64,000 nt of DNA from Arthrobacter sp. V1I7 (lineage in GTDB: Bacteria > Actinomycetota > Actinomycetes > Actinomycetales > Micrococcaceae). The translations under genes and the position numbers were made by a program. Location: NCBI RefSeq assembly GCF_030817015.1, contig NZ_JAUSYS010000001.1:4712001-4776000 (forward strand). The letters run 5' to 3'. Shown here one piece after another: positions 1 to 64,000 of the stretch (position 1 is the first letter of the stretch; each line of letters begins with the position of its first letter). The notes beneath the pieces were generated by a model. It saw only the letters and a program-made list of their open reading frames with translations. It made no database searches and was not told the origin of the DNA.

Positions 1-298
1 TGGAACTTGCCACGAGCTGCATGGGTATCTGGCGAAAGTTCCTGCATTCCCGCGGCCTCAGGCCATAGACCGATATCCGCCGGGAGGCCGATGATTTCGA
101 CCGGCTGACACAGATGCGGTCCTGCGAGACGTCTCATATCTTTAGGGATACGAGACGTCTCACCGGACGGAGCAGTCAACTCAACTGCACTGGTGTGAAT
201 CGCAGAGCTAGTCCGAACCGCCTCCACGTTCACGCATTCTTAGCCAGGGTCGTCCCGACAGTGAAAGCAGCGGACTTGAGGAATACGCCGGGGGTCTC
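1..298. other. Left-edge region without a recognisable gene
   Basis: No convincing gene lies here. One + frame is open from the left edge to a TAG at 66-68 and could be the last 21 codons of a gene outside the window, but the stretch is too short to identify. A 62-codon + frame from 114 spans the inverted repeat at 126-161 and shows no family features, so I do not call it. The only clear structure is that inverted repeat. Confidence 0.5.
126..161. promoter_or_regulatory. Twin GAGACGTCTC palindromes forming a hairpin
   Basis: The 10-bp palindrome GAGACGTCTC occurs at 126-135 and again at 152-161, start to start 26 bp. Because each copy is self-complementary, the whole element can also fold as one hairpin: 10 bp, one mismatch (136/151), 4 more bp (TATC 137-140 with GATA 147-150) and a 6-base loop. 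No T-run follows on the + strand. It could be a pair of operators for a dimeric repressor or a terminator for a gene off the left edge. The regulated gene is not visible. Confidence 0.5.
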
Positions 299-1075
299 CT
301 AGTGGATGTGGCTTCCGCCGTTGATGTCTATGGTGGTGCCGGTCAGGTAGGCAGACTCCTCGGAGGACAGGAAGGTGATCACGGCAGCGATTTCCTCGGT
401 GGTGGCGTTGCGTCCGACGGGGATGCCGGCGTTGATGGCGGCCTCCTGCTCATCGGTGCTGCCCACGCGGATGTTGGTGTCCACGGCTCCGGGGGTGATG
501 GCGTTGACGGTTACACCGGTGGCTCCGATCTCGCGTGCGAGTGCCTTGGTGAAACCCAGGATGGCGGCCTTCGCGGCCGAGTACGGAACCTTGCCGAAGA
601 CACCGCCGCCACGCTGGGCGGACACGGAGGACATATTGACGATGCGGCCCCAGCCGCTGGCGATCATGTCCGGCAGGAACGCCTTGCTGACAAGGTAGGT
701 GCCGGTGGCGTTGACGGCCATGACCTTGTTCCAGATGTCCAGGGTGGTTTCCAGGAAGGGGACGGGGGAGGTGATGCCGGCGATGTTGGCCAGGGCTCCG
801 ACCGGGGGCAGCTTGCCGGCGCTTACTTCGGCGGCGACGGCGCCGTAGGCGGCGTTCACGGAATCTTCGTTTGCGACGTCGATCTCGTGGCCGAAGGCGG
901 GGACGTTGAACTCATTGCCGATGTCCGCGGCGACCTTGGCGGACTTCTCGCCGTCGAGGTCCAGGATCACGACGGCCCAGCCTTCATTGGCGTAGCGGCG
1001 GGCGGTGGTGATGCCGATTCCCCGGTCCGAGGTGGCTCCAGTCAGGACGGCGGTGCGCTGGATAGTGGCAGGCAT
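299..1075 (-). CDS. SDR family NAD(P)-dependent oxidoreductase
   Basis: A 258-residue classical short-chain dehydrogenase, expected to oxidise a hydroxyl of a small polyol or sugar acid in the cytoplasm. The dinucleotide motif TGATSDRGIG is at residues 12-21, a variant NIAG at 97-100, catalytic Ser near 149-150, and Tyr165/Lys169 in YSAAK. The ATG at 1075 has an AAGGAGC ribosome site. It lies 27 bp after the TIM-barrel gene and is probably the second gene of that leftward operon. The substrate cannot be read from sequence; the neighbours (isomerase-like protein, split transketolase, MHS transporter) point to carbohydrate or sugar-acid catabolism. Family certain, substrate unknown. Confidence 0.85.
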   Translation of the reverse strand: MPATIQRTAVLTGATSDRGIGITTARRYANEGWAVVILDLDGEKSAKVAADIGNEFNVPAFGHEIDVANEDSVNAAYGAVAAEVSAGKLPPVGALANIAGITSPVPFLETTLDIWNKVMAVNATGTYLVSKAFLPDMIASGWGRIVNMSSVSAQRGGGVFGKVPYSAAKAAILGFTKALAREIGATGVTVNAITPGAVDTNIRVGSTDEQEAAINAGIPVGRNATTEEIAAVITFLSSEESAYLTGTTIDINGGSHIH

Positions 1076-1102
1076 GATGCTCCTTGGTGGTTGTTCGGGT
1101 GT

Positions 1103-1927
1103 TTAGATGAGGTCAGTGATGAAGCTGGCCGCTTTGGCGGCAGCAGCAGGCCGTTCGTCGTGGGTGACGTCGCGGGTTTCCAGTTCGAGGGAGAAGTGGC
1201 CGGCGTAGCCGTGCGCTGCGAGTGATCGCAGTCCGGCGGCAAAGTCGGCCTGGCCGTTGTCGATGCTGAGGTTGATGTTGCCGGGGACCGCGTCCCGCAG
1301 ATGGACGTGGGTGATCCTGCCCTGATGGGCTTCGATGTACTCGAGCGGATCCTCACCGGCGGCCACGACGTGGCTGAAGTCCATGACTATTCCGACGCCG
1401 GACCCCTCCAGCCGCCGGGCCAGCAGTTCCGCACGTTCCAGGTTCCGGCAGAAACGGAGGAAGTGCAGGGACTCGGTCCACAGTTGCACGCCGAATGCTG
1501 CCGCACGCTGCCCGGCATGGATCAGCTGTGCCGCGATGGTGTCCAGGTCCTCATCGAGGCTGCGGACTGGTTGGTGGCCCAGGGCGCCGCACGGAAGGAC
1601 CAGGGCTCTCGCGCCGGTGTTGGCCGTGAGCGTCAGCAGTGCCTCAAGGTGACGTTCCCGGGCGGCTTGCTGCCCGGCGTCGAGCACCGCATTGAGATCC
1701 CCGATATCCCCGTTGACGGAGCGGACCCGGAGCCCGGAGGCCGCCACCTGGGCGGCCACCGCTTTGACGGCGTCCGCGTCCAGGTCGTAGGGCACGTGAT
1801 CGCAGACGCCGGGAAGGGCGCCCAGATCGATTTCCTCGAACCCGAGGGCAGCAATGCTGCGGAGCGCCGCTGGCAGCTCCTGGTGGCGGAAGCTGATGGA
1901 AGAGCACCCAAGCCGGGAATGGAACAT
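1103..1927 (-). CDS. Sugar phosphate isomerase/epimerase-like TIM barrel protein
   Basis: A 274-residue AP-endonuclease-2/xylose-isomerase-like TIM barrel. Family metal-site residues are visible in order: Glu152 (WTESLH), Asp183 and His186 (DFSH), the HVHLRD strand (His207/His209), and Glu in SLELE near 248-250. Such proteins isomerise or epimerise hydroxypyruvate-like compounds, ketoses or cyclitol intermediates. I chose the ATG at 1927 because AGAGG lies 9 bases upstream; the ATG at 1933 is only 3 bases from it, and the open frame to 1984 enters the operator. First gene of a leftward operon with the SDR, divergent from the transporter. Substrate unknown. Confidence 0.8.
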   Translation of the reverse strand: MFHSRLGCSSISFRHQELPAALRSIAALGFEEIDLGALPGVCDHVPYDLDADAVKAVAAQVAASGLRVRSVNGDIGDLNAVLDAGQQAARERHLEALLTLTANTGARALVLPCGALGHQPVRSLDEDLDTIAAQLIHAGQRAAAFGVQLWTESLHFLRFCRNLERAELLARRLEGSGVGIVMDFSHVVAAGEDPLEYIEAHQGRITHVHLRDAVPGNINLSIDNGQADFAAGLRSLAAHGYAGHFSLELETRDVTHDERPAAAAKAASFITDLI

Positions 1928-1978
1928 CGTCATTGATCCTCTACTGAAGGTGATAGGGACCACACTAAGCCGGATCAG

Positions 1979-2063
1979 TGTCAACAGTCAACTTCCAACG
2001 TTGATTGTTGACATGACTCCATGATGCAGGTCACACTGGAGGCATCTGTTGTTAACAGTTGAC
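1979..2063. promoter_or_regulatory. Divergent promoter region with GntR-type dyad operators
   Basis: Between the divergent genes lies a 14-bp inverted repeat with one mismatch: TGTCAACAGTCAAC at 1979-1992 and GTTGATTGTTGACA at 2000-2013, spacer 7 bp. Both outer ends contain TTGACA -35 hexamers, one pointing each way, so a bound protein would cover both promoters. A related block, GTTAACAGTTGAC, is at 2051-2063. Similar words occur before the gntR gene (5463-5490), so that GntR protein is the obvious candidate ligand (inference). Confidence 0.6.
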
Positions 2064-2108
2064 CGCGACAAGCGCAGAAGCGCAGTCGCACTTCGAAAGG
2101 TATTCACC

Positions 2109-3452
2109 ATGAGCAACGAAGCTCTGACCATGCGCGGTCCGATCCACGGCACCAAGGACGCGAAGCGCGTCGCCATCGGTTCCGGCGTAGGCGCAGTCAT
2201 TGAAACGTACGACTTTATCGGCTTCGGCACTGCCGCCGCCCTGTATTTCGGCACGGCCTTCTTCCCCACCGGCGACCCGGTGACCGGAACCCTCGCCGCC
2301 TTCGCCACCCTCGGCGTCGGCTTCGCGGCCCGTCCCATCGGCGGCATCATCGGCGGCCACCTCGGCGACAAGCTCGGCCGCAAACCCGTCCTCGTCGCCT
2401 CCCTGATCCTGATGGGCGTCGCAACCTTCCTCATCGGTCTGCTGCCCACCTACAGCCAGGTCGGCCTGTGGGCTCCCGCGCTGCTGGTCTTCGTCCGCAT
2501 CGTCCAGGGCCTGGCCTTTGGCGCTGAATGGGGCGGCGCCATCCTGATGAGCTACGAACACGCGCCCTGGAAGTCCAAGGGCAAGTACACCGGCATCGTC
2601 CAGGCCGGCTTCCCGGTCGGGCTCCTCCTCGCGAACCTTGTCTTCCTCGTCAGCGTGAACCTCGGAGGCGAACTCGCGTGGCGCGTTCCCTTCCTTGCCA
2701 GCATCGTGCTCGTCGCAGTCGGTCTGATCATCCGTTCCAAGGTTCCGGAGTCCCCCGTCTTCGACGAGGTCAAGAACAGCGGCGCCATCGTGAAATCACC
2801 CATCGTCGAGGTCATCAAGACCGACTGGCGCAGCATCGTCCGGGGCATCGGCCTCCGTGTCGCCGAAACTGCCGGCTACGCCGTCTCGATCACGTACATG
2901 ATTTCCTACCTCCACACCCAGCAGTTGGCTGACAAGACCCAGACCCTGGTGGCTCTCTGCATCGCCTCGGCAATCGGCATCTTCGCGACCATGGCCTGGG
3001 CCCGCCTGACCGACAGGATCGGCCGCCGCCCCCTCTACATCTGGTCCTGCGCCTTCGCCATGCTGTTCGGAATCCCCATGTTCCTCCTGGTGAACACCGG
3101 CATGTTCATCTTCGTCATCGCCACCATCGCCATTTCCTACGCGGTCTGCCAGAACTCACTCGCCGGCGCCCAGGGGCCGTGGTTCCCCGAACTGTTCCAG
3201 GCAAAGACCCGGGCATCCGGCGCATCCCTGGCCTACCAGATCTCCGCCATGGTTTCCGGCTTCACCCCGTTCGTCACGACCCTGCTGTTCGTCAGCCTCG
3301 GCTGGATGGGGCCGGCCATCCTCTTCAGCCTCTACGCCGCGATCGGCCTCTGGGCAGCCGTCGTCACCCGGGAAACCTGGGGCAAGCGGGAACGTGAACT
3401 GGCGGATGAAATCACCAAAAGCACCCCCACCGCCGCATACGTAAACGCCTAG
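2109..3452 (+). CDS. MFS transporter, metabolite:H+ symporter (MHS) type
   Basis: A 447-residue, 12-helix major facilitator. The N-terminal ETYDFIGFGTAAALYFGTAFFP-type segment is typical of the MHS family (shikimate, proline/betaine, citrate and alpha-ketoglutarate symporters), followed by the LGDKLGRKP loop and a DRIGRRP loop at the second half. It should import an organic acid or polar metabolite with protons. The ATG at 2109 has GAAAGG 8 bases upstream; a TTG 60 bases earlier lies inside the operator. It heads a rightward operon with the two transketolase subunits and probably brings in their substrate, more likely an acid than a sugar phosphate. Confidence 0.85.
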   Translation: MSNEALTMRGPIHGTKDAKRVAIGSGVGAVIETYDFIGFGTAAALYFGTAFFPTGDPVTGTLAAFATLGVGFAARPIGGIIGGHLGDKLGRKPVLVASLILMGVATFLIGLLPTYSQVGLWAPALLVFVRIVQGLAFGAEWGGAILMSYEHAPWKSKGKYTGIVQAGFPVGLLLANLVFLVSVNLGGELAWRVPFLASIVLVAVGLIIRSKVPESPVFDEVKNSGAIVKSPIVEVIKTDWRSIVRGIGLRVAETAGYAVSITYMISYLHTQQLADKTQTLVALCIASAIGIFATMAWARLTDRIGRRPLYIWSCAFAMLFGIPMFLLVNTGMFIFVIATIAISYAVCQNSLAGAQGPWFPELFQAKTRASGASLAYQISAMVSGFTPFVTTLLFVSLGWMGPAILFSLYAAIGLWAAVVTRETWGKRERELADEITKSTPTAAYVNA

Positions 3453-3505
3453 CCCTCACCGCTCCCCATACCCGGCATCACCGTCACAGTCTGAAAGGGA
3501 GAATC

Positions 3506-4405
3506 ATGGTTCTCACCCAGGAAACACCAACACCAAGCAATACCCGCCGCGACGCCGGCGAACGCCTCCATCAGGTAAGTCACGCCGCATGGCGGATCCG
3601 CCAGTACGCCCTCACCATGGGCGAGGTCCAGGGCCAGGGCTACGTCGGCCAGGCCCTCGGCGCGGCCGACATACTGGCCGCCGTCTACTCCGACCAGCTC
3701 CGCTTCCAAGCCGATGATCCCGAGTGGGAGGGCCGGGACCGGTTCCTGCTCTCCACCGGCCACTACGCCATCGGCCACTACGCGGCCCTGGCCGAGGCCG
3801 GGATCATTCCCGTGGAGGAACTCGAGACTTACGGCTCGGACGACTCCCGCCTCCCGATGTCCGGCATGTCGACGTACACCCCGGGCATGGAAATCTCCGG
3901 AGGCTCCCTCGGCCACGGGCTGGGCGTTGCGGTCGGCATCGCCCTGGGCCTCCGGTATCAGGGGTCAGCGGCGAGGGTCTATAACTTCCTCTCCGACGGC
4001 GAACTGGACGAAGGATCCACCTGGGAAGCGGCCATGGGCGCACACCACCACCAGCTCGGTAACCTCACCGCCATGGTGGATATCAACGCTCTCCAGGCCG
4101 ACGGCAAGACCGATACAGTACTCCGCACCGAACCCGTGACGGAGAAGTGGGAGGCCTTCGGCTGGTACACCCAGCGCGTCGACGGCAACGACATGGCAGC
4201 CCTGCTGCAGGCCTTCGACAACGCCGCCGCCCAGGCCACCGCCGACGGGCGCCCCTCGGTAATCCTGTGCGACACAAAAGTAGGACGAGGCGTGCCGCTT
4301 CTGGAGGACCGGGAAAAGGCGCACTTCATGCGCATCGAAGAACACGAATGGCAGATCTGCCGTGAGCAACTGACCACCGGATTCGAAGGAAAGGCCGCGA
4401 AATGA
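3506..4405 (+). CDS. Transketolase, N-terminal subunit
   Basis: A 299-residue TPP-binding half of a split transketolase, which transfers a two-carbon ketol unit. GHGLG is at 136-140 and the TPP/Mg motif runs from SDGELDEG (163-170) to DINALQ (192-197). Single-chain transketolases have about 660 residues; this gene and the next together give 629. Start ATG with a GAAAGGGAG site; the stop overlaps the next start (ATGA). Split transketolases of this kind include apulose-4-phosphate transketolase and sulfo-sugar enzymes, but no kinase, aldolase or sulfo-gene is nearby, so the substrate is open. Confidence 0.88.
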   Translation: MVLTQETPTPSNTRRDAGERLHQVSHAAWRIRQYALTMGEVQGQGYVGQALGAADILAAVYSDQLRFQADDPEWEGRDRFLLSTGHYAIGHYAALAEAGIIPVEELETYGSDDSRLPMSGMSTYTPGMEISGGSLGHGLGVAVGIALGLRYQGSAARVYNFLSDGELDEGSTWEAAMGAHHHQLGNLTAMVDINALQADGKTDTVLRTEPVTEKWEAFGWYTQRVDGNDMAALLQAFDNAAAQATADGRPSVILCDTKVGRGVPLLEDREKAHFMRIEEHEWQICREQLTTGFEGKAAK

Positions 4406-5394
4406 GCACCACCGCCGCACCCAAACTCAAGACCTCGGCCATGATCGCGTCCTTCGCGGATCCCGGCCAGAAAACCGCGTCGGCCCCGTTCGGGCACGCC
4501 CTCGTGAAAGCGGCCCAGGAGAACGACAAGATCGTCGGCCTCACCGCGGACCTCGGCAAGTACACGGACATGCACATCTTCGCCCAGGCCTTCCCTGAAC
4601 GGTTCTTCCAGATGGGCATGGCCGAACAGCTCCTCTTCGGCGCCGCGGCCGGCCTGGCCGAAACCGGGCTCGTGCCGTTCGCCTCCACCTACTCGGTGTT
4701 CGCCGCCCGGCGCGCCTACGACTTCCTCTGCCTTGACGCCGCGGAACCGAACCTGAACGTGAACATCGTCGGCGGCCTCCCGGGCCTCACCACCGGCTAC
4801 GGACCCAGCCACCAGGCCACCGAGGACATGGCCATCTTCCGCGGCATGCCCAACCTGACCATCGTGGACCCCTGCGACTCCCTGGACATCGAACAGGCGG
4901 TCCCCCAGCTCGCCGCCAGCGACGGACCCACCTACCTGCGCCTGCTGCGCGGCAACGTGCCCACCGTCCTGGACGAGTACGACTACACCTTCGAACTCGG
5001 CAAAGCCAAAGTGCTCCGCGGCGGCAACGACGTCGTCTTCATCTCCTCCGGGTTGATGACCATGCGCGCGCTCCAGGCCGCCGCGGCCCTGGCCGCCCAC
5101 AACGTGGACGTCGCCGTCGTCCACGCCCCCACCATCAAACCCTTCGACACCGCCACCGTCCTGGCCGAAATCAACACGGACCGGCTGGCCGTGACCCTGG
5201 AAAATCACAGCGTCGTCGGCGGCCTCTTCGAAACCGTCGCCTCCACCGCCGTGACCGCGGGCTTGGGCAAACGTGTCGTCCCGGTGGCCCTGCCGGACGA
5301 ATTCCTCGATGCCGGCGCCCTTCCTACATTGCATGACCGATACGGACTGACGGTTCAACGCATTGTCGCGAAGGTCCTCGCCGAGCTTGGCTGA
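4402..5394 (+). CDS. Transketolase, C-terminal subunit
   Basis: A 330-residue partner of the preceding gene, with the pyrimidine-binding and C-terminal transketolase domains. Glu75 in MGMAEQ is the expected proton-relay glutamate contacting TPP, followed by the FASTYSVFAARRAYD stretch. The ATG overlaps the previous stop as ATGA, so the subunits are translationally coupled in about equal amounts. A strong hairpin follows 19 bases after the stop, closing the operon before gntR. The fold resembles 1-deoxyxylulose synthase and E1 beta chains, but pairing with the upstream N-terminal half settles it as transketolase. Confidence 0.88.
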   Translation: MSTTAAPKLKTSAMIASFADPGQKTASAPFGHALVKAAQENDKIVGLTADLGKYTDMHIFAQAFPERFFQMGMAEQLLFGAAAGLAETGLVPFASTYSVFAARRAYDFLCLDAAEPNLNVNIVGGLPGLTTGYGPSHQATEDMAIFRGMPNLTIVDPCDSLDIEQAVPQLAASDGPTYLRLLRGNVPTVLDEYDYTFELGKAKVLRGGNDVVFISSGLMTMRALQAAAALAAHNVDVAVVHAPTIKPFDTATVLAEINTDRLAVTLENHSVVGGLFETVASTAVTAGLGKRVVPVALPDEFLDAGALPTLHDRYGLTVQRIVAKVLAELG

Positions 5395-5412
5395 TTCGCC
5401 TATGCGGCCGGA

Positions 5413-5444
5413 AGTGCGGAGGACTAGTACGTCTCCTCCGCACT
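5413..5444 (+). terminator. Hairpin terminator after the transketolase genes
   Basis: Perfect 11-bp stem AGTGCGGAGGA / TCCTCCGCACT with a 10-base loop, 19 bases after the stop. No T-run follows, as is common in high-GC actinobacteria. Confidence 0.65.
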
Positions 5445-5462
5445 CCTGCCGTAAAATCGAGA

Positions 5463-5490
5463 GTTAACACTTGAACGCTGACGGTTGACA
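5463..5490. promoter_or_regulatory. Probable GntR autoregulatory site
   Basis: GTTAACACTTGAAC (5463-5476) and GGTTGACA (5483-5490) stand 40-67 bases before the gntR start. They share the GTTAACA and GTTGACA words with the dyads at 1979-2063. This suggests one regulator controls the transporter/transketolase and isomerase/SDR operons and itself. Confidence 0.5.
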
Positions 5491-5529
5491 CCAAACCTTC
5501 AGTCCCGGAGACCGGACAGAGGAACTAAC

Positions 5530-6186
5530 ATGGCTGGCGCACTCACCCTCTTAGGACTTGAAAAGAAGAGCCTGCGTGAGCAGGCCCTCTCGGCCCTGCG
5601 GACAGCAATCACCAGCGGGGAGCTGGCCCCCGGCCGGCACCTTGTTGAAACTGAACTCTCCGAGATGCTCCAAATCAGCCGCGGCACGCTCCGCGAAGCC
5701 CTGCGTCAACTCGAGCAGGAGGGACTCCTTTCCGCCGGTCCCCGTGGGCGGCTCTCGGTCCGGCACCTGGACGAGAAGGAGATCAAGGACATCTTCGCCG
5801 TCCGCGCGGCCCTGGAATCCTTGGCCGCGCGCACACTGTGTGAACTCCCGGACCGTGATCGCGTGATCGAATCGCTGCATCAGGCAATCGACGCCATGGA
5901 CGCTGCCCGGGATGCATCCCTCGAGGAGCGGATCGAAACTGACATGGAATTCCACCGAAGCCTCTGCAGGCTCACGGGGAATGAAACTCTGCTTCACTCA
6001 TGGACCTCCCTTGAAGGCTCCATCCGCATGTCCATCATGTTCGGCGGCCTGGAAAAGGGCGTCACCAACATGAGCGTGCTGCGCCACCGCGACATCGTGA
6101 CCGCCATCGAAACCGGCGACGCCGCCCTGGCACGAAAAACCATCCGCGAACATATGGACAGTGCCGCGGACAATCTCGTGGCCTAG
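5530..6186 (+). CDS. GntR family regulator, FadR/FCD type
   Basis: A 218-residue repressor. The winged HTH covers about residues 12-78 (LSEMLQISRGTLREALRQLEQEGLL), followed by an FCD effector domain with the usual metal-site set Asp138, His142, His186 and His208. FCD proteins generally sense organic acids. ATG at 5530 is preceded by GAGGAAC; a TTG 45 bases upstream is in frame but lies in the operator. Position and shared operator words make it the likely local regulator of the 0.3-5.4 kb island. The acid-sensing domain fits an acidic substrate, which is inference. Confidence 0.88.
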   Translation: MAGALTLLGLEKKSLREQALSALRTAITSGELAPGRHLVETELSEMLQISRGTLREALRQLEQEGLLSAGPRGRLSVRHLDEKEIKDIFAVRAALESLAARTLCELPDRDRVIESLHQAIDAMDAARDASLEERIETDMEFHRSLCRLTGNETLLHSWTSLEGSIRMSIMFGGLEKGVTNMSVLRHRDIVTAIETGDAALARKTIREHMDSAADNLVA

Positions 6187-6389
6187 CACAACGCGAACAA
6201 CCAGGCACTGCGCTCCTGACTGCCGGTGAAGGCAAGCCGAGCCTGACGGGCCACTCAGCGTCCCTTCTCGGTGTTAGTTGTGGATGCGTCATGCCCTGGC
6301 TGCAGCAGGGTCGCCATGTCCGTACACCTGCCGTTCCAAACGAGCAGAAGACAACGGATCCACCAAAGCCAACTTCCGACGGAGGAATT

Positions 6390-6668
6390 ATGGGCAGTAC
6401 CGTGGCTACTCGTATCCCGGCCGAAATCGTCATCGCCAACTCGGAAATGCTCAGAAGGCACGACCCTGTGCTGGTTCAATTCAGAACCGGCGAACAACAA
6501 GTTGGGATAGTTGATGAAGTCTTCACTGAGGGAAAGGTTCTCTGGATCTGGACCACGGGGCCGAAAGTGAGGCAGCTGATCCTGATGGCGGACGTCAATT
6601 ACATAAAGGTCCGGACTGCCGACTTCAGCACGGCACGGCTGGCGGTTCTGCTCCAGCGAACGGCGTGA
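6390..6668 (+). CDS. Small hypothetical protein
   Basis: A 92-residue protein I do not recognise. The start is well supported by GGAGGAA (6381-6387) before ATG 6390, better than the upstream in-frame ATG at 6291. It is not obviously membrane bound and reads as a compact beta-rich domain (IVIANSEMLRRHDPVLVQF, VGIVDEVF, VLWIWTTG, VNYIKVRT). It stands alone between the GntR gene and the lipid kinase. No function is proposed. Confidence 0.6.
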   Translation: MGSTVATRIPAEIVIANSEMLRRHDPVLVQFRTGEQQVGIVDEVFTEGKVLWIWTTGPKVRQLILMADVNYIKVRTADFSTARLAVLLQRTA

Positions 6669-7050
6669 GGGATCACATAAGCCTGTGGGGTCAGTTCCTT
6701 ACAAGGCCTGCCGGTCCTTACAAGGGCCACTTTCGAAAGTCGTCTGCACTCGGTGGGGCGGAAATACGGACGCCGCAGGCGACACCACACCGAATCGTTG
6801 GAAGGTTGTCGTCTGCACCAAGAGTCCCGGTCGCTGGGCCGCTCCTGGACATTCTGCCGGTTCTCGGCTGTCAGCGTCTCTGGCGACTTCGAGCGCTTCC
6901 GTGTCCGGAGCCGCCTGCACCTGCCCGTACTCCCGCATGGTCCATTGCAGACGGCTTCGGAAACTGACACCCGCTGCCTAAATTACGCGGGCATCTCCGG
7001 CTAGGCTTTTAATTCGTGATACTTTCCGACCACCGCCCGAGAAGGACACC
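6669..7050. other. 382-bp gap without a recognised gene
   Basis: No frame here has a good start and recognisable composition. Short repeats occur: CCTTACAAGG twice (around 6698 and 6716) and GTCGTCTGCAC twice (around 6739 and 6808). The last 45 bases should hold the lipid-kinase promoter (TAGGCTTTTAAT around 7003-7014). It may be decayed coding DNA, but nothing supports a specific origin. Confidence 0.4.
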
Positions 7051-8010
7051 ATGACAGAGGTCAAACCGGCGCCTGACAGCAATCCGGCGTCTGACAGCAA
7101 AACAAGGTTCAGGCGCGCCGCCGTGATCGTCAATCCGGCGAAGTCTGTCGATGTGGCGCTCCAGGGTGCCATTTTCCGCCTCTGTGAGACGCAGGGCTGG
7201 GCCGAGCCCTTGTGGCTGGAGACAACTGTGGAAGACCCGGGGGCAGGGCAGGCCCGCCAGGCGCTGGAGCAAGGGGTCGACGTTGTCATTGCCGCCGGCG
7301 GCGACGGCACGGTCCGTTGCGTGGCCGAGGTCCTCGCCGGCACCGGAACGCCCATGGGCCTGGTGCCGCTGGGCACCGGCAACCTGCTGGCCCGCAACCT
7401 CGGCATCGACATCACCGACCCGGTATCCGCCTGCTTCGACGTCCTGAACGGCAGCGAAAAATCCGTTGACGTCGTGAAAGCGACCCTTGACCGGTCCGAC
7501 GACGAGCAGGTCTTCCTGGTGGCGGCCGGACTCGGGTATGACGCCGCCATCATGGCTGACACTGTGGACGTGCTGAAGGACCGGATGGGCTGGCTTGCCT
7601 ACGTCGAGGCCGGCATCCGGAAACTCCCCGGCAAGCCGGTGAAGGCACGGATCAGCATCGACGGCGGGGAGCCCGTCCGCCGCCGGATCCGCAGCGTCAT
7701 GATCGGCAACTGCGGCCGGATCATGGGCGGCATCGAGATCTTCCCCGACGCAAAAGTGGACGACGGCGTGCTTGACCTGCTCATTCTGTCCCCCCGTGGG
7801 CGGCTCGGCTGGCTCGGTGTGATCGCCGGCATTTTCGGCCGGAACAAGAACGAGACCGAGTCCGTGGATTACTTCCAAGGGAAAACTGCCGAAGTCACGC
7901 TGGACCACGAGCAGGAGTTCCAACTCGACGGCGACCATTTCGGCACCGGGAAACACCTGGCCGTGACTATAGAGCCGGACGCGCTCAAGATCAGAATGGC
8001 TGCCGTCTAG
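7051..8010 (+). CDS. Diacylglycerol/lipid kinase family protein
   Basis: A 319-residue DAGK-catalytic-domain protein that phosphorylates a lipid such as diacylglycerol at the membrane face using ATP. The nucleotide motif GGDGT follows AIVNPAK-like and VVIAAGG strands (around residue 83), with the PLGTGNLLARNLG segment near 107-119 and a beta-sandwich C-terminal half ending in FQLDGDHFG. Length is normal for YegS/DgkB-type enzymes. ATG 7051 has AGAAGGAC upstream. The last 4 bases overlap the end of the convergent ACT-domain gene. Confidence 0.87.
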   Translation: MTEVKPAPDSNPASDSKTRFRRAAVIVNPAKSVDVALQGAIFRLCETQGWAEPLWLETTVEDPGAGQARQALEQGVDVVIAAGGDGTVRCVAEVLAGTGTPMGLVPLGTGNLLARNLGIDITDPVSACFDVLNGSEKSVDVVKATLDRSDDEQVFLVAAGLGYDAAIMADTVDVLKDRMGWLAYVEAGIRKLPGKPVKARISIDGGEPVRRRIRSVMIGNCGRIMGGIEIFPDAKVDDGVLDLLILSPRGRLGWLGVIAGIFGRNKNETESVDYFQGKTAEVTLDHEQEFQLDGDHFGTGKHLAVTIEPDALKIRMAAV

Positions 8011-8939
8011 ACGGGCTCCGCTGCGGAGGATCTCCCGGCGGAAACCGGCGAGGCCGACCGGTGCGCGAGGATCTCCGCGAGCTCGGCCAGGCGGTGGGCG
8101 CGTGCGGACTCCGCCGGAGTGAACGGTTCGCCGGGCCGGGAAAAGGTGATCGGGCCGTGCCAGGCGGTCGGGATCCTCAGGAAGGTGCCGTCGCTTGCCA
8201 TGCCGTCCCGTGGTGTGCCGCTCCCTGCGGGGCCGCGTCCCGCAGTCGCAGTGTCCGCATCCGGTGCCGGCTCGATCCGCGCGTGCAGCAGTTCCGCCAC
8301 TGCCAGCGGCAGTTCCTCGGGGTTTACCGCGATCCGGGCAGCCAGGCTCAGCGCACCGGTCTGCCCGTCCGCCATGGCCAGTGCGGTGGTGGGCCAGACG
8401 TGTGGGTCGCTGCCCCCGCCGTCGCGCAGCGCGCGAAGTAACTCGCTTTCGCTGAGCTCGCCAGGCGCGGACAGCACAAACTCGTCGAGCACTCCGCCGG
8501 CCACCGGGTGGACGTGGATGCTCAGGATATTCGTGTCCAGCCGGTCCAGCGAACGCGTCACCTTCTGCAGCGACCCCGGCGTGTCTACCAGGACTGTCCG
8601 GGCCCGCCACAGCGCCGGCGCCGCCCCCAGTTTTTTGCGGTGCCGCAGCGCCGGAGCGTGCAGCCAGCTCCGCAGCATCCGGGCCGCGGAGGGCTCCGCG
8701 ACCCAGATCACCAGGATCGTCGCGGTCAGGGTAAGGACCAGCACCTTGGCCAGGTAGGGCAGATGGGTTTCCACCACCGCGGCGTGCACCAGAAGCTCGA
8801 TGGGCAGCATCACCGCGATATTGGCCAGCGTCAGCCGGGTTTTGGTCGGTTCGGGCATCAGGCCGCACACTTCGCAGCTCAGCTCCGAGGTGGGCGGAGA
8901 CGCTGTTCTGGCGTTGGGTTTGGGCTCCATGACTTCCAT
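8007..8939 (-). CDS. Membrane protein with ACT-type amino-acid-binding domain
   Basis: A 310-residue protein. An N-terminal cytoplasmic piece with a CEVC pair is followed by two hydrophobic segments (about 39-60 and 64-83), then an ACT-like fold (RTVLVDTPGSLQKVTRSLDRLDTNILSIHVHP, about 113-145). The rest is acidic/Ala-rich. ACT domains sense small ligands, often amino acids; tethering one to the membrane suggests sensing or control, but no output domain is recognised. It follows mscL on the same strand (95 bp gap) and overlaps the convergent lipid kinase gene by 4 bases. Confidence 0.65.
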   Translation of the reverse strand: MEVMEPKPNARTASPPTSELSCEVCGLMPEPTKTRLTLANIAVMLPIELLVHAAVVETHLPYLAKVLVLTLTATILVIWVAEPSAARMLRSWLHAPALRHRKKLGAAPALWRARTVLVDTPGSLQKVTRSLDRLDTNILSIHVHPVAGGVLDEFVLSAPGELSESELLRALRDGGGSDPHVWPTTALAMADGQTGALSLAARIAVNPEELPLAVAELLHARIEPAPDADTATAGRGPAGSGTPRDGMASDGTFLRIPTAWHGPITFSRPGEPFTPAESARAHRLAELAEILAHRSASPVSAGRSSAAEPV

Positions 8940-9034
8940 GATGTCCCGCGGCTGTTTCGAGAGGGTTGCGGCCGGATGAAGTTGGCGCGACGGGTCGGCA
9001 AGCGGGCCCGCTTCGCCGCTCCGGCCCGGAGCCT

Positions 9035-9538
9035 TTAGCGGACGTGTTGGCCGGAGGATTCGGCCCGCTGCCCGGACCCGGTGGCGTGGTCCTCGGCGGC
9101 AAGCTGCCCCTGGGGCTGTACGCCCGTCCCGGCCGCGTCTGCAAGCCGGGCAAGCAGGTCGCGGATTTCGGCGAGCAGCGCGGTGTCCGCCGGCAGGGGC
9201 TCGTCCTCGGGTTCCGGGGCGGCCACGCGCTTCTTGACCATCCTGTTGATCCGGTTCATTGGTGCCACGAAGATGAAGTAAACCACGGCCGCGGTGATCA
9301 GGAACGTGACGAAGGCGGTGACCACCGCACCAAAGTTCACGAACGTCTTTTCGTTGCCCGGCCAGATGTGGAACCCCAGGCCGTCCGTCTCGACGCCCCC
9401 GGCCGCCGCAATGACGGGGTTCACGATGTTGGACGTGAACGCAGCCACGAGGGTGGTGAAGGCGGTGCCCACCACGACGGCGATGGACAGTTCAATCACA
9501 TTGCCGCGCAGGATGAAATCCTTGAATCCTTTGAGCAT
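9035..9538 (-). CDS. mscL: Large-conductance mechanosensitive channel MscL
   Basis: A 167-residue channel that opens under membrane tension to release solutes on osmotic downshock. The N-terminus MLKGFKDFILRGNVIELSIAV is the diagnostic MscL signature; two transmembrane helices (about 17-40 and 70-95) flank the periplasmic loop. The C-terminal tail is longer than the roughly 136 residues of E. coli MscL and ends in a Gln/Ser-rich extension. ATG at 9538 follows AGGAAC. Confidence 0.93.
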   Translation of the reverse strand: MLKGFKDFILRGNVIELSIAVVVGTAFTTLVAAFTSNIVNPVIAAAGGVETDGLGFHIWPGNEKTFVNFGAVVTAFVTFLITAAVVYFIFVAPMNRINRMVKKRVAAPEPEDEPLPADTALLAEIRDLLARLADAAGTGVQPQGQLAAEDHATGSGQRAESSGQHVR

Positions 9539-9855
9539 GGGTTCCTCCGAGTGCCTATTGCTGTACGTCTGACGTTGTTGACTCCGCGGCGGGAATCAAC
9601 CGCTAGACGCTACCACTTTCGCGCCCGTTCCCTGCACGCGCCCGGATTCCATTCAACGAAGTTCGATGCGGTGTCCGCACAACTCCGGAATAAACTGCCG
9701 GGCAATGGCCCTTCAATCTGCTGCTGCTCCGGGAACGGAGGGCGCCCCCGGCCTTAACGCCCGGTAACCATCGGGGGGCACCGGCAGCCTGAGACCGCTT
9801 CGCTGGATCCGCCCGGCTGAACCGGGCCGGCGGGAGTCGGTTCTAGAATCGGGAG
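9539..9855. other. 317-bp intergenic region between mscL and the broken monooxygenase
   Basis: It holds the divergent promoters: a TAGAAT box at 9844-9849 places the + transcript start at or next to ATG 9856, and an mscL promoter must lie towards 9600 on the - strand. G/C-rich inverted patches around 9740-9790 (CCGGCCTTAACGCCCGG) are present. No gene or known riboswitch is recognised. Confidence 0.4.
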
Positions 9856-10900
9856 ATGGACGCTGTAACGGTTGTCGGCGGCGGCATCGCGGGGCTGGCA
9901 CTTGCCGCGCGTCTTGATCCCAGACGATTCCGGGTAACCATCCACGAGCGCCGGGAAGAACTGCCGCCGGTGGAGACATCGCTGGCCATGTGGCCGGAAG
10001 CCCAGCAGGCACTGGACGCGCTGGGTATTCTTCCGGCGGCCCGGGCAGCCGGCTCGCGCTTTGGCGGTATGGCCCTCAGGGACGGAGCGGGGAATGTCTT
10101 CCTGCAGGGCCAGGCGCCGGGGGTGATCGGGGTTTCGCGTGCCGATCTGCTCCGCCTGCTGGACGCCGCGGTGCCCGCTTCCGTTGCCAGGGCCTACGGC
10201 CCGGTGCGGTCACTGCCGGTTGCGGAACTGGTAGCAGGAGCCGACGGCGTGCACAGTTTGGTGCGCCGCGCCGTGTGGGGCGAGCGCTCCCGGGCGCGGC
10301 TGAGCCCCTACCTCGCCCTGCGCGGCATCATCGACGAACCGGTGCCGCCGGATGCCGGCGGTGAATACTGGGGCCGCGGGCAGTTGTTCGGCATCACGCC
10401 CGCATCCCGGAACCGGACCTACTGGTACGCCTCCTACCGCTCAGACCTGGGACCGGGCGGCATCGACGTCGAAGGGGCCCTGGCGGTAACGCGTGCGCGG
10501 GTTCTCCGGCTCGGCGCCCGGCATAGCTGGCGTATTGATGTTGGCGGCGCCGGGGCAGACGCTTGCCCAGCGGATCTGGACCGCCCCTCCGCTGCGGCGG
10601 TACGCCAGGGAGGGGGCAGTGCTGCTGGGTGATGCGGCGCACGGCATGACGCCCAATCTGGGCCGTGGCGCCGGTGAAGCGCTGATCGACGCCGTCACGC
10701 TCGCGGACCTGCTGAACTCCCGCCCGCCTGCGGAGGCCCTGCAGACGTACAGCAGGCGGAGAGTGCTGCGCACCCAGGTGTTGCGGGCGGCCTCGTCGGC
10801 CATGACCCGGCTGGCGCTCGCCGACCGGGCCCAGCCGCTGCGCGACGGGCTGCTAGGGCTGGCCGGACCACGCAAGCGCAGTGCAGCTGTCGGACGCTGA
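9856..10900 (+). pseudogene. FAD-dependent monooxygenase, frameshifted and internally shortened
   Basis: Reads as an aromatic-ring hydroxylase-type flavoprotein. The FAD Rossmann motif VVGGGIAGLALA is in the first frame, and GADGVHSLVRR follows, but the segment before it is about 30 residues shorter than usual. Near 10490-10560 the frame shifts by one: the first frame runs to a stop at 10632 with nonsense, while WTAPPLRRY and the LLGDAAHGMTPNLGRGAGEA flavin-binding motif continue in the next frame to 10900. The second frame has a TAA at 10487-10489, so the shift lies after it. Either a real pseudogene or a base error; the internal deletion favours decay. A TAGAAT box gives a leaderless start. 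Confidence 0.75.
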
Positions 10901-10914
10901 GATCGCGCCGGCCG

Positions 10915-11418
10915 TTAGGCCATGGCGGTGTGCGCGGCGCTGTGCGAGTCGATTGCCTTCGCGTAGCAGAACGAGTGCTCCGCGCCGACGTAGGGCCCGA
11001 AGTTGGGCACCGGCTCGAAGCCCGAAGTTTCGTAGAAATGGCGGCCGTCGGGCTGGGCCGAGCCGGCCTCCGCCGTGATGGACGTGATGCCGAGCGCATG
11101 CGCGTGGGCTTCCAGGGCCGCCAGGATGGAACTGGCCACCCCGGAGCCGCGCGTGTAGGGCAGCACGTAGAGCCGCTTGATTTCGGCGGTGTGCTGGTCG
11201 AGGATCCGAAGCCCGCCGCAGCCCACGGGCTGGCCGGAGGCCTTGTCGTGCGCGACGAGGAACACGGCGCTGTCGGCTTCCGACGGCGGCGGGCCGGGTT
11301 CGTGGTCGCTCGTCCCGAACCGGGCGTCCAGCTCCGCCTGCTGGGCCGCGCGCAGGTCCGCGCCCACGGGGTTGGCCCAGGTGACCTGCCTGATGTTGAG
11401 CCGCGGATTGGTCTGCAT
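10915..11418 (-). CDS. GNAT family N-acetyltransferase
   Basis: A 167-residue acetyl-CoA-dependent acetyltransferase. The central VGCGGLRILDQHTAEIKRLYVLPYTRGSGVAS region carries the acetyl-CoA pyrophosphate loop (R-G-S-G-V-A), followed by the ALEAHAHALG helix and the YETSGFEPV C-terminal strand. ATG 11418 has GAGG 9 bases upstream; the longer in-frame extension to 11625 is basic, low-complexity and antisense-like, so I reject it. The substrate (amino group of a protein, amino acid or antibiotic) is unknown. It ends 14 bp from the convergent broken monooxygenase. Confidence 0.85.
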   Translation of the reverse strand: MQTNPRLNIRQVTWANPVGADLRAAQQAELDARFGTSDHEPGPPPSEADSAVFLVAHDKASGQPVGCGGLRILDQHTAEIKRLYVLPYTRGSGVASSILAALEAHAHALGITSITAEAGSAQPDGRHFYETSGFEPVPNFGPYVGAEHSFCYAKAIDSHSAAHTAMA

Positions 11419-11512
11419 CGCTGCCTCGATTCGCCGAAGGGTTATGCAAATCAAGGCTAGGCAGCGCCCGTTTCGGCCGTGTTTCCTGCGCGTAAGGCTT
11501 CGGAGAACTCGA

Positions 11513-12184
11513 CTACAGGGTGCGGCCGGTGGGGTCCTCCGCCGTCGGGTCCGCGAGGGCCAGTCCGCCCACGGGACTGTCGTCCCAGTGGATGAGCCGC
11601 CAGCCGTCGTCGGGATCCCCTTCAACGGCTACGATGCCGGTGTTGGCCAGCATGTGCCTGGCCGCGAACCCCGGTTCCACATTGGCGGCACGGAGCCCCG
11701 CCCAGACCCGGATCGCGGCCCCGTGGCTGACCACGGCCACTGTCGCGGCGTTCCCGGCTCCTTCGGCCGCGGCGGCGATCCGTGCGATCGAGGCGTCATA
11801 TCGTTCGAAGAAGTCGTGTCCGCTGGGTCCGGCCGGCATCCGGCGGTCCAGCTCGCCGTCAGCCCAGGAAAACACCGTTCCGAGGTAGCGAAAGTGCGAT
11901 TCCCGGTCAGTGAGTTTTTCCAGCGATCCTGCTTCGATCTCCCGCAGCCCTGTCAGCACCTCGACGCCCAGGCCCCGCTCGGCCGCCAGCGGCGCGGCGG
12001 TGATCTGGGTGCGGATCAGGGTGGAGGCATAGAGGAGGTCGATCTGCTCATTCGCCAGGGACCGCGCCAGGGCGGCGGCCTGCCGCTCCCCGAGCTCGGT
12101 CAGACCGGGTCCCGGATGCGCGGTATCCAGCTGGCCCAGGACGTTGCCGGGCGTCTGACCGTGGCGGATGAGCAGCAGTCTCAT
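11513..12184 (-). CDS. Histidine phosphatase family protein
   Basis: A 223-residue phosphoglycerate-mutase-like phosphatase. The catalytic RHGQT motif is at residues 7-11 (nucleophile His8), with the second catalytic His in VVSHGAAIR (about residue 153). Length fits the single-domain family, which dephosphorylates small metabolites. ATG overlaps the purB stop (ATGA at 12181-12184), so it is cotranscribed and coupled to purB. The natural substrate is not evident. Confidence 0.87.
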   Translation of the reverse strand: MRLLLIRHGQTPGNVLGQLDTAHPGPGLTELGERQAAALARSLANEQIDLLYASTLIRTQITAAPLAAERGLGVEVLTGLREIEAGSLEKLTDRESHFRYLGTVFSWADGELDRRMPAGPSGHDFFERYDASIARIAAAAEGAGNAATVAVVSHGAAIRVWAGLRAANVEPGFAARHMLANTGIVAVEGDPDDGWRLIHWDDSPVGGLALADPTAEDPTGRTL

Positions 12185-13623
12185 TTGAGGTGGTCCACCA
12201 GCGCGTCCGCGATCCCGGTGTACTTGCCGGGGGTGAGCGCCAGCAGCCGGGCTTCGGCGTCGGGGGAGAGCCCGAGGCTCTGGACGAACTCCTGCATCCG
12301 GGCGGCGTCGACGCGCTGGCCGCGGGTGAGGTCCTTGAGCCGCTCGTAGGGGTTCTCCATGCCCTCGACGCCGGCGATGGCCTCGGCCCGCATCACCATC
12401 TGGATGGCCTCGCCGAGGACTTCCCAGTTGGTGTCCAGGTCCCCGGCCAGTACGCCTTCGGCGACGTCGAGACGGTCCAGGCCCTTGGCCACGTTGGAGA
12501 TGGCCAGCAGCGAGTGCCCGAAGGCGACGCCGATGTTGCGCTGCGAGGAGGAATCAGTGAGGTCTCGCTGCCAGCGGGAGGTGACCAGGGTGGAGCCGAG
12601 GACATCCAGCAGCCCGGAGGAAATCTCCAGGTTGGCCTCGGCGTTCTCAAAGCGGATCGGGTTGACCTTGTGCGGCATGGTCGAGGATCCGGTGGCGCCG
12701 GCGACCGGGATCTGCGCGAAGTAGCCGATCGAGATGTAACTCCAGATATCTGTGCAGACGTTGTGCAGGATCCGGTTGAAGCGCGCGACGTCGGCGTAGA
12801 GTTCTGCCTGCCAGTCATGGCTTTCGATCTGCGTGGTCAGCGGGTTCCAGCTCAGGCCCAGGCCCTCGACGAAGGACTTGGCGACCTGCTGCCAGTCGAC
12901 GCCGGGGGCGGAGGCGACGTGGGCCGCGTAGGTGCCCGTGGCACCGTTGATCTTGCCGAGGTATTCGGTCCTGGCAATGCGGTCGAGCTGGCGGGTCAGC
13001 CGGTGCGCGAAGACGGCCAGTTCCTTGCCTAGGGTGGTGGGGGTGGCGGGCTGGCCATGGGTGCGGGAGAGCATCGGTACGGCGCGGTTGTCTTCGGCCA
13101 TGGCGCTGATCTGCGCGACGAGGTTCCGGGCGGCCGGCAGCCAGACGTCCTCGACCGCGCCCTTGATGCCCAGAGCGTAGGAAAGGTTGTTGATGTCCTC
13201 CGAAGTGCAGCCGAAGTGCACCAGGGCGGTCAGGTGTTCGATGCCGATGTCGGCCAGGCGGCGGCCGATATAGTATTCGACGGCCTTCACGTCATGCACC
13301 GTGACGGCCTCGATGTCGGCGAGTTCGCGCACCGAGTCGGCGTCGAATTCGGTGACGATGGCGCGCAGCTTCTGCTGCTGCTCAGCAGTCAGCGGTCCGG
13401 CGCCGGGCAGGACGTTGTTGCTGGTCAGGTGGATGAGCCATTCCACTTCGACAGCCACCCGGTCACGGTTCAGGGCCGCTTCGGACAGGTAGTCGACCAG
13501 TGGCGCGACGGCGGACTGGTACCGGCCGTCCAGCGGGCCGAGCGCGATCTGGGGTGAAGACGCGGCGAGGGCCAGGCGTCCGGACGGCGTGCGGATATCA
13601 GCTGTGGCGGCAGTTTCAGGCAT
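12181..13623 (-). CDS. purB: Adenylosuccinate lyase
   Basis: A 480-residue enzyme of purine synthesis that releases fumarate from SAICAR and adenylosuccinate. Fumarase/aspartase-superfamily motifs are in place: TSEDINN (140-146), RTHGQ with His189, and the flexible signature GSSTMPHKVNP (312-322) carrying the catalytic serine. Length matches the long E. coli-type PurB rather than the shorter Bacillus type. Its stop overlaps the start of the phosphatase gene, and it is divergent from the WXG-like gene at 13771. Confidence 0.95.
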   Translation of the reverse strand: MPETAATADIRTPSGRLALAASSPQIALGPLDGRYQSAVAPLVDYLSEAALNRDRVAVEVEWLIHLTSNNVLPGAGPLTAEQQQKLRAIVTEFDADSVRELADIEAVTVHDVKAVEYYIGRRLADIGIEHLTALVHFGCTSEDINNLSYALGIKGAVEDVWLPAARNLVAQISAMAEDNRAVPMLSRTHGQPATPTTLGKELAVFAHRLTRQLDRIARTEYLGKINGATGTYAAHVASAPGVDWQQVAKSFVEGLGLSWNPLTTQIESHDWQAELYADVARFNRILHNVCTDIWSYISIGYFAQIPVAGATGSSTMPHKVNPIRFENAEANLEISSGLLDVLGSTLVTSRWQRDLTDSSSQRNIGVAFGHSLLAISNVAKGLDRLDVAEGVLAGDLDTNWEVLGEAIQMVMRAEAIAGVEGMENPYERLKDLTRGQRVDAARMQEFVQSLGLSPDAEARLLALTPGKYTGIADALVDHLK

Positions 13624-13770
13624 GACCCGATTCTTTCACGAAGTGGCACCGCGCATTAAGCGCGCTGATCCGTGTGACTTACAGGGGTCGGCAGGCGGTC
13701 AGGCCCAGATTGTCCACATAACCGCGCGGGCAGCTTCAGTGCGTCGTCGGGACGCCATAACCTCGGAGGC

Positions 13771-14103
13771 ATGACCACGGGAATGGCCGGCACAGTTGCC
13801 GGGATAGTGACCGGCAATCTGACGGCTGCCGATGCGGAGGCGTGCGCCTCGCGCAGCTACGAAGTACAGGTGCTCGCCGCCCGACTGGCTGCCTGCGCGG
13901 ACCAGGCGGAGGCCGTGCTGTCCCAGCTGGCCCGGCTGGAGCTGCAGGGCTGGCAGTCGCCCGCCGGGCGCGCCTACCGGACCGCGCTGTCGGTGCAGGC
14001 GGCATCGCTGCGCCGCAGCCGGGATGCCCTGCAGGACGCCGTCGCGATCGTGCTCCGGCACGCCCGGAATGTGGCGCTTTCCGACGGCAGGCCCGGCTAC
14101 TGA
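13771..14103 (+). CDS. WXG100-like small helical protein
   Basis: A 110-residue Ala-rich protein, mostly helical. GWQSPAGRAYRTAL at about 59-72 resembles the WxGxA...Y turn between the helices of ESX/WXG100 proteins, which are type VII secretion substrates or chaperones. The canonical glycine of WXG is Ser here. A TAACCT box at 13758-13763 lies 7 bases before ATG, and GGAGG is too close (1 base), suggesting a leaderless start. The stop overlaps the next gene by one base (TGATG). Its role is probably as partner of the downstream hydrolase (inference). Confidence 0.55.
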   Translation: MTTGMAGTVAGIVTGNLTAADAEACASRSYEVQVLAARLAACADQAEAVLSQLARLELQGWQSPAGRAYRTALSVQAASLRRSRDALQDAVAIVLRHARNVALSDGRPGY

Positions 14104-15590
14104 TGGCCGAGTCCGCCCCGCCCGGTTCCGGTGCAGCCCCCCGGCCCTCGGCCCCCGCGGACGACGGGGTGCTCCGGATCCGCGGTGGGCTCGGCGGGCT
14201 CACTTTCCAGTTCGAGGAGTTGCTGGCCGGAGCCGGTGCCCTCGACGGGCTGGTGCGGCAGCTCGCCTCCGTTGAGGCAGAGTCCGATGCGGTGCGACGG
14301 GACCTGTTCCCGTTCCAGGCCGATTCCTACACCAGTGGAAGTGACGCCATCATCGCAGCCGGGGAAGGATCCCGCGCCCTGGGGCGGGTCCGCGAAGAGC
14401 TGGGGAGGCTCTGCGGGGATGTCCGGGCGAGCCACCGGGAGTACGAGTTCACCGAAGCGCGGAACAGTCTGCTCCTGCGGATCGGCCGGTTAGGCCCGGG
14501 CTACGGGCCGCTGTGGGGCCTGTTCGGAATGCCGGCACTGACCGCCCGCGACGTTCTGGAGGATGAGGCGTCCCTGACGTCCGGCAGGCTTGCACTTCTG
14601 CTGGGCATACCTGCCGGCCTCGCCCGGGGAACAGACACAACCTGCGGCCCTCCCGGGGTCCGGGAAGTCGTTCGAGGACTGGGGGGTGCGACCGGGCTGG
14701 CTGGGCTGCTGCCCAGGCCGGTCCGGATCACCGGCGCGGAAACCCGGCAGGAGCAGGTGGACGCCTCTCCGGCAGGGTTGCTGTCCCGGGCCGGCACCGT
14801 GGGCGGCACAAATGGCGAGATTGAGGTCCTGAGGCTCGACGAAGGAAGCCGGCCGGCCTGGGTGATCGTCATCCCTGGGACACAACCGGACGGTTTGCCG
14901 GCCGGCACCAACCCCTTCGACGCCGGAGGCATCGCCGAGGGCCTGGGGTACGGATCGGCGGAGACGACGGCCGCGATCAAGCAGGCCCTGCGGGCGGCCG
15001 GCGCGGAAGCAGGGCAACCCCTCGCTGCCGTGGGCTACAGCCAGGGCGGGATCCACGCCATGAACCTGAGCCAGGACGAGGCCTTCCTGGCCGAATTCGA
15101 TCTGAAATTCGTCTTGACGGCGGGTTCACCCGTGGGTGGCATCACCCCGGAGCCAGGGATCAGCAGCCTGCATCTGGAGCACGAGCAGGACTGGGTGCCG
15201 GGGGCGGACGGGCTTGCAAGCCCGGACACCAAGGATCGGGTGACTGTGACGCTGACCAACGCGCTTGAGGTTCCGCCGTTGGATGACTTCGGCCTGGGTC
15301 CCGGGCACGGGCTCGGCAACTACGCTGCCGGGGCGGAAGCCGTCGCCGCGAGCCAGGACCTGTCCCTGCGGACCTCCGCTGCGGCCCTCGCCGCCGTGGT
15401 GGGCAGCGGTGGCCCGGCCACGGTCACCCGGTTTTCGCTCCGGCGCGAGGCGCTGCCCCCGCAACCCGGCAAGCGCCGCGCGGACGCACCGGGTCCCAGG
15501 CCGGACGGTAGACCCGACCGGAGCCCGGGCGGGAACGCGCGTGGGAAACCCGACCGGAACGCGGCGGGAACGCGGAAGGCCGCGGATTGA
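14103..15590 (+). CDS. Alpha/beta-hydrolase-fold protein, WXG-linked
   Basis: A 495-residue protein. Residues about 1-140 are helical and PPE/WXG-like (GLGGLTFQFEELLAGAGALDGLVRQL...). The second half has the hydrolase core: VIVIPGTQ strand, and the nucleophile elbow GYSQGGIHAMN (about residues 313-323), a plausible Ser nucleophile, with FVLTAGSPVGG after it. The last 60 residues are Pro/Arg/Gly-rich and disordered. ATG 14103 overlaps the upstream stop; frames opening earlier are antisense-like. The pair resembles secreted esterase/lipase systems of actinobacteria, but I see no signal peptide and no ESX core genes here. Confidence 0.65.
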   Translation: MAESAPPGSGAAPRPSAPADDGVLRIRGGLGGLTFQFEELLAGAGALDGLVRQLASVEAESDAVRRDLFPFQADSYTSGSDAIIAAGEGSRALGRVREELGRLCGDVRASHREYEFTEARNSLLLRIGRLGPGYGPLWGLFGMPALTARDVLEDEASLTSGRLALLLGIPAGLARGTDTTCGPPGVREVVRGLGGATGLAGLLPRPVRITGAETRQEQVDASPAGLLSRAGTVGGTNGEIEVLRLDEGSRPAWVIVIPGTQPDGLPAGTNPFDAGGIAEGLGYGSAETTAAIKQALRAAGAEAGQPLAAVGYSQGGIHAMNLSQDEAFLAEFDLKFVLTAGSPVGGITPEPGISSLHLEHEQDWVPGADGLASPDTKDRVTVTLTNALEVPPLDDFGLGPGHGLGNYAAGAEAVAASQDLSLRTSAAALAAVVGSGGPATVTRFSLRREALPPQPGKRRADAPGPRPDGRPDRSPGGNARGKPDRNAAGTRKAAD

Positions 15591-15601
15591 CGTGGCTTCG
15601 G

Positions 15602-16030
15602 TCAGCGCCTTCCGGCGCCCGCCAGCCGGCCGGCTACGAGGGAGATCACCGTGATGATGATGGCCGCCAGCACCGCCGTCCAGAAGAAGGAGTCGATGGT
15701 GAAGTGCACGGGGGTGTAGCTGCTCAGCCAGGACGTCAGGTAGAGCATCGCAGCGTTGATGACAATCGTGAAAAGGCCCAGCGTCAGGATGGTGAGCGGC
15801 AGCGACAGCAGGCTGACGACGGGCTTGACGAGCGCGTTGACCACCCCGAAAATCAAGCCGATGAACAGATAAGCCAGGACGATGCCGATGGTGTCCGTGC
15901 CCTGCGTGATGCCGCTGTTCCCGACCGCGGCAGTCGTGGCCGAGGTGGAGATATCCAGGCCGGGGAGGAGCCAACTAGCGATTCCCAGGGCCAGCCCGTT
16001 GATGATGACCCGAACGATGAATGAGCGCAT
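15602..16030 (-). CDS. Phage-holin-4-family (YvlD-like) membrane protein
   Basis: A 142-residue protein with four hydrophobic helices (about 5-22, 47-65, 73-98 and 113-136) and the family-typical VNALVKPVVSLLSLPLTILTLGLF stretch. Despite the family name these are chromosomal membrane proteins in many bacteria, with unclear function. It ends 12 bp from the convergent hydrolase gene and starts divergently from the aminotransferase. No phage genes are nearby. Confidence 0.8.
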   Translation of the reverse strand: MRSFIVRVIINGLALGIASWLLPGLDISTSATTAAVGNSGITQGTDTIGIVLAYLFIGLIFGVVNALVKPVVSLLSLPLTILTLGLFTIVINAAMLYLTSWLSSYTPVHFTIDSFFWTAVLAAIIITVISLVAGRLAGAGRR

Positions 16031-16088
16031 GGCCCCATGCTGTCATATCGCCATCGGCGGCTGCGGGACGCGAAGTAGGCTAGTTGAC

Positions 16089-17207
16089 ATGACTTCATCA
16101 GAGAACCCGGCCGGGGGCGTCCGGCCCCGCCCGGTGGTAGACCTGCTGCCCCGCTACGCGGCCGGCAAACCGCCCGTCCCCGTCGAAGGCCTGGCCAGCT
16201 ACAAACTTTCCTCCAACGAGAACCCGCTGCCCCCGATCCCTGCAGTGCAGCAGGCCATCGCGGCGCAGACCGATTTCAACCGCTACCCGGATCCGCTGAG
16301 CAGCAAGCTGCGCGGTGCGCTCGCCGGGGTCCTGGACGTTCCCGCGGAGGACATCGTCACCGGCGCCGGAAGCCTCGGGGCGCTGAACCAGCTGCTGGCC
16401 ACTTTCGCCGGACAGAACGACGACGGCAAACCCGACGAGGTCATCTACGCCTGGCGCTCATTCGAGGCCTACCCGATCTGCATCGGCCTCGCGGGCGCGG
16501 AGAGTGTCCGGATCCCGCTCACACCCGACGGGCGGCATGATCTGGACGCCATGGCGGCCGCGGTGACGGCCCGCACCAGGATGATTCTGCTCTGCACGCC
16601 CAACAACCCCACCGGGCCGGTCCTGACGTCCACCGAAACAGAGCGCTTCATCCAGACCGTGCCCTCGGATGTCGTCGTGGTCATCGATGAGGCCTATCAG
16701 GAGTTTGTCCGCGCGGATGACGCCGTGGATGGCATCGAGATGTACCGCAAGTACCCCAACGTCGTTGTGCTCCGGACCTTCTCCAAGGCCCACGGCCTGG
16801 CCGGCCTGCGGGTGGGCTACAGCGTGTCCAGCCCCGACCTCACCCAGCACCTGCGCGTCAGTGCCACTCCGTTCGCGGTCTCCCAGATCGCGGAAACCGC
16901 GGCGGTGACCTCGCTGCAGCATCTCGACCAGGTTGTAGAAAGGGTACAAAGCCTGGTGGATGAACGTGATCGTGTCACGGCCGGACTCCGGAAGCTGGGC
17001 TGGTTCGTTCCGGAAGCGCAGGGCAACTTTGTCTGGCTCAATCTCGGCTCCAACAGTGCCGAATTCGCCGCCCTCGCGGGGGAGCGCGCACTGTCGGTAC
17101 GCGCCTTCGGGGACGAGGGGGTGCGCGTCAGCGTCGGCGAGGTCGAGGCCAACACCCGCCTCCTAGAACTCTGTGCGATCTATACAAAACCGCCACAGCG
17201 TTCCTAG
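16089..17207 (+). CDS. hisC: Histidinol-phosphate/aromatic aminotransferase
   Basis: A 372-residue class I/II PLP aminotransferase. KLSSNENPLPP near the N-terminus is characteristic of HisC and the actinobacterial phenylalanine/aromatic aminotransferase Pat. The PLP lysine lies in TFSKAHGLAGLRVGY. A TAGGCT box at 16076-16081 is 7 bases before the ATG and no ribosome site is visible, so the mRNA is probably leaderless; this fixes the start against a longer frame. It stands alone just before the 2-oxoacid dehydrogenase operon, not in a his operon, which makes an aromatic or branched aminotransferase role (Pat) as likely as histidine synthesis. Confidence 0.8.
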   Translation: MTSSENPAGGVRPRPVVDLLPRYAAGKPPVPVEGLASYKLSSNENPLPPIPAVQQAIAAQTDFNRYPDPLSSKLRGALAGVLDVPAEDIVTGAGSLGALNQLLATFAGQNDDGKPDEVIYAWRSFEAYPICIGLAGAESVRIPLTPDGRHDLDAMAAAVTARTRMILLCTPNNPTGPVLTSTETERFIQTVPSDVVVVIDEAYQEFVRADDAVDGIEMYRKYPNVVVLRTFSKAHGLAGLRVGYSVSSPDLTQHLRVSATPFAVSQIAETAAVTSLQHLDQVVERVQSLVDERDRVTAGLRKLGWFVPEAQGNFVWLNLGSNSAEFAALAGERALSVRAFGDEGVRVSVGEVEANTRLLELCAIYTKPPQRS

Positions 17208-17266
17208 CGCTTAACATGGCGTCCGCAGGTGAGGCCCTGCGGATAAAGTAAGACCAATAAGCCAAA

Positions 17267-17308
17267 ATATATGCCGGAATCGGAATGCATTCCGAACGGG
17301 GCATATAT
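17267..17308. promoter_or_regulatory. Concentric 42-bp palindrome before the 2-oxoacid dehydrogenase operon
   Basis: A perfect 14-bp palindrome CGGAATGCATTCCG (17281-17294) is flanked at equal distance by ATATATGCC (17267-17275) and its exact reverse complement GGCATATAT (17300-17308). Both layers share one centre at 17287.5. It ends 45 bases before the E1 alpha start and lies in an A/T-rich pocket suited to a promoter. It is very likely the binding site of a dimeric or tetrameric regulator of the operon. A partial copy GCATTCCGAAC occurs at 19591-19601. Confidence 0.75.
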
Positions 17309-17353
17309 CCCAGCGATTGCCGCGCTTTTGGATGCGGCAAGCAAGGAGACGGT

Positions 17354-18607
17354 ATGGGCGCCACACATCTGCCCGCGACCGAGTTCGACGGAACCGGCAT
17401 GGATGACCAGCGCGAGGCGGAGGCCGAGGCCCGGCTGGGCGGCCCCGCCGAGCCCATGGTGCAGTTGCTGGCGCCCGACGGGACGCTGGGCACGGACCCG
17501 GTTTTCTCGGAATACGCGCAGCGGCTGGACCCGGACAAGCTGCGAGGGTTCTATGCCGACATGGCAAAGATCCGCCGCTTTGACGTGGAAGCCACCGCCC
17601 TCCAGCGCCAGGGCCAGCTTGCGTTGTGGGTCCCGTTGACCGGCCAGGAAGCGGCGCAGATCGGTTCCGGCAGGGCCAGCCAGCCCCAGGACTATATCTT
17701 CCCCACCTACCGCGAGCACGGTGTGGCGCTGACCCGCAACGTTGACCTGGCCGAGCTACTGCGCCAGTTCCGCGGCATCTCCAACGGCGGCTGGAACCCG
17801 AAGGACACCAACTTCCACCTCTACACACTGGTACTCGCCGCGCAGACGCCCCACGCGGTCGGCTACGCGATGGGCATCCAGCGGGACCAGAAGCTCGCGG
17901 CTGCGGCCGCGCAGGCGGACGGAACCGCGGGCCGGCCGAGCGAGCCGAAGGCCGCCGTCGTGGTCTACTTCGGTGACGGCGCGAGCTCGGAGGGAGACGT
18001 TCACGAATCCATGGTGTTCGCCTCCTCCTACAACGCGCCGGTCGTGTTCTTCTGCCAGAACAACCACTGGGCCATTTCGGTGCCCAGCTCGGTGCAGACG
18101 CGGATTCCGCTGTCCAACCGCGCCAAGGGGTACGGCTTCCCTGGCATCCGGGTGGACGGGAATGATGTGATCGCGGTGCACGCGGTGACAGAGTGGGCGC
18201 TCGAGCGGGCCCGCGAGGGCAGGGGTCCCGTGCTGATCGAGGCGTTCACCTACCGCGTCGGGGCGCACACCACGGCAGATGACCCGACGAAATACCGGGA
18301 ATCCGCCGAGGAAGGCCTCTGGAGGGCCAAAGACCCGCTCGACCGCCTGGAGAAGTACCTCCGGGCCGCAGGGCTCGCGGACGACGCGTTCTTTGACCAG
18401 GTCAAGGCCGACGGCGACGAACTGGCCGCTTACGTCCGCAAGACCACCCACGACCTGGAAACCCCGGACATCCGGACGGCCTTCGCCAACACCTACGTGG
18501 AGGCGCACCCGCTGGTGGCCGAGGAGCTGGCCTGGTTCGAGGAGTACAGCGCAGGGTTCGCCGACGAGGCGGAACCGGCCGACGCAGAGACAGGGGCGGC
18601 CCACTGA
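17354..18607 (+). CDS. bkdA: 2-oxoacid dehydrogenase E1 component, alpha subunit
   Basis: A 417-residue TPP-dependent decarboxylase subunit of a pyruvate/branched-chain 2-oxoacid dehydrogenase complex. The TPP motif runs from YFGDGASSEGD to NNHWAISVP (roughly residues 205-240), and the phosphorylation-loop-like YRVGAHTTADDPTKYR follows. AAGGAGAC (17343-17350) supports ATG 17354; an earlier in-frame start would sit in the palindrome. The stop overlaps the E1 beta start by one base (TGATG). The E1 alpha/beta layout and neighbouring aminotransferase favour branched-chain substrates, but pyruvate cannot be excluded. Confidence 0.87.
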   Translation: MGATHLPATEFDGTGMDDQREAEAEARLGGPAEPMVQLLAPDGTLGTDPVFSEYAQRLDPDKLRGFYADMAKIRRFDVEATALQRQGQLALWVPLTGQEAAQIGSGRASQPQDYIFPTYREHGVALTRNVDLAELLRQFRGISNGGWNPKDTNFHLYTLVLAAQTPHAVGYAMGIQRDQKLAAAAAQADGTAGRPSEPKAAVVVYFGDGASSEGDVHESMVFASSYNAPVVFFCQNNHWAISVPSSVQTRIPLSNRAKGYGFPGIRVDGNDVIAVHAVTEWALERAREGRGPVLIEAFTYRVGAHTTADDPTKYRESAEEGLWRAKDPLDRLEKYLRAAGLADDAFFDQVKADGDELAAYVRKTTHDLETPDIRTAFANTYVEAHPLVAEELAWFEEYSAGFADEAEPADAETGAAH

Positions 18608-19587
18608 TGACCACCATGACCATAGCCAAGGCCATCAATGAGGGCCTCCGCGCAACATTGGGCAGCAACCACCGGTCGCTGCTGATGGGTGAGGACATCG
18701 GAGCCCTGGGCGGCGTCTACCGTGTCACCGACGGTCTCCTCGCCGAGTTCGGCGCGGACCGCGTGGTGGACACACCGCTCGCCGAGTCCGGCATCATCGG
18801 CACGGCCATCGGCCTGGCCCTGCGCGGCTACCTGCCCGTCTGCGAGATCCAGTTCGACGGCTTCGTCTTCCCCGGCTTCAACCAGATCACCACGCAGCTG
18901 GCCAAGATGCATTCGCGCAGCAACGGCAACCTGACCGTGCCGGTCGTCATCCGGATCCCTTACGGTGGCGGCATCGGCTCCATTGAGCACCACTCGGAGT
19001 CACCGGAGGCGCTGTTCGCCCACACCGCAGGCCTGCGCATCATCACTCCGTCCAACCCGCACGACGCCTACTGGATGATCCAGCAGGCCGTTGACTGCCA
19101 GGACCCCGTGATCGTCTTCGAACCCAAGCGCCGCTACTGGCTCAAGGGCGAGGTGGACACCGAATCCCCCGGTATGTCGGAGGACCCGTTCAAGGCGCAC
19201 GTGCTGCGCGAGGGAACGGATGCCACCGTCGTCGTCTACGGCCCGCTGGTGCCTGTGGCCCTGGCCGCGGCCAACGCCGCCGCCGAGGATGGTCACAGTG
19301 TCGAGGTAATCGACCTGCGCTCCATCTCGCCGATCGACTTCGACACCGTCACGGCTTCCGTCAACAAGACCGGCCGGCTGATCGTGGCCCACGAGGCGCC
19401 GACGTTCGGCGGCATCGGCGGGGAAATTGCGGCCCGGATCAGTGAACGGGCCTTCCACTCGCTCGAGGCGCCGGTCATCCGGGTGGGCGGCTTCCACATG
19501 CCCTACCCCGTGGCCAAGGTCGAGGAAGACTACCTGCCGGATATCGACCGCATCCTCGAGGCACTCGAGCGAGCCCTTTCCTACTGA
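18607..19587 (+). CDS. bkdB: 2-oxoacid dehydrogenase E1 component, beta subunit
   Basis: A 326-residue beta chain that completes the E1 active site with the previous gene. Family landmarks: LLMGEDIGALGGVYRVT near the N-terminus, DTPLAESGIIGTAIG with the conserved glutamate (about residue 59), FDGFVFPGFNQI, and the C-terminal transketolase domain ending GGFHMPYPVAKVEEDYLPD. Translational overlap TGATG with E1 alpha. The 54-bp gap to the E2 gene contains GCATTCCGAAC, matching half of the upstream operator. Confidence 0.88.
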   Translation: MTTMTIAKAINEGLRATLGSNHRSLLMGEDIGALGGVYRVTDGLLAEFGADRVVDTPLAESGIIGTAIGLALRGYLPVCEIQFDGFVFPGFNQITTQLAKMHSRSNGNLTVPVVIRIPYGGGIGSIEHHSESPEALFAHTAGLRIITPSNPHDAYWMIQQAVDCQDPVIVFEPKRRYWLKGEVDTESPGMSEDPFKAHVLREGTDATVVVYGPLVPVALAAANAAAEDGHSVEVIDLRSISPIDFDTVTASVNKTGRLIVAHEAPTFGGIGGEIAARISERAFHSLEAPVIRVGGFHMPYPVAKVEEDYLPDIDRILEALERALSY

Positions 19588-19641
19588 AACGCATTCCGAA
19601 CCGCCATACTGCCGGGACGCCTTCTCCAACCAAGGACCACC

Positions 19642-21150
19642 ATGACTCTTCACAAGTTCAACCTCCCCGACGTGGGCGAAGGGCTGACCGAGGCCGAAAT
19701 CGTCTCCTGGAAGGTCCGGGCGGGGGACACGGTGGCCGTCAATGACGTCATCTGCGAGATCGAGACCGCCAAGTCCCTCGTCGAGCTGCCCTCCCCGTTT
19801 GCCGGCACGGTCGCGGAACTGCTGGTCCCGGAGGGGGTAACGGTCGACGTCGGAACCCCGATCATCAGCGTCAATGATACGGAGGCGGCCGTCGCCGGGG
19901 CCGCCCCGGCCGGCGCCCCTGCCGCTGCCGTCCCGGCCGCGGCGCCGGTTGACCAGCCCATGTACGGGAAGTTGGACGAAGACATCTCCGACGCCGGCGG
20001 ACCGGCCGGGCTCCCGGCCGGCGGACCGCTGGTGGGGTCCGGACCGAAGGCCGACGCCGCGAAGCGCCGCCGCCGGGTGTCCTCGGCCCCGGCGTTCAAG
20101 CCTCCGGTTCCGACACCTTCAACCGCCGGACCCGGTCCGGTGGCCGCGCCCGTCAGCCCGGCCGAACGCGCCGTTCCGGCGGAGGGCATCGTTCCGGCGG
20201 AAGGCATCGACCCTCGGCCCACCCTCGGCGGTGCCATCACCGGCCTCGTCAACCGGGTCCTCGCCAAGCCGCCCGTCCGCAAGATTGCGCGCGATCTGGG
20301 CATCGACCTGTCCGATGTCGTCCCCACCGGCGCCCGCGGCGAGGTGACCCGCGAGGACCTGGTCAGCTACCAGGCACAGCGCGACGCCGAGGTGGACAAG
20401 GCCGACAGCTTCTGGGGTAAGACCGGGCGCCCGCAGGATCAGCGCCTTGAACGGATCCCGGTCAAGGGCGTCCGCAAGGCCACGGCCAAGGCCATGGTCG
20501 AGTCGGCCTTTTCCGCCCCGCATGTGAGTATCTTCGTGGACGTCGACGCGAGCCGCACGATGGAATTCGTGAAGCGGCTGAAGGCCTCCCGCGACTTCGA
20601 AGGCATCAAGGTCTCGCCGCTGCTGATTCTCGCCAAGGCCGTCATCTGGGCAGCGGCCCGCAACCCGAGCGTCAACGCCACCTGGGTGGACAACCCGGAC
20701 GGCAGCGATTCGGCCGAGATCCAGGTCAAGCACTTCATGAACCTCGGCATCGCCGCCGCGACGCCCCGCGGCCTCATGGTGCCCAACATCAAGAACGCCC
20801 AGGACCTCTCGCTCAAGGAACTGGCACTTGCCCTGAACGAGCTGGCCACCACCGCCCGCGCCGGCAAGACCCAGCCCGCCCAGATGCAGGGCGGCACCCT
20901 CACTGTCACCAATATCGGGGCGCTCGGAATCGACACCGGCACGCCCATCATCAACCCCGGCGAGGTCGCGATCGTGGCCTTCGGCACCATCAAGCAGAAG
21001 CCGTGGGTCCTCGACGGCGAGGTGATTCCGCGCTGGATCACCACCCTCGGCGGTTCCTTCGACCACCGGGTCGTGGACGGCGACCTCTCGGCCCGCTTCA
21101 TGGCCGACGTCGCGTCCATTCTGGAAGAACCCGCGCTGCTGCTGGACTGA
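19642..21150 (+). CDS. bkdC: 2-oxoacid dehydrogenase E2, dihydrolipoamide acyltransferase
   Basis: A 502-residue core protein of the complex. One lipoyl domain spans about 1-78 with the lipoylated Lys44 in EIETAKSLV; a long Pro/Ala linker follows, then a peripheral-subunit-binding domain ([29 protein letters not shown], about 213-241), and the catalytic domain ending in [12 protein letters not shown] with catalytic His475 and Asp479. ATG 19642 follows AAGGACC. No E3 (lpd) gene follows, so the E3 must come from elsewhere. With E1 alpha and beta it oxidises a 2-oxo acid to acyl-CoA. Confidence 0.9.
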
Positions 21151-21194
21151 CACCCGTTGGCGCCATTGGTATGTAAACCGTCCTAATAGCTCTA

Positions 21195-21233
21195 AAACAG
21201 GTATTTCCCCTTACTAATCGGGGATCCTAAGCT
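21195..21233 (+). promoter_or_regulatory. catR promoter with duplicated 17-bp element
   Basis: AAACAGGTATTTCCCCT at 21195-21211 is followed after 16 bp by a TAAGCT -10-like box at 21228-21233. The identical 17-mer and identical 16-bp spacing to a TANNNT box recur before catA. The element would cover about -45 to -29, overlapping the -35 position, as expected for a LysR-type activator site (inference: CatR). Confidence 0.65.
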
Positions 21234-21277
21234 GGTTGGAGCAGGCGCCGGGCCTGCTCCGATCCGCCGGGGGCAAA

Positions 21278-22258
21278 ATGGAGACGCGGCATCTCAAGTA
21301 CTTCATCGCGGTGGCCGAAGAACGCCACTTTGGCCGGGCAGCCCGCCGCCTGCATATGGCCCAGCCCCCGCTGTCCCAGCAGATCCGCCAACTGGAGGAA
21401 CAGCTCGGCACACCGCTCCTGATCCGCACCACCCGAAAAGTGGAGCTCACCCCGGCGGGACAGGTCCTGCTGGACCGCGGCAGGGTGCTGTTGCAGGAAC
21501 TCGACGCGCTCGAGGAGGACGTCCAGCAAGTCGGCGCCGGTGCCACCGGGGTCATCCGGGTGGGGTTTACAGGAACCGCCACTTACCGGCTGATGCCAAG
21601 CATCGTCCAGGCGGCCCGCCGCACCCTGCCAGGACTGCGCATCACTGTCCAGGGTGAGATGCTGACGCCGCAGATGGAGTCCGCGCTCGAGGACGGACGG
21701 CTCGACGTCGCCGTCCTCCGCCCGCCGGTCCGCTCCGGAATTGTGGCCCTCAAACTGCTCGAACAGGATCAGCTGGTCGCCGCACTGCCAGCGGATTCAC
21801 CGCTGGCAGCCAGGGGCACCCTGGAACTGGCGGAGCTCGCCGGCCAGGACTTCATCGGCTATCCCAGCTATTCCGCCGTGAGCAGCATTTTGGTGGACGC
21901 CTGCCGCAAGGCCGGATTCCAGCCACGGCTCGTCCAGGAGGCGAGGGAAACCTCGACCCTGCTCTCGCTCGTCGCGGCCGGGATGGGGATCGCCCTGGTC
22001 CCGATGACCTCGCGGACGTTCTCCTTCCAAGGCGTCGTGTTCCGGCCGCTGCGCAACCCGCCGCCGGTCGACCTCGCCGTCGCGTGGAACCGGAACAGCG
22101 AGACGCCGCTGCTGCACAATTTCCTACGGCTCTTCGACTACCTGCCAGCCCCCCAGCCGGGTCAGCCGAGTCAGTCGGGCGCGCAGCAGCGCCCAACACC
22201 TCCAGAGCCACCATCACCGCCAGTAGCCGCAGTAAAGGAAACACCCCGTGAAAATTGA
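21278..22258 (+). CDS. catR: LysR family regulator of catechol catabolism
   Basis: A 326-residue LysR protein. The N-terminal HTH covers METRHLKYFIAVAEERHFGRAARRLHMAQPPLSQQIRQLEEQLG; the effector domain (about 90-295) has the usual two-lobed periplasmic-binding fold and should bind cis,cis-muconate by analogy with CatR/BenM. The last 30 residues are Pro/Gln-rich. ATG 21278 is preferred to the upstream TTG. Unusually for this family it is not divergent: it reads into catB and overlaps it by 11 bases, so regulator and enzyme share a message. Confidence 0.87.
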   Translation: METRHLKYFIAVAEERHFGRAARRLHMAQPPLSQQIRQLEEQLGTPLLIRTTRKVELTPAGQVLLDRGRVLLQELDALEEDVQQVGAGATGVIRVGFTGTATYRLMPSIVQAARRTLPGLRITVQGEMLTPQMESALEDGRLDVAVLRPPVRSGIVALKLLEQDQLVAALPADSPLAARGTLELAELAGQDFIGYPSYSAVSSILVDACRKAGFQPRLVQEARETSTLLSLVAAGMGIALVPMTSRTFSFQGVVFRPLRNPPPVDLAVAWNRNSETPLLHNFLRLFDYLPAPQPGQPSQSGAQQRPTPPEPPSPPVAAVKETPREN

Positions 22259-23348
22259 ACGCATCGAGGCTATCCCCTATGCCATCCCCTACGCGCGTCC
22301 CCTGAAGTTCGCCAGCGGGGAAGTCACCTCCGCGGAGCACGTGCTGGTCAGGATCCACACCGACACCGGCATCTGCGGTGTGGCGGACACGCCCCCGCGG
22401 CCCTACACCTACGGCGAAACCCAGGACTCCATCGTCTCCGTGGTGACCAGGGTGTTTGCCCCGCAGCTGATCGGACTCGACCCGCTGGACCGCTCCAAAG
22501 TCCAGCAACTGCTCCGCCGCACCATCCACAACCCCACCGCCAAAGGCGCCCTGGACATCGCACTCTGGGACATCGTCGGGATCTCGCTGGGCACCCCGGT
22601 GCACAAACTGCTCGGCGGCTTCACGGACAGCATGCGGGTCTCCCACATGCTCGGCTTCAAACCCGCCGCCGAGTTGCTGGACGAGGCGCTGCGGTTCCGC
22701 GAGACCTACGGGATCAACACGTTCAAACTCAAGACGGGCCGGCGGCCGCTGTCCCTCGACGTCGAGGCCTGCCATGTGTTGCGCGAGGGCCTGGGCGAGG
22801 ACACTGAGATCTACCTCGACGCTAACCGCGGCTGGACGGCAAACGAGGCCATGGAAGTGCTCCGCCGCACCGCAGGACTCGGCTTGTCCGCGCTGGAGGA
22901 ACCGTGCGAGGCCGGCGAGGCCATGGGCCGCCGCAGGCTGGTCCAGCACTCGAGCATCCCGATCGTCGGCGACGAAAGCGTCCCCACCCTCGGCGACGTC
23001 TCCCGCGAGCTGCTCTCCGGCGGCAGCAACGCCATCTGCATCAAGACGGCGCGCAGCGGCTTCACCGAGGCCGCACAGATCCTCGGACTCTGTGAAGGCC
23101 TCGGCGTGGACGTCACGATGGGCAACCAGATCGACACGCAGGTAGGCAGCCTCGCCACCGTGACCTTCGGCGCGGCGTTCGAGGCCAGCTCCCGGCGGGC
23201 GGGGGAGCTCTCCAACTTCCTGGACATGACGGATGACCTGCTGGCCGAGCCGCTCCGCATCACCAACGGCGCGATCCGCGTCCGCGAGGTCCCCGGCGTC
23301 GGTGCTGCCATCGACGCCGACAAACTCCAGACCTACCGCCAGGACTGA
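22248..23348 (+). CDS. catB: Muconate cycloisomerase
   Basis: A 366-residue enolase-superfamily enzyme converting cis,cis-muconate to muconolactone. Catalytic set visible: KLK pair Lys160/Lys162 in FKLKTGR, metal ligands Asp191 (DANRGW), Glu217 (EEP) and Asp242 (GDES), and the general acid/base Lys266 (CIKTARSG). GTG 22248 lies inside the end of catR. Dipeptide epimerases share this fold, but the catC and catA genes downstream settle the role. 62 bp separate it from catC. Confidence 0.92.
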   Translation: MKIERIEAIPYAIPYARPLKFASGEVTSAEHVLVRIHTDTGICGVADTPPRPYTYGETQDSIVSVVTRVFAPQLIGLDPLDRSKVQQLLRRTIHNPTAKGALDIALWDIVGISLGTPVHKLLGGFTDSMRVSHMLGFKPAAELLDEALRFRETYGINTFKLKTGRRPLSLDVEACHVLREGLGEDTEIYLDANRGWTANEAMEVLRRTAGLGLSALEEPCEAGEAMGRRRLVQHSSIPIVGDESVPTLGDVSRELLSGGSNAICIKTARSGFTEAAQILGLCEGLGVDVTMGNQIDTQVGSLATVTFGAAFEASSRRAGELSNFLDMTDDLLAEPLRITNGAIRVREVPGVGAAIDADKLQTYRQD

Positions 23349-23410
23349 CCTGGGCCCGCGCCGACCCCTGGCAAAACCTAGCCGACACCTGACAAAACTA
23401 GGAGAAACTC

Positions 23411-23689
23411 ATGCTGTATCTGGTCCGCATGGAAGTTAGCATCCCGCTGGAGATGCCCAAAGAACGCGCCGATGCCATCAAAGCCGAGGAACGCGAATAC
23501 TCCCAACAGCTCCAGCGCGACGGCCGCTGGGCGCAATTGTGGCGGGTGGTGGGGGAGTATTCCAACTACTCGGTCTTCGACGTCGCGGACAACGACGAGC
23601 TGCACACCCTGCTTGCCGGCCTGCCGCTCTTTCCGTACATGGACATCAAGGTCACGCCGCTGGCCAAGCACCCGTCCGCCATCGAATAG
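23411..23689 (+). CDS. catC: Muconolactone delta-isomerase
   Basis: A 92-residue enzyme, the standard length, that shifts the double bond of muconolactone to give 3-oxoadipate enol-lactone. MLYLVRMEVSIPLEMP and the LLAGLPLFPYMDIKVTPLAKHPS C-terminus are typical of CatC. ATG 23411 has AGGAGAAA upstream. It forms one message with catR and catB. The next enzymes (enol-lactone hydrolase, CoA transferase, thiolase) are not in this window. Confidence 0.93.
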   Translation: MLYLVRMEVSIPLEMPKERADAIKAEEREYSQQLQRDGRWAQLWRVVGEYSNYSVFDVADNDELHTLLAGLPLFPYMDIKVTPLAKHPSAIE

Positions 23690-23737
23690 CCCGGCCCCGC
23701 CTCCAGCATTCATACCCAAAAACTTTCAATGAGCCGG

Positions 23738-23776
23738 AAACAGGTATTTCCCCTCGATCCATTCCGGGCCTACCGT
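23738..23776 (+). promoter_or_regulatory. catA promoter with duplicated 17-bp element
   Basis: Exact copy of AAACAGGTATTTCCCCT at 23738-23754, then 16 bp and a TACCGT box at 23771-23776, the same geometry as before catR. Predicted transcript start is near 23783, leaving about 100 bases of leader before ATG 23886. This gives catA its own promoter, probably under CatR. Confidence 0.65.
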
Positions 23777-23885
23777 TGAAACAGCACCGGATGTGATGCG
23801 CGGCACGACGCGCGGCGCAGCATGCCAGTCCGAAACCCACCGACAACCGCTTTTTACGATCGTTCTTTTTGACAAGGGAGTCACC

Positions 23886-24734
23886 ATGACAATGGAAACC
23901 GAAGCCACTGCGGCCGCTTCTGGCGCGGGGGCCACCGCCCGCTTCCGCGAGAGCAAGCACCTTGCGGCCGGGACCAGCCAGGAGCGGGTCAGCACCCTCG
24001 CTGGCCGGGTCATCAAGGCGATCAACGACACTGTCCTGGACGAGAAGGTCACCTACAACGAGTACAACGCCTTCAAGGCGTGGCTCATCCAAGTCGGCGA
24101 GGACGGCGAATGGCCGCTGTTCCTCGACGTCTGGGTGGAGCATTCCGTCGAGGAGGTTGCCAACGCCAACCGGCACGGTTCCAAGGGAACCATCGAGGGC
24201 CCGTACTACATCCCGAACGCGCCCTCGCAGGACACCCCGGCCACCCTGCCGATGCGCGACGACGAACCCGGCACGCCGCTGCTGTTCCGGGGCCAGGTCA
24301 CGAACGTCGCCGGCGAGCCGCTCGCAGGGGCACTGATCGAGCTGTGGCACGCCGATGACCTCGGCTTCTATTCCCAGTTCGCTCCCGGGCTGCCTGAATG
24401 GAACCTCCGCGGCTCCATCATCGCCGACGGCCACGGCAACTTCCAGATCAACACAATGCAGCCTGCGCCGTACCAGATCCCCACCGACGGCGCCTGCGGT
24501 GCCCTCATCGCCGCGGCCGGCTGGCACGCCTGGCGGCCGGCCCACTTGCACCTGAAGGTTTCGGCCCCGGAGCACCAGCTCATCACCACCCAGCTCTACT
24601 TCGAAGGCGACGAGCACGTCGCTGACGACATCGCCTCGGCTGTGAAGCCCGAACTCGTCCTTGCCCCCACAGAGCGCGCCGACGGCAAGGGCCGCGAAGT
24701 CACTTACGACTTCATTCTCGACCCCCAGGACTAA
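23886..24734 (+). CDS. catA: Catechol 1,2-dioxygenase
   Basis: A 282-residue intradiol dioxygenase that opens catechol to cis,cis-muconate using Fe(III). The four iron ligands are readable: Tyr162 (GFYSQF), Tyr196 (PAPYQIP), His220 and His222 (RPAHLHL), with Arg218 beside them. An N-terminal helical linker domain (about 20-100) precedes the IEGPYYIPNAP entry loop. ATG 23886 follows AAGGGAG; the longer in-frame extension covers the leader. Length matches CatA/BenC-type enzymes. It is the first enzyme of the ortho-cleavage route encoded around it. Confidence 0.95.
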   Translation: MTMETEATAAASGAGATARFRESKHLAAGTSQERVSTLAGRVIKAINDTVLDEKVTYNEYNAFKAWLIQVGEDGEWPLFLDVWVEHSVEEVANANRHGSKGTIEGPYYIPNAPSQDTPATLPMRDDEPGTPLLFRGQVTNVAGEPLAGALIELWHADDLGFYSQFAPGLPEWNLRGSIIADGHGNFQINTMQPAPYQIPTDGACGALIAAAGWHAWRPAHLHLKVSAPEHQLITTQLYFEGDEHVADDIASAVKPELVLAPTERADGKGREVTYDFILDPQD

Positions 24735-24911
24735 TCCGCCCATCCAGGGCCCGGGGCACCCAAATGCCCCCGGGCCCGACCCGGCCGGGCCCTATCCAGA
24801 CATCATCCCCACCACCCGCCGTGATGCCGCCTGTCCAAAATCAAGCCGCCGCACCGCGTGGATCCCGGATCAATCGGATCAGAACATCACACACACGAAA
24901 GTGAGTTACCG

Positions 24912-26279
24912 GTGACAAAACTCGCCTATAACGTCCAGGACGTTATCGACAACACGCCCATGGGATTCAAACGATGGTCCATCGTCGTCCTCTGCTTCGT
25001 GATCGCACTGCTGGACGGATTCGACACCCAGTCCATTGCATTCATCGGACCTGCGATCGCCGAAGACTTTGGCTTGCAGGCCACTGACATGACATGGGTG
25101 ATCACCGCCAGCACAGTCGGCATGTGCGTGGGCGCGATGTCCCTTGGCGCTTTCGGGGACCGGATCGGCCGCAAGAAGACCATTCTGCTTGCACTGACCC
25201 TGTTCGGAGTGTTCTCCCTTGCCGGTGCTTTCGCTCAATCGCTGGAGCAGATTGTCATCCTGCGCTTCCTCATTGGCCTGGGAATGGGCGGGGCCACGCC
25301 AGCGCTGCTTGCCCTTACGGCGGAGTTCAGCCCCAAATCTCGCCGCGGCACGTTCATGACATTGGTGCTGCTGGGCCTGCCCGGCGGCGCGCTTCTCGGT
25401 GGGCTTATGGCCGCGGCATGGCTGCCCGTTATGGGCTGGCGCGGCATTTTCCTGATCGGCGGCGTGCTGCCGCTGGCCATGGTGTTGGTCTGCATCAGGA
25501 TGCTCTCCGAATCGCCTGTTTTTCTGGCGGCCAAGGGCACGCCCACGGCCGACGCGCAGGCACGTCAGATCATGGCGACCGTCTCCGGCAGCCCGGTCAG
25601 CCCGGACGCCGTAATGGTGACAAATGACAAAATAGAGGCGCGCAGCTCCATCGCAGCACTTTTCTCCGCCAGGTACCGGATGGTCACCATCGCGGTCTTC
25701 GCCACGTACCTGCTCAACTGGATCGCCTGGTTCCTGCTGCTGCTTTGGATGCCCACCGCGCTCAAGATGTTGGGGCTGGCAGGCTCCCAGGCCGCGATGG
25801 GAACTGTTACCGTCAACGGCGCGTTCATCCTCTTCGCCATCCCTCTGTCCATCATCCTGCCCAAGGTCAACCCCAGGAAACTGCTGCTGGTCATGTTTGC
25901 TGCAGGGATCGTCATTGCGCTGGGCCTGGGGCTGGCCGGCTCCAACTTTGCGCTGGTCTTCGTGCTGATCGGCCTGGCCGGCTTCGGCATTGGCGGCCAG
26001 CAGTTGGCCCTGAATTACCTGATCGCTAACGCATACCCCACACAACTTCGTGCCACGGCCACCGGCTGGGGCATCGGAATAGGCCGCCTCGGTTCCATCG
26101 TGGGCTCTGCCCTTGGCGGGGTCATCCTCACGGGGCTGGGCGTCTCCGGTTACTTCATGGCCCTCGCCGTGCCGCTGGTTCTGGCCGCTCTGGCCACCCT
26201 GATGGTGCGAAGCACGGCAACCCAAGCCGAGATTGCACGGACGACGATGGCGCCATTGGAACGCGAAGCCATCAGCTAA
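24912..26279 (+). CDS. benK: Aromatic acid:H+ symporter (AAHS, BenK/PcaK-like)
   Basis: A 455-residue, 12-helix major facilitator. DGFDTQSIAFIGPAIA in helix 1 is the AAHS signature, with the GAFGDRIGRKK loop after helix 2 and a LRATATGWGIGIGRLGS segment in the second half. It probably imports benzoate or a hydroxybenzoate. GTG 24912 (VTKLAYNVQ) follows a GAAAG at 24896-24900; upstream in-frame codons are not convincing. Position between catA and benD supports benzoate as substrate, but this is inference. Confidence 0.82.
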   Translation: MTKLAYNVQDVIDNTPMGFKRWSIVVLCFVIALLDGFDTQSIAFIGPAIAEDFGLQATDMTWVITASTVGMCVGAMSLGAFGDRIGRKKTILLALTLFGVFSLAGAFAQSLEQIVILRFLIGLGMGGATPALLALTAEFSPKSRRGTFMTLVLLGLPGGALLGGLMAAAWLPVMGWRGIFLIGGVLPLAMVLVCIRMLSESPVFLAAKGTPTADAQARQIMATVSGSPVSPDAVMVTNDKIEARSSIAALFSARYRMVTIAVFATYLLNWIAWFLLLLWMPTALKMLGLAGSQAAMGTVTVNGAFILFAIPLSIILPKVNPRKLLLVMFAAGIVIALGLGLAGSNFALVFVLIGLAGFGIGGQQLALNYLIANAYPTQLRATATGWGIGIGRLGSIVGSALGGVILTGLGVSGYFMALAVPLVLAALATLMVRSTATQAEIARTTMAPLEREAIS

Positions 26280-26421
26280 CGGGCACACAGAGACTACAGG
26301 CGGGGCCCGCGGCAGCGGTACGGACGGGTAATTCCCGGGACCCACTCCGATGCCGCGGGCACCTGCAAGGTTAACTGGCCCTAACCGGCCGAAAGATCCC
26401 AGGACGAAAGGAAGCACAGCC

Positions 26422-27195
26422 ATGCGTTTTACTGACAAGGTTGTAGTGGTGACCGGCGCCGCCCAGGGGATTGGCGCCGTCGTCGCCCGTGCGATAGCCG
26501 CCGAAGGCGGCACCGTAGTGTTGGCGGACCGGTCAGGGCTGGTCGGTGAAGTGTGTGCGGAGCTTACGGCCAGCGATGTGCCTGCCCGGTATTTTCTTTG
26601 CGACCTGGAAACCCATGCGGGCGCCACGGACCTGATGGCCTACGCCGTGGCGGAGTTCGGACGGATCGACATCCTGATCAACAATGTTGGCGGTACGATC
26701 TGGGCAAAACCCTACGAGCACTACCAGGAGGAGGAGATCGAGGCTGAAGTGCGGCGCTCCCTGTTCCCCACCCTGTGGTGTTGTCGCGCCGTCCTGCCGC
26801 ACATGATCGAACGGACGGCTGGGGTCATCGTCAACGTCTCCTCGATAGCCACCCGCAGCATCAATCGCGTGCCATACGCGGCGTCCAAGGGTGGGATTAA
26901 CGCCCTGACCGCTTCACTGGCGTTCGAAGCCGCTTCAAACGGTATCCGCGTAGTGGCCACCGCCCCAGGCGGTACGGAAGCCCCGCCGAGGAAGGTTCCG
27001 CGCAACCCCAACACGCAGTCCGGCCAGGAAGAGCAGTGGTACCAGCAGATCGTAGACCAGACCACCGAAAGCACGCTGTTCAAGCGGTACGGCACGCTGG
27101 AAGAGCAGGCCGCTCCGATCTTGTTCATGGCCTCTGACGACGCCAGCTACATCACCGGCGTGGTGCTGCCGGTGGGCGGCGGGGACCTAGGGTAG
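26422..27195 (+). CDS. benD: Benzoate diol (1,6-dihydroxycyclohexadiene carboxylate) dehydrogenase
   Basis: A 257-residue SDR that oxidises and decarboxylates benzoate dihydrodiol to catechol. TGAAQGIG at 11-18, Asp36 (NAD preference), NNVG at 87-90, Ser140/141, Tyr152 and Lys156. The BenD-type segments TIWAKPYEHYQEEEIEAEVRRSL, APPRKVPRN and ITGVVLPVGGGDLG set it apart from generic SDRs. ATG 26422 has GAAAGGA upstream. The dioxygenase genes benABC that make its substrate are not in the window. Confidence 0.87.
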   Translation: MRFTDKVVVVTGAAQGIGAVVARAIAAEGGTVVLADRSGLVGEVCAELTASDVPARYFLCDLETHAGATDLMAYAVAEFGRIDILINNVGGTIWAKPYEHYQEEEIEAEVRRSLFPTLWCCRAVLPHMIERTAGVIVNVSSIATRSINRVPYAASKGGINALTASLAFEAASNGIRVVATAPGGTEAPPRKVPRNPNTQSGQEEQWYQQIVDQTTESTLFKRYGTLEEQAAPILFMASDDASYITGVVLPVGGGDLG

Positions 27196-27362
27196 CACCT
27201 TGTCGATCGACCAGATGGACGTGGCCCTGCACTTCGCCGGCCACGTCCTCGACGGGGAACCGGAATGGACCCTGCACGGCAACGCCCCCGTGCTCACGAA
27301 GAACGCCGACACCCTCCAATGCCGGCCGTGGAACACCTATGACGGCTCCGACCACCTCACGC

Positions 27363-27458
27363 GTGGAATTCATCGCCGCTGCGCCGAAGTCCTCCTCGGG
27401 AAAAATCCTGCGCCGGATGCTGAAGACCGCTGCGCCGACGGGCACCGGCAAGGCCTGA
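27363..27458 (+). pseudogene. Remnant 3' end of an AMP-forming acyl-CoA ligase
   Basis: One frame reads VEFIAAAPKSSSGKILRRML and 11 more residues to a TGA at 27456-27458. PKSSSGKILRR is the conserved A10 motif of AMP-binding acyl-CoA synthetases, carrying the catalytic lysine. Upstream of about 27360 this frame no longer resembles a ligase, so only about 31 codons survive. The 160 bp between benD and this tail are open in another frame (from 27200) but unrecognised. It is a relic, perhaps of a benzoate-type CoA ligase. Confidence 0.6.
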
Positions 27459-27470
27459 GGTGCCGGTCTC

Positions 27471-27902
27471 CTAGTCGGCGACGTCAGTCTTGGCGATGTA
27501 GACGTCGCAGGGTGCGTTGTGGGCCACGCTGTTCGCGACGCTCCCGAGCACCCTGCCGATCCCGCGCATCCGCCGGTTTCCGACCACGATCATCCGGGCA
27601 CCCGAACGCTCGGCCTCGTTGATCAGGGCGTCGGCCGGCTTGCCCCGGGCGGCCGAATAGGTCACCGTGATCTCCGGTGTGCGGAGGCTCTCGGCGACGC
27701 TCCTGGCGACCTTCTCCGCGTCGCCGGCGTCGGAGACAATCCACTGGTCACTGCCGCTGCCGAAGACCTCGGTCCGGTCGCTGTCGAAGGCGCTGACCAC
27801 GTGGAGGGTGGCCCCGAGCGTGAGGGCCAGATCCTTCGCGGTGCGGGCAGCCCGCAGGGCCGTTTCGCTGCCATCGACGCCGACAACAATAATTCCGGTC
27901 AT
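27471..27902 (-). CDS. Universal stress protein
   Basis: A 143-residue single UspA domain of the ATP-binding type. It begins IIVVGVDGSETALRAA and carries the nucleotide loop VVGNRRMRGIGRVLGSVANSV (G-2x-G-9x-G-S/N-like, about 108-128). Such proteins are cytoplasmic and induced under starvation or stress. Single gene, convergent with the benD region; it ends 13 bp from the ligase remnant. Confidence 0.9.
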   Translation of the reverse strand: MTGIIVVGVDGSETALRAARTAKDLALTLGATLHVVSAFDSDRTEVFGSGSDQWIVSDAGDAEKVARSVAESLRTPEITVTYSAARGKPADALINEAERSGARMIVVGNRRMRGIGRVLGSVANSVAHNAPCDVYIAKTDVAD

Positions 27903-27957
27903 AAAGTTCTCCTTGGGTCAACGATCATCTTCGGTCCTGCGCCAGTGATGCTTCAGG

Positions 27958-29250
27958 CTACAACGCCTCAATGGCTTCCCGCAGGACCGGCGCCAGCCGG
28001 CGGACACCCTCGCGGATGGATTCCGGCGGGACGGCACTGAAGGCCAGGCGGATCTTGTTGGACGGCTCGTCAGAATGCGTAAATGCGGCTCCGGGAATGA
28101 ACACCACGCCGGCGTCGATGGCCTTTTTCAAGAGGGGGTAGCTGTCAACACCCTCGGGCAGGGTCACCCAGACAAAGAAGCCACCTTCCGGACGGGTCCA
28201 GCTCAACCCGGCCGGCATGAATTCCTCAAGGGCCGCCAGCATCGCATCACAGCGTTCTTTGTACAGTCCGCGGTAGGTTTCAATCTGCCCGCGCCAGTCA
28301 TAGTCCCGCAGATAGGCGGAGACGAGCATCTGGTTCAGCGTGGGTGGGCAGAGCGTCACGGCTTCCGAGGCCAGGTAGTACCGGCGCTGGAGGTGGGCCG
28401 GCACCAGGGCCCAGCCGATCCGCAGCCCCGGGGCGAAGATCTTGGAGAAGGACCCCATGTAAATTACGTCGTCGGGGTTGGCGGCGCGCAGCGGTGTCAG
28501 CGGTTTGCCGTCGAAGCGGAGCAGGCCGTAGGGGTTGTCCTCCAGCACTAAAATATTGGCGTTACGGCAGATCTGCACGACCTGTTGCCGGCGGGCCTCG
28601 GACAAGGTGATTCCCGAGGGGTTGTTGAAGCTCGGAATCGTGTAGAGGAACTTGATGTTCTTGCCCGCCGTCTGCAGCGCGGTGATTCTGGCCTCGAGCA
28701 AATCCGGGATGATGCCGTCCTGGTCCATCGGTACGGTCGCGACTTCCACCTGGTAGGCCTCGAAGGTGTTCAGGGCGCCGACATAGGTGGGATCCTCGAC
28801 GAGGACCACGTCCCCCGGGTTGCAGAACACCTTGGTTGCGACATCCTGGGCGGACTGGGAGCCGGCGGTGATCACGACGTTTTCGGGCTGGGCGTCCAGG
28901 ATCCCCTCGGCCGCCATGACCTCGCAGATCTGGTTCCGGAGCTCCCCGGTGCCCTGCCCTCCGCCGTACTGCAGGGCGGTCATGCCCTGCTCGGCGATGA
29001 TCTTCGCGGCGGTCTGCCCCAGCCGTTCCAGCGGGAGCGACCGCAGGTACGGGCTTCCGCCCGCCAGGGAGACGAGTCCGGGGCGCATCGAGATGTCAAA
29101 AACATCCCGGACCGCCGACTGCTTGATGTTTGCTGCGCGCTCCGAGAAAAGCTGCTCGTGGCGGTGGGCGGACGTAGCCGCACGTTCGATTGCGTCAATA
29201 GCCTCGGCCGGAAGGACTTCTGCGGCGGCATCCATTGTTTCGTGGGTCAC
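27958..29250 (-). CDS. PLP-dependent aminotransferase, 2-aminoadipate/MocR-like
   Basis: A 430-residue fold-type-I aminotransferase of the LysN/KAT-II group, similar to the catalytic half of MocR regulators but without an HTH. Landmarks: LVSLAGGSPYLRSLP, LQYGGGQGTGELRNQI, TIPSFNNPSGITLS, LVLEDNPYGLLRF and the PLP lysine in MGSFSKIFAPGLRIGW. I start at GTG 29250 because a TAGTCT box on the - strand (29263-29258) lies 7 bases upstream, giving a leaderless start; the open frame to 29367 is dispensable. Substrate (2-aminoadipate, valine, aromatic acids) is unknown. Confidence 0.85.
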   Translation of the reverse strand: MTHETMDAAAEVLPAEAIDAIERAATSAHRHEQLFSERAANIKQSAVRDVFDISMRPGLVSLAGGSPYLRSLPLERLGQTAAKIIAEQGMTALQYGGGQGTGELRNQICEVMAAEGILDAQPENVVITAGSQSAQDVATKVFCNPGDVVLVEDPTYVGALNTFEAYQVEVATVPMDQDGIIPDLLEARITALQTAGKNIKFLYTIPSFNNPSGITLSEARRQQVVQICRNANILVLEDNPYGLLRFDGKPLTPLRAANPDDVIYMGSFSKIFAPGLRIGWALVPAHLQRRYYLASEAVTLCPPTLNQMLVSAYLRDYDWRGQIETYRGLYKERCDAMLAALEEFMPAGLSWTRPEGGFFVWVTLPEGVDSYPLLKKAIDAGVVFIPGAAFTHSDEPSNKIRLAFSAVPPESIREGVRRLAPVLREAIEAL

Positions 29251-29324
29251 ACTGCCCAGACTACATCCCTTGTTGCTGGGAAGTAAACGTTTGTTCACCG
29301 TCGCCCGATGAAGATGGCCGTAAA

Positions 29325-29364
29325 CAAGCTTCCCCCGGAGTCTGGGACTGCCGGGGGAAGCTTG
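29325..29364. terminator. Strong hairpin after the FMN reductase gene
   Basis: Perfect 14-bp stem CAAGCTTCCCCCGG / CCGGGGGAAGCTTG with a 12-base loop. On the - strand it follows the reductase stop by 17 bases and is followed by TTTA, so it most likely ends that transcript before the aminotransferase promoter. Confidence 0.8.
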
Positions 29365-29381
29365 CAACTCTTCGTAGTGAG

Positions 29382-29945
29382 CTAGGCAGCGGCAGCCGTG
29401 CGCGAGACTTCCAGCGCGTCGAAGACGCCCTTGATCTGCTCCACGACCTCGGCGTCGTCCTTCGGGTGCACCTCGGCGAAGCGGACCATCGAGCCCGGAA
29501 CTGCGAGCTTTACGTCCTCGAGGACCTGGGCGCCGGCGATGCCGACGGCCTTGCGGGCTTCATCTTGGGCCCACACGCCGCCGAACTGGCCGAATGCGGT
29601 GCCGACGACGGCGGTCGGCTTGCCGCTGAGGGCGCCGGCGCCGAACGGGCGGGACAACCAGTCGATGGCGTTCTTGAGCGAGGCGGGCACGGTGCCGTTG
29701 TGCTCCGGGGTCACGAGGAGGAGGGTATCGGCGTCGTTGGCGGCGGCGCGCAGGGCCGCTGCCGCGGCCGGGACCTGCCCCTCGACGTCGATGTCCTCGT
29801 TGTAGAACGGGATGTTGCCGAGGCTGTCGTGGATGACAACCTCAACCTGCTCCGGCGCATTCAGCTGGATAGCCTCGGCCAGCTTCTGGTTGGTGGAATC
29901 GGCGCGGAGGCTGCCGACCAGGGTGAGGACAGTGTTCTTGGGCAT
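29382..29945 (-). CDS. NAD(P)H-dependent FMN reductase
   Basis: A 187-residue flavodoxin-fold reductase. The phosphate loop VGSLRADSTNQKLA is near residues 10-23, and PEHNGTVPASLKNAIDWLSRP (about 80-100) is the diagnostic flavin/dimer motif. It reduces FMN, quinones or azo compounds with NAD(P)H. ATG 29945 has AGGAGTTCC upstream. It is divergent from a TetR gene with a compact operator-promoter between them, suggesting induction by an electrophile or quinone (inference). Confidence 0.88.
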   Translation of the reverse strand: MPKNTVLTLVGSLRADSTNQKLAEAIQLNAPEQVEVVIHDSLGNIPFYNEDIDVEGQVPAAAAALRAAANDADTLLLVTPEHNGTVPASLKNAIDWLSRPFGAGALSGKPTAVVGTAFGQFGGVWAQDEARKAVGIAGAQVLEDVKLAVPGSMVRFAEVHPKDDAEVVEQIKGVFDALEVSRTAAAA

Positions 29946-30024
29946 GGGAACTCCTAGGTGTCGCGCCGCGGTCTTCCCGCGACTGGCTGATCGTCGAGGC
30001 TTTTGGGGCCTTCACCGTTCTAAA

Positions 30025-30062
30025 CGGACTGAGGTCCGGTTAATATTCCCCCGGGCTACAAT
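30025..30062. promoter_or_regulatory. tetR promoter and dyad operator
   Basis: CGGAC-TGAG-GTCCG (30025-30038) is a 5+4+5 inverted repeat, followed by TACAAT at 30057-30062, a near-consensus -10. The dyad covers the -35 zone, the usual place for a self-repressing TetR protein, and is shared with the divergent reductase gene. Confidence 0.55.
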
Positions 30063-30069
30063 GAGCGTT

Positions 30070-30690
30070 GTGAGCTTAATCCCATTGCGGCCCGGCGCCC
30101 GGAACGGCGTGCTCCCGGTCGCGGCATCCGAACGAAGCGATGCTGCGCGGAACCGCGAGCTGCTCCTGCAGGCGGCCCGGGAGCTCATCGAGGAATGCGG
30201 CGTCGACGGGGTCACCATGGGCGCGCTCGCGCAGCGCGCCGGCGTCGGTAAGGGCACTGTGTTCCGGCGCTTCGGCAGCCGGGCCGGTCTCATGATGACT
30301 CTGCTCAGTGACGCCGAGGCCGGATTTCAGGGGCGGTTCATGTTCGGCCCGCCCCCGCTGGGCCCCGGCGCCCCTCCGCTGGAGCGGCTGGTGGCCTTCG
30401 GCGTCGAACGCATCGCCTGGGTGCTGGAGTACGGGGAACTGGCGCGGGCCGCCGATGTCTCCGCCTACAACCGCTTTGACGTGCCGGCCGCCGTACTCTG
30501 GCACCGGCATCTCGAAATGCTGCTGCGCGAAGCGGGGGTGACCACCGACCCATGGCTCATGGCCACCTCGTTGAGCGCAACCCTTGAGCCGGAACGCCTC
30601 CTGCACGCCGTGAGAGTGCACGGGATAGCCCCGGAGCGCCTCGCCGCGTCCTGGCGGGAACTTGTTTCGCGCCTGCTTGGAAAGGCGTAA
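30070..30690 (+). CDS. TetR family regulator
   Basis: A 206-residue TetR protein. HTH about 20-70: LLQAARELIEECGVDGVTMGALAQRAGVGKGTVFRRFGSR. The C-terminal ligand domain is unassigned. The ATG at 30061 overlaps a TACAAT -10 box, so transcription should begin near GTG 30070, 7 bases after the box; I take that as a leaderless start. Divergent from the FMN reductase, which it probably represses. Confidence 0.85.
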   Translation: MSLIPLRPGARNGVLPVAASERSDAARNRELLLQAARELIEECGVDGVTMGALAQRAGVGKGTVFRRFGSRAGLMMTLLSDAEAGFQGRFMFGPPPLGPGAPPLERLVAFGVERIAWVLEYGELARAADVSAYNRFDVPAAVLWHRHLEMLLREAGVTTDPWLMATSLSATLEPERLLHAVRVHGIAPERLAASWRELVSRLLGKA

Positions 30691-31041
30691 AATGGCTCAG
30701 ATTTCCCGCCGCCAAATCCAGTGCAGTGATGATTCATAACGATCTGGTGCTAGACCTGCCGTTGTGCCGCGAGGGCGCCCGAAGCGGCACCCTCGATGTG
30801 GTAGTTTCCTCTGGAATGTGATCCGCAACATAGTGCACCAGGACTGGCCGAGGCCTGGGGACCGGCCAGGCATCCGGCGGGCCATGATCCCGGATCAGCA
30901 GCGGAAACCACCTGCTGGAGGGGACCTATGGAAGGATTAACGTTGTGAACGTTGCTACGAATCCCGCGCACGGGCAGGCCGCACCGACCTGCCCAGTTTC
31001 CGGTCCTGCACAGACAACGGCGACTCGGAACTAGAGGCTAA
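30691..31041. other. 351-bp region upstream of the ABC importer operon
   Basis: Holds a possible tetR terminator (GTGCCGC 30764-30770 with GCGGCAC 30784-30790, 13-base loop containing GGCGCC), the promoter of the importer operon, and a small 29-codon frame at 30945-31034. AACGTT occurs twice, at 30939-30944 and 30948-30953. Otherwise nothing recognised. Confidence 0.4.
30945..31034 (+). CDS. Possible 29-residue leader peptide of the ABC importer operon
   Basis: GTG 30945 has GAAGGA 8-9 bases upstream and reads VNVATNPAHGQAAPTCPVSG and 9 more residues to TAG at 31032-31034. The stop is 7 bases before the permease ATG, so translation could be coupled (AGG between them). No homologous family is recognised. 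It could be a chance frame; evidence is the ribosome site and tight spacing only. Confidence 0.3.
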   Translation: MNVATNPAHGQAAPTCPVSGPAQTTATRN

Positions 31042-32028
31042 ATGCTCCGGTACCTGGCAAAACGAGCCGCCACCTACGTTTTCATGATTTTCCTGACCAC
31101 ATCGGCCGGGTACTTCCTGGCGGTCAGCACCTTGCAACCGGCCCTGTTGGAACAGGAACGCATCCCCCGCCCCACGCCGGAACAGGTGATCAATTCCTTC
31201 CGGCTCAGGGGCCTCGATCCGACCCTCAACCCCTGGGAACGGTACGTGGACTGGTTGGCCGGGATCGTCACCCGTTGGGACTGGGGGCGCAGCCCCAACG
31301 GCGCCTTTATCAATGCCGAGTTCGGCGACCGGGTCTGGATCTCAACCCGGCTCTTCCTGGCCTCGATCGTCCTGACCCTGATCATCGGCGTCGCCCTCGG
31401 GGTGTACACGGCGGCACGGCAATACAAGTTCTCGGACCGTGTCATCACCTCCTACAGCTACCTCGTGTACATCGTGCCGGCGCCGATCGCGTACTTCCTG
31501 GTCCAATTGGGCGCGATCAACATCAACGAGACGGTGGGCGAGCGGATATTCTTCGTCACCGGCATCTCCACTCCGGGCCTGGCGGGAGACGGCTGGGTCC
31601 AGTTCCTCGACATGCTCGCCCATTATGCGGTGCCGACCTTCGCGATCACGATCGTCGGCTGGGGCACCTACCAGATAGCCCAGCGCCAGTACCTGCTGGA
31701 CAACGTCAACGCCGACTTTGTCCGCACCGCCCGGGCCAAGGGCCTGACCCGGAACCAGGCCATCACCCGCCACGCCCTGCGGGTTTCCTTCATCCCCGTG
31801 GCACAGAGCATCGCCTTCACCATCCCGGCCATCTTCGCCGGCGGCTTTTTCGCGGAGAAGATTTTCGCCTGGCACGGCGTCGGCTCCTGGTCCATCGACG
31901 CCATCGCCCTGCAGGACGTCAACGCCGCCACGGCGACCCTCGCCTACGGTTCCGTGATCTTCGCGATCGGTGCCATCCTGGCTGACTTCGCTACCACGCT
32001 GGTCGACCCGAGAGTACGGGTGCAGTAA
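31042..32028 (+). CDS. ABC transporter permease, DppB/OppB-like
   Basis: A 328-residue inner-membrane permease of the peptide/nickel (type 5) importer family. About six helices; the first at 10-30, and the EAA loop FVRTARAKGLTRNQAITRHALR (about 232-253) that docks on the ATPase. It pairs with the next gene (3-bp gap). Together with the fused ATPase and the lipoprotein it makes a complete importer, likely for peptides or a related oligomeric or charged solute. Confidence 0.87.
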   Translation: MLRYLAKRAATYVFMIFLTTSAGYFLAVSTLQPALLEQERIPRPTPEQVINSFRLRGLDPTLNPWERYVDWLAGIVTRWDWGRSPNGAFINAEFGDRVWISTRLFLASIVLTLIIGVALGVYTAARQYKFSDRVITSYSYLVYIVPAPIAYFLVQLGAININETVGERIFFVTGISTPGLAGDGWVQFLDMLAHYAVPTFAITIVGWGTYQIAQRQYLLDNVNADFVRTARAKGLTRNQAITRHALRVSFIPVAQSIAFTIPAIFAGGFFAEKIFAWHGVGSWSIDAIALQDVNAATATLAYGSVIFAIGAILADFATTLVDPRVRVQ

Positions 32029-32031
32029 CCC

Positions 32032-33078
32032 ATGACGAACCTGAACGCCATCGATCCGGCCGCCGTCGCTGCCGAGGCAAAAATCGAGAACAACGATGTG
32101 GTGATCGGCAAGGCCACCATCATCGCGCGGCGCTTCCTGCGCAACAAGACGGCCGTGGCCGGTCTCGTCATCTTTTTGGGGCTGACCGTCTTTTCCTTCA
32201 TTGGCGGTTTCTTCTCCAGCTGGGACAAGGAGACCATCGACCCGTTCAACATCGGGATGCCGCCGTCGGCGGAGCACCCGCTGGGCACCTCCCAGGCCGG
32301 GATCGACCTCTACGCCCTGACCGTCGAAGGGACCCGGATCTCGATCCTGATCGGTCTCGTTGTGGGCCTGGTCTCGGTGCTGATCGCCGCCGTCTACGGC
32401 TGCACCATGGCCTACTTCGGCGGAAAAATCGACAAGGTCATGCTGTTCGTCCTCGAAGCCCTGATCATGATGCCAGCCCTGCTGGTGGTCGCCGTGGCCA
32501 CGAGCGGCGGCGGCAATGGCCTCCAGCAGAACCTTCCCAGCTGGCTGTTGCTGATCATCGTCCTGCTGATCTTCAGCTGGATGGGCACCGCCCGCCTCAT
32601 CCGGTCCCTCTCGATGTCCCTGATGCAGCGCGACTTCGTCAAGGCCGCCCAGTACATGGGCATCCCGCCGCGCCGCATCGTCTGGCGCCACCTCGTCCCC
32701 AACATCGGCTCGCTGCTGGTCCTGGACATCACCCGCGGCGTGACCGGAGCCATCCTGGCCGAAGTGGCGTTCTCCTTCATCGGCATCGGCATCAAGGTCC
32801 CGGACGTCAGCCTTGGCGTGCTGATCGGCCAGGCCACTTCCCAGGTCTCCACCTTCCCGTGGATGTTCTGGGTGCCGCTGGTCGTGATGTTCCTGCTGAC
32901 CGGATCACTGGCCATGATGAACGACGGCCTCCGGGACGCATTCGATCCCAGTTCCAGCTCCATTGGCAGCGCCAACAGGAGCCGCGCCCGGACGGGCAAG
33001 ACACAGGCGGGCAAGACACAGGCGGGCAAGACACAGGCGGGCAAGACACAGAAGACAGCAAAGAAGACCAGCAAATGA
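32032..33078 (+). CDS. ABC transporter permease, DppC/OppC-like, with repeat tail
   Basis: A 348-residue second permease. An N-terminal cytoplasmic segment with RRFLRNKTAVAGLVIF leads into helix 1, as in OppC. The EAA loop FVKAAQYMGIPPRRIVWRHLVPN is near residues 202-224. The C-terminus is an unusual lysine-rich tail built from four in-frame KTQAG-type units ending KTAKKTSK, encoded by a 15-bp tandem repeat. The stop overlaps the ATPase start (ATGA). Confidence 0.87.
   Translation: MTNLNAIDPAAVAAEAKIENNDVVIGKATIIARRFLRNKTAVAGLVIFLGLTVFSFIGGFFSSWDKETIDPFNIGMPPSAEHPLGTSQAGIDLYALTVEGTRISILIGLVVGLVSVLIAAVYGCTMAYFGGKIDKVMLFVLEALIMMPALLVVAVATSGGGNGLQQNLPSWLLLIIVLLIFSWMGTARLIRSLSMSLMQRDFVKAAQYMGIPPRRIVWRHLVPNIGSLLVLDITRGVTGAILAEVAFSFIGIGIKVPDVSLGVLIGQATSQVSTFPWMFWVPLVVMFLLTGSLAMMNDGLRDAFDPSSSSIGSANRSRARTGKTQAGKTQAGKTQAGKTQKTAKKTSK
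32994..33053 (+). repeat. Four tandem 15-bp units in the permease tail
   Basis: GGGCAAGACACAGGC is repeated four times head to tail (the last copy ends AGAA). Each unit is exactly five codons (G-K-T-Q-A register), so copy-number change by slippage keeps the reading frame and only alters the length of the basic tail. Confidence 0.9.
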
Positions 33079-35285
33079 GCTTCGAAATCGCCGCCAACAC
33101 CGAATCGAACGGTCCGAACACCGCCGAGCGACTGCATGTGGCGGGGCTGCACGCACCCACGGACGCCGTCCTGTCTGTCCGGAACCTCAACGTCCGCTTC
33201 AACACGGAGAACGGCGTGCTGCACGCGGTCCGCGGCGTCGACTTCGACCTCCTGCCCGGAAAGACGCTCGGGATCGTGGGCGAGTCCGGCTCCGGAAAAT
33301 CGGTAACGGCCATGGCCATCATGGGCCTGCTGGCCCCGACGGCGGAGATCACCGGTTCGGTCCGGCTCAAGGGCAAGGAACTGCTGGGCCTCAGCGACAA
33401 GGCCATGTGTGCGTTCCGCGGCAACGACATCGCCATGGTCTTCCAGGATCCGCTGTCCTCCCTGACCCCGGTCTACACGGTCGGGGCCCAGATCATCGAG
33501 GCGCTCACGGTCCACAACCCCACCATGAGCAAGCAGGCCAAGGAGGCCCGCGCCGTCGAGCTGCTCGCGATGGTCGGCATCCCCAGCCCGAAGGACCGGC
33601 TGAAAGCCTTCCCGCACGAGTTTTCCGGCGGGATGCGCCAGCGCGTCATGATCGCGATCGCGATCGCCAACAATCCCCGGGTGCTCATCGCCGATGAGCC
33701 GACGACCGCCCTCGACGTCACCATCCAGGCCCAGGTGCTGGAGGTGCTGCACACCGCGCAGGAGGAAACCGGCGCCGCCGTCGTGATGATCACCCACGAC
33801 CTCGGCGTGGTCGCAGGCATGGCGGACGACATCATGGTCATGTACGCGGGCAGGCCGGTGGAGACCGGCACTGTGGATGACATCTACTACAACCCGCGGA
33901 TGCCGTACACCATGGGCCTGCTGGGTGCGGTGCCGCGTGTGGACATGGCGGAGAAGTCGTCGCTGGTGCCGATCGAGGGCACCCCGCCGAACCTGGTCCA
34001 CGCTCCCACCGGGTGCTCTTTCGCCCCGCGCTGCCCCCTGGCCAGCGAGGCCTGCCTGAAAGGCGAGCCGGAGCTCTGGCCGGTCGGCGGAACGGGCGGG
34101 AACGGCGGCATGGAACATAAGGCCGCCTGCATCAAGACGGATTCGCTCGGCGCCGGGGTGGACGTTCACGAGATCTTCCGGGCCCCGGCCGTTCCGGTCT
34201 CGCGCTTCGATGCGGTCCCCCGCACCGAGCGCAAGGCCGTCCTGGAGCTCAAAGACGTGAAGAAGCACTTCCCGCTGACGAAGGGCGCGCTGATCAAGCG
34301 GCGGATCGGCACGGTGAAGGCCGTGGACGGTTTGAGCTTCGACATCCGCGAGGGCGAGTGCTTTTCCATCGTGGGCGAATCCGGCTGCGGCAAGACCACC
34401 ACGCTGCTGGAAATCATGGAATTCCACAAGAACCAGGACGGCGAGGTGAGGATCGGCGGTCTCAGCAACAAGGAAGCCTCCGATTTCCGGACCCGCAGCG
34501 CCATGCGCAAGGAACTCCAGATGGTGTTCCAGGACCCCACCGGTGCCCTCGACCCGCGCTTCACGGTGTACGAGGTGCTGGCCGAACCGTTGGAAAACGC
34601 CGGAATGGCCAAGCCCGCCATTCGGAAGCGGATCCTGGAGCTGATGGAACTCGTGGGTCTGCAGCCTGACCACGTCAACCGCTTCCCCAACCAGTTCTCC
34701 GGCGGACAGCGCCAGCGCATCGGCATTGCCCGGGCCCTCGCCGTGAACCCCAGGCTGGTGGTGCTGGACGAGCCGGTTTCCGCCCTCGATGTGTCCGTGC
34801 AGGCCGGTGTCATCAACCTCCTGGACCAGCTCCGCGCCGAGCTCGGGCTGAGCTATCTGATGGTGGCGCACGATCTGTCCGTGGTGCGCCATATCTCCAA
34901 CCGCGTCGCCGTGATGTACTTGGGCAAGATCGTGGAGATCGGGGAGGTAAACAGCGTCTTCGACAACCCGCGCCACCCCTACACGCGCGCACTGCTCTCC
35001 GCGATCCCGGTCCCGGACCCACGGCTGGAGCGCACCCGCGAACGTATCATCCTGCAGGGCGACCTGCCGTCGCCGCTCGATGCGCCCAAGGGCTGCAACT
35101 TCGCCAGCCGCTGCCCGGTGTTCGCGGCGCTGCCACCCGCGAAGCAGGAGAAGTGCCTGACCATCGAGCCGCGGCTGGAACCGGATGCGGCGGCGGCCGC
35201 CGGCACCACAGACCAGCAATTCGCCTGCTTCTACCCCGACGGCGAACTGGACGCGGACATGCTCGTTGTCCACGAACCCACCTGA
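33075..35285 (+). CDS. Fused double ABC ATPase, DppD-DppF-like
   Basis: A 736-residue protein with two nucleotide-binding domains. First: Walker A GESGSGKS (69-76), signature FSGGMRQRV, Walker B VLIADEPTTALD. Second: Walker A GESGCGKTT (about 433-441), signature FSGGQRQRI, Walker B LVVLDEPVSALD. Each is followed by the oligopeptide-transporter C-terminal Cys-containing segment (CSFAPRCPLA..C, CNFASRCPVF..C). Energises the two permeases. ATG 33075 overlaps the previous stop. Confidence 0.92.
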   Translation: MSFEIAANTESNGPNTAERLHVAGLHAPTDAVLSVRNLNVRFNTENGVLHAVRGVDFDLLPGKTLGIVGESGSGKSVTAMAIMGLLAPTAEITGSVRLKGKELLGLSDKAMCAFRGNDIAMVFQDPLSSLTPVYTVGAQIIEALTVHNPTMSKQAKEARAVELLAMVGIPSPKDRLKAFPHEFSGGMRQRVMIAIAIANNPRVLIADEPTTALDVTIQAQVLEVLHTAQEETGAAVVMITHDLGVVAGMADDIMVMYAGRPVETGTVDDIYYNPRMPYTMGLLGAVPRVDMAEKSSLVPIEGTPPNLVHAPTGCSFAPRCPLASEACLKGEPELWPVGGTGGNGGMEHKAACIKTDSLGAGVDVHEIFRAPAVPVSRFDAVPRTERKAVLELKDVKKHFPLTKGALIKRRIGTVKAVDGLSFDIREGECFSIVGESGCGKTTTLLEIMEFHKNQDGEVRIGGLSNKEASDFRTRSAMRKELQMVFQDPTGALDPRFTVYEVLAEPLENAGMAKPAIRKRILELMELVGLQPDHVNRFPNQFSGGQRQRIGIARALAVNPRLVVLDEPVSALDVSVQAGVINLLDQLRAELGLSYLMVAHDLSVVRHISNRVAVMYLGKIVEIGEVNSVFDNPRHPYTRALLSAIPVPDPRLERTRERIILQGDLPSPLDAPKGCNFASRCPVFAALPPAKQEKCLTIEPRLEPDAAAAAGTTDQQFACFYPDGELDADMLVVHEPT

Positions 35286-35337
35286 CTTACCGAACCACCA
35301 CGCATCACAACTCGCAGCAGGAAATGAAGGGAACACC

Positions 35338-37065
35338 ATGAAGAATCTGACCAAGATCGGCGGAGTTACCGCCGTCGTGGCAGCGCTCGCGCTCACCGCT
35401 TGCGGTGGCGGGGGCGGCGGTGCCCAGGGCCCGGAGGCCGGCAGGGGCCAGGATGCGGGCAGTGATCTGACCAAGCTCATCAGCATCAACGCCAAGGACG
35501 CCAAGGACCTGCAGCCGGGCGGAACTGTCACGCTGCCGCTGGGCAACATCGGGCCGGACTTCAACGGGTTCTCCAACAACGGCAACAGCGCGGACAACAC
35601 CGCCCTGATGGTTCCGGTAAATCCGGTGGCCGTGAACGGTGGCGGCACCGGCGGCTGCTGGAAGCTCGACTTCGTGGGCAAGGCCACCCCGAACAAAGAC
35701 TTCTGCGAGTCGGTGGACAGCAAGATCGCGGATGGCAAGCAGACCATCACCATCAAGGTCAATGACAAAGCCAGCTACAACGACGGCACGCCGATCGATG
35801 TGAAGGCCTTCCAGAACACCTGGAACGTGCTCAAGGGCGAAAACAAGGATTTCGACGTCGTCAGCTCCGGAGCCTACGAGTTTGTTGAGTCCGTAGAGGC
35901 CGGCAGCAGCGATAAGGAAGTCATCGTCAAGACCACCCAGCCGGTCTACCCGCTGGAATCGCTCTTCTTCGGTCTCGTTCACCCGGCCGTGAACACCCCC
36001 GAGATCTTCAACACCGGCTTCACGGGCGAGATGCACCCGGAGTGGATGGCCGGCCCCTTCAAGGTTGACCAGTACGACAGCGCCGCCAAGACGGTCACGC
36101 TCGTCCAGAACGAGAAGTGGTGGGGCACCAAGCCCGTCCTCGAGAAGGTTGTCTTCCGCCAGCTGGAGAGCAGCGCCGCCATCGCCGCTTTCAAGAACGG
36201 TGAGATCGACGGCGTTTCCGCCAACACCATCACGCCGTACAAGCAGCTCGAAGGCACCCAGGATTCGGAAATCCGCCGCGGCCAGCGTCTCTTCGCCGGC
36301 GGCCTGAACATCAATGCCCAGAAGGCGCCGATGAACGACGTCGCTATCCGGAAGGCCATCTTCACGGCGGTAGACCGCGAGGCCCTGCGCAAGGTCCGCT
36401 TCAACGGCTTGAACTGGGAAGAGCCCAGCTCCGGATCGATGATGCTGCTGCCGTTCTCCGAGTACTACCAGGACAACTACCCGGTGACCGAGAGCGGTGC
36501 CGATGCCGCCAAGAAGGTCCTGACCGACGCCGGCTACACGGCCAACGCCGCGGGCATCATGGAGAAGGACGGCGTCCCGGCCGCGTTCAAGATCAGCAAC
36601 TTCGGTGACGACCCCACCACCCTGGCCTTTGCCCAGACGCTGCAGAACCAGCTCAAGGCCGGCGGCATGGACGTCGGAATCGACCAGCGCGCCTCGGCCG
36701 ACTTCGGGAAGGTCCTGGGCAGCCGTGACTTCTTCCTGAGCATCTCCGGCTACACGGTCGGCTCTGACGCGACGGATGCGGTCAAGCAGTTCTACGATTC
36801 CAAGACCAACGAAAACGGGCTGGGCGACGCCGAACTGGATGCTGACATCGCCAGGCTGGCCTCGATCGAGGACAACGCCGAGCGGAACAAGGCGGCCATG
36901 GAAGTGGAAAAGAAGCACATGGCGAAGTACTTCTCCATGGGTGTCGTGATGAACGGACCGCAGATCTCCTTCGCCCGCACCGGTCTGGCCAACTACGGCC
37001 CGTCCCTGTTCCAGAGCCTGTCCCAGGTTCCGGACTGGACCACACTGGGCTGGGAAAAGAAGTAG
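35338..37065 (+). CDS. ABC importer substrate-binding lipoprotein, family 5
   Basis: A 575-residue solute-binding protein of the DppA/OppA family. The N-terminal signal MKNLTKIGGVTAVVAALALTAC has a lipobox with Cys22 as the lipidation site, then a Gly-rich linker. GPFKVDQYD and the NINAQKAPMNDVAIRKAIFTAVDR stretch are typical family-5 landmarks. ATG 35338 has GAAGGGAA upstream; an earlier in-frame start overlaps the ATPase. Substrate not evident. Confidence 0.9.
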   Translation: MKNLTKIGGVTAVVAALALTACGGGGGGAQGPEAGRGQDAGSDLTKLISINAKDAKDLQPGGTVTLPLGNIGPDFNGFSNNGNSADNTALMVPVNPVAVNGGGTGGCWKLDFVGKATPNKDFCESVDSKIADGKQTITIKVNDKASYNDGTPIDVKAFQNTWNVLKGENKDFDVVSSGAYEFVESVEAGSSDKEVIVKTTQPVYPLESLFFGLVHPAVNTPEIFNTGFTGEMHPEWMAGPFKVDQYDSAAKTVTLVQNEKWWGTKPVLEKVVFRQLESSAAIAAFKNGEIDGVSANTITPYKQLEGTQDSEIRRGQRLFAGGLNINAQKAPMNDVAIRKAIFTAVDREALRKVRFNGLNWEEPSSGSMMLLPFSEYYQDNYPVTESGADAAKKVLTDAGYTANAAGIMEKDGVPAAFKISNFGDDPTTLAFAQTLQNQLKAGGMDVGIDQRASADFGKVLGSRDFFLSISGYTVGSDATDAVKQFYDSKTNENGLGDAELDADIARLASIEDNAERNKAAMEVEKKHMAKYFSMGVVMNGPQISFARTGLANYGPSLFQSLSQVPDWTTLGWEKK

Positions 37066-37114
37066 TCCTCCCCGTTCGATCCGACGCTCCCTCACTTTTC
37101 GCAGCTTTCGGAGT

Positions 37115-37143
37115 GACGCTCCCTCAGCGGGTGAGGGAGCGTC
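37115..37143 (+). terminator. Terminator of the ABC importer operon
   Basis: Perfect 12-bp stem GACGCTCCCTCA / TGAGGGAGCGTC with a 5-base loop, followed by TTTT at 37150-37153. The left arm also occurs at 37083-37094 and the right arm partly at 37166-37175, so the element is repeated. Confidence 0.8.
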
Positions 37144-37193
37144 GCTCAATTTTCTGCATTACGTGGGGGAGCGTCCGGGGTAGCGTATGAGCC

Positions 37194-38249
37194 ATGACAA
37201 CAGATTCCTCCCGGCCCATCCGAGTCGCCATTGCCGGCTTCGGTCTCTCCGGCAGCGTCTTCCACGCGCCGCTGATCGCGGCCGTCCCCGCCTTCTCCCT
37301 CGAGGTCATCTCCACGTCCGACGCCGGCCGCAAAGCCGCGGCGTCCGCGAGCTATCCCGCGGCCAGGATCGTCGACAGTCCGGCGGACATCCTCGAACTG
37401 GGCGGTGAACTGGACCTGCTGGTGCTCGGCACGCCGCCGGCCACGCACTACCCGCTCGCGAAGGCCGCGCTGGAAGCCGGGCTCGACGTCGTCGTGGACA
37501 AACCGTTCACGGTGCACAGCGCGGAGGGCGAGGAGCTGATTGCCCTGGCCGAACGGCTGGGCCGGGTATTGACCGTCTTCCAGAACCGGCGCTGGGACGG
37601 CGACTTCCTGACCGTCCGCGGCCTGGTGGGCAGCGGCGGCCTCGGTACCGTCTCGCGGTTCGAGTCACGCTTTGAGCGCTGGTCGCCTGCGGTCGCGAAG
37701 GCCTGGAAGGCGTCAGCGACGGCGGACGACGGCGGCGGCGTGCTGTTCGACCTCGGCACGCACCTGCTGGACCAGGCGCTTGAGCTGTTCGGACCGGCCG
37801 CGGTGGTCCACGCGGAACTCGACGCGCGGCGCCCGGGGGAGAAGGTCGATGACGACGTGTTCCTGACGCTGCGGCACGATTCCGGCGTCACCAGCCACCT
37901 GTGGATGAATATGCTGTGCGCCCAGCAGGGGCCGCGCTTCCGGCTGCTGGGCAGCGAGGGCGGCTACACCAAGCACGGCGTGGACCCGCAGGAACCGTAC
38001 ATTGTGGCCGGCGGCAGCCCGCTGGACGAGGAGTACGGCGTCGAGGACCCCGACTGGGCCGGATTGCTCGGGCGGGACGGCCACCTGGACCGCCTGCCCA
38101 CCGACCGCGGCGCCTACCCGGAGTTCTACCGGATCCTGGCGGAAAAGATCAACGACGGCGGCGCGGCCTCGGGGCTGCCGCTCCCGGTGGATCCCGCGGG
38201 TCCGGTTGAGGTCCTGCGGCTGATCGAGCAGGCCCGGGCGCTGGCTTAA
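37194..38249 (+). CDS. Gfo/Idh/MocA family oxidoreductase
   Basis: A 351-residue NAD(P)-dependent dehydrogenase, typically acting on sugars, inositols or related polyols. N-terminal Rossmann motif AIAGFGLSGSVFHAPL, the VVDKPFTVH lysine-proline motif (about 100-108) and the ATADDGGGVLFDLGTHLLDQAL catalytic segment with the conserved D..H pair. A TAGCGT box at 37181-37186 is 7 bases before the ATG, so the start is leaderless and the gene is independent of the importer upstream. Confidence 0.87.
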   Translation: MTTDSSRPIRVAIAGFGLSGSVFHAPLIAAVPAFSLEVISTSDAGRKAAASASYPAARIVDSPADILELGGELDLLVLGTPPATHYPLAKAALEAGLDVVVDKPFTVHSAEGEELIALAERLGRVLTVFQNRRWDGDFLTVRGLVGSGGLGTVSRFESRFERWSPAVAKAWKASATADDGGGVLFDLGTHLLDQALELFGPAAVVHAELDARRPGEKVDDDVFLTLRHDSGVTSHLWMNMLCAQQGPRFRLLGSEGGYTKHGVDPQEPYIVAGGSPLDEEYGVEDPDWAGLLGRDGHLDRLPTDRGAYPEFYRILAEKINDGGAASGLPLPVDPAGPVEVLRLIEQARALA

Positions 38250-38258
38250 ACAGCAAAC

Positions 38259-38365
38259 GGCTGCTCCCCACCGGCCCCCTCGCCTCGCAAGCTCGGCCAG
38301 GGAACCCTGCCGGTGTGGGCCCAACCGCCCTTCCGGGTGTCCGGAAGGGCGGTTAGGGAGCAGCC
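38259..38365. terminator. Nested bidirectional terminator between oxidoreductase and ald
   Basis: An inner perfect 14-bp stem (AACCGCCCTTCCGG 38323-38336 / CCGGAAGGGCGGTT 38341-38354, 4-base loop) sits inside a wider inverted repeat GGCTGCTCCC (38259-38268) / GGGAGCAGCC (38356-38365). It lies between two convergent genes and can serve both. Confidence 0.8.
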
Positions 38366-38381
38366 GACGCGTAAGCCGGTG

Positions 38382-39500
38382 TCAGGCGGAGACCAGCTGG
38401 TGCCAGTCGGCCACGAGCGGCAGGTTGTGCGCCTCGGACACGGAGCGGTGGGCGACCTTGCCGGCGGCGATGTTCAGGCCGGCGGCCAGGGCGGCGTCGC
38501 GCTCGAACGCGGCGGAGACGCCGAGGTTGGCCAGCGCGACGGCGTACCGCAGGGTGACGTTGGTCAGCGCGTAGGTGGAGGTGTTCGGCACGGCGCCGGG
38601 CATGTTGGCAACGCAGTAGAAGATCGTGTTGTGGACCTTGTACGTCGGTTCCTGGTGCGTGGTCGGGTGCGTGTCCTCGAAGCAGCCGCCCTGGTCCACG
38701 GCGATGTCCACCAGCACGGAGCCCGGCTTCATCCGCGAGACGAGTTCGTTCGTGACGAGCTTCGGGGCCTTGGCGCCCGGGATCAGCACGGAGCCGATCA
38801 CGAGGTCGGCGTCGACGACGGACTTCTCGATCTCGTAGGCGTTGGAGGCGACGGTCTTCAGGCGGCCCTGGTACTGGGCATCGAGTTCGCGGAGGCGGTT
38901 GATGTTGATGTCCAGGATGGTGACGTCGGCGCCGAGGCCCAGCGCCATCGCGGCGGCGTTGGTGCCGGCCACACCGGCGCCCAGGACGACGACCTTGGCC
39001 GGGCGGACCCCCGGGACGCCGCCGAGCAGCACTCCTTTGCCGCCGGCCGGAGCCATCAGCGAGGTCGCGCCGACCTGGACGGACAGGCGGCCGGCGACCT
39101 CGGACATCGGGGCCAGCAGCGGCAGCGTGCGGCCCTCCTGGACGGTCTCGTAGGCGATGGCGGTGACGCCGCTGTTGATGAGCTCCTGGGTCAGTTCCGG
39201 CTCGGCGGCCAGGTGCAGGTAGGTGAAGAGGATCAGGCCCTTGCGGAAGCGGTGGTATTCGGCCTTGACCGGCTCCTTGACCTTCAGGACCATGTCGGCG
39301 CGGGCCCAGACGTCATCGGCGTCGACGACGATTTCGGCGCCGGCGATGGCGTATTCCTCGTCCGTGATCCCCGAGCCCAGGCCGGCGCCGCGCTCCACCA
39401 GGACCGGGTGGCCGTGGGTGCGGAACTCGTGGACGCCGGCAGCGGTGATGGCGACGCGGAATTCGTTGTTCTTGATCTCTTTGGGGACACCGATGATCAT
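38382..39500 (-). CDS. ald: Alanine dehydrogenase
   Basis: A 372-residue NAD-dependent enzyme interconverting L-alanine and pyruvate plus ammonia. Substrate residues Arg15 (NNEFRVA), Lys74 (VKEP) and catalytic His96 (FTYLHLA) are present; the NAD Rossmann motif is [13 protein letters not shown], and the catalytic-aspartate segment is [26 protein letters not shown] gives the start at 39500; the longer open frame lacks family similarity. Divergent from a PucR regulator. Confidence 0.95.
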
Positions 39501-39651
39501 TTGGGCTCCAGTGCTGGTGGCCTTTGCGGCCGGATGTGCGGGGGGAAGTCGTATCTCCAGAATAAATCCCGCTGTGAGGCAGCCGACAGCGCCGGGATAC
39601 CGCCGTCGCACCCGTTCCGCGGATTTCCACGGTTCCTGGAAGCAGTCGATA

Positions 39652-39661
39652 GACAATTGTC
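39652..39661. promoter_or_regulatory. Palindrome GACAATTGTC between ald and its divergent regulator
   Basis: A perfect 10-bp A/T-centred palindrome in the 216-bp divergent region, flanked by TCGAT and CGAG. It is the best candidate binding site for the PucR protein. Confidence 0.4.
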
Positions 39662-39716
39662 GAGTCCGGGAGCGTCAGGTGTCGCCTGCTGTCCGTCCGG
39701 CCAGTAGTCTGGCAGG

Positions 39717-40937
39717 ATGCAGCAGCAGGACGTGGAACAGCTCGTGGAGCAGGTGGCGCTGAAGCTGGGCCGGGGCCTCTCGCTCGAAGACCTGGACGGG
39801 GTCCTGCTCGCGTACAGCTCCAACCAGTCGCATGCGGACCGGGTGCGGGTGAACTTCCTGCTCAGCAAGCGGGTGCCGATGGATGTCAGCGCCTGGCAGC
39901 TCTCGCATGGGATCGCCACGGCGGTGCGCCCCGTCGTCGTGCCGGCGAACGAGGAGCTGGGCATGCTCGGCCGGGTCTGCGTCCCGCTGCTGGTACGGGG
40001 TTTCCGGGTGGGCTACCTGTGGGTCCAGCTCGACGCCGAAGAGCCCAATGCGACGTCGGTGCTCGCCCACCTGCCCGACGTGGCCCGCGAAGTGGAGCAG
40101 CTCTCCGCCTTGCTGCTGGATTCCAATACTGCCGAATCGGAGTTCCGCCGTCGCCGCGAGCAGGAATTTCTCGCCGCCTGCCGGAGCGAGTTCAACGCGG
40201 TCGCCGCCGTGGCCGGTTGGAAGGAAGTGCAGGGACGCGGGCCCTGGCAGCTGGTGACAGTGCTCGACGCCGACGGCTGGGCCGAGGGATCGGATCCCAT
40301 CGCCGCCACCCTGATCCACCGCTCCGCCGCGCTGCAGGCCACGATCGGCGTGGACGCGGCCCTGTTCAGCGCCGGCACCGAAACCCACGCCGTGGTGCTG
40401 TTCCAGGAATCCACCGGCCGGGCGGACCACGCCCAGGTCCTGGTCCATTACCAGCTGGAGCTGGCCAAACGCTCCGGACGGCCAGTCCGCCGGATCATCC
40501 TCGGCACGTCGGAGGGCTTCGCCAAACCGCGTGAACTGGCCGAGGCGTACCGGCAGTCCCGCCAGGCGGCGCAGGCCGCGGCGGTGGACCCCCAGCTGGG
40601 CGAACTTGTCGATTCCCGGGCCACCGGGCTCTACCAGCTGCTGGCCTCCGCCGGCGGTGGTGCAGGGGCCTGGGCGGATTCGGGCTCGGTCTATTTCCGG
40701 CTCCTGGAGGACCAGGACCGGAACGGGGAACTCCTGCCCGTACTCGAGCTGTTCTACGACAACGACGGCTCGGTCCAGGAGGTGGCCGACAAGCTGCACC
40801 TGCACCGGAGCAGCATCTACAACCGGCTCGGCCGGATCCGGCAGCTCCTGGGCGTGGATCCGCTCAAGGGGATGGTGCGGCTGGAACTCCACGCGGCGCT
40901 CAAGGCGCGGCGCTGGGCGGCACGGCCCAGAATCTAG
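39717..40937 (+). CDS. PucR family transcriptional regulator (AdeR-like)
   Basis: A 406-residue regulator. The C-terminal HTH (VQEVADKLHLHRSSIYNRLGRIRQLLG, about 347-371) is the PucR/CdaR type; the N-terminal part is a GAF-like sensing region. In Bacillus, the PucR-type AdeR activates ald, and here the gene is divergent from ald, so the same role is likely (inference by analogy). A TAGTCT box at 39705-39710, 6 bases before ATG, indicates a leaderless start. Confidence 0.82.
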   Translation: MQQQDVEQLVEQVALKLGRGLSLEDLDGVLLAYSSNQSHADRVRVNFLLSKRVPMDVSAWQLSHGIATAVRPVVVPANEELGMLGRVCVPLLVRGFRVGYLWVQLDAEEPNATSVLAHLPDVAREVEQLSALLLDSNTAESEFRRRREQEFLAACRSEFNAVAAVAGWKEVQGRGPWQLVTVLDADGWAEGSDPIAATLIHRSAALQATIGVDAALFSAGTETHAVVLFQESTGRADHAQVLVHYQLELAKRSGRPVRRIILGTSEGFAKPRELAEAYRQSRQAAQAAAVDPQLGELVDSRATGLYQLLASAGGGAGAWADSGSVYFRLLEDQDRNGELLPVLELFYDNDGSVQEVADKLHLHRSSIYNRLGRIRQLLGVDPLKGMVRLELHAALKARRWAARPRI

Positions 40938-41050
40938 CGGGCCGGAAGCCAGCCGAGGCCGTCCCGTGTGGGGCTGTCGGGTGAGCACCAAGGCGGCAAT
41001 GCCAGCCACGATGTGCCACCCTCTGAACTTACCCGAGATTCAAGCGTAAC

Positions 41051-41084
41051 CCCGGCCTTCTCCGCGTTTCCGCGCAGGGCCGGG
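41051..41084. terminator. Hairpin between the convergent PucR and HTH genes
   Basis: CCCGGCC (41051-41057) pairs with GGCCGGG (41078-41084), 20-base loop. Located in the 173-bp convergent gap; probably a shared terminator. Confidence 0.5.
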
Positions 41085-41110
41085 ATCGTTGCTTGAGCCT
41101 GATCGCGGCT

Positions 41111-41533
41111 TCACGAACCATCCGCGGCACCGTCATGCCCGGCGCCCGGGGCTCCGTCGGCAGTACTGTTCTTTTTCTGCGTTTCGAGCCAGGCCATGAT
41201 GTCCGCCAGCCTGATGCGGCGGTGAGTGCCCCGGTATTCCACCGGGATTTCGCCCCGGTCCGTCATGTTCCGCAGGTAGGTGTGCGAGATGCCGGCCAGC
41301 TCCGCCGCCTTCGAGGTGGTGAGCATTTCCTCGACGCTGCTGACCGTGACCGCCTCGCCCCGGCTGAACCGGCTGAGCAGATCGACGACGGCGTCCCGCG
41401 CCTCCGGCGGCAGCCGATGTACCGTGCCGTCCACGAAAACGGTGATGTCGTCACTGCCGTTCAGGGCGTACTTCAGTTTCTGCGCGTCCTCGGCCGGAAG
41501 GCCGGCCGTCACCCGGGGGGCTATCTGTGCCAT
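41111..41533 (-). CDS. Helix-turn-helix (excisionase-type) DNA-binding protein
   Basis: A 140-residue protein. The C-terminal part (LTTSKAAELAGISHTYLRNMTDRGEIPVEYRGTHRRIRLADIMAWLE) is a MerR/Xis-like winged helix; the N-terminal part (KLKYALNGSDDITVFVDGTVHRLPPEARDAVVDLLSRFSRGEAV) resembles antitoxin-type proteins. I start at ATG 41533 because a TAGGAT box on the - strand (41546-41541) lies 7 bases upstream and overlaps the other ATG. No toxin gene is adjacent. Function unknown, probably a regulator. Confidence 0.75.
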   Translation of the reverse strand: MAQIAPRVTAGLPAEDAQKLKYALNGSDDITVFVDGTVHRLPPEARDAVVDLLSRFSRGEAVTVSSVEEMLTTSKAAELAGISHTYLRNMTDRGEIPVEYRGTHRRIRLADIMAWLETQKKNSTADGAPGAGHDGAADGS

Positions 41534-41589
41534 GGAGTGCATCCTAGCGCCCCGGGTGGAGGCTCGCGCTGCCGCTGCTGACTCCGGCG

Positions 41590-43275
41590 CTACAGCCCGA
41601 GCTCCTCAAGCACCGGCAGCTTCTCCCGGACCCATGCCCGTGCCTCGGTCGCGCTCGGCGCGGAGAGGGCCAACTTGGCAAGCTCCTGCGCCTCGGCGAG
41701 CGTGACGGTCTTGAGCACTGCGGCCACGGCCGTGATCGACCGTGCCGTCATGGACAGCGTGCTGACGCCGAGTCCGGTGAGGACGACGGCGAGGGCGGGG
41801 TCCGCCGCGGCCTCGCCGCAGACACCCACCGGCTTGTTGTGGCCCTCAGCGACGGAGCCCTCGACCGTCAGGCCGACCAGCCGGAGCACGGCGGGCTGCC
41901 ACGGGGTGTTCAAGGCCGCGAGCGGGCCGAGCTGGCGGTCCGCCGCCATGGCGTACTGCGTGAGGTCGTTGGTGCCCAGGCTGGCGAAGCCGACCTCGCG
42001 GAGGATGGCCTCGGCGGTCAGGGCCGCGGAGGGGACCTCCACCATGACGCCAGGGGTTTTGATCCCGGCCTCGGCGCACATACTGGCGAACCGGGCGGCT
42101 TCCTCGGCCGTGGAAATCATCGGCGCCATGACCCAGACGTCGGCCTCGGATTCCTGCTCCGCCCGGGCGATTGCCTGCAGCTGGCGCTCCAGCACACCTG
42201 GCGTGGTGAAGTCGGTCCGGTAGCCGCGAACGCCGAGGGCCGGGTTCGGCTCGGTGGCGTCGGACAGGAAAGGCAGGGGCTTGTCGGCTCCGGCGTCGAG
42301 GGTCCGGAGCACCACCTTTTTTCCCGGGAAGGCGTCGAAGACGCCCTTGTAGGCGACCGCCTGCTCGTCCACCGTGGGTTCGGTGTCGCGTTCCAGGAAG
42401 CAGAACTCGGTCCGGAAGAGGCCCACGCCCTGGGCGTTGAGCGCGGCGGCGGCGACGGCGTCCTTGGCTCCGCCGACATTGGCGAGGAGTGGCACGAGGT
42501 GACCGTCCGCCGTCGCGCCCGTGCCGTCAAAGTCGGCCAGCAGCGAGGCGGTGACTGCCCAATGGGCCGCGGCCGCGCGTTCGGATTCGCCCGGGTCAAC
42601 GGTGATGAGGCCGGCGGCGCCGTCCACGTAGACTTCGGTTCCGTCGGGGAGCTCATCGACGCCGATGGCGGCGACGACGGCGGGCAGGCCCAGGGAGCGG
42701 GCAATGATGGCGGTGTGCGACTGCGGCCCGCCGCCGGCCGTGAGCAACGCCAGGACCTTCTCCGGGTCCAGCGTCGCGGTGTCTGCGGGCGCGAGGTCCT
42801 CGGCGATCAGGATGAACGGCGTGGCGGACGTGGGGATGCCGGGTGCGGGCACTCCCCGCAGTTCGGCCACGATCCGGGCGCGGACGTCCAGGACGTCGGT
42901 GGCGCGCTCGGCCATGTAGCCGCCCAGGTTGTGCAGCATCTCCGAGACGGAGGCGCCGGCCTCCCAGATGGCCCGCTGGCTGGAGGTCCCGCGGCCGATC
43001 AGCTTGGCGGCGCTCTTCAGGAGCATGGTGTCCGTGGCCATGAGTGCCGTCGCCTCCAGGACTGCCTTCCCGTCGCCGCTGACAGTCTCGGACCGGGCTT
43101 TGAGCTCGTCGTGGACTGCTTTAGCGGCCGCTTTCAGCGCCGCGGTCGCTTCCTCCGCCGTGCTACCGGCCGGCAGTTGCTCGCCCGCAGGGGGTTCGCT
43201 GATGGGTTTGGGCATCTGGCGGATGGTGCCGATGATGCGGCCGGGGCTGACGCCCACGCCTGGGAAGTTCTGCAC
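41590..43275 (-). CDS. ptsI: PTS Enzyme I (PEP-protein phosphotransferase)
   Basis: A 561-residue cytoplasmic phosphotransferase that takes phosphate from PEP and passes it to HPr. The phosphorylated His187 is in GGGPQSHTAIIAR, the PEP site includes GLFRTEF and LGTNDLTQYAMAADR, and the catalytic Cys486 is in GVCGEAA. GTG 43275 has GAGGACC upstream. It is divergent from the tetR-mtlA-mtlD operon and should energise MtlA; no ptsH (HPr) gene is in the window. Confidence 0.94.
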   Translation of the reverse strand: MQNFPGVGVSPGRIIGTIRQMPKPISEPPAGEQLPAGSTAEEATAALKAAAKAVHDELKARSETVSGDGKAVLEATALMATDTMLLKSAAKLIGRGTSSQRAIWEAGASVSEMLHNLGGYMAERATDVLDVRARIVAELRGVPAPGIPTSATPFILIAEDLAPADTATLDPEKVLALLTAGGGPQSHTAIIARSLGLPAVVAAIGVDELPDGTEVYVDGAAGLITVDPGESERAAAAHWAVTASLLADFDGTGATADGHLVPLLANVGGAKDAVAAAALNAQGVGLFRTEFCFLERDTEPTVDEQAVAYKGVFDAFPGKKVVLRTLDAGADKPLPFLSDATEPNPALGVRGYRTDFTTPGVLERQLQAIARAEQESEADVWVMAPMISTAEEAARFASMCAEAGIKTPGVMVEVPSAALTAEAILREVGFASLGTNDLTQYAMAADRQLGPLAALNTPWQPAVLRLVGLTVEGSVAEGHNKPVGVCGEAAADPALAVVLTGLGVSTLSMTARSITAVAAVLKTVTLAEAQELAKLALSAPSATEARAWVREKLPVLEELGL

Positions 43276-43399
43276 TGAAGGTCCTCATTCTCTGCCGTGG
43301 CCGGGGGCCGGTTCAGGCGCCGCCGCTGATCCGGTAGGTCCTGTGTGCAAGCGGCTGACGGCTACGTCAACCGGGGGATCGCGGCACCTGAAAAAATTG

Positions 43400-43430
43400 T
43401 ATGTGATGCACTTCATATAGCGTTGCTATA
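43400..43430. promoter_or_regulatory. Two operator-like dyads between ptsI and the mannitol tetR
   Basis: TATAGC-GTT-GCTATA (43416-43430) is a perfect 6+3+6 inverted repeat. It abuts an imperfect 18-bp palindrome TATGTGATGCACTTCATA (43400-43417). They precede the tetR -10 box TAGGGT (43436-43441), so they cover its -35 zone and face the ptsI start 125 bp away. Confidence 0.55.
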
Positions 43431-43448
43431 GGTGCTAGGGTAGCGGTT

Positions 43449-44168
43449 ATGAGTTCCGATGGCCAGCTACCGCCCAAAACGCGACTGCTTCGTGCAGCCG
43501 CCGAGCTGCTGGCCAACTCAGCCGGGGGCGCCGTTTCCACCCGCCAGATCACCAGGCTGGCGGGAGTGACTGCCCCCACCCTTTACCACCACTTTGGTGA
43601 CAAGGAAGGGCTGTTCGACGCCGTCGTCGCGGCCGGTTTTGAGGAGTACGTGGCGGACGAACGCGACTTCGCGCCGTCCGGGCAGCCGCTGGAAGATATC
43701 CGCCGGATGTGGGACAAGCACGTGCAGTTCGGCCTCAAGCAGCCGGAACTGTATTTGGTCATGTTCGGCAATATTCGTCCGGAGAGCCGCCCCGTCATCG
43801 TCGCCGATGCCGAGGCGCTCATGGAGGAGTTGCTGAACAAGGCCGCCGTCGCAGGCCAGCTCAACGTCCCGCCCCGGGAAGCGGCCAGGAGCATCCTGGC
43901 CGCCAACGTGGGCGTGACGCTCATGCTGATCGCGGAAAAGGCGCCCGAGCGGAACCTCGAGCTCTCCACCATGACCCGTGACGCCATGATCTTTGCGGTT
44001 TCCACGGAGCAGGCCCGGGACAACGGCGCTGAAAATTCGGGGAAATCCTCGGTGGTTGTCGCGGCCATCGCCTTGAACGCCGCTCTTCAGGCGTCACACT
44101 CGGACCAGCTCTCCAGCTCGGAACTCAAGCTGTTCCTTGAATGGCTCCACCGAATCTCCACCAGCTAG
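43449..44168 (+). CDS. TetR family regulator of the mannitol PTS operon
   Basis: A 239-residue TetR protein with HTH AVSTRQITRLAGVTAPTLYHHFGDKEGLFDAV (about 28-59). The rest is a ligand-binding/dimer domain. The ATG has a TAGGGT box 7 bases upstream (leaderless). It is followed 58 bp later by mtlA on the same strand, so it probably belongs to the operon it controls. A TetR protein in this place, rather than MtlR or a DeoR, is noteworthy; its role is inferred from context. Confidence 0.85.
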   Translation: MSSDGQLPPKTRLLRAAAELLANSAGGAVSTRQITRLAGVTAPTLYHHFGDKEGLFDAVVAAGFEEYVADERDFAPSGQPLEDIRRMWDKHVQFGLKQPELYLVMFGNIRPESRPVIVADAEALMEELLNKAAVAGQLNVPPREAARSILAANVGVTLMLIAEKAPERNLELSTMTRDAMIFAVSTEQARDNGAENSGKSSVVVAAIALNAALQASHSDQLSSSELKLFLEWLHRISTS

Positions 44169-44226
44169 CTCGTCGAAATCATCGGACCATCCTGCGGAGC
44201 AGCAGGAATCACGGTTAGGAAATCAC

Positions 44227-46251
44227 ATGGCAACAGAGACAGTTGCAAAACCCCGCACAAGCATGCGGGTTAGCGTCCAGAAGTTCGGGACGTTCCTGTC
44301 CGGAATGATCATGCCCAACATCGGCGCATTCATCGCCTGGGGCCTCATCACGGCGCTGTTCATTGAGAAGGGCTGGATCCCGGTCCCTGCATTGGGCGGC
44401 TTCGGCACGGACGCCGCGGGCGACCCGAATGTGGGCCTCGTCGGCCCCATGATCACGTATCTGCTGCCTCTTCTGATCGCCTACACCGGCGGCAGGATGG
44501 TCTACGACGTCCGGGGCGGCGTCGTGGGAGCCATCGGCACTATGGGCGTCATCGTCGGAGCCGGTATCCCGATGTTCATCGGTGCCATGATCATGGGCCC
44601 CCTCGGCGGCTGGACCATGAAGAAGATTGACTCGATCTGGGACGGCAAAATCCGCCCGGGCTTCGAGATGCTGGTGAACAACTTCTCCGCCGGCATCTGG
44701 GGCGCCCTGCTGGCCATGCTCGGCTTTTACGGAATCTCCCCGCTGGTCACGGCCTTCAGCACGGCCGCGGGCAACGTGGTCCAGTTCCTCGTCAACAACG
44801 GCCTCCTGCCGCTGACCAGCATCTTCATTGAACCAGCCAAGGTGCTGTTCCTGAACAACGCCATCAACCATGGCGTGCTGACCCCGCTGGGCATCCAGCA
44901 GTCGCTTGAACAGGGCAAGTCCATCCTGTTCCTGCTTGAGGCCAATCCCGGCCCGGGCCTCGGCATTCTGCTCGCGTACATGTTCTTCGGCAAGGGCCTG
45001 GCCAAGGCTTCGGCGCCCGGTGCCGCCATCATCCACTTCTTCGGCGGTATCCACGAGATCTACTTCCCCTACGTGCTGATGAAGCCGATCCTCATCCTCG
45101 CCGCGATCGGAGGCGGCATGACCGGGATCGCGACACTGGCCCTCACCAACTCAGGCCTCGTAGCCCCGGCGGCCCCTGGCTCCATCATCGCGGTGGTCGC
45201 CCAGACTGCCCGTGACAGCTACTTCGGAGTGATCCTCTCGGTCCTGCTCGCAGCCACCGTCTCCTTCCTGATCGCTTCGGTAATCCTGAAGTCCAGCAAG
45301 ACCCCGGTCGGCGAAACCGAGGAAGACGCCCTTGGCGCGGCCACCTCGCGGATGGAGGCCATGAAGGGCAAGAAGAGCTCCGTTTCCTCAGCCCTGGTGG
45401 GTGCGGGCAGCGGTGCCGGTGGCACAGCCGTCATGGCTGGCCCGGTCAAGAACATCGTGTTCGCGTGCGACGCCGGCATGGGGTCCAGCGCGATGGGCGC
45501 CTCGGTGCTCCGGAACAAGATCAAGGCTGCCGGCTTCCCGGACGTCAAGGTCACCAACGCGTCCATCGCAAATCTCACCGACAGCTACGACGTGGTCATC
45601 ACGCACCAGGACCTCACCGAGCGCGCCAAGCCGGTCACATCCAGTGCGGTACATGTCTCCGTGGACAACTTCATGAACAGCCCGCGCTACGACGAGATTG
45701 TGGAATTGGTCCAGCACAGCAATTCCGCAGGAAGTGCAGACACCGCAACTGCCGACGCCGGAACCCCCGTGGCCAGGGCCGGCAGCGCCACTGAGGCTCC
45801 TGCCGAAGCCGCCCCGCCGTCGGGCATCCTGGTGGCCGACAGCGTCATCCTCAACGGCACGGCCACAACCCGGGACGACGCGATCGATGAGGCCGGCCGG
45901 CTCCTGCTGGCGCGCGGCGCCGTGGACACCGCCTACCTGGACGCCATGCACGAACGCGAGGAATCCGTGTCCACGTACATGGGCAGCTACCTCGCCATTC
46001 CGCACGGCACCAACGCCGCCAAGGACCACATCATGAAGTCCGCGGTCTCCGTGGTCCGCTACCCGGACGGCATCGACTGGAATGGCAAGGAAGTGAAGTT
46101 CGTCGTCGGCGTCGCCGGCATCAACAACGAACACCTCCACATCCTCTCCTCGATCGCGAAGGTCTTCACCAACAAGGCGCAGGTGGCGCAGCTTGAGGCT
46201 GCCACCACGGTCGATGAAGTGCTGGACCTGTTCGGAAAGGTCAACTCATAG
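44227..46251 (+). CDS. mtlA: PTS mannitol transporter, EIICBA fusion
   Basis: A 674-residue mannitol permease/phosphotransferase. EIIC (about 10-345) with [17 protein letters not shown] (about 405-490) with phospho-Cys414 in [15 protein letters not shown] (about 530-674) with phospho-His593 in LAIPHGTN. A Ser/Ala/Thr-rich linker (about 495-530) joins B and A. It imports mannitol as mannitol-1-phosphate. ATG 44227 has TTAGGA upstream. The stop overlaps the mtlD GTG by one base (TAGTG). Confidence 0.94.
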
Positions 46252-47399
46252 TGAAGGCTGTTCATTTCGGCGCCGGAAACATCGGGCGCGGATTCGTGGG
46301 CCTGCTGCTGCACGAGGCGGGGTACGAGGTGGTGTTCGCGGATGTCGCGGATGCCCTCATCACCCAGCTGGCCGCCGCGGACAGCTACCAGGTCCACGAG
46401 GTGGGGGAGGACCCCACCGTCCGCACCGTCACGAACTTCCGCGCGCTGAACTCCAGCAGCCAGGAGGCCGACGTCATCGCGGAGATCGCGACGGCGGATG
46501 CCGTCACTACGGCGGTGGGTCCGCACATCCTGAAGTTCGTGGCTCCGGTGATCGCCAGGGGAATCGCGGCACGGGCTCCGGGTCTCGCCCCGCTGCAGGT
46601 GATGGCGTGTGAGAACGCCATCAACGCCACGGACATCCTCAGGGGCGAGGTGGCGGCCCAGTGGGATCCGGCCGCCGGCTCCCTCGCTGATGCCGCCGTG
46701 TTCGCGAACACGGCAGTGGACCGGATCGTGCCCAACCAGGAGGCCGGACAGGGCCTGGATGTCACGGTCGAGACGTTCTACGAATGGGTCATCGACCGGA
46801 CCCCGTTCGCGGGCAAGGAACCGGTGATTCCGGGGGCCACCTTCGTGGACAACCTGGAGCCGTACATCGAGCGGAAACTGTTCACGGTGAACACCGGGCA
46901 CGCCGCGGCGGCCTACTTCGGCTTTGAGGCCGGCCTGGAGAAGATCTCCGAGGCCATGGCCGATCAGGACGTCGCGGCCGATGTGCGCGCCGTCCTGGAC
47001 GAGACCAAGGAGCTGCTGGTGCATAAGCACGGGTTCAACCGTGAGGAGCAGGAGGCCTATGTGCAGAAGATTCTGGGCCGCTTCTCCAACCCGCACCTCC
47101 CGGATACCGTGAACCGGGTGGGCCGGGCGCCGTTGCGCAAGCTCAGCCGGCACGAACGCTTCATCGGTCCGGCGGCGCAACTGGCCGAACGCGGGATCGT
47201 CCCGGAGGCCCTGCTCGGCGCGATCGCCGCAGCACTGCGCTTCAACGATCCGGCCGACGCGGAGGCCGTGGAGCTGGCGAAGATCCTCGCCGCCTCCGCG
47301 CCGGACGCGGCAACGGAGAAGATCACCGGCCTGGAGCGGAGCCATCCGCTGTTCCCGGCCGTGTCCGCCCTGGTCGAAGAAGCGAAGGCAAGCGTCTAA
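46251..47399 (+). CDS. mtlD: Mannitol-1-phosphate 5-dehydrogenase
   Basis: A 382-residue NAD-dependent dehydrogenase making fructose-6-phosphate. N-terminal [20 protein letters not shown] is the diagnostic NAD site; NTAVDRIVP and the C-terminal catalytic domain with the [10 protein letters not shown] motif follow. GTG 46251 overlaps the mtlA stop. A strong hairpin follows. Completes mannitol use together with mtlA and ptsI. Confidence 0.95.
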
Positions 47400-47431
47400 G
47401 CAGCCCTCGAACGCCAAAAAGAGACGCAGAA

Positions 47432-47462
47432 AACGCCCATGTTCAGCAGGAACATGGGCGTT
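47432..47462. terminator. Bidirectional terminator between mtlD and the sugar transporter
   Basis: Perfect 13-bp stem AACGCCCATGTTC / GAACATGGGCGTT with 5-base loop AGCAG; an outer GAGAC (47421-47425) / GTCTC (47467-47471) extends it. It separates the convergent mtlD and MFS genes. Confidence 0.85.
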
Positions 47463-47490
47463 AACTGTCTCCTCGGGAGGTGCCGGAGGG

Positions 47491-48930
47491 TCAGGACTTG
47501 GCGGAGTCCTTCGGGACGAAGAGCGTTTCGGCCTGTTCCAGGGACATGCCGTTGGTCTCCGGCACCTTGAACATCACGAAGAAGAACGACGCCGCTGCGA
47601 ACAGGGCGTACATGGCGTAGGTCAGCGGCAGGGAGGCCGCGGCCATCGCCGGGAAGCTCAGGGTGATGGCGAAGTTAGCGATCCACTGGGCAGCCGCGGC
47701 CAGGCCCAGGGCGCGTGCCCGGATCCGGGACGGGAAGATCTCACCCAGCAGCACCCAGACCAGCGGGCCCCAGGAGGCTCCGAAGCTGATGACGAAGACG
47801 TTGGCCGCGACGAGCGCAGCGGGCCCCCAGGCCCCGGGCAGGGAGATCGCCTCGCCTTCGCCGGTGGCCGAGCTGAAGGCCACGGCCATGGTGCCGAGGG
47901 AGAGGGCCATGCCGATGGAGCCCGCCAGCATGATGGGACGGCGGCCGATCCGGTCCACAAGGGCGATCGCCACGAGGGTGACCAGGATGTTCGTGATGGC
48001 GGTGGCAACGGAAATTGTCAGCGAGTCCTTCTCCTGGAAGCCCACGGCCTTCCACAGCGTGGTGGAGTAGTAGAAGATCACATTGATGCCGACGAACTGC
48101 TGCAGCACGGACAGGAGGATGCCGATCCAGACCACCGGCTGCAGCCCGAGGACCTTGCCCCGCAGGGAGCCCTTCTGGCCGGCGAGTTTGTCCTCGTCGA
48201 TGGCGTTCTTGATGTCGCGCAGGTGGCGGTCCGAATCCTCGTCCGGGGCGATCGACTTGAAGACCTTCAGGGCATCCGCATCCTTGCCCTGGAAGACCAG
48301 GAAACGCGGGGATTCGGGCAGGGTATACGCGATCCAGCCGTACACGACGGCAGGGACGGCAGCAGCCATGAACATCCAGCGCCACGCTTCCAGCCCGAAC
48401 CAGAGGTCCTGGTCCGCGCCGCCGGCCGAGTTTGCGAACAGGGCGTCGGAGAGGAGGGCGGCGAAAATACCGGTGGTGATCGCCAGCTGCTGGAGCGAGG
48501 CCAGGCGTCCCCGGACGTGGCGGGGCGAGATCTCGGAAATGTACGCCGGAGCGATCACGGAGGCCAGGCCGATCCCCAGGCCGCCGACCAGGCGCCAGAA
48601 AATCAGGTCCCAGACGCCCAAGGCGAAGCCGGTGCCGATGGCGCTGACGAAGAACAGCAGGGCGCCGATCTTCATCGCGGGGATGCGACCATAGCGGTCG
48701 GCAACCTTGCCGGCCAGGTAGGCGCCCGCCGCGCAGCCGAGGAGTGCCACGGCCACGGCGAAGCCCGTCACGGCCTCGCTCAGCGCGAACTCGTCCTTGA
48801 TGGCGTCGACGGCGCCGTTGACGACGGAGGAGTCGAAGCCGAAGAGGAAGCCGCCGACGGCCCCCGCAACGGCCAGCCAAATGACCCGGTTGGGGATCTT
48901 GGCGACGGTCTGGTCCTGGATGGTGGTCAT
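47491..48930 (-). CDS. Sugar porter family MFS transporter
   Basis: A 479-residue 12-helix transporter of the XylE/GLUT/inositol type. Signatures: GFLFGFDSSVVNGA in helix 1, DRYGRIP, PESPRFLVFQGK after helix 6, QQFVGINVIFYYS in helix 7, DRIGRRP, and GPLVWVLLGEIFPSRIRA before helix 11. Likely imports a hexose, pentose or inositol with protons. ATG 48930 follows GAGGAG. Convergent with the mannitol operon; whether it serves a related sugar is unknown. Confidence 0.88.
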   Translation of the reverse strand: MTTIQDQTVAKIPNRVIWLAVAGAVGGFLFGFDSSVVNGAVDAIKDEFALSEAVTGFAVAVALLGCAAGAYLAGKVADRYGRIPAMKIGALLFFVSAIGTGFALGVWDLIFWRLVGGLGIGLASVIAPAYISEISPRHVRGRLASLQQLAITTGIFAALLSDALFANSAGGADQDLWFGLEAWRWMFMAAAVPAVVYGWIAYTLPESPRFLVFQGKDADALKVFKSIAPDEDSDRHLRDIKNAIDEDKLAGQKGSLRGKVLGLQPVVWIGILLSVLQQFVGINVIFYYSTTLWKAVGFQEKDSLTISVATAITNILVTLVAIALVDRIGRRPIMLAGSIGMALSLGTMAVAFSSATGEGEAISLPGAWGPAALVAANVFVISFGASWGPLVWVLLGEIFPSRIRARALGLAAAAQWIANFAITLSFPAMAAASLPLTYAMYALFAAASFFFVMFKVPETNGMSLEQAETLFVPKDSAKS

Positions 48931-49094
48931 ACGGCTCCTCGGCAAGTCGGTCCACGGTTTTCGCCGCGGCTACCAAGTCTTGCATCGGACCCGGCGTGCC
49001 GCCTGTCACACGGGCCAAATAGTGAGAGGAAACATACCCTTACCGCTGCCGGGCACCCGCCCGTTACGCGGATGACGCCCTTCCCGGCTTCCCC

Positions 49095-49571
49095 TCAGCG
49101 CTGGACGAGGATCCCGTCCGGGTCACACCAGATCATGGCACCGGGCCGGATGGTCACGCCGTCGATCACCAACTCCACGTCGACCTCCCCGTCACCTGCC
49201 TTCGCACTCTTGCGCGGGTTGCTGCCCAGTGCCTTGACTCCCAGCGGCAGCTCAGCGACGGCGGTCCGGTCACGGATGGCGCCATTGACGACGACGCCGG
49301 CCCACCCGTTGCTGACGGCGCTCGCCGCGATCATGTCCCCCATCAGTGCGGTCCGGAGCGAACCGCCGCCGTCGACCACCAGAACGGCCCCTCCGCCCGG
49401 GGCCGACAGGGTCGACTTCACGAGCGCGTTGTCCTCGAAGCAGCGGACCGTCCGGACCGGTCCGCTGAAATGCGAATGGCCGCCGATCGACTGGAACTGC
49501 AGGGCCACGGAATCGAGCTCCTCGCCCCGTTCGTCGTAGAGGTCGGCGGTGTTGATGGTCGATGCGGTCAT
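49095..49571 (-). CDS. RraA family protein
   Basis: A 158-residue protein of the RraA fold, which includes RNase E activity regulators and 4-hydroxy-4-methyl-2-oxoglutarate/oxaloacetate aldolases. DLYDERGEELDSVALQFQSIGGHSHFSG, VVDGGGSLRTALMGDMIA and VVNGAIRDRTAVAELPLGV (with the R-D pair of the family active site) are typical. ATG 49571 has GAAGGAGC upstream. Divergent from an MFS transporter 102 bp away. Aldolase activity versus RNase regulation cannot be decided here. Confidence 0.85.
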   Translation of the reverse strand: MTASTINTADLYDERGEELDSVALQFQSIGGHSHFSGPVRTVRCFEDNALVKSTLSAPGGGAVLVVDGGGSLRTALMGDMIAASAVSNGWAGVVVNGAIRDRTAVAELPLGVKALGSNPRKSAKAGDGEVDVELVIDGVTIRPGAMIWCDPDGILVQR

Positions 49572-49673
49572 TGGTGCTCCTTCGACGAGAAATAGAGGGC
49601 GGACCTTGATCCCCACGATAGTCTGGCCCCAGAGCGACTATCAGCCTGAGTCACCAGTTCCGGGAGAACAAAC

Positions 49674-50993
49674 ATGAGCCTGTCCGAAACGCCTGGAGCG
49701 GCTCCGGATCCTGCCGTCGCAGGTCCTGGCAGGGCGACGGGGGCGGCGGCGGTGGCGCTCGGCGAGCCGGAGCGGCGCGTCGGCCCGGTCTGGACGGCGG
49801 GCGTGGTGCTGGTGAATCTCGGCATCAATGCGGCCTTTTTCGGCCCGATCCAGGTTCTGCTCGGCCAGCAGGCGGCAGCCTTCAGTGAAGAGGACAAGGA
49901 AGCCATTCTTGCCCTCGTGACCGGCGCGGGCGCCGCGGTGTCGCTCGTGGTCAATCCCTTGTTCGGAGCCTTCAGCGACCGCACCACGTCCCGGTTGGGC
50001 CGCCGGGTGCCGTGGGTGGTCTTCGGGGCGGTGCTCGGCGCCGCAGCCTTGATCGCGCTCGCCGGTGCGCCGAACGTCGCTGTCATGACGCTGCTGTGGT
50101 GCCTGGTCCAGGCCGGGTGCAACGGCGCTTATGCCGCCATTACTGCCGCAATCCCGGACCGGGTGCCGGTCCGGCAGCGCGCGACGGTGGGCGGACTGGC
50201 CGCCATGGGACAGACTGTCGGGATCCTGATCGGCGCGGTGATCGCCGCCGCCGTCACGGGAAACTTTGCCGCCGGCTACTTCGTCTGCGCGGCGGCGCTG
50301 CTCGCCGGCGTCGTGCTCTATTTCTTCAAGAACGACGACGTCCCGCTGCCTGCGGAGGCCCGTCCGGCGTTCAGCCTGGCCGGCTTCGCCAAGAGTTTCT
50401 GGGTCTCCCCGCTGCTGTACCCGGACTTTGCCTGGGCGTGGCTGACGCGGTTGCTGGTCAACATCGGCAACCACATGGTCACGCTCTACCTGCTGTTCTT
50501 CCTCAAGGACGCCGTCCATGTGAAGGAGACCCAAGGGATCGAACCGGAATTCGGGGTGCTGGTCCTCACCGGGCTGTACGCGGTCATGGTCATCATCACG
50601 AGCGTGGCCGGCGGGCGGTTGAGCGACCGGATGGGCAAACGGAAGCCGCTGGTCATCATCTCCTCCGGCATCATCGCGGCGGCCTCGCTGATCCTGGCCA
50701 TCGCCCCGACCTGGACCGGAGCCCTGATCGGCGCGTCCGTGCTCGGCATCGGCTTCGGCTGCTACCTCGCCGTGGACTTCGCGTTGATTACCCAGGTGCT
50801 GCCCAGGGCGCTGAGCCGCGGCAAGGACTTGGGCGTGCTCAACATCGCGAACTCGCTGCCTCAGGTGCTCGCACCGCTGATCGCGTTTCCCTTCGTAGCA
50901 CTGTGGGGCGGCTATGTTTCGCTTTACGTGGCGGCTGCGGTGATCGGACTTCTGGGAGCAGTGTTTGTCGTGAAAATCAAGGGCGTTGACTGA
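49674..50993 (+). CDS. MFS transporter, sugar/cation-type
   Basis: A 439-residue 12-helix protein. GAFSDRTTSRLGRRVPWVVFG after helix 2 and GRLSDRMGKRKPLVIISS in the second half are major-facilitator loops, resembling the SLC45/GPH sugar transporter branch. The first 38 residues are Pro/Ala-rich and probably cytoplasmic. Substrate unknown. It is the first gene before the TetR at 51146, with 152 bp between them. Confidence 0.82.
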   Translation: MSLSETPGAAPDPAVAGPGRATGAAAVALGEPERRVGPVWTAGVVLVNLGINAAFFGPIQVLLGQQAAAFSEEDKEAILALVTGAGAAVSLVVNPLFGAFSDRTTSRLGRRVPWVVFGAVLGAAALIALAGAPNVAVMTLLWCLVQAGCNGAYAAITAAIPDRVPVRQRATVGGLAAMGQTVGILIGAVIAAAVTGNFAAGYFVCAAALLAGVVLYFFKNDDVPLPAEARPAFSLAGFAKSFWVSPLLYPDFAWAWLTRLLVNIGNHMVTLYLLFFLKDAVHVKETQGIEPEFGVLVLTGLYAVMVIITSVAGGRLSDRMGKRKPLVIISSGIIAAASLILAIAPTWTGALIGASVLGIGFGCYLAVDFALITQVLPRALSRGKDLGVLNIANSLPQVLAPLIAFPFVALWGGYVSLYVAAAVIGLLGAVFVVKIKGVD

Positions 50994-51145
50994 GCGCGGG
51001 GCCCCAGCGCTCGGCGTCCGCCGGATCCCGCGCTGACTCGCCGGGTGCCTGCGGCGGTACCGTATAGTGGTCGGGAATCGCCGCGGCAGCGCTGCGGGGG
51101 AACCCCTCCCGGCTGCCGAGAATACCGACCCCCGGAACGGTGCTG

Positions 51146-51832
51146 ATGCCTGAAAACCACTCAGATCTTCCACCGATGGCTCCTCCTCCCACCCTGCCCC
51201 GGCAGCGCCTGCGCTACACCCGGATCCTCGAAGTGGCCGCCGGATACGCCCGCAAGGGCCTGGACTCCGTGGTCCTTTCCGAAGTTGCGGCCCAGGCCGA
51301 TGTTCCGCTGGGGACCCTCTACCGATACTTTCCCTCGCCCACCCAGCTGGTCCTCGCGCTGTACCGCAAGCAGCTGGCGGAGCTGCATGCCCCCGAGGAG
51401 ACGCCCGCGCCCTCATCTGCGCGGACACGGGCTGCCAGCCGTGCGCACAAGCCCGCCCCGGCCGGCCCGGGGCCCGCGCGCCGACCGGTGGCCGGCACCG
51501 GTGCGAACGGCCCGGCGCAGACGCATGCGCTGGTCGCGGTGGCGATGGAGATCTTCCACATGCGCCTCATGCAGCCGGCCGTCGAGCAGTGTCTGAGCAA
51601 AGCGGTCTACGTGAAGGGGTCCGACACCACCCGGCTGCTGCGCGAGATTGACGCATTGGCGGAGCAGGCTGTCACCGCCGTCAGCGACGACGTCGGGATC
51701 TCCCGGGTGCTGCTGCTGACCGTCACCGGTCTGGTCCAGTCGGTCCGGTGCCGCCGCCTCTCATTGTTCGAGGCGGAGGAAGCCCTGAAAAAAGCGTGTG
51801 CCCTGCTGTCGGGTCCCCGCGGGGCCGCGTAA
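51146..51832 (+). CDS. TetR family regulator (KstR2-like HTH)
   Basis: A 228-residue TetR protein with HTH LDSVVLSEVAAQADVPLGTLYRYFPSPTQLVLALYRKQ (about 36-73). A Pro/Ala/Arg-rich insert (about 80-120) interrupts the usual helical domain. The start is not settled: ATG 51146 or an in-frame GTG two codons earlier. Its target is unclear; candidates are itself or the MFS gene upstream. Confidence 0.8.
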   Translation: MPENHSDLPPMAPPPTLPRQRLRYTRILEVAAGYARKGLDSVVLSEVAAQADVPLGTLYRYFPSPTQLVLALYRKQLAELHAPEETPAPSSARTRAASRAHKPAPAGPGPARRPVAGTGANGPAQTHALVAVAMEIFHMRLMQPAVEQCLSKAVYVKGSDTTRLLREIDALAEQAVTAVSDDVGISRVLLLTVTGLVQSVRCRRLSLFEAEEALKKACALLSGPRGAA

Positions 51833-52118
51833 CCGGTCTAGACCGATACCGCCTAAAGCTCCAATTTTAGGTGAGGTAGCTCACAAAAAGTCGGGATAAA
51901 CGCTTCACCACGGCCGATCGCCGGCTCATGACACCTCGGCGGATGCCAGCAAACGTACCATTGCAGAACCGGAGCGGCCCCGCCGCCAGCACTTCCCGGA
52001 GCTTCACCGGCCGCCCGCCATCCATGGGCCGCCACCCGACGCCCCACAGCCCGACTTGAGCATTGTGCTTGAGCTTCCCATACCCGTGCGCCCACGGTGA
52101 GCCCCAGGAGACAACGAC
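51833..52118. other. 286-bp intergenic region before malic enzyme
   Basis: Contains CCTAAA (51852-51857) / TTTAGG (51866-51871), a short inverted repeat just after the tetR stop in an A/T-rich patch, and presumably the malic-enzyme promoter near 52040-52085. No gene recognised. Confidence 0.4.
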
Positions 52119-53330
52119 GTGTCCACTGAAACGATCATTCCCGCCGACTCCACTTCCGCCGCAGAGCCGGTGGCGCCGCTCAGCGATGAGGAGATCTTCG
52201 CATCCCACCAGGGCGGCAAGCTGTCGATTTCCAGCACCGTCCCGCTCGCCAGCAAGCGCGATCTTTCGATCGCGTATACGCCCGGCGTCGCGCAGGTCAG
52301 CCGCGCCATTGCCGCCGACCCGGAGCTGGCCAAGACCCTCACCTGGGCCCAGCGCCTCGTCGTCGTGGTCAGTGACGGCACCGCCGTGCTGGGCCTCGGC
52401 GACATCGGCGCCAGCGCCTCACTTCCCGTGATGGAAGGCAAGTCCGCCCTGTTCAAGGCCTTCGGCGAGCTCGATTCCATCCCGCTGGTGCTCAACACCA
52501 CCAACGTGGACGAGATCGTTGAGACGCTCGTCCGGCTGCGCCCGAGCTTCGGGGCCGTGAACCTCGAGGACGTCTCGGCACCGCGCTGCTTCGAGCTGGA
52601 GGAAAAGCTCATCGAGGCCCTCGACTGCCCCGTCATGCACGATGACCAGCACGGCACCGCCGTCGTGGTGCTCGCGGCCCTGACCGGCGCCGCAAAGGTG
52701 ACCGGGCGGGAGCTGGAGGGCCTCCGCGTGGTGATTTCCGGTGCCGGTGCCGCCGGAATCGCCGTCGCCGAGATCCTGCTCACCGCCGGCGTCGGCGACG
52801 TCGTCCTGCTGGACTCCCGCGGCGTGATCAACAAGGTCCGCGCCGACATCGCCGCGGACCCGGGCAGCAAGAAGGCACGGCTCGCCGGGCGCAGCAACCC
52901 CCGCGGCGTCGTCGGCGGCCCCGCCGAGGCGCTGCTCGGGGCTGATGTCTTCATCGGCGTCTCCTCCTCCAAGCTCGCCGAGGAGCACCTGAAACTCATG
53001 AGCCACAGCTCCATCGTCTTCGCCCTGTCCAACCCGGACCCCGAAGTCCTGCCGGAGATTGCGCGCAAGTACGCGGCCGTCGTCGCCACCGGGCGGAGCG
53101 ACTTCCCGAACCAGATCAACAACGTCCTGGCGTTCCCCGGGATCTTCCGCGGAGCTCTCGACGCCGGCGCCCGGCGGATCACCCCGGCGATGAAGCTGGC
53201 CGCGGCCCGCGCCATCGCCGCCCTCGCCGAGGATGGACTCTCCGCGGACTACATCGTGCCGAGCCCGCTGGATCCGCGCGTGGCGCCGGCCGTCTCGGCC
53301 GCCGTTGCCGCTGCGGTCGAGGCGGAGTAA
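52119..53330 (+). CDS. NAD(P)-dependent malic enzyme
   Basis: A 403-residue short-form malic enzyme converting malate to pyruvate and CO2. Catalytic Tyr53 (IAYTPGVAQ), Lys108 (MEGKSALFK), metal ligands Glu150/Asp151 (VNLEDVS) and Asp175/Asp176 (MHDDQHGTA), and the dinucleotide site VISGAGAAG (205-213). No phosphotransacetylase domain follows, unlike MaeB of enterics. GTG 52119 has AGGAG 8 bases upstream. NAD versus NADP preference cannot be called. Confidence 0.92.
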   Translation: MSTETIIPADSTSAAEPVAPLSDEEIFASHQGGKLSISSTVPLASKRDLSIAYTPGVAQVSRAIAADPELAKTLTWAQRLVVVVSDGTAVLGLGDIGASASLPVMEGKSALFKAFGELDSIPLVLNTTNVDEIVETLVRLRPSFGAVNLEDVSAPRCFELEEKLIEALDCPVMHDDQHGTAVVVLAALTGAAKVTGRELEGLRVVISGAGAAGIAVAEILLTAGVGDVVLLDSRGVINKVRADIAADPGSKKARLAGRSNPRGVVGGPAEALLGADVFIGVSSSKLAEEHLKLMSHSSIVFALSNPDPEVLPEIARKYAAVVATGRSDFPNQINNVLAFPGIFRGALDAGARRITPAMKLAAARAIAALAEDGLSADYIVPSPLDPRVAPAVSAAVAAAVEAE

Positions 53331-53362
53331 CCCACCCGCAGCAGAAGGCCTCCGGCTACCGA

Positions 53363-53416
53363 ACGACGACGGCGACGCTTCCCCTTTTCCCGCGGGGCAG
53401 GCGTCGCTGTCGTCGT
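53363..53416 (+). terminator. Long hairpin after malic enzyme
   Basis: ACGACGACGGCGACGC (53363-53378) pairs with GCGTCGCTGTCGTCGT (53401-53416): 16 bp with one G-U. The 22-base loop holds CCCCTTTTCCCGCGGGG. It follows the stop by 32 bases. Confidence 0.7.
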
Positions 53417-53512
53417 TGGTGCTTGCGGCGGCCCGGAAGGGCCTCCGCGCGGGGTCCCGGGGGTGCCAGCGTCAGGCCCCCGCCCCGCCCCAGACCGCCA
53501 TAGACTGGGGCG

Positions 53513-54013
53513 ATGAACCCCGAGACTGTTGTGACGATCCTCTGCGGGCTGGCCATCCTGGTGGGCGTTGCCGGCACCGTCATTCCGGTGCTTCCCGGCG
53601 GCTTCCTGATCGGCCTCAGCCTGCTGGCCTGGGCGATCTGGGGCGGCGCCGGAATCACGGGCTGGGTGGTGTTCGGTATCGGCATGGTATTCGTCCTGGC
53701 CGGAATGGCGGCCAGCGCCGTCCTGACCGGCCGGAAGCTCAAACAGCACAGCATCCCCAGCCGTTCGGTCGTGGCCGGCCTGGTCCTGGGCGTCGTGGGG
53801 ATGTTCATAATCCCCGTGGTGGGGCTGTTCGTGGGCTTCGCCGCCGGGCTCCTGCTCAGCGAACTGCACCGCACGCGCGTTTTCGGTACCGCCGTCGCCT
53901 CCAGCTGGGCCGCCCTAAAGGCGACCGGCCTCGGCATGATTGTGGAGTTCGGCCTGGCCTGCCTCGCCGCGAGCACTTGGGTAATCGGCCTCTGGGTGGC
54001 CGGATCAGCCTAG
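53513..54013 (+). CDS. DUF456 family membrane protein
   Basis: A 166-residue protein with four to five hydrophobic helices covering most of its length; ILVGVAGTVIPVLPGGFLIGLSLLAWAIW at the start is the family hallmark. Function unknown. TAGACT at 53501-53506 lies 6 bases before ATG, so the mRNA is probably leaderless. Confidence 0.8.
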   Translation: MNPETVVTILCGLAILVGVAGTVIPVLPGGFLIGLSLLAWAIWGGAGITGWVVFGIGMVFVLAGMAASAVLTGRKLKQHSIPSRSVVAGLVLGVVGMFIIPVVGLFVGFAAGLLLSELHRTRVFGTAVASSWAALKATGLGMIVEFGLACLAASTWVIGLWVAGSA

Positions 54014-54075
54014 CGGACGCGGACCGGGGACCCCTTCTGCGGCCGGGAAGTCCCGGAGCCTACTAGCATGGGTTC

Positions 54076-55077
54076 ATGAGCGCCGGACCCGGAGAATCCG
54101 CCCCCCAGCAGCCTCCCCTGTTCCACGACACCCGCGACCTGACGCCGTTCCGCAAGGCGCTGATCCGCACCCCGGTGCGCGGTCTCGCCGGTGGCGTGGG
54201 CGGCCTGGTCTCGGGAGTGCTGGCCGGGCGGACCCGCGGCACGCTGGCCGTGGAGGGCGGCGTTCCGTGGCTGGGCAAAGTCGCCGGCAGATCGGCCGGG
54301 AAGGCGGCGAAGGCCGTGCATCCCGCTGTTTTCGGTAGCACGGACCCGGACCGGCTGATCGGACTGGCCCGGGAGTTCCCGGGCTGGGCCGGGCTCTGCT
54401 ATCTGATGGCCGGGCTGCTGGAATATTCGCATGGCGGATACCAGCGCGCCTCCGAACTGCTCCAGCGCGGCCTTTCCGTCCGGAACGACGACGCCGCGAA
54501 CGGCTACGCCTCCGAGTACCTCGCCGCTGTGCTCACCCGGGTTGAGGTTGCGGAGCGGATCGAGGTCCCGGTCCTGTTCAGTGAGGAAGCGGTATTCCTC
54601 GCGCTGTCCCACTCGCTCCGGGAGACGGGCCAGACGGAGGCCGCACTGGCCGCCCTGGCGGGGCTGCCGCCATCGTTGCCGATGGCCCTGGCCCGTTGCT
54701 CCCTCGCGGCGGTGCTGGGGAGGGACGCGGAGGTTGCCGCGGACACCGAGGGCCTGCTCAACGGCGATGACCTTTCGGCGGCGCTGCTGCTGGTCCGGGC
54801 GCGTTCGTTGCGGAAACTCGGCGACTACGGTGCCGCCCGGGACGCGTTGCAGGAGGTCCTGCGCCGGCGGAAGACTGATTTCACGCTGCGCAGCGATGCC
54901 CTGACCGACCGGGCCCTGCTGCTGCTGGACAACGGGCGTAAATCGCTGAGCCCGAGGGAATGGCAGCGCCGGAAGCCCGCCGAACTGGAGGCCGTGAGGG
55001 CGATCCGGAAGGACGCCGAGATGCACGAACTCTGGGACCGCGATTACGGCCGGGCGGCCGACGGCGAGGGCGGCTGA
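54076..55077 (+). CDS. Hypothetical protein with TPR-like helices
   Basis: A 333-residue protein. The N-terminal third is Gly/Ala-rich (GGVGGLVSGVLAGRTRG, possibly membrane-associating), then repeated helix pairs resembling tetratricopeptide units (GGYQRASELLQRGL, TGQTEAALAALAG, LGDYGAARDALQEVL). TPR proteins scaffold other proteins; no partner is suggested by the neighbours. TAGCAT at 54064-54069 is 6 bases before ATG (leaderless). Confidence 0.6.
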   Translation: MSAGPGESAPQQPPLFHDTRDLTPFRKALIRTPVRGLAGGVGGLVSGVLAGRTRGTLAVEGGVPWLGKVAGRSAGKAAKAVHPAVFGSTDPDRLIGLAREFPGWAGLCYLMAGLLEYSHGGYQRASELLQRGLSVRNDDAANGYASEYLAAVLTRVEVAERIEVPVLFSEEAVFLALSHSLRETGQTEAALAALAGLPPSLPMALARCSLAAVLGRDAEVAADTEGLLNGDDLSAALLLVRARSLRKLGDYGAARDALQEVLRRRKTDFTLRSDALTDRALLLLDNGRKSLSPREWQRRKPAELEAVRAIRKDAEMHELWDRDYGRAADGEGG

Positions 55078-55171
55078 TCCGGGTGCCGGTGCGCTTCCGT
55101 CCCAGCTCAGACGGCATGTTGCCGTCAACCCCACCCTTGCGGGCCCCGGCATCAGGGAGTACAAACGAGGC

Positions 55172-55528
55172 ATGAGAGATGCCGCCATCCGCTGGATGCA
55201 GCACTACATCACGGCCTGGAACTCGAACGAGCCGGACGACATCCGGGCGTTGTTTACTGAGGATGCCGAGTACTTCACGAGCCCGCACGAGGCGGAGCCG
55301 TGGCGCGGGCGGGAGCGGATCGTTGAGGGCTGGGTCGCCGCGCGGGATGAACCCGGTGACTGGTCGTTCGAGTGGAAGCTGTTGGGCGTCGACGGCGGAC
55401 GGGCCTTCGTGCAGGGCCGCACCACCTACCAGCGTGACCACCGCAGCTATGACAACCTCTGGGTCATCCAGCTCACCGCGGACGGCCGGGCCTCGTCCTT
55501 CACCGAGTGGTACATGCCGCGCAAGTGA
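55172..55528 (+). CDS. Nuclear transport factor 2 / SnoaL-like protein
   Basis: A 118-residue cone-shaped alpha+beta protein: WMQHYITAWNSNEPDDIRALFTEDAEYFTSPH, then WRGRERIVEGWVAARDEPGDWSFEWKLL and a final VIQLTADGRASSFTEWYMPR strand, the usual NTF2-fold pattern. Members bind or isomerise small molecules; no specific role can be given. ATG 55172 follows TACAAA by 6 bases, similar to leaderless starts nearby. Ends 25 bp from the convergent LysE gene. Confidence 0.75.
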   Translation: MRDAAIRWMQHYITAWNSNEPDDIRALFTEDAEYFTSPHEAEPWRGRERIVEGWVAARDEPGDWSFEWKLLGVDGGRAFVQGRTTYQRDHRSYDNLWVIQLTADGRASSFTEWYMPRK

Positions 55529-55552
55529 GGGTGCCGCTGTCCCGGCAGTCGC

Positions 55553-56209
55553 TCAGCTGCGCAGCACGGCGTGGCCCAGCGTCGGCCCGAGCTGCTCGGC
55601 GAGCAGCACAAGGCCCAACACCACCATGATGATTCCGCTGGCGAGTGTCACCCGCCGGGCCGCCGCCGGCCGGGAATGCAGGATCTTCCGTGCCAGCAGT
55701 GCCACGCAGCTGTAGACCACGGCCACCAGCAGGACGAAGGTCAGGCCCAGCAGCCCGGACTGCACCGGCACCGGCAGGGGCGCCTCCGGGCTGACGAACT
55801 GCGGGACGAGGGCCACGTAGAACAGCAGGCCCTTCGGGTTGATGCCGCTGGTGCCCATGCCCTGGACGAAGGTCCGGAACTGGTTCGCCGGCGCCGGCAG
55901 CTCGGCCGTACCGCCGCCGAAACTCGCTCCGCGCCAGGACCTGATGGTGGCGGCGCCAAGCCAGAGCAGGTATGCCGCGCCGGCCACGGTCAGCCAGCCC
56001 AGCACGCCGGGGATGCCGGTGAGCAGGGCGGACAGTCCCGCCACGAGAAGGACCGTGTGCAGCACGTAGCCGCCGCAAAGCCCCGCGATGGCAGGAACGA
56101 AGCTGCGCTGCCTCAGGCCCGCCGTGATGGAATATGCCCAGTCCACCCCGGGGGTACACGCGAGGGCGCCGGCGACGACCATGAAGGCGAGAAACAACTG
56201 GGGATTCAT
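55553..56209 (-). CDS. LysE/RhtB family amino acid exporter
   Basis: A 218-residue inner-membrane exporter with six helices. MNPQLFLAFMVVAGALACTPGVDWAYSITAGLRQ is the family N-terminus (PGPD-type motif, here TPGVDW) and GTSGINPKGLLFYVALVPQFV the second conserved block. It exports a basic or neutral amino acid. Divergent from an Lrp/AsnC gene with a dyad between them, a common amino-acid-responsive arrangement. Confidence 0.88.
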   Translation of the reverse strand: MNPQLFLAFMVVAGALACTPGVDWAYSITAGLRQRSFVPAIAGLCGGYVLHTVLLVAGLSALLTGIPGVLGWLTVAGAAYLLWLGAATIRSWRGASFGGGTAELPAPANQFRTFVQGMGTSGINPKGLLFYVALVPQFVSPEAPLPVPVQSGLLGLTFVLLVAVVYSCVALLARKILHSRPAAARRVTLASGIIMVVLGLVLLAEQLGPTLGHAVLRS

Positions 56210-56245
56210 GCGGAGCTCCTAAGGCCTGGTTACACGAGAAACTCT

Positions 56246-56273
56246 AGGGAAATTGCCGCCACAAGTGTTCCCT
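56246..56273. promoter_or_regulatory. Dyad between lysE-like and lrp-like genes
   Basis: AGGGAA (56246-56251) and TTCCCT (56268-56273), 16-bp spacer, in the 104-bp divergent region. TAGAGT for lysE (- strand, 56246-56241) touches it. Candidate Lrp binding site. Confidence 0.4.
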
Positions 56274-56313
56274 CTTTTCGCCGGAAAACCCGCTGGCTTG
56301 GTAAGGTTTTTGC

Positions 56314-56769
56314 GTGATTGACCACATCGACAAAATTATTTTGCGTCATCTTAAAACCGATGGCCGGATGACTGCCACCGCGCTCGCCGCGAAGGTCGGT
56401 TTGACGGTGGCGCCGTGCCACCGGAGGCTCCGCGACCTGGAGGCATCCGGGGTGATCCGCGGGTACCGGGCGGACATCAACCCGGCGGCCGTCGGGCTGG
56501 GCTTCGAGGCGATCGTGTTCGTGACGCTGCGGCAGGTGGACCGGGCCACGATGGAGATTTTCGAGAACCGCGTGGCGGCCAACCCCAACATCGTGGAGGC
56601 GCAGCGGCTGTTCGGCTCGCCGGACTACCTGCTGAAGGTGATCGCCGAGGACCTGCCGGCCTACCAGCGCTTCTACGACGCCGAACTGACCTCGCTGCCC
56701 GGCGTCGAACGGCTGACCTCCACGCTGGTGATGAAGAACCTCAAAACGAACATCGGACCTCCGGTCTAA
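56314..56769 (+). CDS. Lrp/AsnC family regulator
   Basis: A 151-residue Lrp protein: N-terminal HTH (DKIILRHLKTDGRMTATALAAKVGLTVAPCHRRLRDLEASGVI) and C-terminal RAM amino-acid-binding domain (VTLRQVDRATMEIFENRV...). GTG 56314 is 6 bases after TAAGGT (56302-56307), a leaderless start. It probably controls the divergent LysE exporter in response to the exported amino acid. Confidence 0.88.
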   Translation: MIDHIDKIILRHLKTDGRMTATALAAKVGLTVAPCHRRLRDLEASGVIRGYRADINPAAVGLGFEAIVFVTLRQVDRATMEIFENRVAANPNIVEAQRLFGSPDYLLKVIAEDLPAYQRFYDAELTSLPGVERLTSTLVMKNLKTNIGPPV

Positions 56770-56812
56770 ACCGGACGTCCCGATCCAAACCGGACGCCCC
56801 GATACGGCAGAA

Positions 56813-57301
56813 TCAGGCGCCCAACAGCCCAGTGGTCCGGTACGGGATGACCTCGCGCAGGAACATGCTGGTGGACGTCCTCACGATCCCGGGGCAGAGA
56901 CGGATCTCCTCGGACACGCGGTACAGATCGTCCGGGCTCCGTGCCACCACCCGGATCAGCAGGTCCGTATCACCGGCCGGGGCGTGGCACTCCAGCACCT
57001 CGGGGATGTTCCGCAGCGCGGCGATCGCCTCGTTCAGATGGCTCTGGTCCAGCTCGGCGCTTACCGACGCCGCGACACCCCGGCCCAAGGCGGACGGCAG
57101 GACGCGGCTGCTGTTCGGCCGGAGGGCCCCCGACGCCGTCATCCGTTCCAGGCGCGACTGCACCGTCCCGCGCGCCAGCCCCAGTTTCTGCGCCAGCACC
57201 ATGATCGGAACCCGGGGGTCCTCATCGAGGGCGGCCAGGATCCGCCGGTCCGTGGCGTCGAGTTCCTGCAAAGTGACCACTTCCTGTTCGTCATCAGCCA
57301 T
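56813..57301 (-). CDS. Second Lrp/AsnC family regulator
   Basis: A 162-residue Lrp protein: HTH (LDATDRRILAALDEDPRVPIMVLAQKLGLARGTVQSRLERMTASGAL) and RAM domain (LLIRVVARSPDDLYRVSEEI). ATG 57301 starts it 15 residues before the family core; the longer open frame is antisense-like. A promoter TTGTCA-N18-TACAGT (57375-57346, - strand) stands 45 bp upstream. It is convergent with the first lrp; no metabolic target lies next to it. Confidence 0.85.
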   Translation of the reverse strand: MADDEQEVVTLQELDATDRRILAALDEDPRVPIMVLAQKLGLARGTVQSRLERMTASGALRPNSSRVLPSALGRGVAASVSAELDQSHLNEAIAALRNIPEVLECHAPAGDTDLLIRVVARSPDDLYRVSEEIRLCPGIVRTSTSMFLREVIPYRTTGLLGA

Positions 57302-57636
57302 CGGATTGAGCAGATTGATCACTGCTGGAGAAGTGCGTTGCACCAACTGTAGGGCTTCTGTTGAAATGGTGACAACACAAGGGGCGAGGCCACCGCCGGA
57401 TCCCGAAAGGCTAAGGGCATCCCGGCACACCACCCGGTCCCCCGATGAGGCTTCCCGCAAGGAACCTGCCGCTGATTGACACTTGTTCACGCATCGTCTC
57501 TCCGCATCCGCAGTGCCATGGCCCGGAGCAACGCCCCGGGCCCGGCACGGCAAGAGCCCCTGAGCCACCGACGTCGGATTTCCCGAAGTCTTCGGTAGCT
57601 GAGGGGCTCTTGTGGTGCCCCGCTTAGGCTGGACCC
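57302..57636. other. 335-bp divergent region with orphan long hairpin
   Basis: Contains the lrp promoter (57346-57375, - strand) and the gluQRS box TAGGCT (57625-57630). Between them, 57551-57571 and 57592-57612 form a 21-bp inverted repeat with two mismatches (arms begin CAAGAGCCCCT and end AGGGGCTCTTG; 20-base loop). No gene ends here, so the hairpin is not an ordinary terminator. No T-run follows. Confidence 0.55.
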
Positions 57637-58533
57637 ATGACGTCTGCCGGCCGCTTCGCCCCCAGCCCCTCCGGTGAACTGCATGTGGGCAACCTCCGGA
57701 CCGCCATCCTGGCCTGGCTGTTCGCCCGCTCCACCGGCCGGCGGTTCCTGATGCGTGTGGAGGACCTGGACCGGGCACGGGCCGGCGCCGAGGCCGAACA
57801 GCTCCGCGATCTGGCCGCCGTCGGCGTGAGCTGGGACGGCGACATCGTCCGCCAGACCGACCGCGGGCCCTATTACTCGGATGCAATCGCCCGGCTGAGC
57901 GCGGAGGGCCTGACCTATGAGTGCTTCTGCACGCGGCGGGAAATCCAGGAGGCCCCGTCCGCGCCGCATGCCCCGCAGGGCGCCTACCCGGGGACGTGCC
58001 GGAATCTGACCAGGACCGAGCGCGAGCAGAAACGGGCGCTCCGGCCAGCCGCGGTCCGGCTCCGTTCCGCGGTCACGGAAGCGGCGGTGCAGGATGTGCT
58101 GCACGGCAGTTACACCGGGGTGGTGGATGACTTCGTGCTTCGGCGCAACGACGGCGTGCCCGCCTATAACCTCGCCGTGGTCGTGGACGACGCCGGGCAG
58201 GGGATCGACCAGGTGGTCCGGGGTGATGACCTCCTGCCCTCCACGCCCCGCCAGGCATACCTCGCCTCCCTGCTGAATATTCCCACCCCGGAATATGCGC
58301 ACGTGCCCCTCGTGCTGAATGCCGGCGGCGCCCGACTTGCCAAGCGCGACGGCGCCGTCACGCTCGCGGACCTGGCCCTGCTCGGCCTGACGGCGGACCG
58401 AGTCCGGGATGCGCTGCTGGACTCCCTCGGGCTGCCGGCCGGTCCCTTGCACAAGGTGCTCGCCGCCTTTGATCCCGCGGCGCTGCCCCGGGAGCCCTGG
58501 GTGTGGCCGGGAGCTGGCCTTCGCGGGGCGTAG
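57637..58533 (+). CDS. gluQRS: Glutamyl-Q tRNA(Asp) synthetase
   Basis: A 298-residue truncated glutamyl-tRNA synthetase homologue that charges queuosine-34 of tRNA(Asp) with glutamate. RFAPSPSGELHVGNLRTA (6-23) is the class I HIGH region, CFCTRREI...YPGTC the zinc site, and RLAKRD the KMSKS-like loop; the anticodon-binding domain is absent, as expected. TAGGCT 6 bases before ATG gives a leaderless start. Confidence 0.93.
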   Translation: MTSAGRFAPSPSGELHVGNLRTAILAWLFARSTGRRFLMRVEDLDRARAGAEAEQLRDLAAVGVSWDGDIVRQTDRGPYYSDAIARLSAEGLTYECFCTRREIQEAPSAPHAPQGAYPGTCRNLTRTEREQKRALRPAAVRLRSAVTEAAVQDVLHGSYTGVVDDFVLRRNDGVPAYNLAVVVDDAGQGIDQVVRGDDLLPSTPRQAYLASLLNIPTPEYAHVPLVLNAGGARLAKRDGAVTLADLALLGLTADRVRDALLDSLGLPAGPLHKVLAAFDPAALPREPWVWPGAGLRGA

Positions 58534-58567
58534 TCCTGCCGTGCTGCGCGACGCGTAGGCTGGAACC

Positions 58568-59161
58568 ATGTCAGAACCCGCAGTTCCCCGATTCACCGTC
58601 GAGACGGCCAAGGTCCTTGCCGAAGTCGCGCACAACCGCCAGAAGGACAAGCTCAAGCGGCCCTACCGGGAGCACGTGCTGGCCGTCGGGGACGCGCTGG
58701 CCGATTTCGACGACGACATCCGGATCGCCGGCTACCTGCACGACATCGCCGAAGACACCCCGATGACCCGCCAGGCGCTGCTGGACATGGGCGTCTCGGA
58801 GCGGGCCGCGGACATCATCGAGCGCGTCACGAAGCGCCTGCATGAAAACCCGGACGACTACCAGGCCGGCATCCGGCACATCGCCGAAGACCACGACGCC
58901 ACCCTGGTGAAGATCGCTGACAACGCCCACAACTCCCTGCCCGAGCGGGTCAAGGCACTGGCCGAGAAGTGGCCGGACAAGCCGTCGGTCACCCGCTACG
59001 ACGAGGCCCGGCCCGTGCTCTACGCCGCCGTCCCCGTGGAGGAAACCCGGAAGATCCTGGCCCGCATCAACCCCTGGCTGCTGGCGGAACTGGACGACAT
59101 GCTGGACGAGGCGGACGACACCGACTACGAAAACCTCTCCTACGACGACCCGGAGACGTAA
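58568..59161 (+). CDS. HD domain phosphohydrolase-like protein
   Basis: A 197-residue protein resembling the hydrolase domain of RelA/SpoT. H..HD..D pattern: REHVLAVGDALADFDDDIRIAGYLHDIAEDTP (His-Asp near 58-59) and VKIADNAHNSLPER (Asp near 117). Could hydrolyse (p)ppGpp or another nucleotide; no synthetase domain. TAGGCT 6 bases before ATG (leaderless). The C-terminus is very acidic. Confidence 0.75.
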   Translation: MSEPAVPRFTVETAKVLAEVAHNRQKDKLKRPYREHVLAVGDALADFDDDIRIAGYLHDIAEDTPMTRQALLDMGVSERAADIIERVTKRLHENPDDYQAGIRHIAEDHDATLVKIADNAHNSLPERVKALAEKWPDKPSVTRYDEARPVLYAAVPVEETRKILARINPWLLAELDDMLDEADDTDYENLSYDDPET

Positions 59162-59303
59162 CCCCCGGCGGGACTCCGGAGTCGGGCCGCGGCAAGGGTA
59201 GCTCGCGGCCATTTCGCCGGACACGTGCGGGTTCGCCGTAACGTCTCCGCGAACTCGCAGGGCTCCGGCGAGTTCGGTGCGTGCGCACGCGCCAAACCAG
59301 GGA

Positions 59304-60620
59304 CTACACGCGGCCCAGGGCGTCGATGTCCTCGAGGAACTGCTCGTGGGCTTCCGCGCTGACCGTGGTCCGGGTCTCCGCGATCGCGTCGAGGTAGTCC
59401 TGGGTGGCCGGACCCTTCCGGACCGCCTCCCGGAGAGCCACATTGCCGCCTGAGGCTGCGCCGCCGTCGTCGTACACCGCTTTTTCCAGTGCCCGCTGGG
59501 AGGCGCTCCGGGCCGCGTACTCGATGTCCGCGGGGGAGAAGCCCTCGGTGCGGTCCACCAGCAACTCCACGTCCACGTCGTCCACCACGGCCGCGGGGAT
59601 GAAGCGCTGCCACATGGCCTCGCGGGCCTGGCGGTCCGGCAGGCCGATCGGGATGACATAGTCGAAGCGGCCGTGGCGCAGGAACGCCGAATCGAGGGCG
59701 CGGATGAAGTTCGTGGCGCAGACCAGCAGGCGGCCGGGCTGTTCGCGGAACGCCGGGATGATCTTGAGCAGTTCGTTGGTGACGCCCTGCAGCGGCGACG
59801 GCGGTTCGCCCGAACGCTGGGAGGCGATTTCCTCCACCTCGTCGATGAACACGACGGCGTGCTCCAGTTCCGCTATCTCCAGGAACGTCTCGCGGAGCGC
59901 ACCGGCCAGCCCCTTGGGATCGGAGGCCAGCCGCGAGGGGAAGACCTCCACGAACGGCCACTCCAGCCGGGACGCGATCGCCTTCGCAAAGGTCGTCTTG
60001 CCGGTGCCGGGCGGACCGAAGAGGACGACGGCGCGCGGCGGCACCACGCCGTATTCGTCGGCGAGGTCGGCCTCGGCGAGGGGCAGGACCAGACGGCGCT
60101 CCAGCAGTTCCTTCTCATTGCGCATGCCTGCCACGTTTTCCCACAGGTCACGGGCCAGGATCCGGCCGCCCAGCAGGCTGAGCGGCTCGAGCTCCTGCCT
60201 CTGGACCGGGATTTTCCGCTCGAAGTAGCGCAGGTTCTGCTTCAGGACGAAGCCGCGGCCCAGGAACGCCTCCACCCGGGTCTCGGCCTCCGGCATCAGC
60301 GCGGAAAGCTTGTTCAGCCCGTGCGGGGCCATCCGGTTTTCGACGGCGGCGAGCAGCGAGGTGCCGATCCCGCGGCCGCGGTATTCCGGCAGGGTGGCCA
60401 GGAAAACAATCCAGCCCTGGTCGTGCGCGGCGCGTCCGACGGCGGCGCCCACCACCTGGTCGCCCTGGACCGCGACGACGGCATGGTCCTTTTCGCAGGA
60501 GGCCAGCACCTCGGAGAGCGCGTAGACCGGCTCGACATCGGTGGCCTTGAGGGATTCCCAAAGATGCAGGATCCCGTCCAGATCGGCCGAATGGAAATCC
60601 CTGATCCGCCAGTTGGTCAT
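59304..60620 (-). CDS. GNAT acetyltransferase - AAA+ ATPase fusion
   Basis: A 438-residue protein with two domains. Residues about 5-135 are a GNAT N-acetyltransferase with the acetyl-CoA loop RGRGIGTS (81-88). Residues about 160-430 are an AAA+ ATPase: Walker A GPPGTGKT (202-209), Walker B VVFIDEVEE (257-265), sensor-1 LLVCATNF, arginine-finger region FLRHGRFD and sensor-2 GFSPADIEYAAR. ATG 60620 with GGAGACAC upstream. Likely an acetylation-coupled remodelling ATPase; substrate unknown. Confidence 0.8.
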   Translation of the reverse strand: MTNWRIRDFHSADLDGILHLWESLKATDVEPVYALSEVLASCEKDHAVVAVQGDQVVGAAVGRAAHDQGWIVFLATLPEYRGRGIGTSLLAAVENRMAPHGLNKLSALMPEAETRVEAFLGRGFVLKQNLRYFERKIPVQRQELEPLSLLGGRILARDLWENVAGMRNEKELLERRLVLPLAEADLADEYGVVPPRAVVLFGPPGTGKTTFAKAIASRLEWPFVEVFPSRLASDPKGLAGALRETFLEIAELEHAVVFIDEVEEIASQRSGEPPSPLQGVTNELLKIIPAFREQPGRLLVCATNFIRALDSAFLRHGRFDYVIPIGLPDRQAREAMWQRFIPAAVVDDVDVELLVDRTEGFSPADIEYAARSASQRALEKAVYDDGGAASGGNVALREAVRKGPATQDYLDAIAETRTTVSAEAHEQFLEDIDALGRV

Positions 60621-60807
60621 GAGGTGTCTCCCGGGTGGTTCGTCGCTGAGCCAAGTTGAGCCTGTCTGCTGAGCATATGCGAACCGCATGGGGGAGAGGC
60701 CGCGGGGACGTTGCGTTACGGCGCCGCGCCAAACGGCCGGGTGTTGTGCTCCGGGTCCGCGGCGGCCGGGGCATAGTGTTCCAGCCTTCCACGCTCGGCG
60801 ACCTTTA

Positions 60808-60857
60808 ACAGTTGGCCAGCGGGGACAACTGTGACACTATCTGCGTATGAATGCAGA
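60808..60857 (+). promoter_or_regulatory. ArsR promoter/operator region
   Basis: ACAGTTG (60808-60814) / CAACTGT (60826-60832) is a perfect 7-bp dyad with 11-bp spacer. TCTGC (60840-60844) / GCAGA (60853-60857) spans the start codon, spacer 8 bp. CACTAT (60835-60840) is a possible -10, 6 bases before ATG 60847. Candidate ArsR operators. Confidence 0.45.
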
Positions 60858-61182
60858 CATGCAGGTTGAGCTCGCCAGTCCCCACGTGGAACTCGCCGTC
60901 GAGGTGTTCTCCATGCTGGCCGATGCCACGCGTGTCCGTTTGATCCTCGTCTTGGGACAGGGTGAACTGCCGGTCAACGTCTTGGCTGAGCGTGTGGGGA
61001 AGCCGGCTTCCGCCGTCTCGCAGCACCTGGCCAAGATGCGGCTGGGCGGCATGGTCGCCACACGGCAGGAAGGCACGAAGATCTTTTATCGGCTGCAGAA
61101 TGATCACGCCCGCCAACTGGTGATGGACGCAATCCACCAGGCCGAGCATGCGCTCGGCACTGCCCCTCGGCACGGCTCATGA
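60847..61182 (+). CDS. ArsR family metal-responsive regulator
   Basis: A 111-residue winged-helix repressor. HTH VNVLAERVGKPASAVSQHLAKMRLGG. The last helix carries N85-D86-H87 and H97 / H101, close to the alpha-5 zinc/nickel/cobalt site of CzrA and NmtR but with two ligands shifted by one residue. It overlaps the cation exporter (ATGA), so it most likely senses the exported metal and represses this two-gene operon. Confidence 0.88.
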   Translation: MNADMQVELASPHVELAVEVFSMLADATRVRLILVLGQGELPVNVLAERVGKPASAVSQHLAKMRLGGMVATRQEGTKIFYRLQNDHARQLVMDAIHQAEHALGTAPRHGS

Positions 61183-62249
61183 ACCGCCCGTCGGATGCCG
61201 TGGACGAACACAGCCACGGCGAAGGCCAGGAGCGCACGCACGATCACCCGCACGACCACGGCCACGGACCGCACGGGCATATGCACGCCACCGGTCTGAA
61301 GGGCTGGCTTCAGTCGGTCTTCGTCCCGCACTCCCACGACTCTGCGGACTCCATCGACGAGGCGCTCGAATCCAGCTCGCAGGGAATCCGCGCTGTCAAG
61401 GTCTCGCTGCTCGGCCTTGGCGCCACCTCGCTCTTCCAACTGGTGATCGTGCTGATCAGCGGCTCCGTGGCGTTGCTGGCCGATACCGTGCACAACTTCT
61501 CCGACGCGCTGACCGCGGTCCCGCTCTGGATCGCGTTCCTGCTGGGCCGCCGCAAGGCCACCCGGACGTACACTTACGGTTTCGGCCGGGCCGAGGACCT
61601 TGCCGGGCTGTTCATCGTGGCGATGATCGCGCTCTCCGCGGTGGTGGCCGCCGTCGAATCCATCCGCCGCTTCTTCGAACCCCAGCCCGTGCACAACCTC
61701 GGCTGGGTGCTCGCCGCCGGGCTGGTGGGCTTCGCCGGCAACGAACTCGTCGCGATCTACCGGATCCGCGTCGGCCGGCGGATCGGTTCCGCGGCCCTGG
61801 TGGCCGACGGTGTCCACGCCCGGACGGACGGCTTCACCTCGCTGGCGGTCGTCGCGGGCGTCACCGGTGTCTGGGTCGGCTTCCCGCTCGCGGACCCTAT
61901 CGTTGGCCTGCTGATCTCCGCCGCCATCGTCGTCCTCCTGTGGGGCACCGTGCGCGACGTCGGACGGCGGCTGATGGACGGAGTCGACCCCGACCTGACG
62001 GAACGGGTTGAGGCCGTCATCGCGGAACACTCCAGGGCCGGCGGGACCGCTCGGCTGCGCTGGTCCGGCCACCGGCTGCACGTCGAGATCACGGTGCCGG
62101 TCCCGCCGGACGGCCACCTGGTCGAGCTCGCCTCGGTGACGTCCAGTGTGGAACGCGGGGTCCGGCGGGCACTGCCGCACGTCGGCTCGGTGGCGGTCGT
62201 GCCCGGCTTCGCCCCGAGCCAACTCGCTACAGACGCCCTAAATCCTTAG
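61179..62249 (+). CDS. Cation diffusion facilitator (Zn/Co/Ni efflux)
   Basis: A 356-residue CDF transporter exporting a divalent metal by proton exchange. The N-terminal cytoplasmic tail is His-rich (HDHPHDHGHGPHGHMH). Six helices follow; the metal site is HNFSD in helix 2 and HARTD in helix 5. The C-terminal ferredoxin-like domain (RLHVEITVPVPPDG) is present. Start overlaps the ArsR stop. Zn, Co or Ni cannot be separated by sequence. Confidence 0.92.
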   Translation: MNRPSDAVDEHSHGEGQERTHDHPHDHGHGPHGHMHATGLKGWLQSVFVPHSHDSADSIDEALESSSQGIRAVKVSLLGLGATSLFQLVIVLISGSVALLADTVHNFSDALTAVPLWIAFLLGRRKATRTYTYGFGRAEDLAGLFIVAMIALSAVVAAVESIRRFFEPQPVHNLGWVLAAGLVGFAGNELVAIYRIRVGRRIGSAALVADGVHARTDGFTSLAVVAGVTGVWVGFPLADPIVGLLISAAIVVLLWGTVRDVGRRLMDGVDPDLTERVEAVIAEHSRAGGTARLRWSGHRLHVEITVPVPPDGHLVELASVTSSVERGVRRALPHVGSVAVVPGFAPSQLATDALNP

Positions 62250-62936
62250 CTAGGAGGCGGCGGCTGTGTGTGAGGGTTCCGGGCCCTCAGCCCACGCACG
62301 GTCGTCAAGCGCGAGCGTTTTCCAGCCCACATACGACAGTGCCACGGAATAGGGCAGTGTGCCGATGACGCTGAATGCCAGCGTGGACGGCAGGGTCATG
62401 GACCCGATGACGAATGCCACTACGGCCGCTGCCGGCCACCACGGGATAAAGCCGTTCCGCCAGAGCGCCAGCAGGAACAGTGGCAGTCCGAAGTAGACGC
62501 CGATGAGCCCCGGAATCTGCCATGCGGCGATATTTACCGGCGTCGCCGACCTCTCGAGGATCCCGACGGCAGCGTCAATGGGCAGCCCGGATTGGCCCAG
62601 GGCAATGGCGAACCAGTCGACTAGGAGCATCCCGCTCAGGTTGACCAGGCCGACAAATGCCAGCAGCCCCGCGGCACGGCCCCAGATGACTGCCCGGTGG
62701 CGAACCATCGTCAGCAGTCCCAGCACTGAGATCGACAGGAAGACCCAGCCGTAATGAAGGAACAGCGGCGCCACCTCGCCCTGGAGGGAATTGGCGCTGA
62801 CCGTTTGGATGAAACTTGCAGCGGTGTCTTCAGGCTCCCACGGTGTGAGAGCCATTCCGGCGAGCATGCCCAAGGCGCCGAGGAAGAGTCCTGCCGCCGT
62901 CGTTATGCGGCTGAACCGTGCTGCCTGAAGGATCAT
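62250..62936 (-). CDS. Hypothetical multi-pass membrane protein
   Basis: A 228-residue protein with about six hydrophobic helices (AGLFLGALGMLAGMAL, LHYGWVFLSISVLGLLTMV, AAGLLAFVGLVNLSGMLLV, IPGLIGVYFGLPLFLLAL and others). Not recognised; resembles DUF4386-like proteins only loosely. ATG 62936 lacks a good site of its own, but a 14-codon upstream frame ends over it (ATGA), so it may be translated by coupling. A convergent CDF gene abuts its end (62249/62250). Confidence 0.65.
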   Translation of the reverse strand: MILQAARFSRITTAAGLFLGALGMLAGMALTPWEPEDTAASFIQTVSANSLQGEVAPLFLHYGWVFLSISVLGLLTMVRHRAVIWGRAAGLLAFVGLVNLSGMLLVDWFAIALGQSGLPIDAAVGILERSATPVNIAAWQIPGLIGVYFGLPLFLLALWRNGFIPWWPAAAVVAFVIGSMTLPSTLAFSVIGTLPYSVALSYVGWKTLALDDRAWAEGPEPSHTAAAS

Positions 62937-62977
62937 CGTGACCACTCGCCTCGGAGGACAATGGTATGTTCGGCCAT
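62933..62977 (-). CDS. Possible 14-residue leader peptide
   Basis: On the - strand AGGAGGACA directly precedes ATG 62977, an almost ideal ribosome site. It reads MAEHTIVLRGEWSR and stops at TGA 62935-62933, overlapping the membrane-protein ATG (ATGA). Its ribosome site and start codon fall wholly in the left half of a 12-bp perfect hairpin. Too short to test by family; the case rests on the site, the overlap and the hairpin. Confidence 0.45.
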   Translation of the reverse strand: MAEHTIVLRGEWSR

Positions 62978-62985
62978 TGTCCTCC
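62953..62985 (-). promoter_or_regulatory. Perfect hairpin covering the leader ribosome site
   Basis: GGAGGACAATGG / CCATTGTCCTCC, 12-bp perfect inverted repeat with a 9-base loop. In the - strand mRNA one arm contains the GGAGG site and AUG of the leader frame. It could be an RNA switch that hides translation initiation, or a DNA operator for a dimeric repressor. Confidence 0.65.
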
Positions 62986-63214
62986 TGCCGCTTGCGGCGG
63001 ACAAGCAGAATTGGGTTGGACAGCCGGAAGCAATCAGCGCGCATGTCGGCGATGATCTCGCGGCAGTAGCTCACTGGCAGTTGGTCGTCGCAGCCGCTCA
63101 CCCGGCCACCGACGGACCAGGCACCCGCCGTTCGTCCCCGACGCCGGACCTGTTCGGGCCGGCTTCCGGGCGGAAATCGCCGCCGGGCCGACCCTTGAAC
63201 TCCCCGGCCGCTAC

Positions 63215-63832
63215 CTAGAGGTGCTGGATGCCTGCCCGCTGCATGGCGTCCTTGTAGACCTCGACGTTCTTCGCCAGGAGTTCTTCCTGCTTGGCTGCCG
63301 AGACGGCGAACGCGCGGCCGCCGAGGGCGGTGGCCTTGTAGATCTTGACGCCGCGGTTCTTCAGTGAGGAGTGGTAGGTCTTCTCGAAGAGGGTGAGGAA
63401 GGCGTGGGCGTCGGCGCCGTGGGCGATGATGGCCGAGACGCGCTTGTTGATCTTCAGGAACTGGCGGAAAGGCCGCAGGCCGTCCGTTTTCTCCTGGACG
63501 TTCAGTGCGGAGGGGAGCTCGGGGTCGCGGACCCAAGGGTAGGCGTTCCACGGCATCACGTAGCGGGGGTCGAGTTCGACGGCCTCGTAGATGGAGGTGG
63601 CGCGGCGGGCGGCCTCGTCATCGTTGAAGTGGGAAACGAAGCCTGACTCGGTGCCCTTGCCGGGGGCGATGTGCAGGCTGACGATCCGGCATTCGTCCTC
63701 GTCATGGACTGGATCGATGTACGGGACGACCGACCCCGGCTTCTTTTCCATGAGTTCGTCGCAAAGCGCCGTTACCGCCGCGATGTTCGGTTCCTGCAGC
63801 AGGGTCTTCTTTTCGTCCCAGTCAATCGTCAC
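63215..63832 (-). CDS. Uracil-DNA glycosylase-like protein
   Basis: A 205-residue protein I place tentatively in the uracil-DNA glycosylase superfamily, from VPYIDPVHDEDECRIVSLHIAPGKG, the YVMPWNAYPWVRDP block and the SAIIAHGADAHAFL strand near the expected catalytic His segment. The usual GxDPYP water-activating motif is not clear, so activity is uncertain. GTG 63832 follows GAGGGAG. Single gene, - strand, with 238 bp to the next upstream start. Confidence 0.55.
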   Translation of the reverse strand: MTIDWDEKKTLLQEPNIAAVTALCDELMEKKPGSVVPYIDPVHDEDECRIVSLHIAPGKGTESGFVSHFNDDEAARRATSIYEAVELDPRYVMPWNAYPWVRDPELPSALNVQEKTDGLRPFRQFLKINKRVSAIIAHGADAHAFLTLFEKTYHSSLKNRGVKIYKATALGGRAFAVSAAKQEELLAKNVEVYKDAMQRAGIQHL

Positions 63833-64000
63833 GATTTCTCCCTCAGCGCTCGGCGTCCAGAATCAGGCGTCTGCTCCCACTCTACGCTTCCGGCGGAGGC
63901 GGCGTTTTTTGAGGGCGCCTGCGACGTTGCTTTTGCCAGCCCCAATGACCCCTGTGACCTGGCGGCTTAACGCGCCGCTGAGCCCCGCCGGCAAATTATC
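63833..64000. other. Right-edge region
   Basis: Contains the upstream region of the glycosylase-like gene and a GCGTTTTTTGAGGGCGCC stretch (around 63901-63919) that may belong to a terminator. No coding frame can be supported before the window ends. Confidence 0.4.

Follow-up and report, generated by a model that had tools for sequence, protein, structure and literature searches.

On the minus strand of the 64,000-nucleotide stretch of DNA analyzed here (the window), a membrane-protein gene is preceded by an inverted repeat whose two 12-bp arms match perfectly across a 9-nt spacer. Our tentative best explanation is that this palindrome is a DNA operator with two-fold symmetry, placed across the membrane-gene promoter. 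This explanation is favored over the RNA switch suggested in a preliminary description of the same DNA. The switch, if real, would be a control element of minimal size and easy to test, serving a membrane protein that lacks family annotation, whereas an operator would be an ordinary kind of control site. The features discussed are collected in Table 1. Two relatives carry the gene at loci that could be compared. Locus L007 of Arthrobacter sp. ISL-30 holds stretch L019 of genome G506 letter for letter, and locus L006 of Pseudarthrobacter sulfonivorans ALL contains stretch L004 of genome G015, so that these are two relatives rather than four.

Table 1. Features of the palindrome, the putative promoter elements and the membrane gene in the window.
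Feature	Position	Strand	Remarks
Left arm of inverted repeat, GGAGGACAATGG	62985-62974	-	Identical in L007
Spacer or loop, 9 nt, CCGAACATA	62973-62965	-	1/9 differs in L007
Right arm, CCATTGTCCTCC	62964-62953	-	1/12 differs in L007, breaking a pair
Leader SD, within left arm	62985-62981	-	
Leader ATG, within left arm	62977-62975	-	
-10-like GACAAT, within left arm	62981-62976	-	
-35-like TTGTCC, further half-site copy	63004-62999	-	TTGTCC-16-GGACAA-15-TTGTCC
14-codon leader frame, MAEHTIVLRGEWSR and stop	62977-62933	-	Frame and length kept in L007, 2 amino-acid changes
Membrane protein, 228 aa, six hydrophobic segments	62936-62250	-	No Pfam or NCBIfam family
Alternative in-frame GTG start of membrane protein	62945-62943	-	GAGTGGTCA kept in L006; P0003 begins VITL

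The minus strand from 62985 to 62953 reads GGAGGACAATGG-CCGAACATA-CCATTGTCCTCC, and the coordinates of the arms bear out the earlier claim that a ribosome site and AUG sit inside a perfect 12-bp hairpin. The perfect palindrome is present once in the 5.03-Mb genome (2 contigs), and four further sites fall within three mismatches of its 18 core bases, all of them at three. A count of perfect hairpins (arms of at least 12 bp, loops of 3-15 nt) in 464 kb, comprising the window and 400 kb of the same genome in 20 stretches, gave 31, five of which lie in the window. Order-1 random sequence of 4 Mb yields eight such hairpins, or 0.13 per 64 kb. The palindrome exceeds chance expectation, and strong hairpins are generally in excess in the sampled genome DNA; many of the 31 are probably terminators. 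A ribosome-site-like word together with a start codon within an arm is found in one of the 31 genomic hairpins, the one at 62985-62953, and in none of the eight random ones. RNA from 62990 to 62930 is predicted to fold at -26.9 kcal/mol (z -3.7). The leader SD and ATG region is predicted to be fully paired in all three modeled transcripts that contain it.

The promoter-like pair that ranks first in both the window and L007 is TTGTCC-17-GACAAT (63004-62976), a weak 8/12 match. Under a scoring rule that requires the A and T of the -10 element, 41 of 1500 random 115-nt genome stretches score at least 8. Among the seven best pairs listed for the window, no -10 lies upstream of the palindrome. The second pair, TTGTCC-18-GATGAT, matches at 8/12 in the window and 7/12 in L007, and would start transcription near 62925, inside the gene. 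A standard promoter scan at 9/12 returned no promoter. Three copies of the half-site TTGTCC/GGACAA coincide with the -35, the -10, and the right arm, separated by 16 and then 15 bp. The gene upstream of the block shared by the window and L007 is unrelated between the two (BLASTP E 4.2), and the block extends no more than about 104 bp upstream of the ATG; the membrane gene therefore probably has its own promoter there.

We infer the promoter, start point, regulator, and repression as follows. The TTGTCC-17-GACAAT pair would start transcription at about 62969, within the spacer, so that some 33 nt of RNA would precede the ATG untranslated and the transcript would contain no leader frame and no leader ribosome site. 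A dimeric regulator bound to the two arms, whose centers are separated by 21 bp (two helical turns), would mask the -10 together with the start point and thereby repress the gene. On this reading the left arm contains an SD and an ATG only because the operator's letters happen to spell them. A DNA operator is the better guess because of the predicted start in the spacer and the half-sites over the -35, -10, and right arm. No clear linked regulator was found. The only regulator that profiles identified near the gene is of the ArsR type and lies ahead of a cation-efflux gene on the opposite strand, and Pfam matches identified no regulator among ten frames beside L006 and L007, two of which had no match. 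No second good copy of the site was found in the genome, the best others having three mismatches.

The membrane gene is patchily distributed. Its protein has matches in 4 of the 206 genus genomes searched: its own, G015, G506, and a remnant in G440. A draw of 395 genomes from the family gave 11 protein matches, with identity of at least 80% in its own genome and G015 only; eight of the others lie at 26-29%, and that in G440 is 59% over 51 residues. A family search with the homologue P0007 as the query matched 8 of 395 genomes. In a mixed set of genomes, 3 of 59 matched. The G440 locus (L008) holds only a remnant, corresponding to residues 166-216 of the membrane protein and containing one stop, which is in keeping with patchy gain and loss of the gene. 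With the upstream 104 bp as the query, and at most four candidates scored per genome among the rows listed, 2 of the 206 genus genomes matched, its own and G506 at 91%. A 74-nt block query against the 395 family genomes, with two candidates scored per genome among the rows listed, gave as matches listed its own genome and a 32-nt stretch in G303; G506 was not among them. The core palindrome at up to three mismatches has a match in 139 of 206 genus genomes, a count to be read beside a control that is often non-zero too. The palindrome accompanies the gene in two different neighborhoods and is imperfect in the second, L007.

Between the window and L007, 8 of 55 positions just upstream of the palindrome differ, one of them a gap, and the arms and spacer differ as given in Table 1; the 16 nt from the right arm to the ATG are identical. 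The palindrome and these 16 nt therefore differ at 2 of 49 positions versus 8 of 55 upstream, a weak contrast (p 0.10). Compensatory changes in the stem, which the preliminary description had proposed as a check, did not appear in the two orthologues compared: a T-to-G change in L007 breaks a right-arm pair and is uncompensated. The L007 stretch still folds, with a z of -1.6 versus -3.7 in the window, although the L007 stretch is 20 nt longer. The leader frame, its length, and its overlap with the gene are kept in L007. Two of its 14 codons are changed, a small sample, and both changes are non-synonymous (E to G and I to M). The L007 copy of the membrane gene (L007:3001-3676) is frameshifted near codon 166, with its last part in another frame. 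With the gene frameshifted, the sequence upstream of it may be decaying freely, and the broken stem carries less weight for that reason.

The second relative differs more. The L006 membrane protein is 81-82% identical to that of the window, but upstream of the gene the similarity to the window is limited to the bases immediately preceding the start (GCGAGTGGTCA..ATG). Neither the left arm nor a perfect inverted repeat of at least 7 bp (loop 3-20 nt) was found in 170 nt upstream. Some of the loci of more distant homologues were not in gene orientation, and the comparison of upstream inverted repeats therefore draws on L006 alone among them. The L006 ATG is followed by C, so there is no ATGA overlap, and the leader is absent. 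Among database homologues, of which 18 were found and 15 read, only P0007 is called with an N-terminal extension, MWLEDNGRTSLSLERVVTM. Its residues EDNGRT equal the window reading of the left arm and spacer in that frame; judged from these amino acids, the left arm is probably present upstream of the P0007 gene. On the right side, the residues permit no more than 9 of the 11 right-arm bases that were tried (CATTGTCCT), in 24 of 15552 codon choices, and 2 of 400 random peptides allow at least 9. If the P0007 gene does carry the right-arm core, its spacer would be 2 nt shorter. Such a change, deduced from amino acids, would suit an RNA loop better than a rigid operator, because a spacer 2 bp shorter is awkward for a rigid operator spanning two turns. 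The lack of such a site in L006 is also counted against an operator.

The leader stop does overlap the start of the membrane gene, as previously described, with the TGA that ends at 62933 lying across the ATG at 62936. The accompanying claim that the gene has little ribosome site of its own holds only in part. Its upstream GAGG does pair with the 16S end, the energy being -5.9 kcal/mol when counted for the gene's ATG and -5.3 kcal/mol for the in-frame GTG at 62945, but more weakly than the leader SD, which pairs at -11.2 kcal/mol. Among six other starts in the window, each the putative first start of a listed frame, five pair more weakly than the gene's GAGG (-4.2 to +0.3) and one more strongly (-9.2). 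We also took the ATG-initiated frames 8-30 codons long from these 464 kb and counted those that end in an ATGA or GTGA overlap with a frame of at least 150 codons. Such overlaps are found for 5 of 50 tiny frames that have an SD and for 143 of 2439 that lack one (one-sided p 0.17). Tiny frames bearing an SD are thus not enriched for overlap, and the leader-gene coupling arrangement is not above chance.

These observations bear on the RNA switch, which we regard as doubtful. Here transcripts would begin upstream of 62985, the hairpin would hide the leader SD and ATG, and its opening would allow the 14 codons to be translated and the gene to follow by coupling. The strength of the hairpin, the full pairing of the leader start region in the modeled transcripts, the stronger SD of the leader, and the retention of frame, length, and overlap in L007 all fit such a switch. 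The P0007 residues, which permit a 9-nt right-arm core with a loop 2 nt shorter, add a weak point in its favor. Against it stand the uncompensated break and the two non-synonymous codon changes in L007, the lack of arm and inverted repeat in L006, and the chance-level frequency of the overlap arrangement. The preliminary description had also held that a transcript start within the hairpin would speak against a switch. The best promoter-like pair does place the start inside the hairpin, although this is a prediction from a weak 8/12 match. A search of 62200-63300 with Rfam covariance models at E up to 1 gave no match at the gathering score; the sole match, Xoo5 at 63157-63193 on the other strand, scored 22.8 bits versus the 50 required. 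A narrower form, in which the hairpin locks the site of the leader rather than that of the gene and its opening leads to leader translation and then re-initiation at the overlapped ATG, seems rather unlikely. The tests lean against an RNA switch on thin evidence from two relatives, while the anatomy fits one.

It is unlikely, in our judgment, that the palindrome has no present function in gene control, having arisen by chance or by fold-back copying upstream of a patchy gene and been tolerated. The distribution would fit such an origin: the gene is matched in 4 of 206 genus genomes, with one remnant and one frameshifted copy, and the upstream block is in 2 of 206. The stem is imperfect in L007, and L006 does without the palindrome. 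Its rarity in random sequence argues otherwise, as do the apparent retention of the left arm by P0007 and, weakly, the lower divergence from L007 within the palindrome and its 16 flanking nucleotides than upstream. It is quite improbable that the structure acts as a 5' hairpin or terminator-like stem, protecting the membrane-gene mRNA or ending upstream transcription, and that the leader frame has no role. The hairpin is stable and has 30 other strong hairpins for company in the sampled 464 kb, but no terminator-like site with a T run is found in 62200-63300, and in L007 the palindrome stands behind an unrelated gene. A terminator of the upstream gene specifically was rejected on the missing T run and the unrelated upstream gene in L007.

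Several other candidates were rejected. A repeat element or terminal repeat was rejected on the single copy of the palindrome in the genome. A plasmid cassette found no plasmid DNA match, the one protein match (30%) being in an 11.9-Mb Nonomuraea record, and of a viral cassette there are two viral-contig stretches that fit a pattern, neither of which encodes a relative. An N-terminal extension of the protein through the palindrome was set aside, as P0007 is the only one of the 15 homologues called in this way and the L006 upstream region differs. The plus strand at 62971-63002 encodes SAIVLLPLAAD, which resembles TSIVLQPPAAD in G303 (L085:1501-1532, 88% over 32 nt). This 32-nt match is antisense in a frame that we take to be glyoxalase-like, at a locus without the right-arm core, and it is taken as a coincidence rather than a relative.

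The palindrome resembles the CIRCE operator of HrcA in its arrangement, two inverted arms 9 bp apart close to a ribosome site and, here putatively, a promoter. The CIRCE arms are a strongly conserved sequence before heat-shock genes; the arms at 62985-62953 are unlike that consensus, and the gene here encodes a membrane protein. A literature search combining CIRCE with a phrase for a 9-bp spacer found no match. The predicted leader at 62977-62933 resembles repY-repZ of IncI plasmids, in which the leader stop overlaps or lies near the next start; translation there is leader-coupled and involves a pseudoknot and an antisense RNA. Among the titles listed by literature searches on coupled leaders with hairpins or on small frames in actinobacteria, none concerned this membrane gene. 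toiL-topAI is a case of translation controlled by an upstream ORF (PMC12121999), and it shares with the window a short upstream frame and secondary structure near a ribosome site. In toiL-topAI, the structure hides the ribosome site of the downstream gene, whereas in the window it is the site of the leader that the stem contains.

The membrane protein had no match in Pfam or NCBIfam profile searches. In a 16-member homologue set, the first member had no family match at E up to 1, and five families each match one of the 16 members, at E 0.069 to 0.32. The predicted structure of the membrane protein is all-helical and confident (mean pLDDT 89.8). Among solved structures, profile searching brought up a single match, which at E 0.94 was set aside. 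The gene at 63215-63832 had no family match. The membrane gene and the cation-efflux gene (plus strand, 61179-62249) stand tail to tail, with their ends adjacent at 62249-62250, and the cation-efflux frame overlaps the frame of the ArsR-type regulator (60847-61182) by 4 bases.
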